Position numbers and translations under genes: made by a program. A stretch of DNA of 64,000 nt, from assembly GCA_032622095.1 (NCBI GenBank), contig CP136067.1:98258707-98322706 (forward strand). Reading direction: 5' to 3'. The stretch's first letter is position 1. Every line of letters starts with the position of its first letter. Positions 1-64,000 of the stretch are shown here, in pieces. The stretch comes from Siphonodentalium dalli. Its lineage: Eukaryota > Mollusca > Scaphopoda > Gadilida > Siphonodentaliidae. Under the pieces are notes generated by a model. That model saw nothing but the letters and a program-made list of their open reading frames with translations, did not search any database and was not told where the DNA came from.

Positions 1-134
1 TTATGGGTAACTTTTCCAGATTTAGTCGGAAATAAGGCCTGTTGCCATTCATCGGAAAGCTCTCATTGAGAGCCTGAAAAGTTACCCATAATTCTTCTGT
101 GGTTAAGGTGTCGATTATTTAGGGCATTACTGTA
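1..134. mobile_element. Mariner-like palindromic MITE (family A), left-truncated by the window
   Basis: Carries the family A right end (TTAGGGCATTACTG followed by TA at 133-134) and the AGCTCTCATTGAGAGC loop. The start lies off the window. Confidence 0.7.
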
Positions 135-791
135 TTAAGCATTCAAGTTCGGCATGGGAAGTAAAGAGATTATAAAATCAAGAGAGAAGGAAGAATAATA
201 GGGAATCAACATTAATATAAAATTTATTCAACAAAAATATAAATTTCTCTTCAACAAGAAATATAAGTCAGATATAAATAAAATAAAATTTAATCTCAGT
301 CAAATTTAACCCTGGGAAGACTAGATATTATCACAGTGAACTTAACACTCAAAGATGTGTATGATGTTGAAGCCCATTCACTCAGTTACAGCATATAAAG
401 AGTGTGCGATAAACAAAACACCATGGAGATTTATTTAGGAGAGTGAGTCACAGTGCCCACTCAACACCAAAATCTTGAGTGGCGAAGATTACCAAGGTGC
501 TAAGGAGCAATCAACATGGTAGTGGCATTTTTAACAAAACCTCACTATATAGGACCATGAATCACCGCGAAACACCATGGATCACCGGTAATCACTGTGA
601 ACCTTCTATATTATGCGACATGAATCACATTGCATAGGTCTACAATTTCCACAAATTGTCATTTTTGTGGTGAACAAAACAAATTAGCAATATTTATAGT
701 TAATACTGTTATAAAATGAATTCTTGGTCAGGATTTCTGTTGTTTCATTTATAGTTTCACTTGTATGATTTGAAATGTTGTGGTTCAGAAA

Positions 792-1004
792 CTTAACCTT
801 TCCATGACTGGAGCTTTCTGAAATTTTGTGAAAACACTGTGCCAATGCATTCTCTTTTATATTGGAGTCTCCCATTGGGAGCCTCACATATATAAGAGAA
901 TGCATCGGCCTAACAATATTTACCTTGACCTTGTAAGACATTGCATTCTGTTATATATGTGAGGCTCCCTGTGAGAGACTCATATATAAGAGAATGCACT
1001 GGCA
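792..1004. mobile_element. Related hairpin MITE fragment (family B')
   Basis: Begins AACCTTTCCATGACTGGAGC and has two TATATAAGAGAATGCA hairpins. It shares the internal module but not the ends of family B. Confidence 0.6.
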
Positions 1005-2229
1005 CATGATCCTCATGATCCATAGTGGGCTTAGTGGGGTCCACCAGGGATTGAGTGTTTTGCTTATCGCACACTCGATCTTTACATACTGTTGATTGCT
1101 AGAAAAATGCAGTGAATTTACAGGCAGTTAATTATAGCTACAGGCAACCATGGGGGTTGAGTGAATCTTCCTCATGCCCCCCTCCACCCCCCCCCCCCCC
1201 CCCCCCCCCCACCCGTTCCAGATTAAAAAGATAAGATTGTGCCACAATAAATCATTTAGTGTAATGTGTGTGATATCATTTCATGTTTGGAAGATAAATT
1301 GCCTGAATATATTGCGGGAAGTTAATCAACTCAAATTCATATTATTACATCAGGGCATGTATACATGAATGGATGTATCCTGTTTACATGACCTATGATA
1401 TTGTACTCAAACGATTAATAGATTGAACACCTTATACGGCTACATATGTGACTAGTTACATCATTGACATGAACCAAGGAAGGATCCATGGCTGTTTTGA
1501 TACCTGTTACAGGTAGGGTACTCAAACTCTGGAGGCCAGAATAGTATTTATTCAAGTTGAATTTTCTCTATTTTCAAGGAAATTTTCTATAATTCAACAA
1601 CGTGCAATGCAAATCATCAATCTGCAGTTTATATAGTCTAATATATAGAGCCTTTATTTGCACATTCAAGTGTACAGTAAGGAATATATTAACATCCCAA
1701 TTTATATAGGCATTATGGCGACATCCTCTTAAAAACAACTGTCCCCAAAATATCTCTGGATTCTTCCCTGCATGAATGGATGTATCATGTTTACATGACC
1801 TATGATATCGTACTCAAACGATTAATAGATTGAACTTGATATACGGCGATATATGTGACTAGTTACATTTTATAACATGAATGGATGTATCATGTTTACA
1901 TATGATCTATAATATCCTACTAAAAATGATTAAGGGGACCCAAGTCACTCGCAGTTGGTAAATGGGCAAAAAATATAAAACATCACTACTAAGAACATGG
2001 AGAAATAGATAAACTTTGTTCTTATATTCATTATTGATAGTTCTCCAATCGCTAATCTTATTATATAAAGTTTAAATATTATAGTCTGAATATGATTTTT
2101 AGAATAATTTGCAAAGCTTTGACCTTTTCCAATGTTTACTGTCAAGTTTTTATTAAACTTTGGTATCTTATAGAACAATTTGGACTTTTAATTATCGATA
2201 ATTCCACTGTAACAGCAATGTTTACTTAA

Positions 2230-2578
2230 CCCTTTACCCAACAGAAGGGCCCTGTGCCAATGCATTCTCTTATATATGCGAGTCGACCATAGACCATATA
2301 AAATTGTTAAAGAATGTAAGAAAAAATGGTAAAAAGTGTTAAAAAAAAGATTTTTTTTAGGCCAATGCATTCTCTTATATATGCGAGGCGACCTATGGTC
2401 GACTCGCATATATAAGAGAATGCATTGGCACAGGGCATAACTGTAACTATCACAATGTGGTCAAGGAGCCGGTTCCAATGATATCCATATTTGTATGGTT
2501 CTGTTGAGACAGACCGAAGATATTTTAGGCTGTTGAAGCTTTATTTGGCCGGTTTTGGCCGTTTTGTTGGGTAAAGGG
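2230..2578. mobile_element. TTAA MITE (piggyBac-like, family B)
   Basis: TTAA at 2226-2229 and 2579-2582. Ends CCCTTTACCCAACA and TGTTGGGTAAAGGG. The interior has inverted modules with TTCTCTTATATATGCGAGTC; part of one module is deleted relative to the copies at 14.6 and 18.1 kb. Confidence 0.8.
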
Positions 2579-2625
2579 TTAACAGTGGTTTTGACATGCA
2601 AAATCTCATTATTGGAGAGTTAATA

Positions 2626-2853
2626 ACCCTTTCATGAAGGGAGCTGCGCTGGTGCAATATTTAAGATCCGGTGGCATCAGTGCATTATCTTATATATGCG
2701 AGTCTCCCATTGGGAGCCTCACATATATAAGAGAATACATTAGCTTACATGGTCAATGTAAATATTGTTATGCCAATGCATTCTCTTATATATGCAATGA
2801 TCCCTATGGGAGATTCCCATGTATAAGAGAATGCACTGGCACAGGATCTTTAA
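2626..2853. mobile_element. Family B' MITE, right end missing
   Basis: Starts AACCCTTTCATGAAGGGAGC and contains the same paired hairpins. It lies just downstream of the family B copy. Confidence 0.6.
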
Positions 2854-3682
2854 TGTTGCACCATCCCATCGTGGAAGCTTAAAAATGACAAATATTATTA
2901 ACACTAGACTAGAATGTTTTGTATCTTTTCGTTTATTGATGAATTGCAAATTAAAGATAAAGATATCTCTTCCCCAAACTTTCTAAAATGAGTCAGTCAT
3001 ACACAATAATAATGGTGAGTCAAAGAGACTATGCAGTCAACATGACCTTCTGTGACTAGAAAATATTTGTTTCCATGAATGGGAATGGGGGGGCAGGGGT
3101 AATACCGTTCAGCGGTGGCGTGTAGAATGGGGGGTGCCATACTGTATTTACTTTTCAGCAGTGGCGTGTAAAATGGGGGCGGGGGTACTATCTTTACTAT
3201 TCAGCGGTGGCGTGTATAAGTTTATTGAATAAACACCTACATTTTTAAATACTTTTAGAAGTGATATGTGTAAAGCCCCATGGTTCTCATGTGTTTTTAG
3301 CATCGCCATATTCACCCTCTGGGAACCTCATTTTTCTTAGGTCTCAACTGCTATGGGAGACCTAGGATCAGATTGAAATTCGCCAGTTCAAGTTGGCAAT
3401 GTTCACCAATTAGTCACTTCGATTATGTAATTTATCATCTGCCAATTAGGGGATATAGAAATTTAACAGAAGGAAAAAGTAACTAAAAACAATGTTAATT
3501 TGAGACTATAGATACTAATTCCCAGAAGATGAGGCCTAAGCAGAATGAGGTTTCCAGAGGATGAATTTGGTTATGCTAGCCATTTGTGCGGGGTAGAATC
3601 ATTAAATTCACCCTCTAGGGACCTCATTTTGCAAATGCCAGACACACTATTTCCAGGCTTGCATCTTTAACCCTATGAGTTA

Positions 3683-3895
3683 CAGTAATGCCCTAAATAA
3701 TCGACTCCTTAACCACAGCAGAATTATGGGTAATTGTTCAGGATTTAGTCGGAAATATGGCTTGTTGCCATTCATCGGAAAGCTCTCGGTGAGAGCTTTC
3801 CGATGAATGGCAACAAGCCATATTTCCGACTAAATCCTGAAAAATTACGCATAATTCTGCTGTTGTTAAGGAGTCAATTATTTATGGCATTACTG
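3683..3895. mobile_element. Mariner-like palindromic MITE (family A)
   Basis: A 213-bp near-perfect foldback. It begins CAGTAATGCCCTAAATAATC and ends with the inverse, flanked by TA on both sides (3681-3682, 3896-3897), so a TA target duplication is likely. It lies in the probable ODAD4 3' flank or UTR. Confidence 0.82.
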
Positions 3896-4055
3896 TACAT
3901 TGATATCGATCGATCCCTCTATTCAGGTTGGTGAGAACGCTGATTTACCAACTAGGAGATAAAGTCTGAAGATGGTCTGGATGATTGTTTCGATCATGAT
4001 TAAATGCATTTGATCTGGAGGCTGTTCTAATACATTCAACATGACGATTATTGAC

Positions 4056-4183
4056 TTATGCTTCGGCATTGTGTTCGGGGGAACGTTGTTCCACATTCCC
4101 GTCTGCTGGTGGTTGATCTTCCCTCCTTGGTGATGCACTATGCCTTTCTGAGTTTGCCGTCTCAGCAGTTGCTGTGGTGTCTC
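4056..4183 (-). CDS. ODAD4: ODAD4 exon 12 (C-terminus and stop)
   Basis: Frame fixed by phase from exon 11: G|DTTATAETANSERHSASPRR, then EDQPPADGNVEQRSPEHNAE, A and TAA at 4058-4056. Acceptor TTTTATTTTGAAG has a good pyrimidine tract. The composition (hydrophilic, Pro/Glu/Asn) continues that of exon 11. The tail is not conserved in the family, so this exon is assigned by splice signals and composition rather than homology. A possible AATAAA on this strand is at 3226-3221; it would put MITE 3683-3895 inside the 3' UTR. Confidence 0.72.
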
Positions 4184-7100
4184 CTTCAAAATAAAACAAA
4201 ATTGTTTCTATTTGGAAAAACAATGTGCATTGAACAACTGATTAAATTACAAATATTTATAAATTAATTGTCACCTTTAATGTTATATTGGCAATCATAT
4301 GAGAAATACCACAACAGAGTTCACAAAACACATCATCAATTTTAAACAGGCCTGAGTATGTGGTGCCTGATATTTGTAGAATGAGGTCCCCAGAGGGTGA
4401 ATTTAGTGACGCTATCCCGCACAGCAGGCCAGCATCACCAAATTTATCCTCTGGGGATCTAATTCTGCATGACCTCATCTGCTATGGGAGACCTGTATAA
4501 AACTCAGATTGAAGTTCCAAAATGGTGAATATTGTGATGTACACCCATTGGGAACCTTATGATTATGCAATGTGTTGTTTGCCAATTTGGGGATATAGAG
4601 AAACTAAACTAAAAAAGAAACAGAATCTAAGTTTCTCTAGAAAATTGATAATAAAGAAACTTTCCAGAGAAGATGAGGCCTAAGCAGAATGAGGCACCCT
4701 CTGGGGAACTCATTCTGCAAATGACAGGTACCTTATTCTCGGGCCTGGTTTTAAATGTATACTAATGTTTGTTGAAATTATTAGACCAAAAAAAATTAAA
4801 CAACAGGTTAGGAGTCATAAAAAATGATAGGAGTCATAAAAAATTAGTGTTGGTAGGTTCAATGAAAATTAATTTTTTTTATTTTACATTTTTACAGACA
4901 CACTATTTGCAGGCTTGTATATTACGAAACGCTTGTGTGTGTTTATGCCTTTTTTTAATAAATAAAATGGTAGTGATGTCTTGCCTCTTGGCTCACTCGG
5001 GTCGGATGGAAAATAAAGCCATATTAAATTTTTGTTCAGGTTCGTTAACCATTCCGTGACTGGAGCTTCCTGAAATTCTATGAAAACCGATTATTTCAAT
5101 ATTATTTATAAACATACCTTTAGCTGAATGAGTGGACTCAGCTCTACCGGGTTCCGATCCACTCGTGTTGTTGTTGTTGCTATTGTTATCTACTGTTAAC
5201 TTATTAGATTCCGACCGACTCGTATTGTTGTTGCTAGTAGATACTGGTTCCTTGTCATCTGCACTGGCGGTGTTGTTGCTATTTTGGTTGGATTCTTCTG
5301 GTGATTGGTGCCCACTATTTCGTCCAGACTCCTCCCCCGACCTAGTTCCCGCTCGACTGCAGCTGCTTGTTTCTCTCTCTTGCTTTAATCTCTCGACGAT
5401 TTTAGCATTCACGTCCTCGATAGCTTTCTGGATCGCACTCTCGGCATTCTTATCACCTGAAAATTGGAATTTGAGCTTAGAGTTATCCAAGCCTGTCATT
5501 TGCAGAATGAGGTTCCCAGAGGGTGAATTTAGTGATTCTATCCTGCACAGTAGTTATCATCTTATGATTGTCCCAATGGGACTAAGGATACCCCCCCCCC
5601 CCCCCCCCCCCGTGTTTTTAAAATACTAAAATGTTTCACATGTCAGTAAACATTTAGTTAATATAATAAAGTAACAGTTCCCATTGCAGGTGCACAACCC
5701 TAACCCTAATCTTAAACCTATTGACCGAAAAATGTAGGAATAAAAGCTCGGACAAATTATGCATGTTGCAAAAAAAATTCTAAGTCGAAAAAGGGGGATA
5801 ACTCCAACAAAAAATGTCGGACAGATGTCATAATCGCAGGCGCACAGGTTCCCATGCTAGTAAATATCTTTTTTTTAAATTGACCTAAAAATGTAGCAAT
5901 AAAAGCTCGGACAAAATTATACATGTTGTCAAAAGTCGAAAAAGGGGGGATAACTCCACCAAAAAAAGTGCGACAGACTTCATAATCGCAGGTGGACAGG
6001 TTCCCATGGTGGTTGATGTCTGTGCCAAGTTTCACAGAAAATGATCAAAAAATGACTGAGCAAAACACCAGACAAATTTGTGTCCACGGACGGACGGACA
6101 GATGATGGACTGACGAGCTAATTTCAGTATACCCCCCCCCCCCCCCCCAACAACTTCGTTGCAGTGGGGTATAATAAAATTGATGTTCTGTTTCTCAGAC
6201 ACCTAGCTTGCCTCCAGTGTGACGGGAATGCGAAACAAAATACAAAGTGGCTAAACAAATATGCTGCTGACTAAAAATATGGCTACAGGCATTGTCCGTG
6301 TCGATCGTGGACTGACAAATGACAAAAGAACATTCATGAGTCTCAGCGGCGTCAGTAAACACTCCACTTGCTAATTAGTGTGGCTTCCGTTAGCGGACAG
6401 TGATGACTGGGACAATGAGACTTGTGCCTATTATAGCAACCACCAAGGGTGCTTATACCTAAGGCAGGTGAATGAAGTCATATAATTTTTTCTATATCCA
6501 TCAGTGATTTTTCAAGATAGCGGGTATAGATTTTGGAGAAATTGTCACGTGACTTCCGGTTAGCAACTGTGTGGAGATTGCAAAAAACGCGGAATTGGAA
6601 ATGAAGCATCGCGATAAAAATGAAAGTAACTACTTCACAACTTACGAAAAATTCACGTGTGATTTAAGTCTATTAATTTCATTTAGACAAATTTCGTTGG
6701 TCAGCTTAATGAAATATGAAGAAGTCATGACGATAATCCAGACAAGATTTTACAATCCACGACATGTCTTGTCAATTTGGCATGTCATCTCCGTCATGAC
6801 CACTGCATGATGTTACATAAATTATTCTTAGCGTTATGTCGCTGAAATAGGCAAATTTGAGACACATCATGTGTGGTTGCTCCACTACGTGTTACGTATG
6901 ATTCATATTAAATCAGTATAGGCTAGAGGAAATTAGTTTGAATAGCCCAACACATTCAGGGTTTGTTTAACTAATTTGGAAGTGTGGATACCACATTTGA
7001 ACAATCTCATGAAAATATCAATTGAAGGGCCTCCATTCAGAAAGTGTAAGGATGAACTCGCGTAGGTTTTCAACAATGTTTGAATTTTGAAGTTATTGTT

Positions 7101-10100
7101 AATTTGTTGATGTTATATAAGTGCTGATAATTTTGAGTGAATACATAGAGGATATCCACACTTTTTCAGTCGATATGGGTTATATCTCATGAGTGATGAC
7201 AAAACGTTGAATTTCCACGAGTGGCTTTAGCCACGAGTGGAAATTCAAATGTTTTGTCATCACGAATGAGATTTAACCCATATCCACTGAAAAAGTGTGG
7301 ATATTCTGTTCATTATATACTTTAGTTACTTGCATATGGCCCCAATGAATGTCAATACATCAGAAATTTCAAGCTGATATCACTCACTAGTGGGATATCA
7401 CTTATATCTCACTGCTAAAACCTTATAATTCATGGGCAAGTATATAATAAATATTTATATCGTATTATATCGTGTGCTAATTTATCCCACAGCATGTAGC
7501 TAAACTTTTTCAAAAGTGTCTAAATGAATTGCATAAGAGGCTAAAAAATGGCTATAAAGAATTTTGGTCCTGGGCGAACACTGCTTGCCTCCTCATAAAA
7601 ATATGCCCCCCAAGGAGCTTTTTATGGCCCACCAAAATTTAAAAATTAAATCATCTCGCTGATTTATTTCAAATTGTATTTGATATTTGCCATTTTACTT
7701 TCTGAAAATATTGAATGTACTATTAGGAGCCTCGCATATATAAGAGAATACACTCAGTGGCTTACAAGGTAAGGTAAATATTGTTAGGCCAATGTATTCT
7801 CTTATATATTCGAAGCTTCCTATGGGAGACTCGCATATATAAGAGAATGCACTGGCACAGGTTTTTCGCAAAATTTCAGGAAGCTCCAGTCATGAAAGGG
7901 TAAAATTGTATGTACTTGGGTACCTTAGAACAACAGACTATAACATTTAAATTGCATTAACACTTTTACCAATAGAAAGTAAATTTTTAATCCAACAATG
8001 TTTAAGAAAAAATTGGGAGTAAACGTATAAAAACCAGGCCTGCTGGGATTTTGGTCAAAACAAGTGGCAATAAAAACTGCCTGTTGGGTAATTTTTCCGC
8101 TAAAGAATAAACATATAAAACTGCCTGCTTGTCCATTTTGAAGAAAAAAAGCAAAAAAAGTGTCGAGAAAGATAACTAACTTTGTGTGGCCTAAACTAGA
8201 CCTTGTCCCTTTAGCCCTTTCTATACTAAATTCTCAAAATTTGCTTATTATGATATTTTAGGATTGGATTTAGTGTATGTTTTACAGTGTCTACAAGAGG
8301 TCGCAATGCTCGTGCTGGCCGGCATACCTCGAAATTGATTGATTGATTGTTTATTGGTGATATAATGAATACTTATGTTTATGACAATTATAATACAAAT
8401 TCAATCATTGGCAGGTAGGAACCCAAATACTGAAGTGACCATCCGGAAACCCCAAAATCAGCTAAGTTCTAAGTCGAACAAGTTGAATATTGTTGTCATT
8501 CATAGCAGGCAACTAGAATACCAAAAAATTATTCAGTTATGTTCTATAAGTCTTAAAATCACGAAAAGCAACTTGAATACCAAAAAAAAAGCTTAATTAA
8601 TTGGCCAGACACGGACAAATGTCCGACGATGGATTTGCAAATTTATGGGTTGTCCGGCTCTGGTTTGAAACTGTCGGACATAATATCCGGTGGAAATATT
8701 GACGTATTTTTAAGGAAAATATCACTGGTAAATTGATATATTGCAAAATAAATGGTAATAGTGTGCCATTATATTAAATTTATTCTATTGTCGAGCAGTT
8801 TTTAATTATTTGTTTTGCTGAAATGTGGGTTTTCCCCCGATGTATGATTGTTAGATGTCTACAAAATATCGGAATGGAAAAATTACGGAACTGCTGCTTG
8901 AGTGACGGCATGGACGACAGTAGTATGTACTGTATGTTATAAATACAGGTATGTTTATTATGGACAAAGTTCATCAGTATATTAACAAGAGGTGTGCACT
9001 CGCGTGCTAGCATACCCCCACCGTCGCAAATTCAACCCGCATTATCCGTAAACCCAACAAAAAAGATTTTTAACTTTAAAGAAAAATTTGGATTAATAAT
9101 ATCCATATGGTGTCGCAAGAAGTGTGTACAGAAAAAAATCACCAAAAAAAAATCCCAAAATTTTCTAAGTCAAAATAAGTCGAAAATGAAGTGTAATGTT
9201 AGGAAAAACAGTCCGAGCCAACCCTAAGCCGCATCATGTAGAGAGGGTGTTGTGAGAAGCATGTATACCACAAATTATTGAAATTGGTTCATATTTGTTA
9301 AAGTTATTCAGTCGGACAGAATTTTCTAAGTCAAAATAAGTCGAAAAGTAAGGTGTAACTTAAAAAAAGAAAGTCGGACCGCACCGCAATTAGCATCATG
9401 CGGTCCTAAGGAGATTGCATACAAAAAATTATTGAAATCGGTTCTAATTGTTTGAGTTGTGAGGTCGGACGGACAGACACACGGAGGGAGAAAGTGTGGC
9501 GAACAGACGCAGTCAAAAAGTGTGACGGACAGACGCAGTCAATCCAGTATACCCACCATTTTCTTCGAGAGTGGGGGTATTATTATGTAATGTTATACCT
9601 CATTGCACATGAGTGATGTGATATATAAATGTGTTGGTCAAACTGCACTCCAATTTAGGTATTCCAAATTTTTGATAGGTAGTCATTAATCCCTTTTCCT
9701 GCTTTCCGCCCCGAATTAAAAAATTAATTTTCTTCAATAAAAAAAAGCATAAATAGACGCTCCAAACACCCATGGCCCTTGTACACTATGTGCAAAAACT
9801 GTATCTAGTTGGATATGACATGACCTTGTCATTTATAATGCATCAGAGGAACATAAATAGGGGAATAATACACTTCAGACAAATAATTATTACTTTTACT
9901 TGGCATTATTTCGGGTGATAAAAAAGACATTTCAGGCATACTTTTGAAATGTCAGACCATGTCCATTTGGTGTCTGACAAAATGTCAGAAATTCAAATAA
10001 AAATTATTTTAAGGCTTGACCAAAAATTATTGAAATTGGTTCATATTTGTTGAAGTTATCGAGCAAGCCAGACTTACAACTTGTATTCCAAAAATCATTG

Positions 10101-13100
10101 AAATCGGGTAATATTAGTTTGAATTATCAAGCAGGACAGACACACGAACACACGAACAGATGGACACGGTCAATCCAGTATACCGCCCATTCACTTCGAG
10201 AGTGAGGTTATAATATATGTTGACCCAGTGTGAATAATTAACTAACCTTGTATCTTGGCAAGATCCAGTGATTTCTCAAATGACCCCAAAGCAGCACTAT
10301 AGTCCTCCATCTTAACTGTGAACAATAATGACACATGTGTAACCATTATGTAGTCAAAGATTTGACAAGTGCAACAACATATAAAATTTACCTTATAAAA
10401 GTTTGGCAAAATGTGAGATATTCAATTTATATTTATATTTTGAGGGACAATGATAATTTGTAAAAAAAAAATTACAGCTTGACGTTTATAAGCTAGCTAT
10501 TATGTTACGTTTATGAATCATTAGATATCACTTTTTAGTCATGTTGGTGCTGTTGAATTAGAATTTCCTAAAAAAACAATATATTTATTTGGTTTTCATA
10601 ATTAGAACCCTGAATACATCTGATGGTCTACATCTTCCCAGAAAGTTTTTATGTAGTTTCCTGGGTATAAAAAATAAATATGATTCGAGGACACCTGTCT
10701 GGAAAAGTTTTAAAACAGACATCTGCGCGAAAACGTTTGGCGCGGATCAAAAGTGTACCAAGATGGGGAACTCTATCTTGTGAGCACCCTCAATCATGGC
10801 AAATTCCATTTCAACTATACATTTCACCACAATCAAAATAAAGTTTAATAAACCAATTTATTATGCCACCAAATCTTCAGTTCTATCTGTATTTTATTCA
10901 CAAAATAGATATTTGTAGTCTTGAGATCAGGATTTATAAAAATTATATTGTTGTTGCAATTGTGGCCTGGAAGAGATAGACGATCTTTAATAGATTCTCA
11001 CCTTCTGACTGAGCCATGAGAACGGAGGCCTGTAGACACCACATGACGTCGTCTGCCTCCTCGGCTGCGCACAGCGATTGCTCCCCGCACCCCAATGCTT
11101 CACTGAAGTCGTTGAGCTCCAGATAGCATCGTCCGATTTCGTGATGTAACCAGGTACTCTCAAGCATTGACTTACTTAAAGGTAACTTCTTCTCCCAGCT
11201 AAAATAGAGATAAGACATAAATTGTGAACATTCATATTCATAGGACCACCCTATCTCATGATGTAACCACGTACCATCAAGCATTGACTTACTTAAAGGT
11301 AACTTCTTCTCCCAGCTAAGATAGAGATAGACATAAATTGTGAACATTTATATTCATAGGACCACCCTATCTCATGATGTAACCACGTACCATCAAGCAT
11401 TGACTTACTTAAAGGTAACTTCTTCTCCCAGCTAAGATAGAGATAGACATAAATTGTGAACATTCATATTCATAGGACCACCCTATCTCATGATGTAACC
11501 ACCTACCATCAAGCATTGACTTACTTAAAGGTAACTTCTTCTCCCAGCTAAGATAGAGATAGACATAAATTGTGAACATTCATATTCATAGGACCACCCT
11601 ATCTCATGATGTAACCACGTACCATCAAGCATTGACTTACTTAAAGGTAACTTCTCCCAGCTAAGATAGAGATAGACATAAATTGTGAACATTCATATTC
11701 ATAGGACCACCCTATCTCATGATGTAACCACGTACCATCAAGCGATCACTTAGTTAAAGGTAACTTCTTCTCCCAGCTAAGATAGAGATAGACATAAATT
11801 GTGAACATTCATATTCATAGGACCACCCTATCTCATGATGTAACCACGTACCATCAAGCATTGACTTACTTAAAGGTAACTTCTTCTCCCAGCTAAGATA
11901 GAGATAGACATAAATTGTGAACATTCATATTCATAGGACCACCCTATCTCATGATGTAACCACGTACCATCAAGCATTGACTTACTTAAAGGTAACTTCT
12001 TCTCCCAGCTAAGATAGAGATAGACATAAATTGTGAACATTCATATTCATAGGACCACCCTATCTCATGATGTAACCACGTACCATCAAGCATTGACTTA
12101 CTTAAAGGTAACTTCTTCTCCCAGCTAAGATAGAGATAGACATAAATTGTGAACATTCATATTCATAGGACCACCCTATCTCATGATGTAACCACGTACC
12201 ATCAAGCGATCACTTAGTTAAAGGTAACTTCTTCTCCCAGTCAGCCTAGAATTTTCAAGGTTGTAGAAGTCACTTCTCCACATTTGCTTACTGGTATTAG
12301 GTTGAAGTGTACTAGCTAGCTGTTATCAGGGAGAAGTCATAATGGCTCAAAGTTCAATGGATACCCTAACATCACCATTCTATGATACATAATTATTATA
12401 CAAATCCCATTTATAAAACTATTGAAATGAGTAATTACACCATTATTTAGTGTTGAAACGATTAGTGGTTTTGAGGAATCGACTAGTCGCCAGAGGGAAT
12501 CGACTACTAGTCGACTAGTCGGACCCCTTCCGAAACTTACCGTTTTGTGCTCATATACGTATATAATTTGCCGTTTGTTTTGAGTACCAGTAACCAACTT
12601 TGCATTTTCGAACGCAAAGCAAGACGTGATTTAACACTATTTGCCGTGATTATTTGGCTTAATATCACTGAAGGTTAATAGGTTATTAATTTATCCCAGG
12701 TATATGTTTTATGACAAACAAATTACCATCCAGTTGATGTATGTATCTTAACGGTGGTGACATCACCTGATCGATCACGGAAACGCTACGGATTATGGAG
12801 TGGAAGCGCGTGCAACAATCGGAAACCGGTGCATTATTCTATGTTTTGTGTGAAAATGTTCCTTTAAAATTGATATGGTATCGTTGGTATGGTCTACCGG
12901 GCCGTACCGGTTCTTACATACAATCGAACATCGTTGTTTTCGAACTTGCCCAGTGTGCTTGTCACCGATTGACTTCACAAACGGGCGTACATGAAGAAAT
13001 GGAAGATATTTTGAGAAACGAACTTCATCTCCGACAGTCAAACAAAAGTTACAAAATAAATGTTATAACAGCTGTAGTGCGTACAAGCCTTTTATGCTCG

Positions 13101-16100
13101 CAGATGTCATGTACATTTATCGGACACGGAATGTGGTAAAGTTCCCTGTATATATAGAGTCCGCATATATTAAAAATGGGCCATACATTGCATACATAAT
13201 GTTGTTCCTTGTATTCATTGCAAGGTCACGATATGACATAGCTTAATCACGGACAGTCATTTTCCCGCCAAAACGCACGTGTTTTCACTGTTTGATTTGA
13301 TCGCGTACATAATTGTCTCTCGTGCAAGGTACATTGTAAATATATATACAATATATACAATTTTACTCGCGAGTCCCCGAATACACAATCGATCGTGTCA
13401 GCTTCAGAAATAAAACTGCGCAGACCGGCGATGTTAATATATAGTACATTTCAATGCGATGTCGTAAGTTCTATATTTAGCCCGATTCCAGGAATTTGCG
13501 TCATCCAGATTACGTTTCTGGGAACAGCTTTGTCACCGCTCAATTCCGCCAAGGATTTAAGTTTGAGGTGCTAAAATACATTGTAATTTTTCACAAACAC
13601 AGCCCATAATAAACGACGTGGGATTTCCGAAGTGACTCGCCAGTTTAGTTCGAAATACGCGATGCTATTCGATGCATAGCATCGAGACATAGTGCTTCAA
13701 TAAACTATAATATATTGGACTTGTTATTAAACTTAAAACTTAATAATGTCAACTCGCAACTCACTTGAGTGAAGTTGAGTCCTGCACACCTGCAAACACG
13801 TTGACCAGTTATCACTCAGATCAAGTCCGTCACGCCGAAATAGACACGGTTGCGATAGGCGCTGATTCTTTGAAGTTGATTATCAAAGCCGGCCGTCTCA
13901 ACTTCAAAGAATAAGCCGCCGCGGCGCCGTCAAATACATTGAGTTGAGGTCATTGGGTTTCGCACTCGTGCATGACCACCAAGTACTGAAAGCAGTTATC
14001 GCATTAAAGGGACAACAAAGAAGGCTTTAACAAGCTAATTGTGATTGTGTATTTCGATAGCCTGATTGTTTAAATTGTTCAGTAATTCGGTAACGGCAGC
14101 AACGGCACTGCTTTCGCGATGGCATAATGGTGGTGGGTGTGTTCCGACTAGTCGACTAGCCGATTTCGGAATCGACTAATTTAATAATCGCGTCGATTTC
14201 GATTAGTCGACTAATCGTTTCAACACTACCATTATTGTCAGTAAATATGCTGTTGGAACATACTGGTATATGAGAGAGAATTCACTTCTCCCTAGCTATG
14301 ACAAAAATATGGAGAATTAAGTAGCACAATTTAGGGAAAAGTTTCTACCAAGTCGCCTTCTAGGCTGATCCATGTTCTTATACAGTAATTCCCTAAATTT
14401 TCGACTCCTTAGCCACAGCAGAATTATGGGTAACTTTTCAGGATTTAGTCAGAAAGCTCTCAGCTCTCAATGACTCAGCACATGTGCTCATGTGAACCTT
14501 GTTTTTAATTGCATATTTCTTCAGAGGATTTATCAATACCACCTGTAAATATTTTGATTATGAGCTAAGTATGGTGAAATGAAATATTTCACTGTTAACC
14601 CTTTACCCAACAGAACGGCCCTGTGCCAATGCATTCTCTTATATATGCGAGTCGACCATAGGTCGCCTCGTATATATAAGAGAATGCATTGGCTTAACAC
14701 ATTAAAAATTATAAAATTGTTAAAGAATGTAAGAAAAAATGGTAAAAAGTGTTAAAAAAAGTTTTTTTAGGCCAATGCATTCTCTTATATATGCGAGGCG
14801 ACCTATGGTCGACTCACATATATAAGAGAATGCATTGGCACAGGGCATAACTGTAACCATCACAATGTGGTCAATGAGCCGGTTCCAATGATATCCATAT
14901 TTGTATGGTTTTATTGAGACAGACCCAAGATAATTTAGGCTGTTGCAGCTTTATTTGGCCGGTTTTGGCCAGTTTGTTGGGTAAAGGGTTAATTAAATGA
15001 CTGAAAATTTGTACAAATGAATGAATGGGAATATAGTAATTATTATATTAAAAGGTTAATATACTCACATCTCAATGGCTTTCTTGTACTGACCACTCCT
15101 TGCATAAACTCGACCCAAGTTATCCAAACCTCGAGAGATTGCATCATCAATTGTACTGTTGGATAGAAAACAGTATAATATAAGCCACATGGCAATTTGC
15201 ACTCCAAAAAGCTTTTCCCGAAATAGGTCAATAAAATACCTGAATAAACTTTCTATGAACAATATATGTCCCACAAAGATGGTAAAATATGGTATATATG
15301 TGCAATTTTTAAGTGACCACTGATTTTTTTAAATGAACCAGCACAAGCAAAACAATCTGAAACTTACTGAAATAATTTAAGAAACAGAGCATGTTTTTTC
15401 AGTGCTATATTAACAAATTTGTAAGGGTTTACAATTTCTAAACATTGATGGAGTGAGGGTACACCTAATTTTCCAAATGAAAAATTAATCAATGTAGCAA
15501 TACACAATTTCCAGCAATTTTGGCCAACCAGGGAGGGGGCACTGTACTTCAAATCTATGCTGAGCTGTTATCTTGGGCATAGGTCCCATCAAGCATTTTT
15601 TATTTTTGAGAGAAATGGTAGGTGTAAATATATGTTAAGTAATTAAGCTGCGTCATACAAAATGTCACTGAGGTATGCCCCTTGGTTTTCACTTACAAAA
15701 CACTCAATTTTAACCATTTTTTTCTCTCACTAAAATAGACCATTTTCAACATAAAAACAGGCCACACCAGAGCGAATGTCAGTAAATAAGCTTCTTCTAC
15801 ATGATAGACCTATGTTAGAGCTGTGAAATATTTGAAATAGAAAAAATGTTATCGTAGCAATTTCAAAACAAAATATTGTCTTGCAAGCGCCGATGATGGA
15901 ATTCAGGGGAGAAAAATCGGGATATTTTCCTGTAACCATGCAAACACACAGTCGGTCTTCACTGCAGGATATGAAACATCCATAGCCTAACAATAAGATT
16001 TACATGGCCTAACAGTAAGCTTTACTTACAATTCGTGTCCCATATCAAGGTCCATCTGATGATGTGATAACGCCTCCTTGTATTTTCCGAGTTCGAGGTA

Positions 16101-19100
16101 TGAATTGCCGATACAGCTGTGTAGATTAGCGATGACCTCGAGTCTGTTCGGAACCTGCTCCTCTGTGTATCCTTCGATGATGTGCAAACATTTACGCGAT
16201 CGGTTCAAACTCTCATTATGTTTACCTTTACCTTGAGCTGCAAAAGTGCATAAAAACAGTTTTAACCATTTCTCTACTATAAAATAGATCCATCAGTTGT
16301 AAAAGTATACATTGGAATTGTCTATTATTCATCTAAAAGATGTTCAGGAAATATAAGCAGACGACAGACAGACAAAAAGATAATGCAAGTGTCGGAGGTT
16401 TCCGATTCATTGTTGGGAATTGTCCTCATAATAAGTTCAACAAGAGGTGTGCACTCGCGTGCTAGCATACCCCCACCATGGCAAATTCAACCCGCATTAT
16501 CCGTAAACCCAACAAAAAAGATTTTTAACTTTAAAGAAAAATTTGGATTAATAATATCGATATGGAAACCAAAACTGTGGTAAAAATCATTGTTCCGCAC
16601 CCAAATTCGAAGAAACTTCCGGAAAATATCCTAACTTGATAGCATCCACACAAAAAAAATCCCAAAATTTTCTAAGTCAAAATAAGTCGAATATGAAGTG
16701 TAATGTTAGGAAAAACAGTCCGAGCCAACCCAGAGCCACATCAACTAGAGATGGTGTTGTGAGAAGCATGTATACCAAAACTTATTGAAATCGGATCATA
16801 TTTGTTAAAGTTATTAAGTCGGACAGAATTTTCTAAGTCAAAATAAGTCGAAAAGTAAGGCGTAACTTAAAAAAAGTCGGACCGCACCGCAATTAGCATC
16901 ATGCGGAGAGGCGGTCCTAAGGAGATTGCATACAAAAAATTATTGAAATCGGTTCATAGTTGTTCGAGTTATGAGGTCGGTACGACGGACGGACGGACGG
17001 ATGGACGGACGCACAGAGGGAGAAAGTGTGACGGACAGATGCAGTCAATACAGTATACCCCCCATTTTCTTCGAAAGTGGGGGTATAATAAATAACCTAT
17101 AACCATTTGTTGAACTTAATATCTGAAAAATTCCTAAGGGAACTAATTGTCAGTGAGTACTAATATTTATTACAGAAAATGTTAAAATATTGTACTGTAG
17201 CCATTTCAATGAATAATAGACTCTACAACTGTGCTAGTGTACATTCAGAATTAGACGGCAGAACATAACATATTCAGCTGAGAATGAGTCAAACTGAGGA
17301 GTGAATTCACTGGAACATTAGTTCCATTTTCTAGCTGCCATTTACCCAATAAAAAGTAATCACGTTTGGCAAAGCATATTATTTCCATTTGGCAAAAGAT
17401 TTGGCAAGCATGTTCACAACTAAACAAGAAGGAGAATCTATTAAAGGAGTTGATCACTAAATACCATCAATGTCCCAAAAGCACCCCTCCCCCTGAAAAT
17501 TATAAGGGTATAGCAGCTTGTGAATTTTTGTTCCGATAATCTCAGGCAACTTTTAAAACAAAAATATTTTCATGTACACTTTGTACCAGTACAAATTCTT
17601 ACCAACATCTATTCTCTCAAGTTCTTTGATGATGTAATCATTAGGTGCACCCTTCACTGAGTCTGCCGTGCGGCGCTGCATACTCTTCTCGTGTTTCCGA
17701 GCATACATCGGTTTCTGTTGCCTCCAGAAGTCTGTCCTCGTATCCAGGTAAGACAAGCCTTCCTCCACCAGATCGGATATACACTTCCCTGTGTCTGTCT
17801 TAGGATCTGTAATTTAAGATATGAATGTTTATCCTTTCAGTGTCTGGATGCTTGTTGGTGGAATCCTATTAAGACAAGCCCACCTCGAGTCAACCAGATT
17901 AGATATACACTTCCCTGTACAGTAATGCTCTAAGTAATCAACTTCTTAACCACAGCAGAATTATGGGTAACTTTTTCATGATTTAGTCGGAAATATGGCT
18001 TGTTGCCATTCATCGGAAAGCCATATTTCCGACTAAATCCTGAAAAGTTACCCATAATTCTGCTGTGGTTAACCCTATACCCAACAGAAGGGCCCTGTGC
18101 CAATGCATTCTCTTATATATGCGAGTCGACCATAGGTCGCCTCGCATATATAAGAGAATGCATTGGCTTAACACATTAAAAAATATATAATTGTTAAAGA
18201 ATGTAAGAAAAAATGGTAAAAAGTGTTAAAAGTGTTTTTTTTAGGCCAATGCATTCTCTTATATATGCGAGGCGACCTATGGTCGACTCGCATATATAAG
18301 AGAATGCATTGGCACAGGGCATAACTGTAACCATCACAATGTGATCAAGGAGCCGGTTCCAATGATATCCATATGTGTATGGTTCTATTGAGACAGACCC
18401 AAGATATTTTAGGCTGTTGAAGCTTTATTTGGCCGGTTTTGGCCGGTTTGTTGGGTAAAGGGTTAAGGGGTCGATTACTTAGGGCATTACTGTATCTGTC
18501 TTAGGATCTGTAATACGATATGAATGTTAACCCTTCAATGACTAGATGCTTGTTGACGGTATCCATGGAAGACAAGCCCACTCGACCGGATCAAAACTGT
18601 CCCGAAAGGCTGTATGTAATTATGCCAGAAAAATAATTTAATCTATATCTGCATGGACAGGTGTCATCGATTCATATTTATTATTTTATACCCCGGAAAC
18701 TATATAAAACATAAAACTTGTCAGGAAGAGATACACTATCTTTAACCCTTTCTATACTAAATATACTCATTGATGAGTAGTTAATTATCCATTAGGAAAT
18801 GTTCATATAAGTTCAACAAACGACGCTACTGTAGGTCGTTTGTTGAACTTATCTGAATATTTCCTCCAATAAATATGACTCCTTCTGCACTTTTATGATC
18901 TGTTGTCTGTTTATTTTTCTTGAACACCCTCCAGATGAATAATATACCATTCCAATGTACGATTTTATAACTGAGTGGGTAATCCATAGAAAGGGTTAAA
19001 CTTATAAAATAACAAAGGATCACATCTATTGGCAATGAATTGCGCAGACCTTTACCTGTTTCCTTGAACAGTTTCTCGAGGTATTGCCGATCTCCGTATA

Positions 19101-22100
19101 ATTCTCCCAGTAATTGTTTAACAGTCTTCTCATTGGTTGCTGATCTCACTTCACGTCGCCGCTGTTTAGCATCCTTGGCCTTCTGTCGGTTCATGGATCC
19201 GTATGCCGCCTTCTTTTTCTTCTGTTTCTGACGACAAAGAATGAGTACTTAGGGCTGTCACAATTATTACATTTTATAATAATATAGTAATTAAATAAAT
19301 AAAAATACTGTGTTCTCAGGCACTGGCTGCCACAATTATCAGATTTTATAAAGCCAAATAAATAAAACTATTATGTTTTCAGGCACCTCCCTCCTCATAC
19401 AAAAGAGGGCAGTCCAACATTCAGTTCAAAACCCATTCTCCAATATATCCACAATTATAAATTTAGATACAGTAATGCCCCAAATAATCAACTCCTTAAC
19501 CACAGCAGAATTATGGGTAATTTTTCAGGATTTAGTCAGCAATATATGGCTTGTTGCCATTCATCGGAAAGCTCTCAGTGAAAGCTTTCCAATGAATGGC
19601 AACAAGCCATACTAGTTAGTATTTCCGACTAAATCCTGAAAAATTACCCATAATTCTGCTGTGGTTAAGGAGTAGATTATTTAGGGCATTACTGAGGGTT
19701 TCTGTTGAAGACATTTGGCTAAAAGGCATTGGATGATAGATTCTACACATTGCTTGGAAAATTTTAGGATTTTTTTTTTTACCAAAAAATACCGATACAT
19801 CCTAATATGTCATTAAGAATTTCTAGAATTCTTGGAAAAAATAAAACTAAAAAACCTCCCTCCCTCATCCAAATTTCCATATATGTATTTGCCTGAGAAC
19901 ACACTAAATTAATAATAGTTGATCAACAAGTAGTGATGTTCAGCTAATATAAGTTCAGGGACCAGCAAGCCTTGAAATCAGTGATTATTATGAAGGAAAA
20001 AGTATTTTCGTAACTGGTGCAACTGGTTTTATTGGGAAAGTTCTACTTGAAAAACTCCTCCGATCTTGTCCTGGAATAGAGAGAATATATTTTCTGATAA
20101 GATCTAAGAACAATCAGGATATTGAGTCTCGGGCGAAGGAACTGTCTAGCTGCAAGGTGAGTGGTATCTGTATCAGTAAATTTCCAGTTAGGACACGCAA
20201 ACAAGCCTTGAATTAGGGTGTCTGTCATTTGCAGAATGAGGTCCCCAGAGGGTGAATTTAGTGATGCTACCCGGCATAGCGGGCTAGCATCACCAAATTC
20301 ACCCTCTGGGGACCTCATTCTGCTTACACCTCAGCAGAATGAGGTTCCCAGAGGGTGAATTTGGTGATGCTAGCCCGCTATGCGGGGTAGCATCACTAAA
20401 TTCACCCTCTGGGGACCTCATTCTGCAAATGACAAGACACACTATTTCAAGGCTTGGGGACCAGCTTGGAGGTTTCAAATTGGGAGAATTTATGTATGGT
20501 CACATATATTAGGGAGAAGTCACCCTCTAGGAAACTGTATAAGTTTCAACAAAAAAACCTTAATTAGGCTGTACATGTGAAGGTCAATGCAGGTGGTGCA
20601 GAGAGTATCGTGCCTAATGCGTACGATGCTCACTTAGAACAAACGTAATATCATTGAGGTATTCACATGCAGGTGTCGTGATCAGGGTGTCACTTGTGGT
20701 GCGACTAAAGCATCTATGGATTATAGGATTTGCTCTAATTGAGCGTCCTGCTCGGAGCATATAATCTAGACCAAGTCTTCTTGGTCCACAACAGCTTGGG
20801 ATATCGGTTGGGTTAATGCTGTTTTGGACCAAGTCCCATCCCGTCACTCTTCTATAATGGACTTTACACCCAGAATTGTCCAATGGAAGCTTTATGCATA
20901 TGAACATAGGGGGTAGCTTTTCCCAAGCATGATGATATCAAACATGCATATATCAGAGGTCCGTTAAATGTCAAAGAAGACGACTTGGTCTACATTTAAT
21001 CCAAGCTGCAAAACAGAGTGCAGTCCCCTCACTACGCGATGTCTGAACGCTGCCGGCATGTGTATTTTCATAATTAAATCTAACATTTTTTATTGAAGTG
21101 TTTTGTCAGTTACAATTCATTCTGGCTTCATCTTAAGACAATGTTCAAATGAATATGGAAAGTTCAGTTTCTCAGAATAATGCAGAATGAATTGTAACCT
21201 ACAGAAGTCTCAAATAAATACCGGTAAATGCATCATTTCTTCACATTACGTGTAGTTGCGGGCAGCGGTAAGTCCTGCGTAGGGGACTGAACTGTGTAGC
21301 TTGTATTTAATCATGTGCTTCCAGCTATTCCAATGACAAAAGACAGCTCTACGACTCTACTCAAAGAGAATGTGTGCATAAGCTTATAATAATATATATG
21401 ATATAGTCACACTGAAACAATTGAATTTTAATATCCTTTAGCTTTAGTTGGACACTATTTTGTAGTTTTGAATGCTGGATTTACCACTCACAAATGCTAA
21501 GGAGCTCTATATGTACATGCAGTCGACAAAATATATCAAAATGTGGTAAGCAGCACATCGTGACACATCAGTTAAAACGTATCAAAATAAGTTTCTTCAG
21601 AAAGATGAATGTGAACACATGTGTATTGCAAATCCGCAAGTAATCGTTACAGCCTATTCATTTCATACCTCATCAAGAGCGTGGAAGAATGACAGATCTC
21701 CTTCTGTTGTTAGCTTGGCTTTCTCAGCAGCTGCAGAAAAACAAAGGAATCATTTAAATCATGTGCAGCTATCCTTAAACTAATTGACCTACAAGGTGGT
21801 GTCATCCTGGTATTACCATGTTACTGCGGTAATCACTAACACAGAAGTAGGGTTACTGCTTCAATATTATATATAATCATTTAATCATGTATACAGCAAT
21901 ATCTACATAATTCTATTACATTATTGGTCACATAATGGCTCGATTTTGTGAAATGAGTGCCAAATGAGTTCCACTGATTGTGCAGTCACATCTTTACACA
22001 TTCATTAAAATTGTTCTTGAATTTAAATGAATATATTTGTATTGCATTGTTAGGAGCATATATCCAACATGTTATGCACACCATGAATAACATATTCCTG

Positions 22101-25100
22101 GCCATTAAATATATCATAGAATTTCACCTGATCCTGTGTTGAAGAGGTCTTTAAGCCCTTTCATGATGGGAGCTGAACTGGTGCAGCATTAAATCATGTG
22201 ACAGTGCATCCTCATATGAGAGTCTCCCATAGGGAGCCTCGCATATATAGGAGAATTCACTGGCTTACAAGGTCAATTAAGGTAACTATTGTCATATCAA
22301 TATATTCTCTTATATGTGTGGTTCCTTAATGTGAGACTCGCATATACATGTATAAAATAAATTATTAATTCATTGTCACAGCTAGGGTTTTTTAGCAAAT
22401 TTCAGGAAGTTCCTGTTATGGAAGGGTTAAAAACTTTCTCCATCCTGTTTTCAATTAAAAATATTTGCCACAGTTGGTTTAGTAGCTGCAGGCCCCCTAC
22501 ACCATAGAATCAAGGCTCCCTACACCATAGAATCAAGGCTCCCAAAGGGAGTCTGTTTCAACTAGTTCTATATATATATGTCAGCCCTTTTCAATCAGAT
22601 TGTTTGGCTTCGACAATCTGCTACATGGCAACCATTTGCCATGGCCCATTTTACTTCAGCAAATGGCTTCGGCCAATTATGATATCTGGACATTTTCTAC
22701 AGACCCATGCAAACCCCATACTTGGCAAATGCAGGGCTTTTTTATCAGCCATGTAAAACCTGAAGCCCCAGTATTGAGGCAAGCTGACTAACAAGAGATT
22801 AAAGTTTAATTGGGAACATGTTAACAACAAACAGAAATAATTTCCAGTCAGCAAACTTCTCGAAAACATGTGGGTACAAAATGTCATGATTGAATCATTC
22901 ACTTGTTTAGTTGTTCAATGTTCTACAATAGTAGAAATTTTAATATCAGTTTAAACTTTATTAGATTGTGTATATTATTTTTGAATATTCTATGAAAAAG
23001 ATATTGTTTTATATGCATAATAAAAAAAACACAATACTGAGACATTACAAAACATTCCCATTTGGTTACTGACAATTTACAGAGCAACAATAAGATGAGA
23101 TTTAAGATTTTATTACAAATCTACAACATTTATATAGCTTCTTAAAATCAGCCCCATGTAGGCCCGTCATAGAAAACACAAGGCCTTTTTTTAGGCCCTG
23201 TGCCATTTACAACCCGCGAAGACTGATATATTCCAAATCAAGCCTTGAAATAGTGTGCCTGTCATTTGCAGAATGAGGTCCCCAGAGGGTGAATTTAGTG
23301 ATGCTACCCCCGCATAGCAGGGCTAGCATCACCAAATTCACCCTCTGGGAACCTCATTCTGCTGAGTTGTAAGCAGAATGAGGTCCCCAGAGGGTGAATT
23401 TGGTGATGCTAGCCCGCTATGCGGGGTAGCGTCACTAACTTCACCCTCTGGGGACCTCATTCTGCAAATGACAGACACCCTATTTCAAGGCTTGTTCCAA
23501 ATTATAAGCCTCAATGGTGCAATATTTCCCAATTGAAGAACTGTGGCACCATTCCCAAAACAGGTAGGAAAATCCCTGTACATAAGCAAAATTACTTACG
23601 CCCAAATTGCCATACATATATTGACATGCAGAATTGATAAACTTACATCCAACAGAATTATCTATGGCTTCTTGAGCTTTCTGTATGCCGAGTCGAAATT
23701 CATGGAGCTCAGGTCGCAGTTTATGTCCCCTGTGATAAAATACTAACGCCATCTCAAAATCACCCTTATAGTACAGTGCCTGTGCTTTCTGGTATAAGCC
23801 CTGTAAATTAAATTAAATCACCTTCTCAATTGTCAAGTATTTGCGACCAACAACATATATACAGGTATACCATTAAGTCCACTCAACTACATTTGGCTAG
23901 TTTGGAAGTCCGAGGGACAGATATAGCCATATTTTTTTATTTACATGTATAATATTGAACATGAAATATCAGATATCTACAACTGAACTCAGACTGAAGA
24001 ACTCTTTTTAGGCCTAAAAAAAAATACATTTGTTTCCGCTAACGAGCTGAAAAAAATTAGGGTAGGTAGGTAGGCTTAACTTTTTTTTTCTTGTTAACTT
24101 TTTTTCAGTATCTTTAAAAATAACTGTATAATACTTGTCAATAACCCAAACTATGCACTTCTTGGCCCCAATCAGGTTAACCCAGATGACAGAGGAACTA
24201 GAAACTCCAATTCAATCTTACATATGCTTCAATATTTACATATATACTAGTCTATATACTAATATAGTCTTTGATAATCCTAATATTTCCCATATGGTCT
24301 GGCGACAACTGGAGTCAGTCCAGCACCACTGCACTGTCACATACATGTATTGGAGTGACCGTCTTGTACCGATCTCTTAATGATGGCTTCACAACCCCAC
24401 CTTCTCCTCCGCATTCAGTGAAGGATCTAGGTGTTTTTTGGGGACACCTGTTTTTGGGCAATGATATGACAAAGGCATAACCTGAAGGCCTGAGCGGAGG
24501 AAGGTTTGGGAGGGGTGACCCCCTGCTGATGTTGGGGGTTCTCCCCCTGGAAATTTTTTGAAAATCCATTGCATTTGGAGCTAATCTAGGGCACTTTGAG
24601 TCAGTATTTTGAATTTTACTGAGAGGTCAATTTGATCAAGTTTCTCAAGCATAATTTTGGAAATTTTTATAATTGTATGGATTGGAAATGCTTATAAGTT
24701 ATTGTCAGATATCTTTTGGTTCAATGGATTATGCTTATCCTGCTTGAAATGAGACTTACCATTATCACTCTTAATTCATATAGTAGGCTATTTTATAAAA
24801 TTCAAGTGAGACACATACATAATATACTACATGTAGTACAGAAACAATGTCTATTAAGTTAGTAATTACTATTTATAGTATTAATCTCTATGTTAATTTT
24901 TCATTTGGTATTATGAGATCCCACCTGAAAACCAGGTTGATTCGATCAAATTGTTAATGTTCCTGTACTGTATTTGATTGAAATACTGAAGTCTGAAGGC
25001 TGAATCATAACAAACCTGAACTGAAACTATTTGAAGTTTTCACAGATGAAAGCTAGATAAAGCCAAACATACTTTACAGTATGATTCCAACTGTTAAACT

Positions 25101-28100
25101 TAAATCTTTTTGTAAACTTAAATTTTTTATGTCAATATATATAAATGTTTTGCATCTTGTTATGATATGAATTGGGACCTAAATTGAAAAAAAAATTGAA
25201 ATAATTTTGTTGTTGTTGTTGCAATGGCAATAAAAAGTTTAGGGTCGGGGGGTTAACATAGGGTCGACGGGTTAGCGGAAACAAACGTCTTTTTTTTTTA
25301 GGCCTTATCAGAAAGTTGGAGAAATTGAGTGATTAATTGCCGTTTTATAAATAGGTCACTTTAGGAGTCTTATTACATTTTGAAGAAAATATGAAGGAAA
25401 ATATTGCAAACTTCGGGAGCCATTAATTATTCAACAACATTTTGATTATACAAAATAAATAAATTAAAAAAAATTAAAAATATAGAATTTTTTTTATAGA
25501 TTGCATTCCGAGTCCTTGGTCAATATAGTCAAAACTTAAATTCTCTGATATATTATTATTGATATATATACAGTGCCTGTGCTTTCTGGTATAAAGCCAG
25601 CCTGTAAATTAAATAAAATCACCCTTATAGTACAGTGCCTGTGCTTTCTGGTATAAGCCCTGTAAATTAAATATAACCAACCTTAAGTTATATTACAGCA
25701 CCTGTGATTTTAGGTATATTAAAGCAGGGTTTCCGCTAGGGGTCGGGGGAATGGGTCCGGTAGCTGCTATGGGGGAAACCAGTAATTAATTAAATATATG
25801 AAGACCCATTTATCTGTAATTTCGCCATTTACCGTACCGGCCGGTGTATGGTATATATAAGTCGCAACTTTCTAACCCAATTTCCCTTATTAAAAACTTC
25901 CTGCGACTTATGGATCGGTATGTCATGAGGGGCCTTTTTCATCAGGATTTTGAGAAACAGACGGCGATCACAGGTAAGCAACAAGACAAAATGCCGGCGC
26001 AAACTAAATCTAAAAAGTTGATAAATCCGATATGTTGCACAAAGATTCTTTTATGATGATCGCCATTAGCCATCGGAAGCGTTTTCATGCTTCAGTTCGC
26101 GACAATAAGCCAAGTCGCAATTTTATATTACTATACATGATACGATATTTGTGTGTTTCCTCATGTCTCAAACTATACACATGTTTTATACAATTTAGAA
26201 TAATGATGAATAAATTAGTCCAAACGCCTCGTCAATATTCACGTCAAGATAATAAATGAGGCAGTTAATTTTTATGATCCACGTTCCCATACTCTGAAGT
26301 AAATTGAACCAATGATATCTCCCTTGATAGGGAATTCCCCACCAATCACGTGGGGGAATCCCGTGGAACTATTTGTGGGGTGTCACTATTTATGGTTTGT
26401 TCATGCTGTTATTTTTTTTTCTGTGTCGATTCCATTTGGTCATTATTAATGAAAAGAAGGTTAAATATCATATATAGCCTGCCGAGACAGACAAGACTAA
26501 GTTTTTAATAACGTCATTTATTTGTGTATGAGCGGGATTTCATGGCAAAGGTCGGCAGGAGGAATGGGTCCGGGCGACGGACCCCCAGCCAGCCTGGCGG
26601 AAACACTGGTATAAGCCATGTAAATTAAATTAAATCACCCTTATAGTACAGCACCTGTGATTTTAGGTATAACGTATAAGCCATGTCCACTCTGGTTCAG
26701 TCGCTTGTGCATACCGGGTATGATTTCTTGCTTGCTTCATAGGAATACAGTATAAATAAGTAAATTACTATCATTTTCGGTATCTAACCAAGCTTAGGCC
26801 AAAACAAAAAAAGGTTTTGGTTCTCAGGCCCCGCCGCATTGAATAAAAAGGGCCGCATTAGACCTTTTTATTGCAATGCCTGATGTTATGACAAAAAAAC
26901 TTACGAAAAAAACAATTTGAAAAAAAAAAAAAAACAAACTTTTTTTTGGGGATTTTATCAACATGTCCATAGCAGATATGTGTTGAATATTAGTGTGCAT
27001 TGAGCTCTAACATCTAATGTGTTAAAAAGTGACTTGCAGGCTTACAACATGAAGTAGATGACTACAATTAAGAAAATGATTAGCTGATCCTCATGCTCTT
27101 CTTACAATTAGTCATTGTGAACAACTTACACTAATTGTAACTTTATACAATTGAAAGGCACAGGACTAAATTCAGGATCACATATTAGAATGGGGAGGTA
27201 TCAGTTTTTAGACAACAATAACAGTAAGCAATTATTTCATGTGTCTTTTGGGAACAGTCAAAATTGTTGTCCCGAGGTATCAGGAATGTCTATCGAACTG
27301 TTGCCCAAGGCCGAAGGCCGAGGGCAACAGTTCGATAGTCATTCCTGATACCGAGGGACAACAATTTTGCCTGTTCCCAAAAGACACATGAAATAATTGC
27401 TTTGTTACCCAACACATTTACTTGTATATAATCAGGTCATTGCTAATTAATCACACTCTTTAATAGTGTTATTTCGAATTATGAGAACTAACTGGAAATA
27501 GCCGAAACGTCACGGAAATTGCAAACCATGTAACAGTTCGTTCGGGCCAGTCAACAGTTCGCTCGGAGCCAGTCAACAGTTCGCTCGGGTCGGGCAACAG
27601 TTCACTCGTGACGTCACGAAAGCTGACCGTGATTGCAAACCGGGCAACAGTTAATTCAGGGCAGGCAACAGTTCGTTGTGGGGTTACGAACGCGAATTTG
27701 GGGTTAACCAGTTAATTCTAAATCCCAATGATTTATGAAGTAAAACTCTACTATTGGGTAACAATAGTTAATGTCAGGGGCATTATATATTGTTAGGTAA
27801 TCCCAGTCATACACTGGTAGTACAATGTCATTTTTATATAAGACTAAATGAGTTTATATGCATAACAGTTCCCTCTACCTTTCTGGTTATTACTAGACAG
27901 AGGAAGGTATCTTTGTCCATGCTTACTATGCGCAGTAAAAAATAAAAAATAAAAATAAAACCCTCCCTCCCTCATTGATTTGAAAAAAAAATTGCCCGAG
28001 AACCAAAACACTTTTTTTTTTGGCCTTAACTGAATTTATAAGCTCACGATTCACTATTTTAATAAAGTTGCACAATTTCCAGATGTCTGTTGAATTGTTC

Positions 28101-31100
28101 TGGTTAAGAATTTGGCTCATTGTGATGGTATTTTGTTTTATGTTAGTAAATTTTTATATTAATCGCTGTCGCTCAAGTGATAGTCTGTCGCACTCAAGAA
28201 GATAATGAAACTATCAGGTAACACAAGAATCTACTTGTCACTCCAAAACAGTGATTTACCAGGACAAGTGAACATTTCGAGCCATGATCCTATAGGGCAG
28301 GGAGATAAGCTCCTTTAAATAACGACCTGAAATGATTAATAATTAAACAGCCAAAGGTCCAATAAATGAAATGAATAAATAAGTCAAACCACAAACTACA
28401 AAGTCAACCTGTTCATTCATAAATACATACTCAAAATTTCATTTCATTTTGTTCATCAAAACTAACATTTGAATCACAGGTCCCCTGGTGTGATACCACC
28501 ACTACGAGTATATATACTAATAATAGTATTAGTATATATACACGTAGTGGTGGTATCCCACCAGGGAACCTGTGATTTGAATGCGTACAAAGTAGACATA
28601 CGGGGGACAATGGACAGACAATTTACATAATTATAATATGAAAGTTTCTTCAAATGAGAATATAAACATTTGTTTTCAATTGACGTCAAGGATCACAAAA
28701 AAGTTGGGGGGGGGGGGGGGGGGGGGGGGGTGTTCATAGTACAACCTGAAAACTAACAGATTCAATACCTTATGAAATGTTTTATCATCAGTCAATGATA
28801 GTTCAGCATCTGCCAATGCCTTATCTGTGTCACCCAGCTGCAGATTGCACTTCGACCTGCATACTAAACAGTTTTTATCCCCCTGCTGTAATTCTAGTGC
28901 CTGGAAATAGAATTAACAGACTGAACTAACGTATTTCATGTAACTGGGATACAATAACTTATAAATATTAAAATAAGAGAAGTTGAGTAATTAATTGGTG
29001 TTTATAAATTCAAATTCTTTATTGGATATAACCATATTCTAGCGTAATACAAGAATAAAATACATAAATAAATAACATCTTATTCTTAATATATATATGC
29101 ACAGTCCTAGGAATCACTGTCCATGTAATATTAAATTTGATTAAAATATAACAAATAGATCTAGATATATTACCTCTACTATATAGATATAAGCTACAGT
29201 TAGGCAACTTCAGATTTTGTTATTATGTAAATCATCACCTCATTGGCTGCAGACCACCCCCTGTGCTCTATCACTAAAACGAACAATTCGATTTTTCGTT
29301 CGAAAAAAATGCATTTATCTCCCCACATTTGACATGTGACAATTAAGTTAATTGTTCTTAATGTGCTCGTCGGGTCATATCAACTGTACCTTGTCTGAGT
29401 TGTGCATAAATCGTAATTTTCCATCCAATATTCACATTGAATAACTGTCGGCTAAATTATCAAGTGACGTAATTCTGCAAAATTGTTTAAAACGGGAAGT
29501 TATCAATCCAGTTCCCTATTACACATTACTTTTGCAGCCAAACCCAGCACGAGTTATCTCCCATTGCCATTCTTGAGATGCGGAGTTAACTGGGAGCTTG
29601 GAATATAAAATTTGCTTTCACATCTCAAGATATCAACCACCCCCAGGGCCCTACTTGAAAATATATAGATATATTAGTTTGAGATGGTCATTTCTACATT
29701 TCTCTAGTAATGAGAATGAGTTAAAATGTGTACTTAGTAGTGTACAACAGAGCCAGTTTTAACACACCCGACGTCTGTTTACTCACATCCGTAATCCCTT
29801 TTATTCGGATTATCACCGGTTGGCTATACGCGAACGAACTATTTACAGATTGGGTGGTTTTCTCAGAAATGATTAGGAATCCCCGAGAGTTGGACTTGAA
29901 TGAATATTCGAGGAACTGACAGACATTTTTCTGGTAAGTGGGTAAAGATAGAAACAATCTGAATACACCAGCGTTTCAAGAAAAAAATACGGAATATGAT
30001 GATATAAACTCAGAAAGCGAGAATGTTTGTGTGGCATAAAAATTTGTACTCTTGTAATTTCGTTCAAATCATCTACCAATGAAAATGCAGAACACAAAAT
30101 TTTTACTTGCCAAACTGGTATATATATTAATATAATAACTAACTATAATATATTGATTTAATATTATTAAATAATATTTTATTCAACTAACAGTGATTCC
30201 TAGGGACTGTGATATATGTAGGACTTTTTATGAGACTTAGTACATTTTGAAGAAAATATGAAGTAAAATATTGCAAACTTCCGGAGCCATTAATTATTCA
30301 ACAGCATTTCAATTAGAATATAAAAAATATAAATATATATCATTAATTAAAAAAATATATGGTATATTATTTTTTAATGTTTTTTATAGATTGAACTCCG
30401 AGTCCTTGGTCAATATAAATTTATGGTCTATAATATGTTATATTAATTATTATTAATATATCAGAGAATTTTAGCAGGGAATCGATCAGTATGAGTGTTC
30501 ATAACTTCATTGCTTCAAATGTGCTTGCTTCAGTGAGCATGAATACATTCTCATTTCTTATCGAAATGGCCATACATGTGGCAATGGCATGTAATATTAA
30601 TTAATGTATCAATCATAATGGCACATTCACATTGACTATGATTGAGTCTGAGATCCCAATTTTCGACCATGTCGGTGTTCAAACCCTTGCCAACCTCGTC
30701 TCGTCTTGCCCAGACTTGTGATGATTGCATGTTAGCTCCAAACATGGGACAACCCGACCCTGATAATGATATTGTGAAAATCAGTATGACCCACGGGGCC
30801 ACCCATTAAATAAATATTTGCTAAAAATTTATCGTATTGGGTTGTAGACTTGTAGTTGTACCTGGGTCTGGGACCAGTCGGGTGATCACGCTTCCAGAAT
30901 ATTTTCACAATCCTATTAATGTTAGTCACAGAAATTGGAATCACTGACCTTTATGCAATTTTTTGAGATTTTTTTGGAGTTCTAGGTATATAATTGTCAA
31001 TTATAATTTATATACCTAGAACTCCAAAAAAATCTCAAAAAATTGCATTAAAGTCAGTGATTCCAATTTCTGTGATGTTAGTCACTATGAAGCAGATGGA

Positions 31101-31607
31101 GTAGGTGAGTTCTGGTCAGTATAACTATAACTTACATGTACATGTATAACTCATATAAATATTATTTTCATTATTTTCAATAATAAAAAATTCAAATTTC
31201 AACAATCATTTCAATGCCAATGCCGGCAATGGCAATGCCGATGGCATTGACTCGATTGAGTGATTGACATTCATTCAACTGTTCAATTAAATTTCTAGAG
31301 CGCTCTTTTCTCTGCATTTATCAGTCCAAAATATATTTGTATCAAAGGTACCTTAGAGCAAAAATATCTTATACTACGACAATTGGCCAATACAAGCGAA
31401 AGCTTATACTAGGCCCGAAGAACACAGGTAAAACTAAAAGGTAAAAAAAAAATCATTTTAAATTAAATAATATAATTTATAAATACAAACCGTTGAATAA
31501 CTTTCAATTGCTTTTCTGTATTCACCCTTATTGTACAAAGCATCTGCCTCTGCTTTGTATATTTCAAATGTCGCTTTGGGTCCACTTTCTGATCCTTCGT
31601 CGTACAT
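4056..31607 (-). CDS. ODAD4: ODAD4/TTC25, outer dynein arm docking complex subunit 4 (12 exons, complete)
   Basis: Complete intron-split gene assembled by eye. CDS segments: 31491-31607, 28769-28900, 23647-23800, 21669-21730, 19056-19227, 17603-17806, 16030-16237, 15069-15155, 11002-11198, 10247-10315, 5118-5456, 4056-4183. They total 1869 bp, or 622 residues plus TAA, and every intron starts GT and ends AG with matching phase. Layout: three N-terminal TPRs (about residues 14-115), a basic linker (155-175), the conserved block NEKTVKQLLGELYGD and DFWRQQKPMYAR (about 180-260), four C-terminal TPRs (about 316-470), then a Ser/Asn-rich acidic tail. This order and these blocks match vertebrate TTC25 (about 670 residues), a TPR scaffold of the complex that anchors outer dynein arms to axonemal doublets in motile cilia. 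The weakest donor is exon 1 (GTTTGT). Identity is high confidence; UTRs are not defined. Confidence 0.95.
5118..5456 (-). CDS. ODAD4: ODAD4 exon 11 (helix plus Ser/Asn-rich tail)
   Basis: Residues 468 (split) to 580. It begins G|DKNAESAIQKAIEDVNAKIV, aligning with the NNEAQQAIISALDDANKGII helix of vertebrate TTC25. It then becomes a low-complexity Ser/Asn/Glu tail (ESGRNSGHQSPEESNQN and several NNN runs). Acceptor CAATTTTCAG, donor G|GTATGT. The plus-strand frame over the same stretch (Leu-rich) is the mirror image of the Asn/Ser codons and is not a gene. A family C MITE fragment lies only about 40 bp upstream of the acceptor. Confidence 0.9.
5680..6172. repeat. Diverged internal tandem repeat related to family D (intron 10)
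   Basis: Two to three imperfect units of about 180 bp with GTTCCCATG, TAAAAGCTCGGACAAA and AAGTCGAAAAAGGGGG. Ends with a C-run and ACTTCGTTGCAGTGGGGTAT. Contains one short AACCCTAACCCTAA stretch. Confidence 0.65.
7152..7304. repeat. 153-bp palindrome, intron 10
   Basis: Arms ATATCCACACTTTTTCAGT, then ATATGGGTTA and TGATGACAAAACGTTGAATT; loop GTGGCTTTAGCCAC. Few mismatches. Confidence 0.85.
7722..7902. mobile_element. Family B' MITE, left end missing
   Basis: Two hairpin modules, then AGGAAGCTCCAGTCATGAAA and GGGT, the family B' right end. Confidence 0.6.
8600..8980. other. Intronic sequence, nothing recognised
   Basis: ODAD4 intron 10 between MITE remnants. AT-rich, with one GTCCGGCTCTGG/CGGACAAATGTCCG palindromic patch. 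No exon-like frame matches ODAD4. Confidence 0.5.
8985..9583. repeat. Interspersed repeat family D, copy 1 (intron 10)
   Basis: Starts CAAGAGGTGTGCACTCGCGT, then GCTAGCATACCCCCACC. Ends with CAGACGCAGTCAATCCAGTA and the hairpin TACCCACC...GAGTGGGGGTA. A second copy is at 16440-17085 and a 3' part at 10020-10215. Many bivalve and gastropod genomes carry repeats ending this way (from memory). Confidence 0.75.
10020..10215. repeat. Family D 3' fragment
   Basis: Shares ATTATTGAAATTGGTTCATA and CAATCCAGTATACCGCCCAT with family D. It ends about 30 bp before the donor of exon 10. Confidence 0.6.
10247..10315 (-). CDS. ODAD4: ODAD4 exon 10 (last TPR)
   Basis: A 69-bp exon: V|KMEDYSAALGSFEKSLDLAK then IQ. 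It matches VKLRDFESAVNNFEKALERAK of the vertebrate protein. Acceptor TGTTCACAG, donor G|GTTAGT. It is below ORF-length cut-offs; phase on both sides confirms it. Confidence 0.9.
11002..11198 (-). CDS. ODAD4: ODAD4 exon 9 (TPR; 5' part amplified in the intron)
   Basis: Residues 379 (split) to 444 plus one base: I|WEKKLPLSKSMLESTWLHHE, then IGRCYLELNDFSEALG and ASVLMAQSE. TWL.HEIGRCYLEL is near-invariant in the family. Acceptor TCTATTTTAG, donor G|GTGAGA. The first 53 bases and the acceptor are repeated nine more times upstream at a 116-117 bp period. Exon sequence holds GTAAGT (in LSKS), a potential cryptic donor, present in most copies. Confidence 0.94.
11146..12243. repeat. 116-bp tandem array carrying copies of the exon 9 splice acceptor and 5' coding end
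   Basis: Ten units starting at 11146 (the real exon), 11263, 11379, 11495, 11611, 11724, 11840, 11956, 12072 and 12188 (partial). Period is 116 bp, 117 for the first and 113 for the unit at 11611 (3-bp deletion). Each holds, on the minus strand, a pyrimidine tract, TTAG and the codons for WEKKLPLS. Most continue KSML and end TWLHHEIG; units 11724 and 12188 share a distinct variant (TCAAGCGATCACTTAG), so a four-unit block of 464 bp was itself copied. Copies are nearly identical, so the expansion is recent or homogenised. Confidence 0.95.
12448..14228. mobile_element. hAT-type element, 1.8 kb, non-autonomous, in ODAD4 intron 8
   Basis: Terminal repeats TAGTGTTGAAACGATTAGT (19 bp) and an exact inverse, with the 8-bp duplication CCATTATT at 12440-12447 and 14229-14236. 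Subterminal clusters of CGACTAGTCGACTAG. The interior is more GC-rich than its surroundings; the longest ORF (12795-13139, plus strand) shows no transposase motif. Confidence 0.88.
14383..14475. mobile_element. Family A MITE, truncated half
   Basis: Left arm only (CAGTAATTCCCTAAATTTTC through GGATTTAGTCAGAAAGC); the right arm is missing. Confidence 0.65.
14599..14988. mobile_element. TTAA MITE (family B), ODAD4 intron 8
   Basis: A 390-bp copy flanked by TTAA (14595-14598, 14989-14992), with two internal hairpins built from ATGCATTCTCTTATATATGC and its inverse. Confidence 0.82.
15069..15155 (-). CDS. ODAD4: ODAD4 exon 8 (TPR)
   Basis: An 87-bp exon, residues 350 (split) to 378 plus two bases: F|TIDDAISRGLDNLGRVYARS then GQYKKAIE. 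LDN(L/I)GRV(Y/F)AR is the diagnostic TPR helix A of TTC25. Acceptor TCCAACAG, donor AT|GTGAGT. Confidence 0.93.
16030..16237 (-). CDS. ODAD4: ODAD4 exon 7 (first C-terminal TPR)
   Basis: Residues 281-349 plus two bases. It includes EEQVPNRLEVIANLHSCIGN and SYLELGKYKEALSHHQMDLD, a TPR aligning with NLYSCIGNAQIELGQMEAAL of the vertebrate protein. Acceptor CTTTTGCAG, donor TT|GTAAGT, a strong match. Confidence 0.94.
16440..17085. repeat. Interspersed repeat family D, copy 2 (intron 6)
   Basis: Same start (CAAGAGGTGTGCACTCGCGT) and end (TACCCCCCATTTTC, then GTGGGGGTATAATAA) as copy 1; includes a CGGACGGACGGACGG microsatellite. Internal segments differ by short indels and about 100 bp of unique sequence. 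Confidence 0.75.
17603..17806 (-). CDS. ODAD4: ODAD4 exon 6
   Basis: Residues 213-280 plus one base: DPKTDTGKCISDLVEEGLSY, then LDTRTDFWRQQKPMYARKHE and IIKELERIDVG. The FWRQQKP(M/I)YAR block is a TTC25 hallmark. Acceptor AATTACAG, donor G|GTAAGA. The first 57 bases plus about 70 bp of upstream intron are duplicated immediately upstream at 17871-17919 and 18493-18568. Confidence 0.94.
17920..18492. mobile_element. Family A MITE split by a TTAA MITE
   Basis: Ends CAGTAATGCTC and GGGCATTACTG with flanking TA (17918-17919, 18493-18494). At its internal GGTTAAGG the TTAA was used by a second element (18073-18462). This gives the relative order: exon 6 duplication, then family A, then the TTAA element. 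Confidence 0.85.
18073..18462. mobile_element. TTAA MITE (family B) nested in a family A MITE
   Basis: Same 390-bp structure as 14599-14988, flanked by TTAA at 18069-18072 and 18463-18466. The host sequence on both sides is family A. Confidence 0.85.
18746..18995. mobile_element. TTAA MITE (CCCTTTCTATACTAAAT ends), intron 5
   Basis: Flanked by TTAA (18742-18745, 18996-18999). A strong hairpin of about 80 bp is at 18791-18871 (arms AAGTTCAACAAACGAC). A second copy is at 57698-57919 and a fragment near 8210. Confidence 0.75.
19056..19227 (-). CDS. ODAD4: ODAD4 exon 5 (basic linker and conserved QLLGELY block)
   Basis: Residues 156-212 plus one base. It opens with a lysine run (KQKKKKAAYGSMNRQKAK) and continues RSATNEKTVKQLLGELYGDR and YLEKLFKETG, matching SEKTVRQLLGELYVDKEYLEKL of the vertebrate protein. 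Acceptor TTTGTCGTCAG, donor G|GTAAAG. Confidence 0.93.
19470..19694. mobile_element. Family A MITE in ODAD4 intron 4
   Basis: Complete foldback from CAGTAATGCCCC to GGGCATTACTG. The left flank is TA; the right flank is AG (mutated). A short TTAGTA insert is near the centre. Confidence 0.8.
19959..20156 (+). CDS. Orphan exon of a fatty acyl-CoA reductase, antisense in ODAD4 intron 4
   Basis: 66 intact codons between a fair acceptor (TAAGTTCAG) and a strong donor (AAG|GTGAGT), phase 0 at both ends. It encodes GPASLEISDYYEGKSIFVTG then ATGFIGKVLLEKLLRSCPGI and ERIYFLIRSK. TGATGFIG followed by KVLLEKLLRSCP is the NAD(P)H-binding signature at the N-terminus of fatty acyl-CoA reductases (FAR1/FAR2), which reduce acyl-CoA to fatty alcohol. 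No Met or upstream exon is evident. I found no later FAR exon (catalytic YxxxK region) on the plus strand. It may be a piece of a nested gene or a translocated orphan exon; the absence of stops suggests recent arrival or retained use. Confidence 0.75.
20202..20456. mobile_element. hAT-type MITE (family C) next to the FAR exon
   Basis: Same ends and double hairpin as 23239-23494; no clear target duplication is left. It begins 45 bp after the FAR exon donor. Confidence 0.8.
20990..21300. repeat. Imperfect foldback element, intron 4
   Basis: Outer inverted pair around AGTCCCCTCACTACGCGA / GCGTAGGGGACT and GCTGCCGGCA / GGGCAGCGG. Inner pair TTACAATTCATTCTG / CAGAATGAATTGTAA. Probably a decayed TIR element. 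Confidence 0.55.
21669..21730 (-). CDS. ODAD4: ODAD4 exon 4 (short linker exon)
   Basis: A 62-bp exon encoding the end of residue 135 to 155: S|AEKAKLTTEGDLSFFHALDE. The GDLSF motif aligns with the TTC25 segment that follows the third TPR. Acceptor CTGCAG, donor GAG|GTATGA. It is too short to be found by ORF length; splice phase and the family motif identify it. Confidence 0.88.
22155..22425. mobile_element. Family B' MITE with TTAA flanks, intron 3
   Basis: TTAA precedes GCCCTTTCATGATGGGAGC, and TTAA follows the right end TCCTGTTATGGAAGGG. The flanking TTAA supports a piggyBac-like target choice for this family too. Confidence 0.7.
23239..23494. mobile_element. hAT-type MITE (family C) with 8-bp target duplication
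   Basis: Direct repeat TTCCAAAT at 23231-23238 and 23495-23502. Terminal repeats CAAGCCTTGAAATAG and inverse. The interior is two inverted hairpins containing GAATGAGGTCCCCAGAGGGT. Confidence 0.88.
23647..23800 (-). CDS. ODAD4: ODAD4 exon 3 (TPR3)
   Basis: Residues 84-134 plus the first base of 135. It contains YKGDFEMALVFYHRGHKLRP and GIQKAQEAIDNSVG, almost word for word the vertebrate TTC25 segment. Acceptor AATTTACAG, donor T|GTAAGT, entering phase 0 and leaving phase 1. The first 45 bases together with the acceptor are duplicated in intron 2 near 25.6 and 26.6 kb. A hAT-type MITE ends about 150 bp downstream of its donor. Confidence 0.94.
24010..25304. mobile_element. TIR element (AGGCCTAAAAAAAAA ends), intron 2
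   Basis: Left end AGGCCTAAAAAAAAATACAT, then TTGTTTCCGCTAACG; the right end is the inverse (GTTAGCGGAAACAAACG, then TTTTTTTTTAGGCCT). AGGGT(C/A)GG motifs lie inside both ends. ORFs inside look random. A smaller relative lies at 56877-57262. Confidence 0.6.
25365..25560. repeat. Paired intronic repeat, copy 1
   Basis: Shares TTTTGAAGAAAATATGAAG, GAGCCATTAATTATTCAACA and TCCGAGTCCTTGGTCAATAT with 30229-30470. No ends are defined. Confidence 0.65.
25569..26692. repeat. Duplicated exon 3 acceptor/5' end copies, split by a hAT-like element
   Basis: Copies of the exon 3 start (minus strand: TTTACAG then codons for GLYQKAQALYYKGD) lie at about 25569-25617, 25618-25676 and, diverged, 25690-25720 and 26609-26692. 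The 25618-25676 copy equals the real exon over about 45 coding bases. The array is interrupted by the element at 25725-26608. Confidence 0.85.
25725..26608. mobile_element. hAT-like element (CAGGGTTTCCGCTAGG ends) in ODAD4 intron 2
   Basis: Left CAGGGTTTCCGCTAGGGGTC, right AGCCTGGCGGAAACACTG. It splits a copy of the exon 3 5' end: GGTATA-like sequence on both sides. Confidence 0.6.
27226..27402. repeat. 177-bp palindrome, intron 2
   Basis: Arms AAGCAATTATTTCATGTGTC, then TTTTGGGAACAG, AATTGTTGTCCC and AACTGTTGCCC; the loop is AAGGCCGAAGGCCGAG. Followed at 27531-27680 by six imperfect AACAGTTCG(C/T)TCGGG repeats that reuse the arm motif GCAACAGTTCG. Confidence 0.85.
27531..27680. repeat. Imperfect AACAGTTCGYTCGG repeat
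   Basis: Six degenerate copies spaced 16-50 bp apart (at about 27532, 27554, 27574, 27596, 27647 and 27668), GC-rich in an AT-rich intron. The motif is shared with the palindrome at 27226-27402, so both may belong to one element. Confidence 0.6.
28466..28583. repeat. Near-perfect 118-bp palindrome, intron 2
   Basis: Arms with AATCACAGGT, CCCTGGTG and GATACCACCACTACG; the centre is an AT dyad (ACTAATAATAGTATTAGT). A single-insertion MITE or foldback. Confidence 0.85.
28706..28730. repeat. Poly-G/poly-C tracts
   Basis: A run of about 24 G here. C-runs of similar length are at 1189-1211, 5590-5611 and 6132-6148. Runs of this length are prone to assembly error. Confidence 0.9.
28769..28900 (-). 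CDS. ODAD4: ODAD4 exon 2 (TPR1 end, TPR2)
   Basis: Residues 40-83, starting ALELQQGDKNCLVCRSKCNL. The GDKNCLV.RSKC block is nearly invariant in TTC25. Acceptor CTATTTCCAG, donor AAG|GTATTG, phase 0 on both sides. Confidence 0.93.
29220..30220. other. Intron 1 sequence of mixed composition, unassigned
   Basis: Holds a pair GACCACCCCCTGTGCTC (29251) and CAACCACCCCCAGGGCCC (29635) of uncertain meaning. Short ORFs on both strands overlap each other and show no family motif. Confidence 0.4.
30229..30470. repeat. Paired intronic repeat, copy 2
   Basis: Second copy of 25365-25560, same orientation, AT-rich insertions in the middle. It lies in intron 1, copy 1 in intron 2. Confidence 0.65.
30927..31074. 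mobile_element. Perfect foldback MITE with 8-bp target duplication, intron 1
   Basis: Arms run from CACAGAAATTGGAATCACTG to the inverse, about 70 bp each with almost no mismatch around a TTGTCAATTATAA centre. Direct repeat ATGTTAGT at 30919-30926 and 31075-31082 (CA follows both). Confidence 0.85.
31491..31607 (-). CDS. ODAD4: ODAD4 exon 1 (start codon, first half of TPR1)
   Basis: Residues 1-39, beginning MYDEGSESGPKATFEIYKAE and ending AIESYST. ATG is at 31607-31605. It is the first Met, it opens the exon, and the protein then aligns with TTC25 from its N-terminus. The donor reads ACG|GTTTGT, GT with a poor +3 to +5 match, phase 0. The exon carries helix A and part of helix B of the first TPR. 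Confidence 0.92.
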
Positions 31608-31688
31608 ATTCACGGAAAGTTTAATTTAAAAGTGAGAGAAAGTGATAAATTATGCTGTCAAAACGAACGTTTCTGGTCACTGGTCACT

Positions 31689-31697
31689 ACTTCCGGT
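31689..31697 (-). promoter_or_regulatory. ETS-type site (ACCGGAAGT)
   Basis: ACCGGAAGT in gene orientation, about 85 bp upstream of the ATG. It is a full match to the ETS/GABP core common near TATA-less transcription starts. Confidence 0.45.
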
Positions 31698-31713
31698 AAT
31701 TTTGTTGACTAAA

Positions 31714-31726
31714 GTCGCATGGCAAC
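31714..31726 (-). promoter_or_regulatory. RFX X-box-like site
   Basis: In gene orientation it reads GTTGCCATGCGAC, 107-119 bp upstream of the ATG. The first half, GTTGCCAT, is a perfect RFX half-site; the second half is degenerate and one base shorter than the ideal 14-mer GTTNCCATGGNAAC. Position and orientation are typical of ciliary genes. Confidence 0.55.
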
Positions 31727-32042
31727 GCTCGCGCAGTAGTAACATTAACCTTTCTACGGATGACGTAATCTTCGTTAAGTTTGGTCATGTATTAAATGTG
31801 TGCCATGTTCATTTAACAACCTGAGATTTTCTGACCCATATTTCGTGTCAGCGAAGCTTATGTAATTAAATAGATTAAATAAAATGGATCAATAACTTAC
31901 ACAATAGAATAGACAGGGACGTGGTGGTTGGTGGGGGGTGGGGGCATTCACGACTAGAACACCATTAGTTGGACATTTCAACAACACAGAAGAGTTGTCC
32001 CTCTTGTAATGTCCGTTATAATTGACGAAGTTCAACTGGGGA

Positions 32043-32128
32043 GAACTGGGACAGGGGTGAACTGGGGCAGGGGTGAACTGGGACAGGGACAGGGGTGAAC
32101 TGGGACAGGGGTGAACTGGGACAGGCGT
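32043..32128. repeat. 16-bp minisatellite (GAACTGGGACAGGGGT)
   Basis: Five to six imperfect copies, about 440 bp upstream of the ODAD4 ATG. G-rich on the plus strand. Confidence 0.85.
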
Positions 32129-32624
32129 GGCTTGAAATTGAAGTGACAATTCAAACTGACGTTTATGCACAATGATGCATGATGAAATACTCAAACAAAA
32201 TTGATATTTCAAGTTGCTGAAAGTTTTTATTGGAGGCAAATTTAATTGTATGCGTAATAAGACATTACAATCATCTTTTAGACAGACACTTTGATTTTAG
32301 TGGCCTGCAGGTTAAATGCATACATAGAACTTCAACATATCAGCTACGCCGCAAAACTATATTAGTTACACAGGCCCAGGCTGTGATTAGTTACTGACAA
32401 AATAATGACTTAGTTCAATTGCTGATGCTTATTCTTGGAATTAAGATTGATATATATTTTGAGGTTGCATGCAATCATTAATTCCGATTTATTTTATGAA
32501 TCTTATCTTTTCAAACATTGGAAAGAAATTCTGTATTACATATAATTGATATCTCTATCATATGGGCCATTTGAGCCTGAATTAAATAAACTATATATAT
32601 CCCCTTATACGATATTGTCCGATT

Positions 32625-32774
32625 GCTAAGTTGATTAATCAAGATAGCTATAAGTTGATTTAATCAAGATAGTAAGTTGATTAAGCAAGATAGATAATTT
32701 TATTAATCAAGATAGCTAAGTTGATTAATCAAGAGTGTAAAGTTGATTAATCAAGATAATAAGTTGATTAATCC
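32625..32774. repeat. AT-rich minisatellite with dyad TTGATTAATCAA, left of the array
   Basis: Six or seven imperfect 20-25 bp units (AAGTTGATTAATCAAGATAG). The same units resume at 45563-45624, right of the Helitron array. Confidence 0.85.
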
Positions 32775-32801
32775 AAAAAAAATAAAAATATATTTTTTAT
32801 A

Positions 32802-33451
32802 TCTCATATATGCGCAGACGAGATCTCGGAAACGGGTGGAGCTATCGACTTGAAATTTGCTATGTGAATGTATCTTGGCCCGGATACGAATTTTATCGGG
32901 TCGCCGAGCCCTGCGACGCCAGCTTCGAGCATGCGCAGACGAGATCTCGGAAACGGGCGGAGCTATCGACTTGAAATTTGGTATGTGAATGTATCTTGCC
33001 CCGGATACGAATTTTATCGGGTCGCCGAGCCCGTGCGACGCCAGCTTCGCGCATGCGCAGACCAGATCTCGGAAACGGGTGGAGCTATCGACTTGAAATT
33101 TGGTATGTAAATGTATCTTGCCCCGAATACGAATTTTATCGGGTCGCCGAGCCCGTGCGACGCCAGCTTCGCGCATGCGCAGACCAGATCTCGGAAACGG
33201 GTGGAGCTATCGACTTGAAATTTGCTATGTGAATGTATCTTGCCCCGGATACGAATTTCATCGGGTCGCCGAGCCCGTGCGACGCCAGCTTCCCGCATGC
33301 GCAGACCAGATCTCGGAAACGGGTAGAGCTATCGACTTGAAATTTGGTTTTTGAATAGCCCGGACAACGTCGGGCTCATGGAAACGGGTGGAGCTATCGA
33401 CTTGAAATTTGGTTTTTGAATAGCCCGGACAACGTCGGGCTCATCGGCTAG
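32802..33451 (+). mobile_element. Helitron-like unit 1 (internally deleted, 122-bp repeats)
   Basis: Keeps only TCTCATATAT of the 5' terminus, then jumps into 122-bp repeats (about four). The 3' terminal segment is duplicated: two GCCCGGACAACGTCGGGC hairpins at about 33357 and 33423, the second followed by CTAG. Confidence 0.75.
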
Positions 33452-34097
33452 TCTATTATATATTTTTGGAAGATCAGGGTGTGTGTGTGTGTGTCTGTCT
33501 GTCTGTCTGTGTGTTCGCGATGGACTCGAAAACGGCCGAGCCTATTTCGATGAAACTTGGTATGTGGGGATACTTTCGGTCGGGGAGTAGCATGGGCCTG
33601 TTAATTTGCCCGTGCGACGTGGCCTTGACATTGAAATCGGGTCATTTCAAGGTCGAACGCCCGAGTATCGCGGGATTTCGATGAAAATTGGTGTCTGGGG
33701 ATACTTTCGTATGGGGAGTGTCGTAAGCCTATTCCTTTGCCCGTGCGACGTGACCTTGACCTTGAAATCGGGTCAAATCGCGAATTTTTATGGGATTTCG
33801 ACGAAATTTGATACGTGGGGTTACTTTTGTCCACTGAGTGTTTTGGAGGGATCGATTCGTGACCCCGACCTGACCTTGACCTTCAAAATGATTAATTTGA
33901 GGTCAAATCGGGTAAAACCGGATGGATTTCGACGGGTACTTTTGTCGGGTACTTTTGTCCGGGCAGTGTTTTGGACGGGTCAAATCGTGACCCCCACCTC
34001 ACCTTTACCTTCAAAATGGACAATTCAAGGTCAAATCGCGCAATTCGCCGAAAAGCAGAGGGGAAACAGCCCGGACGAAGTCGGGTCCACCTGCTAG
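33452..34097 (+). mobile_element. Helitron-like unit 2 (family without the 122-bp repeat)
   Basis: Starts TCTATTATATATTTTTGG, has a GT/CTGT microsatellite, and ends in the hairpin GCCCGGACGAAGTCGGGT, CCACCTG and CTAG. The body is different from its neighbours: repeated modules GATTTCGAYGAAA and GTGACCTTGACCTT. A near-identical copy is unit 13 (39303-39954). Confidence 0.78.
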
Positions 34098-34733
34098 TCT
34101 CTTATATATTTTGAAGACCTCTGTTTGTTTGTTTGTTTGTATGTATGTCATTTATACAAATCTACGATTCTCGACCGATCGGGACGAAACTTGGTACGTG
34201 TGTGTAGTTTGACCAGGCGGTGGACGTTGTCGTATTGGCGAGCCCGTGCGGCGCCCGTGCAGCGCATGCGCAGGCGAGATCTCGGAAACGGGTGCAGCTA
34301 TCGACTTGAAATTTGCTATGTGAATGTATCTTGCCCCGGATACGAATTTTATCGGGTCGCCGAGCCCGTGCGACGCCAGCTTCGCGCATGCGCAGACGAG
34401 ATCTCGGAAACGGGCGGAGCTATCGACTTGAAATTTGCTATGTGAATGTATCTTGCCCCGGATACGAATTTTATCGGGTCGCCGAGCCCGTGCGACGCCA
34501 GCTTCGCGCATGCGCAGACGAGATCTCGCAAACGGGTGGAGCTATCGACTTGAAATTTGCTATGTGAATGTATCTTGCCCCGGATACGAATTTTATCGGG
34601 TCGCCGAGCCCGTGCGACGCCAGCTTCGCGCATGCGCAGACGAGATCTCGCAAACGGGTAGAGCTATCGACTTGAAATTTGGTTTTTGAATAGCCGGATG
34701 AATAGCCCGGACAACGTCGGGCTCATCGGCTAG
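34098..34733 (+). mobile_element. Helitron-like unit 3 (122-bp repeat family, full 5' end)
   Basis: Shows the standard layout: TCTCTTATATATTTTGAAG, a TTTG/CTGT tract, then ACCGATCGGGACGAAACTTG. After that come a diverged first repeat, four 122-bp repeats, a short GAATAGCCGGAT duplication, the hairpin and CTAG. Confidence 0.78.
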
Positions 34734-37700
34734 TCTATTATATATTTTGATGACCTCTGTTTGTTTGTCTGTCTGTCATTTATGCAAATCTACGATTCTT
34801 GACCGATCGGGACAAAACTTGGTACGTGTGTGTAGTGCGCAGACCAGATCTCGGAAACGGGTGGAGCTATCGACTTTTTTGGTTTTTGAATAGCCCGGAC
34901 AACGTCGGGGTCGTCGGCTAGTCTCATATATATTTTGAAGACCTCTGTCTGTCTGTATGTCTTTTATAGAATCGAAAACGGGTTGACCGATCGAGCTCAA
35001 ATTTCGTATATAAGTGTAAAATCCCACGGGGATCGTCGACATCGCATTTTGGACAAGCTCTGAGCACCGATTCTCCACTCCCAATCATCAAAATCACCGC
35101 AAACGCCACTTCGGGGGTTAAGGCATTAACGATCTTTATATTGACCATATACGGAGTTGTTAACGACGAACGCTCTTTGTTACAATCGACGCTGCTAAAC
35201 GGCTACCCATGCGTAAAATACGGATGCGGGACGAAATGCAATTATCTCGATTAAAAAGGCAGAATTGATCTGTAATAATCGACGCTGCTAAACGGCTACC
35301 CATGCGTAAAATACGGATGCGGGACGAAATGCAATTATCTCGATTAAAAAGGCAGAATTGATCTAAGAAGCGTTTGTTTACAATTCAACGACGGGGGAAG
35401 TTTAGGGGTATTTCATCTAGGAACGGGGACGAAACTTGGTATGTGTGTGTAGTTTGACCAGGCGGTCGACGTTGTCGTATTGGCGAGCCCGTGCGACGCC
35501 CGTGCAGCGCAGACGAGATCTCGGAAACGGGTGGAGCTATCGACTTGAAATTTGCTATCTGAATGTATCTTGCCCCGGATACGAATTTTATCGGGTCGCC
35601 GAGCCCGTGCGACGCCAGCTTCGCGCATGCGCAGACGAGATCTCGCAAACGGGTGGAGCTATCGACTTGAAATTTGCTATGTGAATGTATCTTGCCCCGG
35701 ATACGAATTTTATCGGGTCGCCGAGCCCGTGCGACGCCAGCTTCGCGCATGCGCAGACGAGATCTCGCAAACGGGTAGAGCTATCGACTTGAAATTTGGT
35801 TTTTGAATAGCCGGATGAATAGCCCGGACAACGTCGGGCTCATCGGCTAGTCTATTATATATTTTGATGACCTCTGTTTGTTTGTCTGTCTGTCATTTAT
35901 GCAAATCTACGATTCTTGACCGATCGGGACAAAACTTGGTACGTGTGTGTAGTGCGCAGACCAGATCTCGGAAACGGGTGGAGCTATCGACTTTTTTGGT
36001 TTTTGAATAGCCCGGACAACGTCGGGGTCGTCGGCTAGTCTCATATATATTTTGAAGACCTCTGTCTGTCTGTATGTCTTTTATAGAATCGAAAACGGGT
36101 TGACCGATCGAGCTCAAATTTCGTATATAAGTGTAAAATCCCACGGGGATCGTCGACATCGCATTTTGGACAAGCTCTGAGCACCGATTCTCCACTCCCA
36201 ATCATCAAAATCACCGCAAACGCCACTTCGGGGGTTAAGGCATTAACGATCTTTATATTGACCATATACGGAGTTGTTAACGACGAACGCTCTTTGTTAC
36301 AATCGACGCTGCTAAACGGCTACCCATGCGTAAAATACGGATGCGGGACGAAATGCAATTATCTCGATTAAAAAGGCAGAATTGATCTGTAATAATCGAC
36401 GCTGCTAAACGGCTACCCATGCGTAAAATACGGATGCGGGACGAAATGCAATTATCTCGATTAAAAAGGCAGAATTGATCTAAGAAGCGTTTGTTTACAA
36501 TTCAACGACGGGGGAAGTTTAGGGGTATTTCATCTAGGAACGGGGACGAAACTTGGTATGTGTGTGTAGTTTGACCAGGCGGTCGACGTTGTCGTATTGG
36601 CGAGCCCGTGCGACGCCCGTGCAGCGCAGACGAGATCTCGGAAACGGGTGGAGCTATCGACTTGAAATTTGCTATGTGAATGTATCTTGCCCCGGATACG
36701 AATTTTATCGGGTCGCCGAGCCCGTGCGACGCCAGCTTCGCGCATGCGCAGACGAGATCTCGCAAACTGGTAGAGCTATCGACTTGAAATTTGGTTTTTG
36801 AATAGCCGGATGAATAGCCCGGACAACGTCGGGCTCATCGGCTAGTCTATTATATATTTTGATGACCTCTGTTTGTTTGTCTGTCTGTCATTTATGCAAA
36901 TCTACGATTCTTGACCGATCGGGACAAAACTTGGTACGTGTGTGTAGTGCGCAGACCAGATCTCGGAAACGGGTGGAGCTATCGACTTTTTTGGTTTTTG
37001 AATAGCCCGGACAACGTCGGGGTCGTCGGCTAGTCTCATATATATTTTGAAGACCTCTGTCTGTCTGTATGTCTTTTATAGAATCGAAAACGGGTTGACC
37101 GATCGAGCTCAAATTTCGTATATAAGTGTAAAATCCCACGGGGATCGTCGACATCGCATTTTGGACAAGCTCTGAGCACCGATTCTCCACTCCCAATCAT
37201 CAAAATCACCGCAAACGCCACTTCGGGGGTTAAGGCATTAACGATCTTTATATTGACCATATACGGAGTTGTTAACGACGAACGCTCTTTGTTACAATCG
37301 ACGCTGCTAAACGGCTACCCATGCGTAAAATACGGATGCGGGACGAAATGCAATTATCTCGATTAAAAAGGCAGAATTGATCTGTAATAATCGACGCTGC
37401 TAAACGGCTACCCATGCGTAAAATACGGATGCGGGACGAAATGCAATTATCTCGATTAAAAAGGCAGAATTGATCTAAGAAGCGTTTGTTTACAATTCAA
37501 CGACGGGGGAAGTTTAGGACGGGTACCATGAATTTTCTGTCGTTCCTAGGAAGGGGGTATTTCATCTAGGAACGGGGACGAAACTTGGTATGTGCGTGTA
37601 GTTTGACCAGGCGGTCGACGTTGTCGTATTGGCGAGCCCGTGCGGCGCCCACTTCGCGCATGCGCAGACCAGATCTCGGAAACGGGTGGAGCTATCGACT

Positions 37701-37870
37701 TGAAATTAGCTATGTGAATGTATCTTTCCCCGGATACGAATTTTATCGGGTCGCCGAGCCCGTGCGACGCCAGCTTCGCGCATACGCAGACGAGATCTCG
37801 GAAACGGGGGAGCTATCGACTTGAAATTTGGTTTTTGAATAGCCCGGACAACGTCGGGCTCATCGGATAG
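34734..37870 (+). mobile_element. Helitron-like units 4-9: three recent copies of a two-unit block
   Basis: A 188-bp mini-unit (34734-34921) plus a 929-bp unit (34922-35850) form a 1117-bp block. It is repeated at 35851-36845 (one 122-bp repeat fewer, 995 bp) and 36846-37870. The copies look virtually identical, including an internal duplication with AATCGACGCTGCTAAACGGC. Unit 9 ends ATAG instead of CTAG. Confidence 0.78.
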
Positions 37871-39302
37871 TCTCATATATATTTTGAAGACCTCTGTTTG
37901 TCTGTCTGTCTGTCTGTCATTTATACAAATCTACGATTCTCGACCGATCGGGACGAAACTTGGTACGTGTGTGTAGTTTGACGAGGCGGTCGTCGTTGTC
38001 GTATTGGCGAGCCCGTGCGACGCCCGCTTCGCGCATGCGCAGACGAGATCTCGGAAACGGGTGGAGCTATCGACTTGAAATTTGCTATGTGAATGCATCT
38101 TGTCCCGGATACGAATTTTATCGGATCGCCGAGCCCTGCGACGCCAGCTTCGTGCATGCGCAGAGCTATCGGGTGGAGCTATCGACTTGAAATTTGGTAT
38201 GTGAATGTATCTTGCCGCGGATACGAACTTTATCGGGTCACCGAGCCCGTGCGACGCCAGCTTCGCGCATGCGCAGACCAGATCTCGGAAACGGGTAGAG
38301 CTATCGACTTGAAATTTTGTTTTTGAATAGCCCGGACAACGTCGGACTCATCGGCTAGTCTCATATATATTTTGAAGACCTCTGTCTTTTTTTGTCTGTT
38401 TGTCTGTCTGTCATTTATACAAATCTACGATTCTCGACCGATCGGGACGAAACTTGGTACGTGTGTGTAGTTTGACCAGGCGGTCGTCGTTGTCGTATTG
38501 ACAAGCCCGTGCGACGCCAGCTTCGCGCATGGGCAGACGACATATCGGAAACGGGTGGAGCTATCGACTTGAAATTTGGTATGTGAATGTATCTTGCCCC
38601 GGATGCGAATTTTATCGGGTCGCCGAGCCCGTGCGACGCCAGCTTCGCGCATGCGCAGATCAGATCTCGGAAACGGGTAGAGCTATCGACTTGAAATTTG
38701 GTTTTTGAATAGCCCGGATAACGTCGGGCTCATCGGCTAGTCTCATATATATTTTGAAGACCTCTGTCTGTTTGTCTGTTTGTCTGTCTGTCATTTATAC
38801 AAATCTACGATTCTCGACCGATCGGGACGAAACTTGGTACGTGTGTGTAGTTTGACCAGGCGGTCGTCGTTGTCGTATTGGCAAGCCCGTGCGACGCCCG
38901 TGCAGCGCAGACGAGATCTCGGAAACGGGTGGAGCTATCGACTTGAAATTTGCTATGTGAATGTATCTTGCCCCGGATACGAATTTTATCGTTGTCGCCG
39001 AGCCCGTGCGACGCCAGCTTCGCGCATGCGCAGACCAGATCTCGGAAACGGGTGGAGCTATCGACTTGAAATTTGCTATGTGAATGTATCTTGCCCCGGA
39101 TACGAATTTCATCGGGTCGCCGAGCCCGTGCGACGCCAGCTTCCCGCATGCGCAGACCAGATCTCGGAAACGGGTAGAGCTATCGACTTGAAATTTGGTT
39201 TTTGAATAGCCCGGACAACGTCGGGCTCATGGAAACGGGTGGAGCTATCGACTTGAAATTTGGTTTTTGAATAGCCCGGACAACGTCGGGCTCATCGGCT
39301 AG
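37871..39302 (+). mobile_element. Helitron-like units 10-12
   Basis: Three units (37871-38358, 38359-38740, 38741-39302), each with the TCTCATATATATTTTGAAG start, a CTGT tract, one to three 122-bp repeats, and the hairpin plus CTAG. From about 39020 the sequence repeats 33170-33451 with the same private variants (AATTTCATCGGG, CTTCCCGCATG). Confidence 0.76.
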
Positions 39303-39954
39303 TCTATTATATATTTTTGGAAGATCAGGGTGTGTGTGTGTGTATGTCTGTCTATCTGTCTGTCTGTGTGTTCGCGATGGACTCGAAAACGGCCGAGCCG
39401 ATTTCGATGAAACTTGGTATGTGGGGATACTTTCGGTCGGGGAGTAGCATGGGCTTGTTAATTTGCCCGTGCGACGTGGCCTTGGCATTGAAATCGGGTC
39501 ATTTCAAGGTCGAACGCCCGAGTATCGCGGGATTTCGATGAAAATTGGTGTCTGGGGATACTTTCGTATGGGGAGTGTCGTAAGCCTATTCCTTTGCCCG
39601 TGCGACGTGACCTTGACCTTGAAATCGGGTTAAATCGCAAAATTTTATGGGATTTCGACGAAATTTGATACGTGCGGTTACTTTTGTCCACTGAGTGTTT
39701 TGGAGGGATCGATTCGTGACCCCGACCTGACCTTGACCTTCAAAATGATCAATTTGAGGTCAAATCGGGTAAAACCGGATGGATTTCGACGGGTACTTTT
39801 GTCGGGTACTTTTGTCCGGGCAGTGTTTTGGACGGGTCAAATCGTGACCCCCACCTCACCTTTACCTTCAAAATGGACAATTCAAGGTCAAATCGCGCAA
39901 TTCGCCGAAAAGCAGAGGGGAAACAGCCCGGACGAAGTCGGGTCCACCTGCTAG
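39303..39954 (+). mobile_element. Helitron-like unit 13 (second copy of unit 2)
   Basis: Near-identical to 33452-34097, at an offset of 5851 bp shared with its left flank. The pair was therefore made by segmental duplication inside the array rather than by independent insertion. Confidence 0.78.
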
Positions 39955-41624
39955 TCTCTTATATATTTTGAAGACCTCTGTTTGTTTGTATGTATGTCAT
40001 TTATATAAATCTACGATTCTCGACCGATCGGGGCGAAACTTGGTACGTGTGTTTAGTTTGACCAGGCGGTCGTCCTTGTCGTATTGGCGAGCCCGTGCGA
40101 CGCCCGTGAATCGCATGCGCAGACGAGATCTCGGAAACGGGTGGAGCTATCGACTTGAAATTTGCTATGTGAATGTATCTTGCCCCGGATACGATTTTTA
40201 TCGGGTTGCCGAGCCCGTGCGACGCAAGCTTCGCGCATGCTCAGACCAGATCTCGGAAACGGGTGGAGCTATCGACTTGAAATTTGGTTTTTGAATAGCC
40301 ATGACAACGTCGGTCTCATCGGCTAGTCTCATATATATTTTGAAGACCTCTGTCTGTCTGTTTGTCTGTCTGTATGTTTGTCAGTCATTAATACAAATCT
40401 ACGATTCTCGACCGATCGGGACGAAACTTGGTACGTGTGTGTAGTTTGACCAGGCGGTGGACGTTGTCGTATTGGCGAGCCCGTGTGGCGCCCGTGCGGC
40501 GCATGCGCAGGCGAGATCTCGGAAACGGGTGGAGCTATCGACTTGAAATTTGCTATGTGAATGTATCTTGCCCCGGATACGAATTTTATCGGGTCGCCGA
40601 GTCCGTGCGACGCCAGCTTTGCGCATGCGCAGACGAGATCTCGGAAACGGGTGGAGCTATCGACTTGAAATTTGCTATCTGAATGTATCTTGCCCCGGAT
40701 ACGAATTTTATCGGGTCGCCGAGCCCGTGCGACGCCAGCTTCGCGCATGCGCAGACGAGATCTCGCAAACGGGTGGAGATATCGACTTGAAATTTGCTAT
40801 GTGAATGTATCTTCCCCCGGATACGAATTATATCGGGTCGCCGAGCCCGTGCGACGCCAGCTTCGCGCATGCGCAGACCAGATCTCGGAAACGGGTAGAG
40901 CTATCGACTTGAAATTTGGTTTTTGAATAGCCCGGATGAATAGCCCCGACAACGTCGGGCTCATCGGCTAGTCTCATATATATTTTGAAGACCTCTGTTT
41001 GTTTGTCTGTCTGTCTGTCTGTATGTCTGTCATTGATACAAATCTACGATTCTCGACCGATCGGGACGAAACTTGGTACGTGTGTGTAGTTTGATCAGGC
41101 GGTGGACGTTGTCGTATTGGCGAGCCCGTGCGGTGCCCGCTTCGCGCATGCGCAGACGAGATCTCGGAAACGGGTGGAGCTATCGACTTGAAATTTGCTA
41201 TGTGAATGTATCTTGCCCCGGATACGAATTGTATCGGGTCACCGAGCCCGTGCGACGCCAGCGTCGCGCATGTGACCTCTGTTTGTTTGTCTGTCTGTCA
41301 TTTATACAAATCTACGATTCTCGACCGATCGGGACAAAACTTGGTAAGTATGTGTAGTTTGACCAGGCGGTCGACGTTGTTGTATTGGTGAGCCCGTGCG
41401 GCGCCCGCTTCGCGCATGCGCAGACGAGATCTCGGAAACGGGTGGAGCTATCGATTTGAAATTTGGTATGTGAATGTATCTTGCCCCGGATACGAATTTT
41501 ATCGGGTCGCCGAGCCCGTGCGACACCAGCTTCGCGCATGCGCAGACCAGATCTCGGAAACGGGTGGAGCTATCGACTTTTTTGGTTTTTGAATAGCCCG
41601 GACAACGTCGGGGTCATCGGCTAG
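39955..41624 (+). mobile_element. Helitron-like units 14-16
   Basis: Units 39955-40326, 40327-40971 and 40972-41624. Unit 16 has an internal join at about 41272, where the 122-bp repeat passes into GTGACCTCTGTTTGTTTGTC without a CTAG. This is a recombinant junction rather than an end-to-end one. Confidence 0.74.
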
Positions 41625-43765
41625 TCTCATATATATTTTGAAGACCTCTGTCTGCCTGTATGTCCTTTATAGAATCGAAAACGGGTTGACCGATCGAGCT
41701 CAAATTTCGTATATAAGTGTAAAATCCCACGGGGATCGTCGACATCGCATTTTGGACAAGCTCTGAGCACCGATTCTCCACTCCCAATCATCAAAATCAC
41801 CGCAAACGCCACTTCGGGGGTTAAGGCATTAACGATCTTTATATTGACCATATACGGAGTTGTTAACGACGAACGCTCTTTATTACAATCGACGCTGCTA
41901 AACGGCTACCCATGCGTAAAATACGGATGCGGGACGAAATGCAATTATCTCGATTAAAAAGGCAGAATTGATCTGTAATAATCGACTCTGCTAAACGGCT
42001 ACCCATGCGTAAAATACGGATGCGGGACGAAATGCAATTATCTCGATTAAAAAGGCAGAATTGATCTAAGAAGCGTTTGTTTACAATTCAACGACGGGGG
42101 AAGTTTAGGACGGGTACCATGAATTTTCTGTCGTTCCTAGGAAGGGGGTATTTCATCTAGGAACGGGGACGAAACTTGGTATGTGTGTGTAGTTTGACCA
42201 GGCGGTCGACGTTGTCGTATTGGCGAGCCCGTGCGGCGCCCGCTTCGCGCATGCGCAGACGAGATCTCGGAAACGGATGGAGCTATCGACTTGAAATTTG
42301 CGATGTGAATGTATCTTGCCCCGGATACGAATTTTATCGGGTCGCCGAGCCCGTGCGACGCCAGCTTGGCGCATGCGCAGACCAGATCTCGGAAACGGGG
42401 GGAGCTATCGACTTGAAATTTGGTTTTCGAATAGCCCGGACAACGTCGGGCTCATCGGCTAGTCTCATATATATTTTGAAGACCTCTGTCTGTCTGTATG
42501 CCCCTTTATAGAGTCGAAAACGGCTGCACCGATCGAGACCAAATTTCGTATATAAGTGTAAAAACCCACGGGGATCGTCGACGTTGCATTTTGGACAAGC
42601 TCTGAGCACCGATTTTCCACTCCCAATCATCAAAATCACCGCAAACGCCACTTCGGGGGTTAAGGCGTCAACGATCTTTATATTGACCATATTCGGAGGT
42701 GTTAAGGATCAACCCTCTTTATTACAATCGAAGCTGCTAAACGGCTACCCATGCGTAAAATACGGATGCAAAACGAAACGCGGAATGCAATTATCTCGAT
42801 TAAAAAGGCAGAATGGGTTGTTGTGTCATACATGTCCTAGGAACTCGGGTCAGTCTTTGAGGGACGGGTACCATGAATTAATTCATGAAAAACAAAAAAT
42901 GCGTGTTGTGCTGTCATTCATAGGAAGGGAAGGGGGGTTTCCATCGGGTCAGTTTATCCCGATCGGGACGAAACTTGGTACGTGTGTGTAGTTTGACCAG
43001 GCGGTCGACGTTATCGTATTGGCGAGCCCGTGCGGCGCCCACTTCGCGCATGCGCAGACCAGATCTCGGAAACGGGTGGAGCTATCGACTTGAAATTTCC
43101 TATGTGAATGTATCTTGCCCCGGATACGAATTTTATGGGGTCGCCGAGCCCGTGCGACACCAACTTCGCGCATGCGCAGACGAGATCTCGCAAACGGGTG
43201 GAGCTATCGACTTGAAATTTGCTATGTGAATGTATCTTGCCCCGGATACGAATTTTATCGGGTCGCCGAGCCCGTGCGACGCCAGCTTCGCGCATGCGCA
43301 GACCAGATCTCGGAAACGGGTAGAGCTATCGACTTGAAATTTGGTTTTTGAATAGCCCGGATGAATAGCCCGGACAACGTCGGGCTCATCGGCTAGTCTA
43401 TTATATATTTTGAAGACCTCTGTTTGTTTGTCTGTCTGTCATTTATACAAATCTACGATTCTCGACCGATCGGGACAAAACTTGGTAAGTATGTGTAGTT
43501 TGACCAGGCGGTCGACGTTGTTGTATTGGTGAGCCCGTGCGGCGCCCGCTTCGCGCATGCGCAGACGAGATCTCGGAAACGGGTGGAGCTATCGATTTGA
43601 AATTTGCTATGTGAATGTATCTTGCCCCGGATACGAATTTTATCGGGTCGTCGAGCCCGTGCGACACCAGCTTCGCGCATGCGCAGACCAGATCTCGGAA
43701 ACGGGTGGAGCTATCGACTTTTTTGGTTTTTGAATAGCCCGGACAACGTCGGGGTCATCGGCTAG
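41625..43765 (+). mobile_element. Helitron-like units 17-19
   Basis: Units 41625-42462, 42463-43396 and 43397-43765. Unit 17 resembles units 5, 7 and 9. Unit 18 is a diverged relative (GAGTCGAAAACGGCTGCACC) fused to 122-bp repeats. Unit 19 resembles the second part of unit 16. Confidence 0.74.
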
Positions 43766-44818
43766 TCTTCTATACTATATATTTTGAGACTTCGTATATA
43801 TATATGTGTGTATATATGTACTTCATAGAATCCAAAACGCGTGTAAAGATTGAGCTCAAACTTCCTATATAAGTGTCAAATCCCACCGACACGACCGTGG
43901 TCGCGGTTTAGAGAAGCCCAGAGCACCCGTTCTCCAATCTCAAATCACCGCAAAGGCACGGCGGGGGTTAATCAAGTGATTATTTAATGAGCATTTGTTT
44001 TTGACGCATCTCTATAAAGAGCGTCTGTTTCCCATTCAACGTTATTCGTATCTGCAGAGTTATACGGGAACGCAAACGTTATCGCTCGAAATTTATTCCC
44101 TGCGGGCACGGATGGCGCGCTCTGTTTTTACAGTATATACCGAAATCATCCCAGATAATCACAAATATAGCATCAGATTTCTCCCCAGATATACCGTTAT
44201 AAAGCTACTGGAATCTGCCAATCTACGGGAAATTCCAGGGAATGCCGATTGAGCTCAAACTTGCTACCTACGGGAAGTGTCATATATATGAGTATGTCCT
44301 TTATAGACTCTAACCGATTGAGCTCAAACTTGCTAAATAAGAAAATAGCCACCAAGCCGTAAATATCAACAACAACGATATTACTAAATACACGTTTTCG
44401 GCAATGTGAGAGTTTTCGGGGAGCCGTGATGCCAACAACAATGACCCGAAGACAGATTTCCCGACGGGAAGCGTTTGTTTTAAATTCAATGCAATGTTAT
44501 CGTAGAGAGATTTCACGAAACAAAGAATGCGTTGTCTGTCGTTCCTAGGAAGGGGGGGATTTCTACGGGTAAATTTTTCCGCCAGAAACAAAAAAATTAA
44601 TTAAAACAATTTACAATTTAATTAAAACAATTTAAAATTAAAAAAAATTAACAATAAAAAAACAATTCAGAAACAAAATATATTAAATTTAAAAAACATT
44701 AAATTCATATTCAAAAATAAAAAACAAAAATAAATAAAAACAAAATAATTACAAAAATGTCATGTTTCTGAAACAAAGCCATGGGACGAATGTCGCCAGT
44801 GGCGGGCTAACCTGCTAG
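43766..44818 (+). mobile_element. Helitron-like unit 20 (third family)
   Basis: Starts TCTTCTATACTATATATTTT and ends GTCGCCAGTGGCGGGC, TAACCTG, CTAG. The body lacks 122-bp repeats and includes a 170-bp A-rich tract (about 44583-44750). It shares only short motifs (GAGCTCAAACTTGC) with the others. Confidence 0.7.
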
Positions 44819-45541
44819 TCTACTATATATTTTGAGACTTCCGTATATATGTGCGCTATAGATTCGAGATCAGTCTATGTAAACATACACTCAGATTCAT
44901 ACTGATACTATTTTTGATATGTGGGTATGTAGTTTACTCCAGACTGATTCGAGATCTGCTGGGTCGATTGAACTCAAACTTGCTGTGTAAGGTTAACAAC
45001 CCACAGGCAGTGCACTCGGACCATTCGCGAGCCCGTGCGACCACTCATTCGCCCTTCAACTGCCACTGTAATGGAGATTGATGGGCTAATCGCGTGATAA
45101 TTAATGAGCGTTTGTAGATGAGGCGTCGCTATTAAAGAGCGTTTATCTACTTTAGTGAAATACGGCCTTTGACCGTCTCGGAAACTGGGGATATCGAGAC
45201 GAAATTTTGTACTTAGGGGTTCCAAGGGACGGGGGAGATTTTCGTCGGGTCAGTTTGTCCGCCCGATGTGACATTCACCTTGAAACGGGTACCCACAAAT
45301 GACCTTGGGCGATATATCGGTCGTCAGCGGTGACATCGACGTGAAATTTGTTAAAATGGTCAACTCGGGAGAGGAATATTTTTGTCGGGTTATTTTGTCC
45401 ACTCAACATGACCTTGAAGCGGGTACCCGCAAATGATTGCACGCTGTCGGCGTGCCTGTACGGGGTTACCTTGAAAAACAAAAATTAATGGATCGACCAA
45501 ACCATGGGACCAATCCCGCCAGTGGCGGGCTAATCTGCTAG
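44819..45541 (+). mobile_element. Helitron-like unit 21 (terminal unit)
   Basis: Starts TCTACTATATATTTTGAGAC and ends with the perfect hairpin CCCGCCAGTGGCGGG, then 8 bp, then CTAG followed by T. It is related to unit 20 at both ends. It defines the 3' border of the whole array. Confidence 0.72.
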
Positions 45542-45562
45542 TATATTACTGTATATATATAG

Positions 45563-45624
45563 CTAAGTTGATTAATCAAGACAGTAAAGTTGATTAATCA
45601 AGATAGTAAGTTGATTAAGCAAGC
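45563..45624. repeat. AT-rich minisatellite with dyad TTGATTAATCAA, right of the array
   Basis: Three units of the minisatellite also found at 32625-32774. The two blocks flank the Helitron concatemer, so it inserted in or next to a pre-existing array. Confidence 0.82.
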
Positions 45625-47590
45625 TTTACGTCATGGTAGTATACATGAGCCTTATGTATACTGGTATAGGAACGGGCATAACGGCAGTCAGGTCGGGGTG
45701 TGGCGGACCAACGAGCGCGTTACAAGCCTCGTGTTTCTGCCATTTGCAAAGAATACATGTATTTTTTCAGTGTGTTCTTCAATTTCTTGTTATTGGTTAA
45801 TGGAACAGACTGCAGATGGAAAATTATACGATTAAAATTAAAAAAATAGACTGGGTGACTATTTGCCATTTTGGTCATCTAGCTGGAGCTAGTCACCGAA
45901 TGAGGGAATAGGCTGCTATCAAAACTTCTTTGATGCATATGTATACACATGACGCACTGGTGTGTGTAACCTATGGGTATGTATGCTGAACCTTATTTAA
46001 CAAATTAATAAGTGAGTTTGGATTTTCTGAGATATATGGTGATTTTCATTGAGCTTATACATGATTGGCATTTCATCCGGGTGATTATTTAAGTTATTTC
46101 ACAACCTTTGTCTGACTTATCATGCCATTTTCACCGTTTTTTCATCCAAACTTTCGGGGTTGGACCCCAATTGCCCTTGGGAAAAACATTGTGTTTGAGG
46201 GGTGGGTGTCGGAGATCGGACAGAAAAATAACTTGCGTTCCCGGGGTGGTGGGTCCCATACAATTCAACCTTGCATCATGCAGTGATTTCCCTGCCTACA
46301 ACTCTGCCACCCATTTGTGTAAACACCCCGATAACCATCATGATACACAACTTAGTACTGTAGTAGCATTATGTATATGTAAGTTAAACATGTGTGCAAG
46401 GATTGTGGACAACATGGTGCGTTATAATCTCATATATTGTGAAGTCATGGTGAAATTGTTGACTGTTTTCAATTTTTGCTTGTGGCAATTGCCAATAGTG
46501 GTGCATTCTATGACTCAAATTGAAGGGTCAAAGAAAGCTACAACCTGACGCGTTATGCTAAATACACAGTTTTAGCTCTTTTTTTGGGGTCAAACTCTTT
46601 GAGTAAATCTTTTTTATATAGCTTAGTTAAAAACTTGATTTGCGGCTGATGGACCACACCCACCCCGGCATACGTGTATGTGAATTTGTTTACAGTAAGG
46701 AAACGCGTGACCTCAGCGTAATGCGAAAGGGGTCATTGTCGCCATCAAATATTGGAAGAGTTGTTGTGGGTACCCAGCTTGATCTTTGCGGTTTTAAGTT
46801 ATATATATATTTCGTAAATCATAAAGTAATATCGTCGAGCAAAAGCAATTATTAATAAAATTTATTAATATTAATACAACCGACTATCCATCTTAAAACT
46901 TTATTGGTTAAATCTTTTTTTGATTATATACATCTAGATAGTGAGCTCACAGAGATATGTAAATGTCGACCGCTTTTCCATCCAAAATTATTTACATTGC
47001 TATTTCAATATGTATACATTTGTCAACTGTGTATAAATTGTATAGATATATATCATTGACATTAAATAATCTAAAATTAAAAATTAAAAAAAAAATTGGT
47101 ATGAATTTTATATAATTTTAGAACAATTGTATCTAATCATGTCAATGTGAGGTTATTTGCTAATCAAAATTTCAAAAGTAATTTTCTGCCTTTTTCCATC
47201 CGTGGCAGCCTCTATAATTAACACCACAGACCCCCTCCTCATCGTGCAACTAAGTCCAGCATTGGCCCCTGCATGGATACAGTAATCAGACAGATACAGC
47301 ATTTCGTAAAGCTGAGTACCCAACACACCAAACTGTGGCGACAATGACGCCTTCAGCCTTAGTAGCAACGATCAAAAGGTCTTTAGTTACATGTAGATCT
47401 TTTTATAACATGTTTTTTATTTTATAATTATGCTTTCTGTTTTTACATGTGACTATGAATAAAATTTACAAGCTTATCTGGCCTTATGGTCCTTATGTTA
47501 TCTCTATCCACGAATGGGGTCCACTGCATAACGTCGGAGAGGAATCGACAATTTCCGGTGTCATTCTTCACATGTCAGGGCCGATAACAC
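45625..47590. other. Intergenic sequence between the Helitron array and the PAXIP1 promoter, nothing recognised
   Basis: The longest frames (45590-45835 and 46108-46548, plus) show no domain, no splice context and ordinary base composition. AT-rich towards 47 kb. Confidence 0.5.
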
Positions 47591-47626
47591 ACTTCCGGAA
47601 CGCGAAAATTAATTATCGCGGGAAAA
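47591..47626 (+). promoter_or_regulatory. PAXIP1 promoter elements: ETS and E2F-like sites
   Basis: ACTTCCGGAA at 47591-47600 is a full ETS core. CGCGGGAAAA at 47617-47626 matches the E2F half-site GCGGGAAA. Both lie 80-115 bp upstream of the start ATG in a locally CpG-containing stretch without a TATA box. This fits a cell-cycle and DNA-damage gene; it is assigned by motif only. Confidence 0.4.
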
Positions 47627-47703
47627 CAATGGAATTTTTGCAAGAAATGATCGTATAAAACCCATTATACGCTAAATTCGAGCAAACTGGGCAATTTAAC
47701 AGG

Positions 47704-47796
47704 ATGGTCGTGACCATAGAAGGCCTCGAGGATTCAGTGGATGAGAATCTGTTCAAATGTGTTACATTTTACGTTGTTGGAAATGTCGGAGAGCAG
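47704..47796 (+). CDS. PAXIP1: PAXIP1/PTIP-like exon 1 (start of BRCT1)
   Basis: Encodes 31 residues: MVVTIEGLEDSVDENLFK then CVTFYVVGNVGEQ. The block LFKxVxFYVVG matches the N-terminus of vertebrate PTIP (LFKDVKFYVVGDIDQK). The next exon, VLKILNKGGG, continues the same BRCT strand and helix in phase 0. PTIP is a multi-BRCT nuclear protein acting in DNA damage signalling and in KMT2C/D (MLL3/4) methyltransferase complexes. The inferred donor CAG|GTTCTT is weak from +3 on. Intronic bases after it continue the frame for a while, so the exact end could differ. Confidence 0.82.
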
Positions 47797-47953
47797 GTTC
47801 TTGTCATTATTGTATCTCCTATTTTCGCGCTGTCTTGTAATTTATGTAAAGTGACAGGTGGCAATAATCAAAACATGGAAGTTTATAACCTGCTAATGCT
47901 TTCGTGAATTGATAATTTAATCTTCCTTGTATATTTTTCATTCATGTCAAGTA

Positions 47954-48317
47954 CCCTGCTAGACAAAACAAGTGTCCACTTAACCGCGGTGCGGTTAGCG
48001 TTACCACCGCGGCTGAAATGCAACTACACCGTGGCTCCACCGGGTAACTACAGTTGGGCCGCGGTGTACTTGCTGTTCGGCCATGGTGTAGTTGCCGCGG
48101 TGTATGTTCACTAAACTGAAAAAAGATGACACAAACCAGAAATCTAACCATGGTGTACAATACAGTACATGCCGTTTGGCCGCAGTGTACTTGCTGTTCG
48201 GCCACGGTGTACTTGCCGTTCGGCCGCGGTGCTCAACTGCAGTTACGAACTCTGACACCGCGGTCGAACAGCAAATACACCGCGGTGCCAATGGACACTT
48301 TGTTTTGTCCAGTGGGG
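47954..48317. mobile_element. TIR element with ACCGCGGT subterminal repeats (small)
   Basis: Ends CCCTGCTAGACAAAACAAG and CTTTGTTTTGTCCAGTGGGG (inverse match around GACAAAACAA.GTGTCCA), flanked by TA. Interior has at least ten ACCGCGGT/GCCGCGGT or one-off motifs in both orientations. Begins 157 bp after PAXIP1 exon 1. Confidence 0.72.
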
Positions 48318-48523
48318 TACAGCTGCTGAATTGAACTAACTACATGTTGACTAGTATGACTAGTACTAGTAGGGTAGTGTAAGTTGTAACAAAACAATAC
48401 CGAGTCGAGAGGGCCATGGCAAATGGTTGCCGAAGCCAAGCAATCTGAATTAAGAGGGCTGCCCAGAGCGGTTGCACCATGAGAGTCTGCTTAGGGCTAT
48501 CATTTACAGCACTGCTCAAATTA

Positions 48524-51105
48524 AGCGACCTGTTTTAACGAGGTGTACATGCGTTAATACCGCGGTGCAATACCGCGACATACCGCCGATTTGCGGTTGC
48601 ACTACCACGCGCGTACCGCGGTACCACCGCGACGTTCACAGTACCACCGCACTACCAGCGGTAACGAATGTTGGTAGCGCGGTGGCACGCGGTAATGCAC
48701 CACACAAACGCGGTGACATTACCGCTACGCGGTAGCATTTTTGTAACGAGGTTAATGACGGGATTCGATGGCTGACCGTCAATCTTCCAAAATAGGACGG
48801 CCGTTCTCACGATCTCCGTCCATGTTGGTGTACCGTGAAGTGTATTATTAAAATATTGAAATAGATGAAAGCCGAGTATCGGGAAATATGCCCATTATAA
48901 CGGGGTTCCAGATTAAGTAAAGGTAAGTATAAGTTACTTTGAGAAAGTCATTTTTCAATTAATGTGAATATTAAAATATTACAATAACATTTCTAGTCTC
49001 GTTTTATTGCCTAAAATTCCCATAAATGACACTATTTGTAATCAGTGTTGGTTATCGGGAAGGGAACAAATGATTTCGGCCATTTTAGACAGCTCGATAA
49101 ATCCCGTATCTATACAGTTTATATCAATGTTCAGATGTACGTGATCCCTAAATTGAATGATAACGACCACTATTTAAATAGTCCCCAGAATAAATATCGT
49201 TATTAACTTTATTGACATTCATTAACTGCAAATCACAAACACCATTTGTTCGTATAACGGGTATTATTGTCTTAGCAATAAAAGACACAACGTGGAACTC
49301 CCGTATATCCAGGGAAAAAAACACATTCTGGCAAAAGCATGTGTCACTGATTACGTCATACTGCAGCTGGCAGACTTTGTTAATATAGGTCACGGGGCAC
49401 TTACATTAAGATGTCTTTTTATAACTGGCCTCAATGGGTGAAATAAATATTTGTTTTTTGTTGATGGTGCTATTATATAGTAAAACTACACACGTGACGC
49501 ACGCGCGAATGGCTGTTTTGTGTTTTGGACACTTGTATAAATTTCCATTACTTCAATGCGTCCGTTTGGCTTACATAATGCTCACAGAAGGTAGTTCAGA
49601 TATTTATCGTTCTATTTTGGTATTGCGAATAATATTATGTGCGAACCGCTACGTGGCTTTAAACAGACAAGTCTCATTCGATCTTTAAAATGTTGTGCAC
49701 GTAATAGCTATTTATAAATATTTGTCGCACAAAAGTGAGACAAACGCTCTTTATTGCTACCGTATCGGGGAATAAACTAACAAGGACTAAAACACACCGA
49801 ATTCGATCACTTGAAATAATTATGTTACAATGTTAACCTCTAGCTGTATATAACCAAACAAACATATTTTATCTTTCCAACACCAGGCATGTTTTTTTTC
49901 CGAATAACGATTAGATAGGAATACCGGTATGTGATATAATTTACACTGCGACCCACCGAGAACTACAAGTGCACGCCCTCGCCAAAAGTTGCAATTTCAC
50001 ATCAAACGATGCCGCTTGACACGCACTCGTGAGCACAATGAATGTTCACGTAACAAACTCAAAGACTGATTTGACAACGTTGTGTCTTTCAATGTTTGGT
50101 GTTTTGCGTGTGTCTTTTGTCGCGCACATTGGTGATGATAACAACTTTACTTTGCTGCATGACATGTGCCACGCTTTCTTAGTTATACATTTTATTCCCA
50201 CCGACAAGAAATCTTCAGGCGCATATGTTTGTAAATTGCTTTACTATTTCACGAATGCGTACAATCATACGTCTTGGCGATAATATACTACATGTATTTA
50301 CGCGCCGATTATGTTTGGCATATGAACACAACTATATATTTGAACGAATATGAATATTTCTGCAACGATCGCCGCCCTGGCCTCCAAGACTAAACTCGGA
50401 CTCAGTGTTACTAATGCACTGTCCCCGCTGGTTTCGACCAAATTCAGATAAATGGAGGATTTACTTTTCCCATTTTTATAAGAAATTTAGATTTCGGAAA
50501 AAAAAAAAAAAAAAAAATCCTCATGACTGGAAACCGATATAGGAATCGGGTGCGTAAATCATTTGACGATATGTAAGATAGATGCTAACAATAAAACTAT
50601 TACTCCACGGTGTTTTGCGTAATCCAGTCGCCGTAAGCAATTATAGCTGAGTTCAAAAACGCCGACGTGATTAAACGTGACGTAGGCCTACGTGTACATT
50701 TGTAATATGTTACATGTAAACCAGACATGTTCATATGTAATCCGATTGCGTTATTATTCATTTATATTCATTACGTATACATAATTACGTGCAGCTTACA
50801 GGTATTCATTCAATACAAAAGTTATTCATAATCATTTACATACCGTGTGACGCCTTGTTTCAGTCGTGTTCTCTCCGCGGTGGAGGGCCGTTAGCGGTAA
50901 TTTGAACGCGGTTACGAAAAAAATACCGCGGTGTACGGCGGTAACGAACACCAATAACGCAGTGACCTGCGGTAACCAACGGTAAAAATACCGTACCAGT
51001 ACCGCGGGTCAACCGCCCTCCGTCGCGGTACAGAATGATAACCGCGGTATTTTGGTGGTAACACCGCGGTAGGTACCGGCCCATAACCTCGTTAAACAGG
51101 TCGCT
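48524..51105. mobile_element. TIR element, 2.6 kb, with GC-rich ACCGCGGTA subterminal arrays
   Basis: Inverted ends AGCGACCTGTTTTAACGAGG and CCTCGTTAAACAGGTCGCT, flanked by TA (48522-48523, 51106-51107). Each end carries about 200 bp of ACCGCGGT-type motifs (48555-48740 and 50870-51080). The 2-kb interior has short ORFs only and no recognisable transposase. Confidence 0.75.
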
Positions 51106-51144
51106 TACTGAGAGCATAGCTGTATGTGAATATGTAGCTAATTA

Positions 51145-53981
51145 CAGGGTTTCCGCTACTACGGCAGGCCTCATTCCCCTCCCCATCCTTGGTCACAAAA
51201 TAGCCACTGACCAACTCAGCCACATTTTTACTCAGGACGAGCGATTACTAGTACCGACACTGATAATTAACAGATTGCAAGGAATCCTACACTTGGTGCC
51301 TGAATATTAAAGACATGATCAATAGCGCGGTCCACATGCACAGTTGTCTGCACCATCCTGGGTAACGCTTTGTTGGCGAATGTTTAGCAGTAATCAGCTT
51401 CTCGCATTTTAATTCACCGTAGATTTCTGTTTTTAAGTCCCAACTTTATGACCCGCTATTTCCCCTCAAAATGCGCAATATACATCGGTAATTCATTACG
51501 GATGGGGGGGGGCTGAATACTGAGCAACAACCATGAACACCGGTGAGTTTTTGCAGTCCCTGCGATGAGCAGTGCAGACCTTTTACCTCAAAATCACAGA
51601 AATGTTTAATTAAAACTAAAAAGAATTAAATATTAATAGTTATTATCAGTGTATTTATTCCCTATCCAATGAATGCAAAATTTTCCATTATACAAATCCA
51701 TCATGTGGTCATCTCTGTCTGAGGAATGGCTTTTGAGTTTACACCAACTTGTTTTGATTGGTACTGTATAAAATACAAAGAAAGCAGGCACGCAGAACGT
51801 GTGAAAAGCACGTGACATGAGCTCTGACGTAACACTTATTACTGCTGGAGTATGCTTGACACTGAGTGTGACAATACTAGTACTAGTATGTTTTCCAACC
51901 CCAGTCATTTCTTTGATGTCAGCTTTTAATATTTCTACCATTATAAAAGTCAGTGTATCCATTGTACAATGTAGGCGTATGTTGTGGTGCACCGGGTACT
52001 CTTGTGTGCCAAATAATAGTACAGGGCGGAAAATGGGGACAAAATTAATAATAGTACAGGGCGGAATAATTGTACAGGGTGATAACGCCGGGGTTTTCCC
52101 CTGAGTATTGTCACACTCATACTGAGATTTCTAGTGGACTATCATTTTATTCAAATCAATTTTTCGTATTACTAATACGAATTCGAATATTTCATGTCAT
52201 AGTCGTTTCAATGTCCAAGTATGATCCTACAGCCGTGTGTAATATCACCATTGCAGAGTTGTGAGTTTTTGGGAAGTTTGGGACTCCATGCATACTGCCC
52301 AGTTTGTTATTTCTGCTCGCGACTGTTCATACCGGTATATAGCGCGCGACAGTCTGCAGACCACGTGGGAAATAAGACACCGGGAAGAGAGGTGTTTTAA
52401 ATTGTAAAATCACCAAAGCGTTAATTGGGTCATGGAGGCAACTTTTAACACGCTGTGTCTTTTTATTGGAGTTAGAAAAAGTCATGCGTTACTAATTTGA
52501 ATTCTGTGCCGTTCAATAGAGCTGGGACGGTTATGCGGTTAACCGGTTAACCACCAACTATGGGCGTAACCGGTCACGGATTTGCCGTGGTCGGTTAACC
52601 GTAACATTACTATTATAGTGTATGATCACTGTGATGGTCAGCTATAACTGGCTATAAGAGGGTTAATCTGTCTCCGTCAATTAAAATGAATCCGAGATTG
52701 ACGGAACAACATCAAACGCGGTGTGTCGGCTCTTTGAAGGCTACAGCCTGCCGACGTCAAAACGAAACATCAAAGGACAGCCGTCTTGTTCCCAAAGTGT
52801 ATGCTTGGAGTCAGGAATGCCCTGGTTAGTATTATGTAAGCGGCAATGTGGGTTATCTATAGTCTGACTATAGTTTATATCAATGTTCCGATTAGGACTG
52901 ATTAGGAAAACAATAAGCCCGGCGCTTTATTCGTCATCCATTGTCTACATACATGGCGACTAATTGCATGTTTAACAAAAGCCAGTGAGTGTAATTATTT
53001 AACAGCACTGACAAGGCAGTTGTATTTCTACTAAAACGGCATTCTGAACTCCTCGACCTGTGACCTCTGGGGGGCAAACGGTGACGGAATCTGACGAGGT
53101 TTGCCGAATGTACGTATACAAAAGCACGTGTTTGAATATGTGTGTTTACATAACCAAGAGGCCAGTTCTTTGTGTTTGGCCACATGTAGGAACACATAGG
53201 TCTACGTTGTCACTGAACACGAAAAATATGTTTTTACAGTACCGGTATGTGATTATGTGTGTCATAATATGTGTCAGGAGCCGTTCTCAAACTTACCATG
53301 TCAGTGAGCATCACAATCATCGCCGTTCTGCATACTGGGCTTACCCACCCATAATAGTACCTATAATATGCGGTTAACCGGTTAATCGCGGTTTTTTGCC
53401 GTTCATAACCGGTCACGAAAAACCCGTAACCGTCCCAGCTCTACCGTTCAAACACAGCTATCATTTCGTAATTCCAATGTTAAACACAAATTATTAACTG
53501 CACCCGCACGGAGCCCTGAACCAGTGACGCCATGCTTTATATCATCACTAAAAGCAGAACGTTCCATTGCGTCATTGGGATAACTGGTTAGCGACTGTTG
53601 CGAACCACGTGGTTCCCGTCAATAGTACATTCAACAATCATTACCGAGTCACCAGAGATATGTGGGCTAAACAAAAGTAGACTCGTCTGCTGTTTTGTCG
53701 GAACGTGATGCAAGCGTTTTTCCACGTGTCCAAATATTTACAACCGGCCGACTGTCCAGCGAATATACATTTGATGAAAAAAAAACGATAAACTAATTAG
53801 TTTGCCGAGTTCTTCGTGGACAGATCCATTGATTTTTAATAATCGTACAGGTGCGAATAAGGATCGTACAGGGCGGATTTTTTATTGAAATTTAATAATC
53901 GTACATGTACAATTATTTGGCACACAAGAGTATGTGCTTCCCAAATACGGCCACATTCCCCCAACCCCTAGCGGAAACCCT
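51145..53981. mobile_element. hAT-like element, 2.8 kb (CAGGGTTTCCGCTA ends), host of the nested hAT
   Basis: Starts CAGGGTTTCCGCTACTACGG and ends CCCTAGCGGAAACCCTT. Imperfect flanking 8-mers GCTAATTA and TCTAAATA (6 of 8) fit a decayed target duplication. Relatives are at 25725-26608 and about 54897-56305. An inner pair (GTACTCTTGTGTGCCAAATA near 51995 and its inverse near 53917) suggests another layer of insertion. Confidence 0.65.
52517..53443. mobile_element. hAT-type element, 927 bp, nested
   Basis: Terminal repeats TAGAGCTGGGACGGTTA, 8-bp duplication CCGTTCAA (52509-52516, 53444-53451), subterminal GCGGTTAACCGGTTAACC. It sits inside the larger element 51145-53981. Confidence 0.9.
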
Positions 53982-53999
53982 TCTAAATAGGTCATTTGA

Positions 54000-54890
54000 G
54001 CTCATGTAGCTAAAGCAAGCTAAATTTCTAATGTGATAAGTCCATTTCCTGAGTTCAACATATACCGCAAATTAACGCGACAGGAATTACTTTCATCAGT
54101 TTAGACCCCACGTCCAGCTTCTCATACTTTCATTTTTGAGGCGCACCATCGCACGGCTAAAATTGAAAACCAGCGAGCGATCAATTGCGCACCTAGGCCA
54201 AATACAGAGAGCGAACCTGATAACGCTATTTTCAGTGTCTACCCATGTATTCTCCGAAACCAACATTCATTGTCGGCATACATCAAAAGGTGAGTCCCTC
54301 GTGCCACGATGATTGGCAGAGTAAGTTATTTGAGGTTACACAGTGTGACGTGTCGAATGCACTATCTGTCTGAGACTGAATGATTCGAAGCTAAAAATAC
54401 ATTTCTATGTATGGCTTATGACGTCACATAAATTCCTGGAAAATCAAAGCGAGACCACATGGTCGGGAGATGTTGATATTTATTCTGTCAGCATGGAATC
54501 GGAGTATTAAATTGATTCCTTATTAATAATTATGAATTACAATTAATATAGGAGCATGTACAATATAAAACATAGTGTGTAACATTCACTTGTACTTATG
54601 GATAGTGGATTAAGCAGTGTTAAACCATCAAAGAGATTCACTGGACATAGATCGTGAGTAAACTAATTCAATTTACGCGGCAATTATGAATGTATTTCCG
54701 CTGTTTATTTTATCTTGATAGAAACCGAGCGCCTGGCCAAAACCCAGCGAGCGGGACTCTGCGCGCCTACATTTTCTAAAAATGAAAGTCTGGGCTTCTC
54801 AAAAACACTTTTAATAATACTATGAGGTTGCTTTAATAAGAAGAAGTTTGAGCTTCCTCTGCAACTGCATTTAATTGAAAACTGAACTTT
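54000..54890. other. PAXIP1 intron 1 segment with a candidate alternative first exon
   Basis: Contains ATG at 54245 followed by 15 codons and a strong donor (AAG|GTGAGT at 54289/54290). Two similar patches AAAACC(C)AGCGAGCG...GCGC..CTA lie at about 54168 and 54744, and an inverted ACTTTCATTTTT at about 54127 and 54778. See findings. Confidence 0.35.
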
Positions 54891-54896
54891 ATCATG

Positions 54897-56305
54897 GTTT
54901 CTGCTAGGGGTTGGGGGAATGCGTTAGCTGCTAAGGGGAAAATCCAGTAAATAATTTCAATGTAGGAACAGCTATTTATCTACATGTACTTTCGTCATAT
55001 CTATATATGTACATGTAACAGAGTAGGATCTGTTTGTCTGTCTGTTCATATTTTTCTCCCAGACCCCTAGACCGATTTCAACCAAATTTGGTGAGGTGAC
55101 TCGGGGTAGCCTGGTGGAGGTTATAATGGTGTTAGTTTAAAAAAATTATTGTTTAAATTTTTTTAAATAAATAGATAGCAAAAAACAAAGGCGCTCACTA
55201 TGAGCCTATTTCAGCACAAGATGTAGCCTCTTTATAGATGTGTTTTCACTGTGGCCTGCGCCATCCAACAGAATAATGGGTATAAGTCCACTATGGGCTT
55301 ATATCAGAACCAATTATGTCCAATATGAACCACTGTCAATATTCAGGTCCAATATGAGCCTATTTGCCCGAGGATATATTGAAGTACCGGTAGCATAATA
55401 ATATGATCAATATCTATAAAAGAGTAGGATCTGTCTGTCATATGTGTGGGCATATACATACTAGGGGCTATATGTCCCTGATGCACAAAGGGACTGCAGG
55501 CCCCTTTGTGCAGGGACCGCAAGCCCTTCCAACACTGAATAAAGGCTCCTGAAGGTAGCCTGTTTCAGCTACCGGTAGTAGGTCTATAATCTAGAAGTGT
55601 AAGATATTGTAATTGGCAGATCGTTTTACCTGCATATATTTTCTACCAAAGTTGTCAAGCTATCAATTTAGTATCAAACCCTCTAACTTCAAAAGCAATA
55701 AAAATTTAATATAGTGATCGTGAAAAAATACAATGGGGTCTATAAATAAATAATCTGCCGAGACGCTATGTACCCATTCAAACAATCGGAGCAACTGGAA
55801 ATTTCGGAATATACAGTCGCAAAGAGAGTGAATAATACCTTAATTGTAACACACTGGTAAACCACCCGAGATCTGAATTTAAACTAAATTGTGGTAGAAA
55901 CTCTTCAAAAATATAAAGTGGAATCTATTTTGCGACATTAAACATAGAGAGAATCGCCAAGTATAATTAAACTGCTGACGATTTTTCGCAACGTAACTAC
56001 ATGTAGCTCAACTCCAGAGATGTATTCTAGTGATGTCGGTTCCGGTATGCACTTTCGTTCAGCGTCTGTATTCTTGCAAAGATATCAAATAAAGTTGTCC
56101 TCTAAAATTCCTTATTGATATCCCAACAAGATGGAGTTAAGTTTTATACATCTCATACTTTTATAAACATGATATGTTTCCTGGGGTATGGTAGCCCAGA
56201 AAATCTGTCTTGGGGAATGGGACCCTAAAAATTTAAATGAACTGGTGGTTCAACAGGGGAATGAGGGCTTTGAGGGGATCCCATGCTGGTATAGCGGAAA
56301 CCCGG
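54897..56305. mobile_element. Possible hAT-like element (GGTTTCTGCTAGGGG ends) in PAXIP1 intron 1
   Basis: Left ATGGTTTCTGCTAGGGGTTG, right TAGCGGAAACCC at about 56292-56303. Contains a CTGT-rich piece at 55025-55110 (GTTTGTCTGTCTGTTC, then ACCGATTTCAACCAAATTTG) that resembles the 5' region of the Helitron-like units. Confidence 0.45.
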
Positions 56306-56650
56306 AATTTATATCTTCGTTAAACTACATGTACATGTATGACTGTATGTATGACATTGCTGTTACTGTTGTTTTGCGTTCAAAATCCTTGGAGATCTCT
56401 GTTTCTGTGTATCATGATAAGTATCATTGGCAATGTATGATATCACAATACATATCGTATTGTGACAAAGTGTCGGTCAAAAGCTCTTCAGAGGTTGTGT
56501 TTGTATAATTGTTTACCTCTGAATTTTAAATAAAATTTATATTATATTAAGCGCTGTATCACTGCACCCCTAAAAAAAAAATCTTTTTCGTCTATTTTAA
56601 ACTATTTTTTTCGTCCATTTTAAACTATTTATTTTCATCCATTTTAAAAG

Positions 56651-56788
56651 GTTCTCAAGATACTGAATAAGGGTGGAGGGAAAAGAGATCTGTACTTGAG
56701 CGAGATGGTCAGTCACGTCGTTGCTGAGTCAGCTGATCATGATGAATATTCTGAGGCACGAGAACTCTTTGAACTTCCTGTTGTTTCG
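56651..56788 (+). CDS. PAXIP1: PAXIP1/PTIP-like exon 2 (core of BRCT1)
   Basis: 46 residues: VLKILNKGGGKRDLYLSEMV, then SHVVAESADHDEYSEARELF and ELPVVS. It matches the PTIP pattern [29 protein letters not shown]: a His-containing strand, an acidic loop, then EARE(V/L)F(D/E)LPVV. Acceptor is TTTTAAAAG after a long T-rich tract; donor TCG|GTGAGT is strong. Phase 0 at both ends. This is the best-supported exon of the gene. Confidence 0.9.
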
Positions 56789-56876
56789 GTGAGTATTATT
56801 TAGCAAACCCCCCCTGCATATACAATGTATGAATTCAGAACAAAATTGTTTTTGAAGGAATAGCATGAAAATGATA

Positions 56877-57262
56877 AGACCAAAGAAAACTAAATGTGTG
56901 GTTGGGGTTACATGCCAGAAAAAATTAGGGTCGGTAGGTGCACTCAGAATTTGTTTTTAAAATAATTTTTATTGAGATATTTTTATGGCTTTCTTTTCTG
57001 CCTTTAAATTTAATGATATCATTGGGCTGAGAAAAGTTTTCATTGCTTTTTTTACAAGCCAAATACATTGACTAATAAATCAAAGATTTTTGGATTTTGG
57101 AATGTGATTTTTCCCTGTATTATTTGTTGCCTAAATAATTCATTAATGGGATGAAATTTTCAAGAGATTTTAGCTGTACCATAGAAAAAATGTTTAGGGT
57201 AGGGGGGTTAAAATTAGGGTCGGCAGGGAAACCTCGACCACAAATATTTTTTCCTTTGGCCT
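56877..57262. mobile_element. TIR element (AGACCAAAGAAAA ends) next to PAXIP1 exon 2
   Basis: Left AGACCAAAGAAAACTAAATG, right inverse AATATTTTTTCCTTTGGCCT; internal TTAGGGTCGGTAGG and TTAGGGTCGGCAGG. Begins 89 bp after the exon 2 donor. Confidence 0.5.
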
Positions 57263-57697
57263 AAACCAGAATTACTCTTGTGTGCCCATAAACATACATG
57301 TACATTTATTAATTTTATGAAAAAATTTCACCTTGCAAGATGCTTATTCAGGACTGCATGTTTTTTTGGAAAATTCACAGCTCAATAGTGGAGTCCATAA
57401 CAGCTGCCGGTGCAAATATAATACCAGAATATCAGTTTGCAAAATAGCGGTCGCGAGACAAATATCTTAGTATTCTTACAAGAACATGTGGAATTGTTGT
57501 TATTATGTTGTTGCAATTCCGGGCATTTGAATAATTATTGCCTTTTTTTTGTGAGAATTGATAACATGCTTCAACCCTGTACTTCTATTCGACACTGCAC
57601 TATTAGGGCATTACTGTACCTTCTACTGAAGTCTAAATCTGCAAGAGATAACATCATAAATACTGAAGGAAACTAGTCAGGATTCATCATTTGTTTA

Positions 57698-57919
57698 ACT
57701 CTTTTCTATATTAAATACTCATAGGGAGCCTGGCATATAAAAGAGAATACATTAGCCTAATATTTATCTTGACCTTGTAAGCCAGTGCACTTTCATTATC
57801 TGTCTTCATATCTGTCACTAACAAATTGACCTTTATTTGTAGTATTGTAGGATTTCCCTCTGACAGGTGAATAATAAACTTTAATAACTGATGGGAGAAT
57901 CCATTCAGTATAGAAAGGG
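57698..57919. mobile_element. TTAA MITE abutting PAXIP1 exon 3
   Basis: TTAA at 57694-57697 and 57920-57923; ends CTCTTTTCTATATTAAAT and CAGTATAGAAAGGG. Its right border is only about 35 bp from the exon 3 acceptor. Confidence 0.7.
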
Positions 57920-57956
57920 TTAACAGGTACTAATTTGTTTTTATTTTTTGTTTCAG

Positions 57957-58000
57957 GTTAACTGGGTCCTCTTGTCTGCTGCGCTCGGTAAATTACTACC
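57957..58000 (+). CDS. PAXIP1: PAXIP1/PTIP-like exon 3 (BRCT1 Trp helix)
   Basis: VNWVLLSAALGKLLP aligns with PSWVILSVQCGTLLP, the C-terminal helix of BRCT1 with its hallmark Trp. Acceptor TTTTTTGTTTCAG is excellent. The 3' end is uncertain. The similarity runs through LLP, which favours a donor at 58001 (GTATCC, weak); an alternative GTAAAT at 57988 would cut the motif. Downstream exons (BRCT2 onward) are not in the window; the sequence turns into hAT elements and a 57-bp satellite. Confidence 0.8.
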
Positions 58001-58048
58001 GTATCCTTATCAAACCACTTTATAAACATTACGTTTCTTGATATTAAG

Positions 58049-58402
58049 TTGGGCTGCAATGATACACTTTTGTTCACGATACGAAACAAATCACGATACA
58101 TGATCAACGATACAATACATATCACGATACACTAAATTAGTGTTTCCAAATGAATATCGCCTGAATGATCAGAAACATTTTAAACTATTAAAATGGCATT
58201 TAATTGTTGCCTAGAAGAGTCAAATATTCATACTATACATGTAAACTTGAGAGATAATTGCAGATTAAGCTTTTTTACACTGGCCCATTTTCAGACATTA
58301 CTCGATTTCCTTTATCACGATAAACATGAAACAATACGACATGCATATCATTTGAAAGTGTATCGTGATCCATTGAATTCACGATGAATCATTGCAGCCC
58401 CA
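58049..58402. mobile_element. hAT-type MITE, 354 bp, just after PAXIP1 exon 3
   Basis: Ends TTGGGCTGCAATGATAC and TGAATCATTGCAGCCCCA; 8-bp duplication ATATTAAG (58041-58048, 58403-58410). Interior rich in CACGATAC/ATCGTG. Confidence 0.88.
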
Positions 58403-58436
58403 ATATTAAGGCTCAAGCAGATCATGTATCTATATA

Positions 58437-59240
58437 CAGTGTTCACACTGGCCCAAAATGTTCTTGAGCCACCACCTTAGCCACTTGTGAATGTTTTTGA
58501 GCCACTTTTCATTTAATTGAGCCTCATTTTTTCAACCCATATTTTTTGGTGCCATTTTGATTTAAGGACATTCAAAGAACAACACAAGCTAATTAACTCA
58601 ATTATTTATTCTAAGATAATATAACAGGTTTTGGTAGGTAAAACAACAATATAAACAACAATATTAATAATCAAACATTGAAAATTCTGCGATATTTTAT
58701 ATCTGCCCATTTGTTAAATGCTTTACCAAAATTAAAGTCTAACATTGGAGGGCCTTCAATTGCAATTTTCATCAATAAGTTTAAATGTGGAACAAAAAGT
58801 CTGTTTCGCCGTTTATCTTTGATTAAATGTTGGTACGAGAAGGCCCTCTCACATTCCACAATCGACACGGGTATACAATATAGTGTTTATGCAAAGTCTG
58901 ATATAGGATATGTGTCCTTTCTTTGTTTCACTAATGTTTGGCGATGTGAAAGCAATACAATGAAAGTGTGTTTTTATTGAGTAGAAGTAGGAATCCCATT
59001 CATTGTACGCAATACAATTACAACCAGCCGCTGTGGCATAAGCCAAGAATCATTTAGCGAGTTCTTTCATTCAGACTGTCAACATGATTGTTAAACTTAA
59101 TCAGTCCGACGGCAGTTAATTTAAGAGCCACACACCCAAATTCTTCAAGCCACTTTCTTTAGCCACTAGCACATTTTGTTGAGCCACTGATGTTTTTCTT
59201 TCACAATTTGCAAAATTTGCTTATGGCAGCGTGAACACTC
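58437..59240. mobile_element. hAT relic, 804 bp, with transposase C-terminus
   Basis: Terminal repeats CAGTGTTCACACTGGC and GGCAGCGTGAACACTC; flanks TCTATATA and TATATATA (7 of 8). Contains several GAGCCAC motifs and the degenerate hAT transposase fragment described separately. Confidence 0.78.
58671..58868 (-). pseudogene. hAT transposase dimerisation-domain fragment
   Basis: Open for 65 codons: MSIVECERAFSYQHLIKDKR, then RNRLFVPHLNLLMKIAIEGP and PMLDFNFGKAFNKWA. The pattern S.xECER.FS...IK...RNRL...L..LM.I.IEGPP is the C-terminal hAT dimerisation region of the ZNF862/KIAA1586-like group. The rest of the transposase, including the catalytic core, is missing, so it is a relic. Confidence 0.75.
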
Positions 59241-59284
59241 TATATATATAGAATAACAATCTTCTTCTTGATGGAACCTTATTG

Positions 59285-60590
59285 TAGGGCCCGGCGAACC
59301 GTTCGAGGTTCGGTTCGAAACCGCTGTGATGATTCGGTCCGGTTCGAAACCTTAGACGGGATTCGTTTATATCGAACCTTTTCTTTAGTCCCGCAAAATG
59401 GGCAAATTTTGCGTACTGGGAATTGTTTATTGATTATATACCGTATATTAATTGGTTTACATACAACTGTGTGATACTATGATTTTATGTTTACATTGGA
59501 CATAATTACTTTGATCATTACTCGGGCGGGGTAACTGGGTGATATTTCATTGAACGGGTCTTTTGGCATAACTTTATTCCGCTCCCGCTAAACGGTCCAG
59601 TCGGACATGTCAAATTCGTGATAATTAATTAGTAAAACTATAACATTTCTATCTCAGTCAAAGTTCTACCTCGTCAAAGTTTGTTTTATTCTCCATATAA
59701 CTTTACTAATAGACATAATTATACCTAACAAACGAAACAATAAGTTATGATTATTGATGAATACAGATCGAACAAGCTTTTTTGAATTCCGTAAACTGGC
59801 TGAAAGTGAATAGGTATTTCCGGCAGCCTTCTGTGTCAACAATTGGAGTCAACCAATCACAGTGAGGAGAAGGTGTGGCCATTGTTTATCAGCATAAATG
59901 ATTGACATGATTATGTAACCCGATGTGCTTTGTCTTATGACACTTAATTGCTACAACGCGACGTGGGCACGCTTTGATCTTTGTCATGTGTTGTCGCAGT
60001 TACAGATTGACGAGTCTGTTAATAGTTACCGAGTTATGCCACGTGGCGCGTTCATGCTGTCAGTGTGTTAGGAGTTCAATGCGTCGTTTATCGCGTTGTT
60101 TACATTGTACATATTTACTATTGGAAGCTTGACCGATGATTCAATCAGACATCTGTCTCACTTACTGTTAGAATAAGTCATAAGTTATGATTTTTCATGA
60201 GTGATGCTCAGTGAGCGGACGCGGGTATATACGGAGAATGATAATCGGATATTTGTTTTAATCGGCGTTATGTAATATAATGTATGGACATAAACGGAAC
60301 GTAAAATCAACGTTTTATCGGATTGTCATTCATCTCCAATATAAAATAATTCTTCAACATGTAATTATCTTATATCGTATACGATAAATTTGTATATAAC
60401 ACGTTGATTGTACTATTATAATGATCCACATATGTTCTAACTGGCTACTAGTATTATGAGTACGTCGCTTGGACTCTCTTCAATGACACGGTCGGTAATT
60501 GGGTTCGAGATTCGGTTCGATTCGAAACCAAGACGATGATTCGGTTTCAAGGTTCGGTTCGACCTAAATTATAAGGTTCGCAGGGCCCTA
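59285..60590. mobile_element. hAT-type element, 1.3 kb
   Basis: Terminal repeats TAGGGCCC(G/T)GCGAACC, 8-bp duplication CCTTATTG (59277-59284, 60591-60598), subterminal repeats of GGTTCGGTTCGAAACC. No transposase ORF. Confidence 0.9.
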
Positions 60591-60684
60591 CCTTATTGTT
60601 GGTATGGTTCAAATGTTGTGTGGACAAAATATCTCGAATGAATGAACATATAAACAAATAATCTTGCCACAATTGTGTGTGGAA

Positions 60685-61095
60685 TTCAGGCTTGAGAATA
60701 AGGTGCCAGACATTTGCAGAATGAGGTAGCCAGAGGGTGTATTTAGTGACGCTACCCCACACAGCAGGCTAGAATCACCAAATTCATCCTCTGGGGACCT
60801 CATTCTGCCTGGCCTAATTTGCTATGAGAGACCTAGCCTCAGATTTAAGTTCCCAGATGGTGAATATTGTTATGTGCACATTGGGCACCTCGATTATGCA
60901 ATGTGTCATCTGCCAGTTTTGGTTTAAATAGAAACTAAATTAAAAAAAAAGAGAAAAAATATTTGTGAAGAAGTTTCTATTTCTAAAGAAACAAAAAAAA
61001 CTTGATAATAAAGATACTTTCCAGAGAAGATGAGGTCTACGCAGAATGAGGTTCCCAGAGTGTGAATTTAGTGATGCTAGCTCGCTGTGTGCTCT
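60685..61095. mobile_element. Family C MITE relatives downstream of the hAT at 59.3 kb
   Basis: Diverged copies with AGAATGAGGTAGCCAGAGGG at about 60719 and AGAATGAGGTTCCCAGAG at about 61041, directly before the 57-bp satellite. Confidence 0.6.
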
Positions 61096-61135
61096 TAATG
61101 GTCCACAAAAATAGAAATAGTATATCATTCTGTCG

Positions 61136-64000
61136 CTCGGCTTCTCAATGTTGTCTCTACAATCTGTCCATTAATACAGGCCATAAATCTAGCTTGGCTT
61201 CTCAATGTTGTCTCTACAATCTGTCCATTAATACAGGCCATAAATATAGCTCGGCTTCTCAATGTTGTCTCTACAATCTGTCCATTAATACAGGCCATAA
61301 ATATAGCTCGGCTTCTCAATGTTGTCTCTACAATCTGTCCATTAATACAGGCCATAAATATAGCTTGGCTTCACAATGTTGTCTCTACAATCTGTCCATT
61401 AATACAGGCCATAAATATAGCTTGGCTTCACAATGCGGTCTCTACAATCTGTCTGTTAATACAGGCCATAAATATAGCTTGGCTTCACAATGTTGTCTCT
61501 ACAATCTGTCCATTAATACAGGCCATAAATATAGCTTGGCTTCACAATGTTGTCTCTACAATCTGTCCATTAATACAGGCCATAAATATAGCTTGGCTTC
61601 ACAATGCGGTCTCTACAATCTGTCTGTTAATACTGGCCATAAATATAGCTTGGCTTCACAATGTTGTCTCTACAATCTGTCCATTAATACAGGCCATAAA
61701 TATAGCTTGGCTTCACAATGCGGTCTCTACAATCTGTCCATTAATACAGGCCATAAATATAGCTTGGCTTCACAATGTTGTCTCTACAATCTGTCCATTA
61801 ATACAGGCCATAAATATAGCTTGGCTTCACAATGTTGTCTCTACAATCTGTCCATTAATACAGGCCATAAATATAGCTTGGCTTCACAATGCGGTCTCTA
61901 CAATCTGTCTGTTAATACTGGCCATAAATATAGCTTGGCTTCACAATGTTGTCTCTACAATCTGTCCATTAATACAGGCCATAAATATAGCTTGGCTTCA
62001 CAATGCGGTCTCTACAATCTGTCCATTAATACAGGCCATAAATATAGCTTGGCTTCACAATGTTGTCTCTACAATCTGTCCATTAATACTGGCCATAAAT
62101 CTAGCTTGGCTTCACAATGTGGTCTCTACAATCTGTCCATTAATACAGGCCATAAATATAGCTTGGCTTCACAATGTGGTCTCTACAATCTGTCTGTTAA
62201 TACAGGCCATAAATATAGCTTGGCTTCTCAATGTGGTCTCTACAATCTGTCCATTAATACTGGCCATAAATCTAGCTCGGCTTCACAATGCGGTCTCTAC
62301 AATCTGTCTGTTAATACAGGCCATAAATCTAGCTCGGCTTCACAATGCGGTCTCTACAATCTGTCTGTTAATACAGGCCATAAATCTAGCTTGGCTTCAC
62401 AATGCGGTCTCTACAATCTGTCTGTTAATACAGGCCATAAATCTAGCTCGGCTTCACAATGCGGTCTCTACAATCTGTCCATTAATACAGGCCATAAATA
62501 TAGCTTGGCTTCACAATGTGGTCTCTACAATCTGTCCATTAATACAGGCCATAAATATAGCTTGGCTTCACAATGCGGTCTCTACAATCTGTCTGTTAAT
62601 ACAGGCCATAAATATAGCTTGGCTTCACAATGCGGTCTCTACAATCTGTCTGTTAATACAGGCCATAAATATAGCTTGGCTTCACAATGTGGTCTCTACA
62701 ATCTGTCCATTAATACAGGCCATAAATCTAGCTCGGCTTCACAATGCGGTCTCTACAATCTGTCTGTTAATACAGGCCATAAATCTAGCTCGGCTTCACA
62801 ATGCGGTCTCTACAATCTGTCTGTTAATACAGGCCATAAATCTAGCTCGGCTTCACAATGCGGTCTCTACAATCTGTCCATTAATACAGGCCATAAATCT
62901 AGCTCGGCTTCACAATGCGGTCTCTACAATCTGTCTGTTAATACAGGCCATAAATCTAGCTCGGCTTCACAATGCGGTCTCTACAATCTGTCTGTTAATA
63001 CAGGCCATAAATATAGCTCGGCTTCACAATGCGGTCTCTACAATCTGTCTGTTAATACAGGCCATAAATATAGCTTGGCTTCACAATGTGGTCTCTACAA
63101 TCTGTCCATTAATACAGGCCATAAATCTAGCTCGGCTTCACAATGCGGTCTCTACAATCTGTCTGTTAATACTGGCCATAAATATAGCTTGGCTTCACAA
63201 TGCGGTCTCTACAATCTGTCCATTAATACAGGCCATAAATCTAGCTCGGCTTCACAATGCGGTCTCTACAATCTGTCTGTTAATACAGGCCATAAATCTA
63301 GCTCGGCTTCACAATGCGGTCTCTACAATCTGTCTGTTAATACAGGCCATAAATCTAGCTTGGCTTCACAATGTGGTCTCTACAATCTGTCCATTAATAC
63401 AGGCCATAAATCTAGCTTGGCTTCACAATGCGGTCTCTACAATCTGTCTGTTAATACAGGCCATAAATATAGCTTGGCTTCACAATGCGGTCTCTACAAT
63501 CTGTCTGTTAATACAGGCCATAAATCTAGCTCGGCTTCACAATGCGGTCTCTACAATCTGTCTGTTAATACAGGCCATAAATCTAGCTTGGCTTCACAAT
63601 GTTGTCTCTACAATCTGTCTGTTAATACAGGCCATAAATATAGCTTGGCTTCACAATGCGGTCTCTACAATCTGTCTGTTAATACAGGCCATAAATCTAG
63701 CTCGGCTTCTCAATGTTGTCTCTACAATCTGTCTGTTAATACAGGCCATAAATCTAGCTTGGCTTCACAATGTGGTCTCTACAATCTGTCTGTTAATACA
63801 GGCCATAAATCTAGCTTGGCTTCACAATGCGGTCTCTACAATCTGTCCATTAATACAGGCCATAAATATAGCTCGGCTTCACAATGCGGTCTCTACAATC
63901 TGTCTGTTAATACAGGCCATAAATATAGCTTGGCTTCACAATGCGGTCTCTACAATCTGTCTGTTAATACAGGCCATAAATATAGCTTGGCTTCACAATG
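61136..64000. repeat. 57-bp satellite array, about 50 copies, open at the window end
   Basis: Unit contains GGCTTCACAATGCGGTCTCT, ACAATCTGTC(C/T)(A/G)TTAATACAGG and CCATAAAT(A/C)TAGCT. Main variants are linked: GTTGTCTC tends to go with CTGTCCATT, and GCGGTCTC with CTGTCTGTT. Position 5' AAAT(A/C)TAG also alternates in blocks, as expected from unequal exchange. It probably lies in a long PAXIP1 intron 3. Confidence 0.95.

Follow-up and report, generated by a model that had tools for sequence, protein, structure and literature searches.

Introduction

Among the closest described systems are Helraiser and Helibat, which share with the elements reported here TC/CTAG ends, a hairpin, an A|T target, a RepHel protein, an AT preference on the 3'-flank side and an AT-rich run near the left-end cut (PMC4778049, PMC5876387). 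In vitro, Helraiser transposase makes a single-strand cut between the flank and the 5'-TC; its preference for AT peaks on the side of the future 3' flank (PMC4778049). Head-to-tail arrays like the one described below are known from the tandem Helitrons of Myotis and Bombyx, and unlike Helitrons lie adjacent to one another in bat and maize (PMC4067079). Helitron target choice is unsettled, and tandem arrays have so far been taken as evidence of rolling-circle read-through. In fungi, a FoHeli copy of Fusarium lies 2 bp upstream of the 5' end of another, and for a Metarhizium tandem of three copies the authors offered either 5'-end insertion or a rolling circle (PMC5148889). These are single cases with non-canonical termini, whereas canonical ends and thousands of junctions help to choose between explanations here. 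An analogy is provided by IS608 (IS200/IS605 family, HUH transposase), whose left-end cut site, TTAC, is also its target, making donor end and target the same (PMC5934647). IS608 belongs to another family, reads its target by base pairing with the transposon and leaves it in the left flanking DNA; in the Helitrons studied here the matching run is part of the element itself.

We analyzed a 64-kb stretch of the Siphonodentalium dalli genome (the window) that holds a long array of Helitron-like units. Tandem Helitrons are already known; what is new is the proposed direction of growth, the scale and the idea of the transposon end as a target. In the literature covered, with key subscription papers outside its scope, we found no statement equating the Helitron left end with the target, and we do not claim that there is none.

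Results and Discussion

Structure of the array

The array comprises 21 units arranged head to tail over 12.7 kb of the forward strand (32802-45541), with 20 internal junctions. Its borders are exact, A (32801) preceding TC on the left and CTAG (45538-45541) preceding T (45542) on the right, as a first-pass annotation had noted. All 21 units begin with TC, and 20 end with CTAG. That annotation had also counted 20 exact CTAG|TC junctions; there are indeed 20, of which 19 are exact and one reads ATAG|TC. Junction plus 5' end, with at most three mismatches, is matched 19 times in the window against 0.10 expected from shuffles. CTAGTC occurs 19 times on the forward strand of the array and never on the other; the two strands of the remaining 51 kb hold 8 and 13. 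Assignment from ends yields three families in the one array, as anticipated: alpha (units 1, 3-12 and 14-19), beta (2 and 13) and delta-type (20 and 21). The hairpin said to precede CTAG was recovered in alpha (z -2.4) and delta (z -2.5) and failed in beta, whose 3' end folded no better than shuffles (z -0.04), each value coming from one sequence. The window contains no open frame of at least 190 aa. Its features are as follows.

32627..32773, strand not given: 22-bp minisatellite in the 5' flank
32802..33451, +: unit 1, alpha; starts with TCTCATATAT, then directly GCGCAG, most of the alpha 5' region being absent
33452..34097, +: unit 2, beta; 98.6% identical to unit 13
34098..34733, +: unit 3, alpha; TCTCTT at its start
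34734..37870, +: units 4-9; two-unit block in three tandem copies, short alpha of 188 bp (4, 6, 8) plus long alpha (5, 7, 9)
37867..37870, +: degenerate junction ATAG|TC of units 9/10
37871..39302, +: units 10-12, alpha
39303..39954, +: unit 13, beta; inside the duplicated block 33028-34447 = 38884-40296
39955..43765, +: units 14-19, alpha; unit 17 is 98% identical to units 7 and 9
43766..44818, +: unit 20, delta-type; TCTTCTATACTATATATTTTGAGAC at its start, GGCGGGCTAACCTGCTAG at its end; closest sampled relative 96% (L049)
44819..45541, +: unit 21, delta-type, last on the 3' side; closest of 8 other sampled delta units 80%
45559..45623, strand not given: further copies of the 22-bp minisatellite in the 3' flank

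Alpha also carries internal 122-bp repeats, comparable to the short tandem repeats inside the satellite-carrying Helentron elements of Crassostrea (PMC7492417). Those arrays sit within an element, whereas the units of the present array are whole elements.

In-place multiplication of repeat blocks, a feature of satellite arrays, is evident. Units 4, 6 and 8 are mutually identical (100%), and three larger blocks are duplicated: 33028-34447 = 38884-40296 (96.1%), 34361-35686 = 35484-36803 (98.9%) and 36948-37905 = 41539-42497 (98.0%). The beta>alpha order, present twice, represents one duplicated event. From these alignments, unequal exchange appears to have multiplied parts of the array by block duplication once the families were mixed, but in-place multiplication is insufficient to explain the mixed-family junctions. 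The first-pass argument that tandem duplication cannot join families at exact ends thus holds for those junctions and needs amending for the blocks, 96.1-98.9% alike, that were duplicated afterwards.

Abundance of junctions across the genome

The window array is not unique, since one junction pattern had 10,896 matches in the nine contigs (2.23 Gb) searched. Exact alpha 5' ends follow A at 7,556 sites and CTAG at 8,303, the latter being 52% of exact alpha 5' ends preceded by either. We sampled 40 A-flanked alpha starts, the first listed on C1 after skipping stretches already taken and the dense cluster at C1:13.759-13.787 Mb. The first recognized 3' end was followed by a Helitron 5' end in 22 and by other flank in 14, and 4 had no end within reach; the sample keeps paralogous loci, and in a few (L004, L033) the recognized 3' end is that of a later unit. 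Families were parsed by end patterns, with 14 of 148 parsed units mixed or unassigned and some units missed (16 of the 21 in the window were parsed). Among 100 listed alpha 3' flanks that are not junctions, as many as 7 lead into the 5' end of a further Helitron, offset by a few bases from the border; two of these could instead reflect an altered TC. Long regular runs are found elsewhere, as at C1:188.85-188.87 Mb. Given the dispersal of the junctions and the similarity of paralogous arrays, which reaches 99%, an assembly artifact is unlikely for the phenomenon, the exact length of the window array apart.

A candidate autonomous element and empty sites

The first-pass annotation suggested looking for an autonomous Rep/helicase element with similar ends, and one was found at C1:13739545-13748219 on the minus strand. 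This 8.7-kb element has an alpha 5' end and an alpha-like 3' end one base from the alpha consensus, and its ORF of 1,614 aa contains Helitron_like_N (PF14214, 9.4e-56) and PIF1 helicase (5.3e-68) domains. TC/CTRR ends, a hairpin (alpha, delta), A|T insertion without duplication and Rep plus Pif1-type helicase identify canonical Helitrons (RepHel, Helitron1 type). Judging from these shared ends, the array units were probably moved by a RepHel whose element has alpha-type ends.

Empty sites support insertion. Of 22 other listed copies of the repeat flanking L056, 16 were retrieved; 15 of them lack an insertion and run uninterrupted across the target, with A|T in 14 and a variant base in L083. 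The L001 flank has a third copy, which is also empty. Target duplications, which the first-pass annotation held would refute its reading, are absent from the empty copies of these two array sites. At L084, an alpha-type 5' end, followed to a point short of its 3' end, occupies precisely the position at which 15 paralogues have no insertion. The exact 3'-border pattern matched in L056 and L060 only. For 15 flanks (40 scored candidates, of which a single repeat supplied more than half), no allele or paralogue carried beta alone where another had alpha-beta at the same site. Ten further locus flanks were absent among 40 listed matches, all 40 being window flanks from one repeat. In the duplicated loci compared, alpha as well as beta was already present in each copy. 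Growth direction was sought in L001/L053, L056/L060, L047/L048 and L022/L025 and rejected as a readout, the differences resembling within-array exchange or deletion with no clean 5' gain. The left neighbor of the window array is a repeat with 38 listed places besides its own; the seven copies read all diverge before the minisatellite, and the empty allele with an intact minisatellite envisaged earlier was not seen among them.

Resident 5' borders as proposed targets

A target profile was built from 70 flanks, namely 100 listed flanks collapsed to 78, less 7 Helitron-like and 1 pure-TA. Its pattern required T at +1 and not-C at +2; the flank searches required A before or T after the element, so the A|T rule lies outside their reach. 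The A/T fraction is 0.94-0.99 at +6 to +11, and the A/T run of real target flanks (about +5 to +12) has the layout and register of the alpha and beta 5' ends (TCTCATATATATTTT, TCTATTATATATTTT). Scored over +3 to +13, the alpha border ranks in the top 0.76% of A|T sites and the beta border in the top 0.24%, against 3.7% for the median real target; over +3 to +16 the values are 2.6, 1.2 and 2.0%. Delta mostly lacks this match, the three 5' ends tested ranking at 4, 18 and 27%.

Motif quality as the sole cause of junctions was rejected, as it predicts far too few. Using 48 kb of the window as background for site counts, ordinary sites as good as the beta border are filled at about 3.7e-4 (about 3-4e-4 for equally good A|T sites) versus 0.29 of beta borders (1,751 of 6,050). 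This roughly 800-fold excess suggests that the resident Helitron border itself is recognized.

The two-family order favors insertion at the 5' border. Exact alpha>beta junctions number 1,751 genome-wide and beta>alpha 436, raw counts from one exact pattern per direction, unscaled by the numbers of each end. When merged into loci within the C1 span common to both match lists, alpha lies 5' of beta at 83 and 3' at 12 (binomial P 3e-14, likewise unscaled). Median between-locus divergence is 6.0% for alpha, 14.2% for beta and 18.0% for delta, which makes alpha, mostly found 5' of beta, the younger of the two. Delta showed no order (5 alpha>delta and 6 delta>alpha junctions) in a sample biased toward alpha that includes the paralogues L047/L048 and two alpha-delta chimeras in L051. 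No age gradient was detected inside alpha: at 12 of 25 loci the 3'-most unit was the less typical one (P 0.71), and the family may not vary enough to show a gradient.

Alternative origins of the array

Growth like that of a satellite, in which a chance dimer or mixed seed is amplified where it lies through unequal crossing-over or gene conversion, clearly accounts for part of the window array, given the identity of units 4, 6 and 8 and blocks 96-99% alike. A 98% duplicated alpha in L060 and the long regular runs noted above also fit. As the general origin it is improbable: it cannot make the first mixed junction at exact ends or yield many short arrays at dispersed loci, and neighboring alpha units, compared in 32 sampled pairs, show a mean difference of about 6% and are mostly of unlike length.

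Read-through, whereby the terminator is bypassed or a circle copied more than once and concatemers or composites insert in one event, we consider unlikely to a similar degree. It is the published interpretation of the bat and silkworm tandem Helitrons (PMC4067079), tandem Helitrons have been cited as support for the rolling circle (PMC5876387) and Helraiser head-to-tail circles exist (PMC4778049). In its favor, neighboring alpha units resemble each other slightly more than expected by chance (mean identity 94.1% versus 92.0% between loci, medians 94.8 and 93.2, P 0.001, window pairs excluded from the 32), and in the paralogues L004 and L008 the unit before the alpha start ends in CTA|TC and its hairpin is changed, which could be the trace of a damaged terminator. 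The identity excess, small but significant, suggests that some pairs are local copies. Units of a concatemer, born together, should be alike in sequence and length, yet equal length (within 5 bp) was seen in 1 of 32 adjacent pairs versus 4.1% at random. Moreover, alpha and beta did not co-disperse as a block across the 15 pairs retained out of 17 (Mantel r 0.02, P 0.41), and over one 170-bp stretch beta after alpha diverged by 15.1%, much like A-flanked beta (15.9%) and against 7.6% for alpha; the paralogues L053 and L048 were dropped from both tests. Concatemers are also not expected to give a one-sided order of two families. The concatemer proposed by the first-pass annotation is therefore disfavored for alpha-beta arrays. 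Where the Myotis and Bombyx arrays were read as terminator bypass (PMC4067079), junction counts, alpha/beta order and age point here to 5'-border insertion.

The first-pass annotation also proposed capture at the 3' end (CTAG|T) of a unit already in place. Such insertion would likewise give exact CTAG|TC; Helraiser occasionally inserts at non-AT sites (46 of 1,751; PMC4778049), the 436 beta>alpha junctions are exact and delta>alpha is about as frequent as alpha>delta in a small sample. Nevertheless, the 3' side shows G|T rather than A|T, and young alpha lies 5' of older beta at most loci. A 3'-end trap is accordingly not supported, is disfavored for alpha and beta and seems very improbable overall. 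Homologous recombination of an extrachromosomal Helitron circle with a resident copy of the same family, adding a tandem unit, would give exact CTAG|TC and alpha-alpha arrays, and Helitron circles are known (PMC5876387, PMC4778049), but it cannot join alpha to beta at exact ends, predicts no order and is just as doubtful.

Conclusions

Canonical Helitrons probably formed the array as a stack, mainly through repeated insertion at a resident 5' border, and unequal exchange then remodeled it. By sequence logic, the A|T target would be recreated at the 5' border alone, by the A of the flank together with the T that begins the element, whereas the 3' border reads G|T. To start transposition, RepHel would nick a resident copy between A and TC, and this same nick may be where another excised Helitron is joined. 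With donor and target site the same, a resident 5' end would gather new units on its 5' side; that is, a new Helitron would tend to land exactly where an older one begins, since this front edge would serve as the cut site and also be a site of the landing type. Repeats within and between units would then permit the block duplication and deletion from which much of the window array may derive. Counting against 5'-border stacking, re-transposed Helraiser copies did not cluster near their donor sites (PMC4778049), whereas resident borders are preferred here. The Helraiser and Helibat accounts covered do not equate left end and target (PMC4778049, PMC5876387). The first-pass observation is confirmed. 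The alpha-ended Rep/helicase element, the empty sites without duplication and the thousands of junctions uphold its reading as Helitron-like units with exact ends and its picture of a trap capturing Helitrons again and again; its interpretation is partly supported, the favored position of the trap being the 5' border.

More tentatively, and with somewhat less than even confidence, we propose that the Helitron left end is its own best target, the donor nick A|TC accepting other Helitrons. Arrays would then be directional stacks, oldest at the 3' side, that record the order of family activity, and the tandem Helitrons cited for rolling-circle concatemers may largely be such stacks. If arrays grow at resident 5' borders, the evidence from tandem arrays changes meaning. 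One recognition would explain both target and donor cut, arrays would be readable as a history of transposon families, and dispersed transposons would have a simple path to satellite-like blocks.

The array and its Helitron ends

The first-pass annotation had described head-to-tail Helitron-like units from at least three families, and this description holds. Classified by their ends, 17 units are alpha, two are beta, and two, both occupying the 3' end of the array, are delta-type. Its twenty junctions are likewise present, but only 19 are exact CTAG|TC, the other being ATAG|TC at 37867. Features of the window, which spans C7:98258707-98322706, are:

11142-12240: 116-bp tandem repeat, 9.5 copies, 97%; a 461-bp period fits too
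32480-32600: left neighbor of the array, matching 38 further places at 99-100% among those listed
32802-45541, + strand: array of 21 units between A 32801 and T 45542, each opening with TC and closing with CTAG (one with ATAG)
61135-64000: tandem repeat with a 57-bp period, about 50 copies, 95%, extending past the window end

All seven copies of the left neighbor that were read diverge past ...AAATAAACTATATATA, just before the minisatellite, where this young repeat seems to terminate.

The alpha, beta and delta arrays are a canonical Helitron system. A PF14214 profile search of the genome gave at least 151 matches (150 of 457 candidates scored). One match, on contig C1 (13743912-13744451, minus strand), sits inside an 8.7-kb element with an alpha 5' end at its start, the terminus GCCCGGACAACGTCGGGCACATCGGCTAG, one base from the alpha consensus, and a 1,614-aa ORF containing Helitron_like_N and PIF1 helicase. 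It is the same-ended autonomous Rep/helicase element for which a search had been proposed and, judged by sequence, probably mobilizes alpha because the two have common ends. In the Rep/helicase ORF of the L034/L045 element, N-terminal repeats at residues 148-218 match, at 3e-14, the Pfam family STPRs (score and three amino acid peptide repeats). Empty sites were also found. The array site of locus L056 belongs to a repeat with 22 further copies among those listed, beyond L056 and L060. Of 16 copies fetched, 15 are empty, 14 of these joining as A|T in the form GTTTA|TAGATATATATACC or near variants; the sixteenth (L084) has an alpha-type 5' end at the identical point. The L001 site, too, has a third copy that is empty.

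Junction patterns were searched across 2.23 Gb in nine contigs. Counting local multi-copy blocks, the pattern CTAGTCTMWTATATATTTTGA occurs 10,896 times and its reverse once, and in front of a longer alpha 5' end stands A in 7,556 cases and CTAG in 8,303. Among the first 40 A-flanked alpha starts in the C1 matches listed (overlaps and one dense cluster skipped), 22 had another Helitron 5' end after the first recognized 3' end, 14 had other flank there, and for four no end was in reach; this sample contains some paralogs, and in a few loci the scored 3' end is that of a later unit.

Irregular structures were also seen. Paralogs L004 and L008 have, upstream of index 251, an alpha 5' end directly after ...CATCGGCTA without G, and the hairpin is changed (CCGTAC), which may mark a broken terminator. 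L051 (244-2241) holds two chimeric Helitrons, each combining an alpha 5' end with a delta 3' end. At a Helitron junction in L061 (334-945) lies an element of 0.6 kb that is bounded by inverted ends GGTGACACTCCACAGTTTC and has CTAG on either side, perhaps its target duplication.

Direction and order of the proposed stacking

An element inserted in an A|T target reads A-TC...CTAG-T. The left border of such a resident Helitron is A|T once more, and its right border is G|T. Insertion at the left border would thus fuse any two families at a perfect CTAG|TC joint without leaving a trace, and younger units would be expected to lie 5' of older ones.

Median divergence between loci is 6.0% for alpha, 14.2% for beta and 18.0% for delta. 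Exact alpha>beta junctions (alpha 3' end joined to beta 5' end) number 1,751 versus 436 for beta>alpha. The first 100 listed each way merge into 83 and 58 loci, respectively; in the span common to both listings (C1:0-132.9 Mb), 83 alpha>beta loci compare with 12 beta>alpha, as raw counts that do not correct for how abundant each end is. The idea of a trap capturing Helitrons at the ends of earlier units is kept, with its probable location moved from the 3' CTAG|T end to the 5' border. Runs of beta>alpha junctions at C1:188.850-188.869 Mb (spacing about 1.1-1.2 kb) and C2:103.71-103.80 Mb (several kb) are read as Helitron blocks becoming satellite-like.

Where an exact beta 5' end has either A or an alpha end before it, the alpha end is present in 29% of cases (1,751/6,050). 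On one measure, beta behind alpha is 15.1% diverged, A-flanked beta 15.9% and alpha 7.6%, and alpha and beta distances showed no correlation in 15 alpha-beta pairs. Thus, the pairs did not move as blocks; alpha joined older beta copies that had dispersed separately. Within alpha, no 5'-to-3' age gradient was seen (12 of 25 loci, P 0.71), nor did delta show an order in a small, biased sample (five alpha>delta versus six delta>alpha, the six containing paralogs and two chimeric units). Some delta copies may have remained active.

Adjacent alpha units average 94.1% identity (32 pairs) versus 92.0% between loci (4,729 pairs), with medians of 94.8 and 93.2, and equal length occurs in 1 of 32 adjacent pairs versus 4.1% at random. 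These values speak against simultaneous birth for most sampled adjacent alpha pairs, while the identity excess implies some local copying. Part of the array in the window was multiplied in place, since it contains three identical units (4, 6 and 8) and kilobase-scale blocks repeated at 96-99% identity; its two beta>alpha junctions are a single event duplicated. We conclude that this array is probably a mixed product, with stacking first and block duplication afterwards.

The left border as a proposed target

Targets were profiled from 70 flanks retained from 100 non-junction alpha 3' flanks listed, T being demanded by the search. Past T, loose positions give way to A/T fractions of 0.94-0.99 at +6 to +11 (T being +1); upstream, besides the demanded A, the fraction varies from 0.48 to 0.94 (33 loci). 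Alpha and beta 5' ends have the same A/T layout in the same register. Scored over +3 to +13, the alpha border ranks in the top 0.76% of A|T sites and the beta border in the top 0.24% (2.6% and 1.2% over +3 to +16); three delta 5' ends rank worse (4%, 18% and 27%). At most 7 of the 100 listed flanks lead, a few bases away from the border, into the 5' end of another Helitron.

The target motif alone is ruled out as the cause, because ordinary sites equal to the beta border, with 48 kb of this window as site background, are filled about 4 times in 10,000, roughly 800-fold below beta borders. Most simply, the enzyme would in addition recognize the left end as such, because to start a jump it has to nick at precisely that point, A|TC. 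The donor nick at a resident left end (A|TC) would then serve as acceptor for an incoming Helitron. In passages of PMC4778049, the Helraiser enzyme makes a single-strand cut in vitro between flank and 5' TC, and its preference among targets peaks on the side destined to form the 3' flank; however, the same passages report no clustering of Helraiser re-transposition around donor sites, which counts against a donor nick as acceptor.

Comparison with known systems

Excerpts of PMC4067079 record tandem Helitrons in bat and silkworm, explained by a bypassed terminator, and mention unlike Helitrons directly adjoining in bat and maize. Tandem arrays are cited in support of rolling circle in part of PMC5876387, and a section of PMC5148889 offers 5'-end insertion as one of two options for a fungal case. 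IS608, an HUH element, resembles what is proposed for the Helitrons here in that its left cut site is its target but differs in recognition mode, according to portions of PMC5934647. To these, this genome adds the number of junctions, the direction and age order of alpha and beta, and a left end that matches the target.
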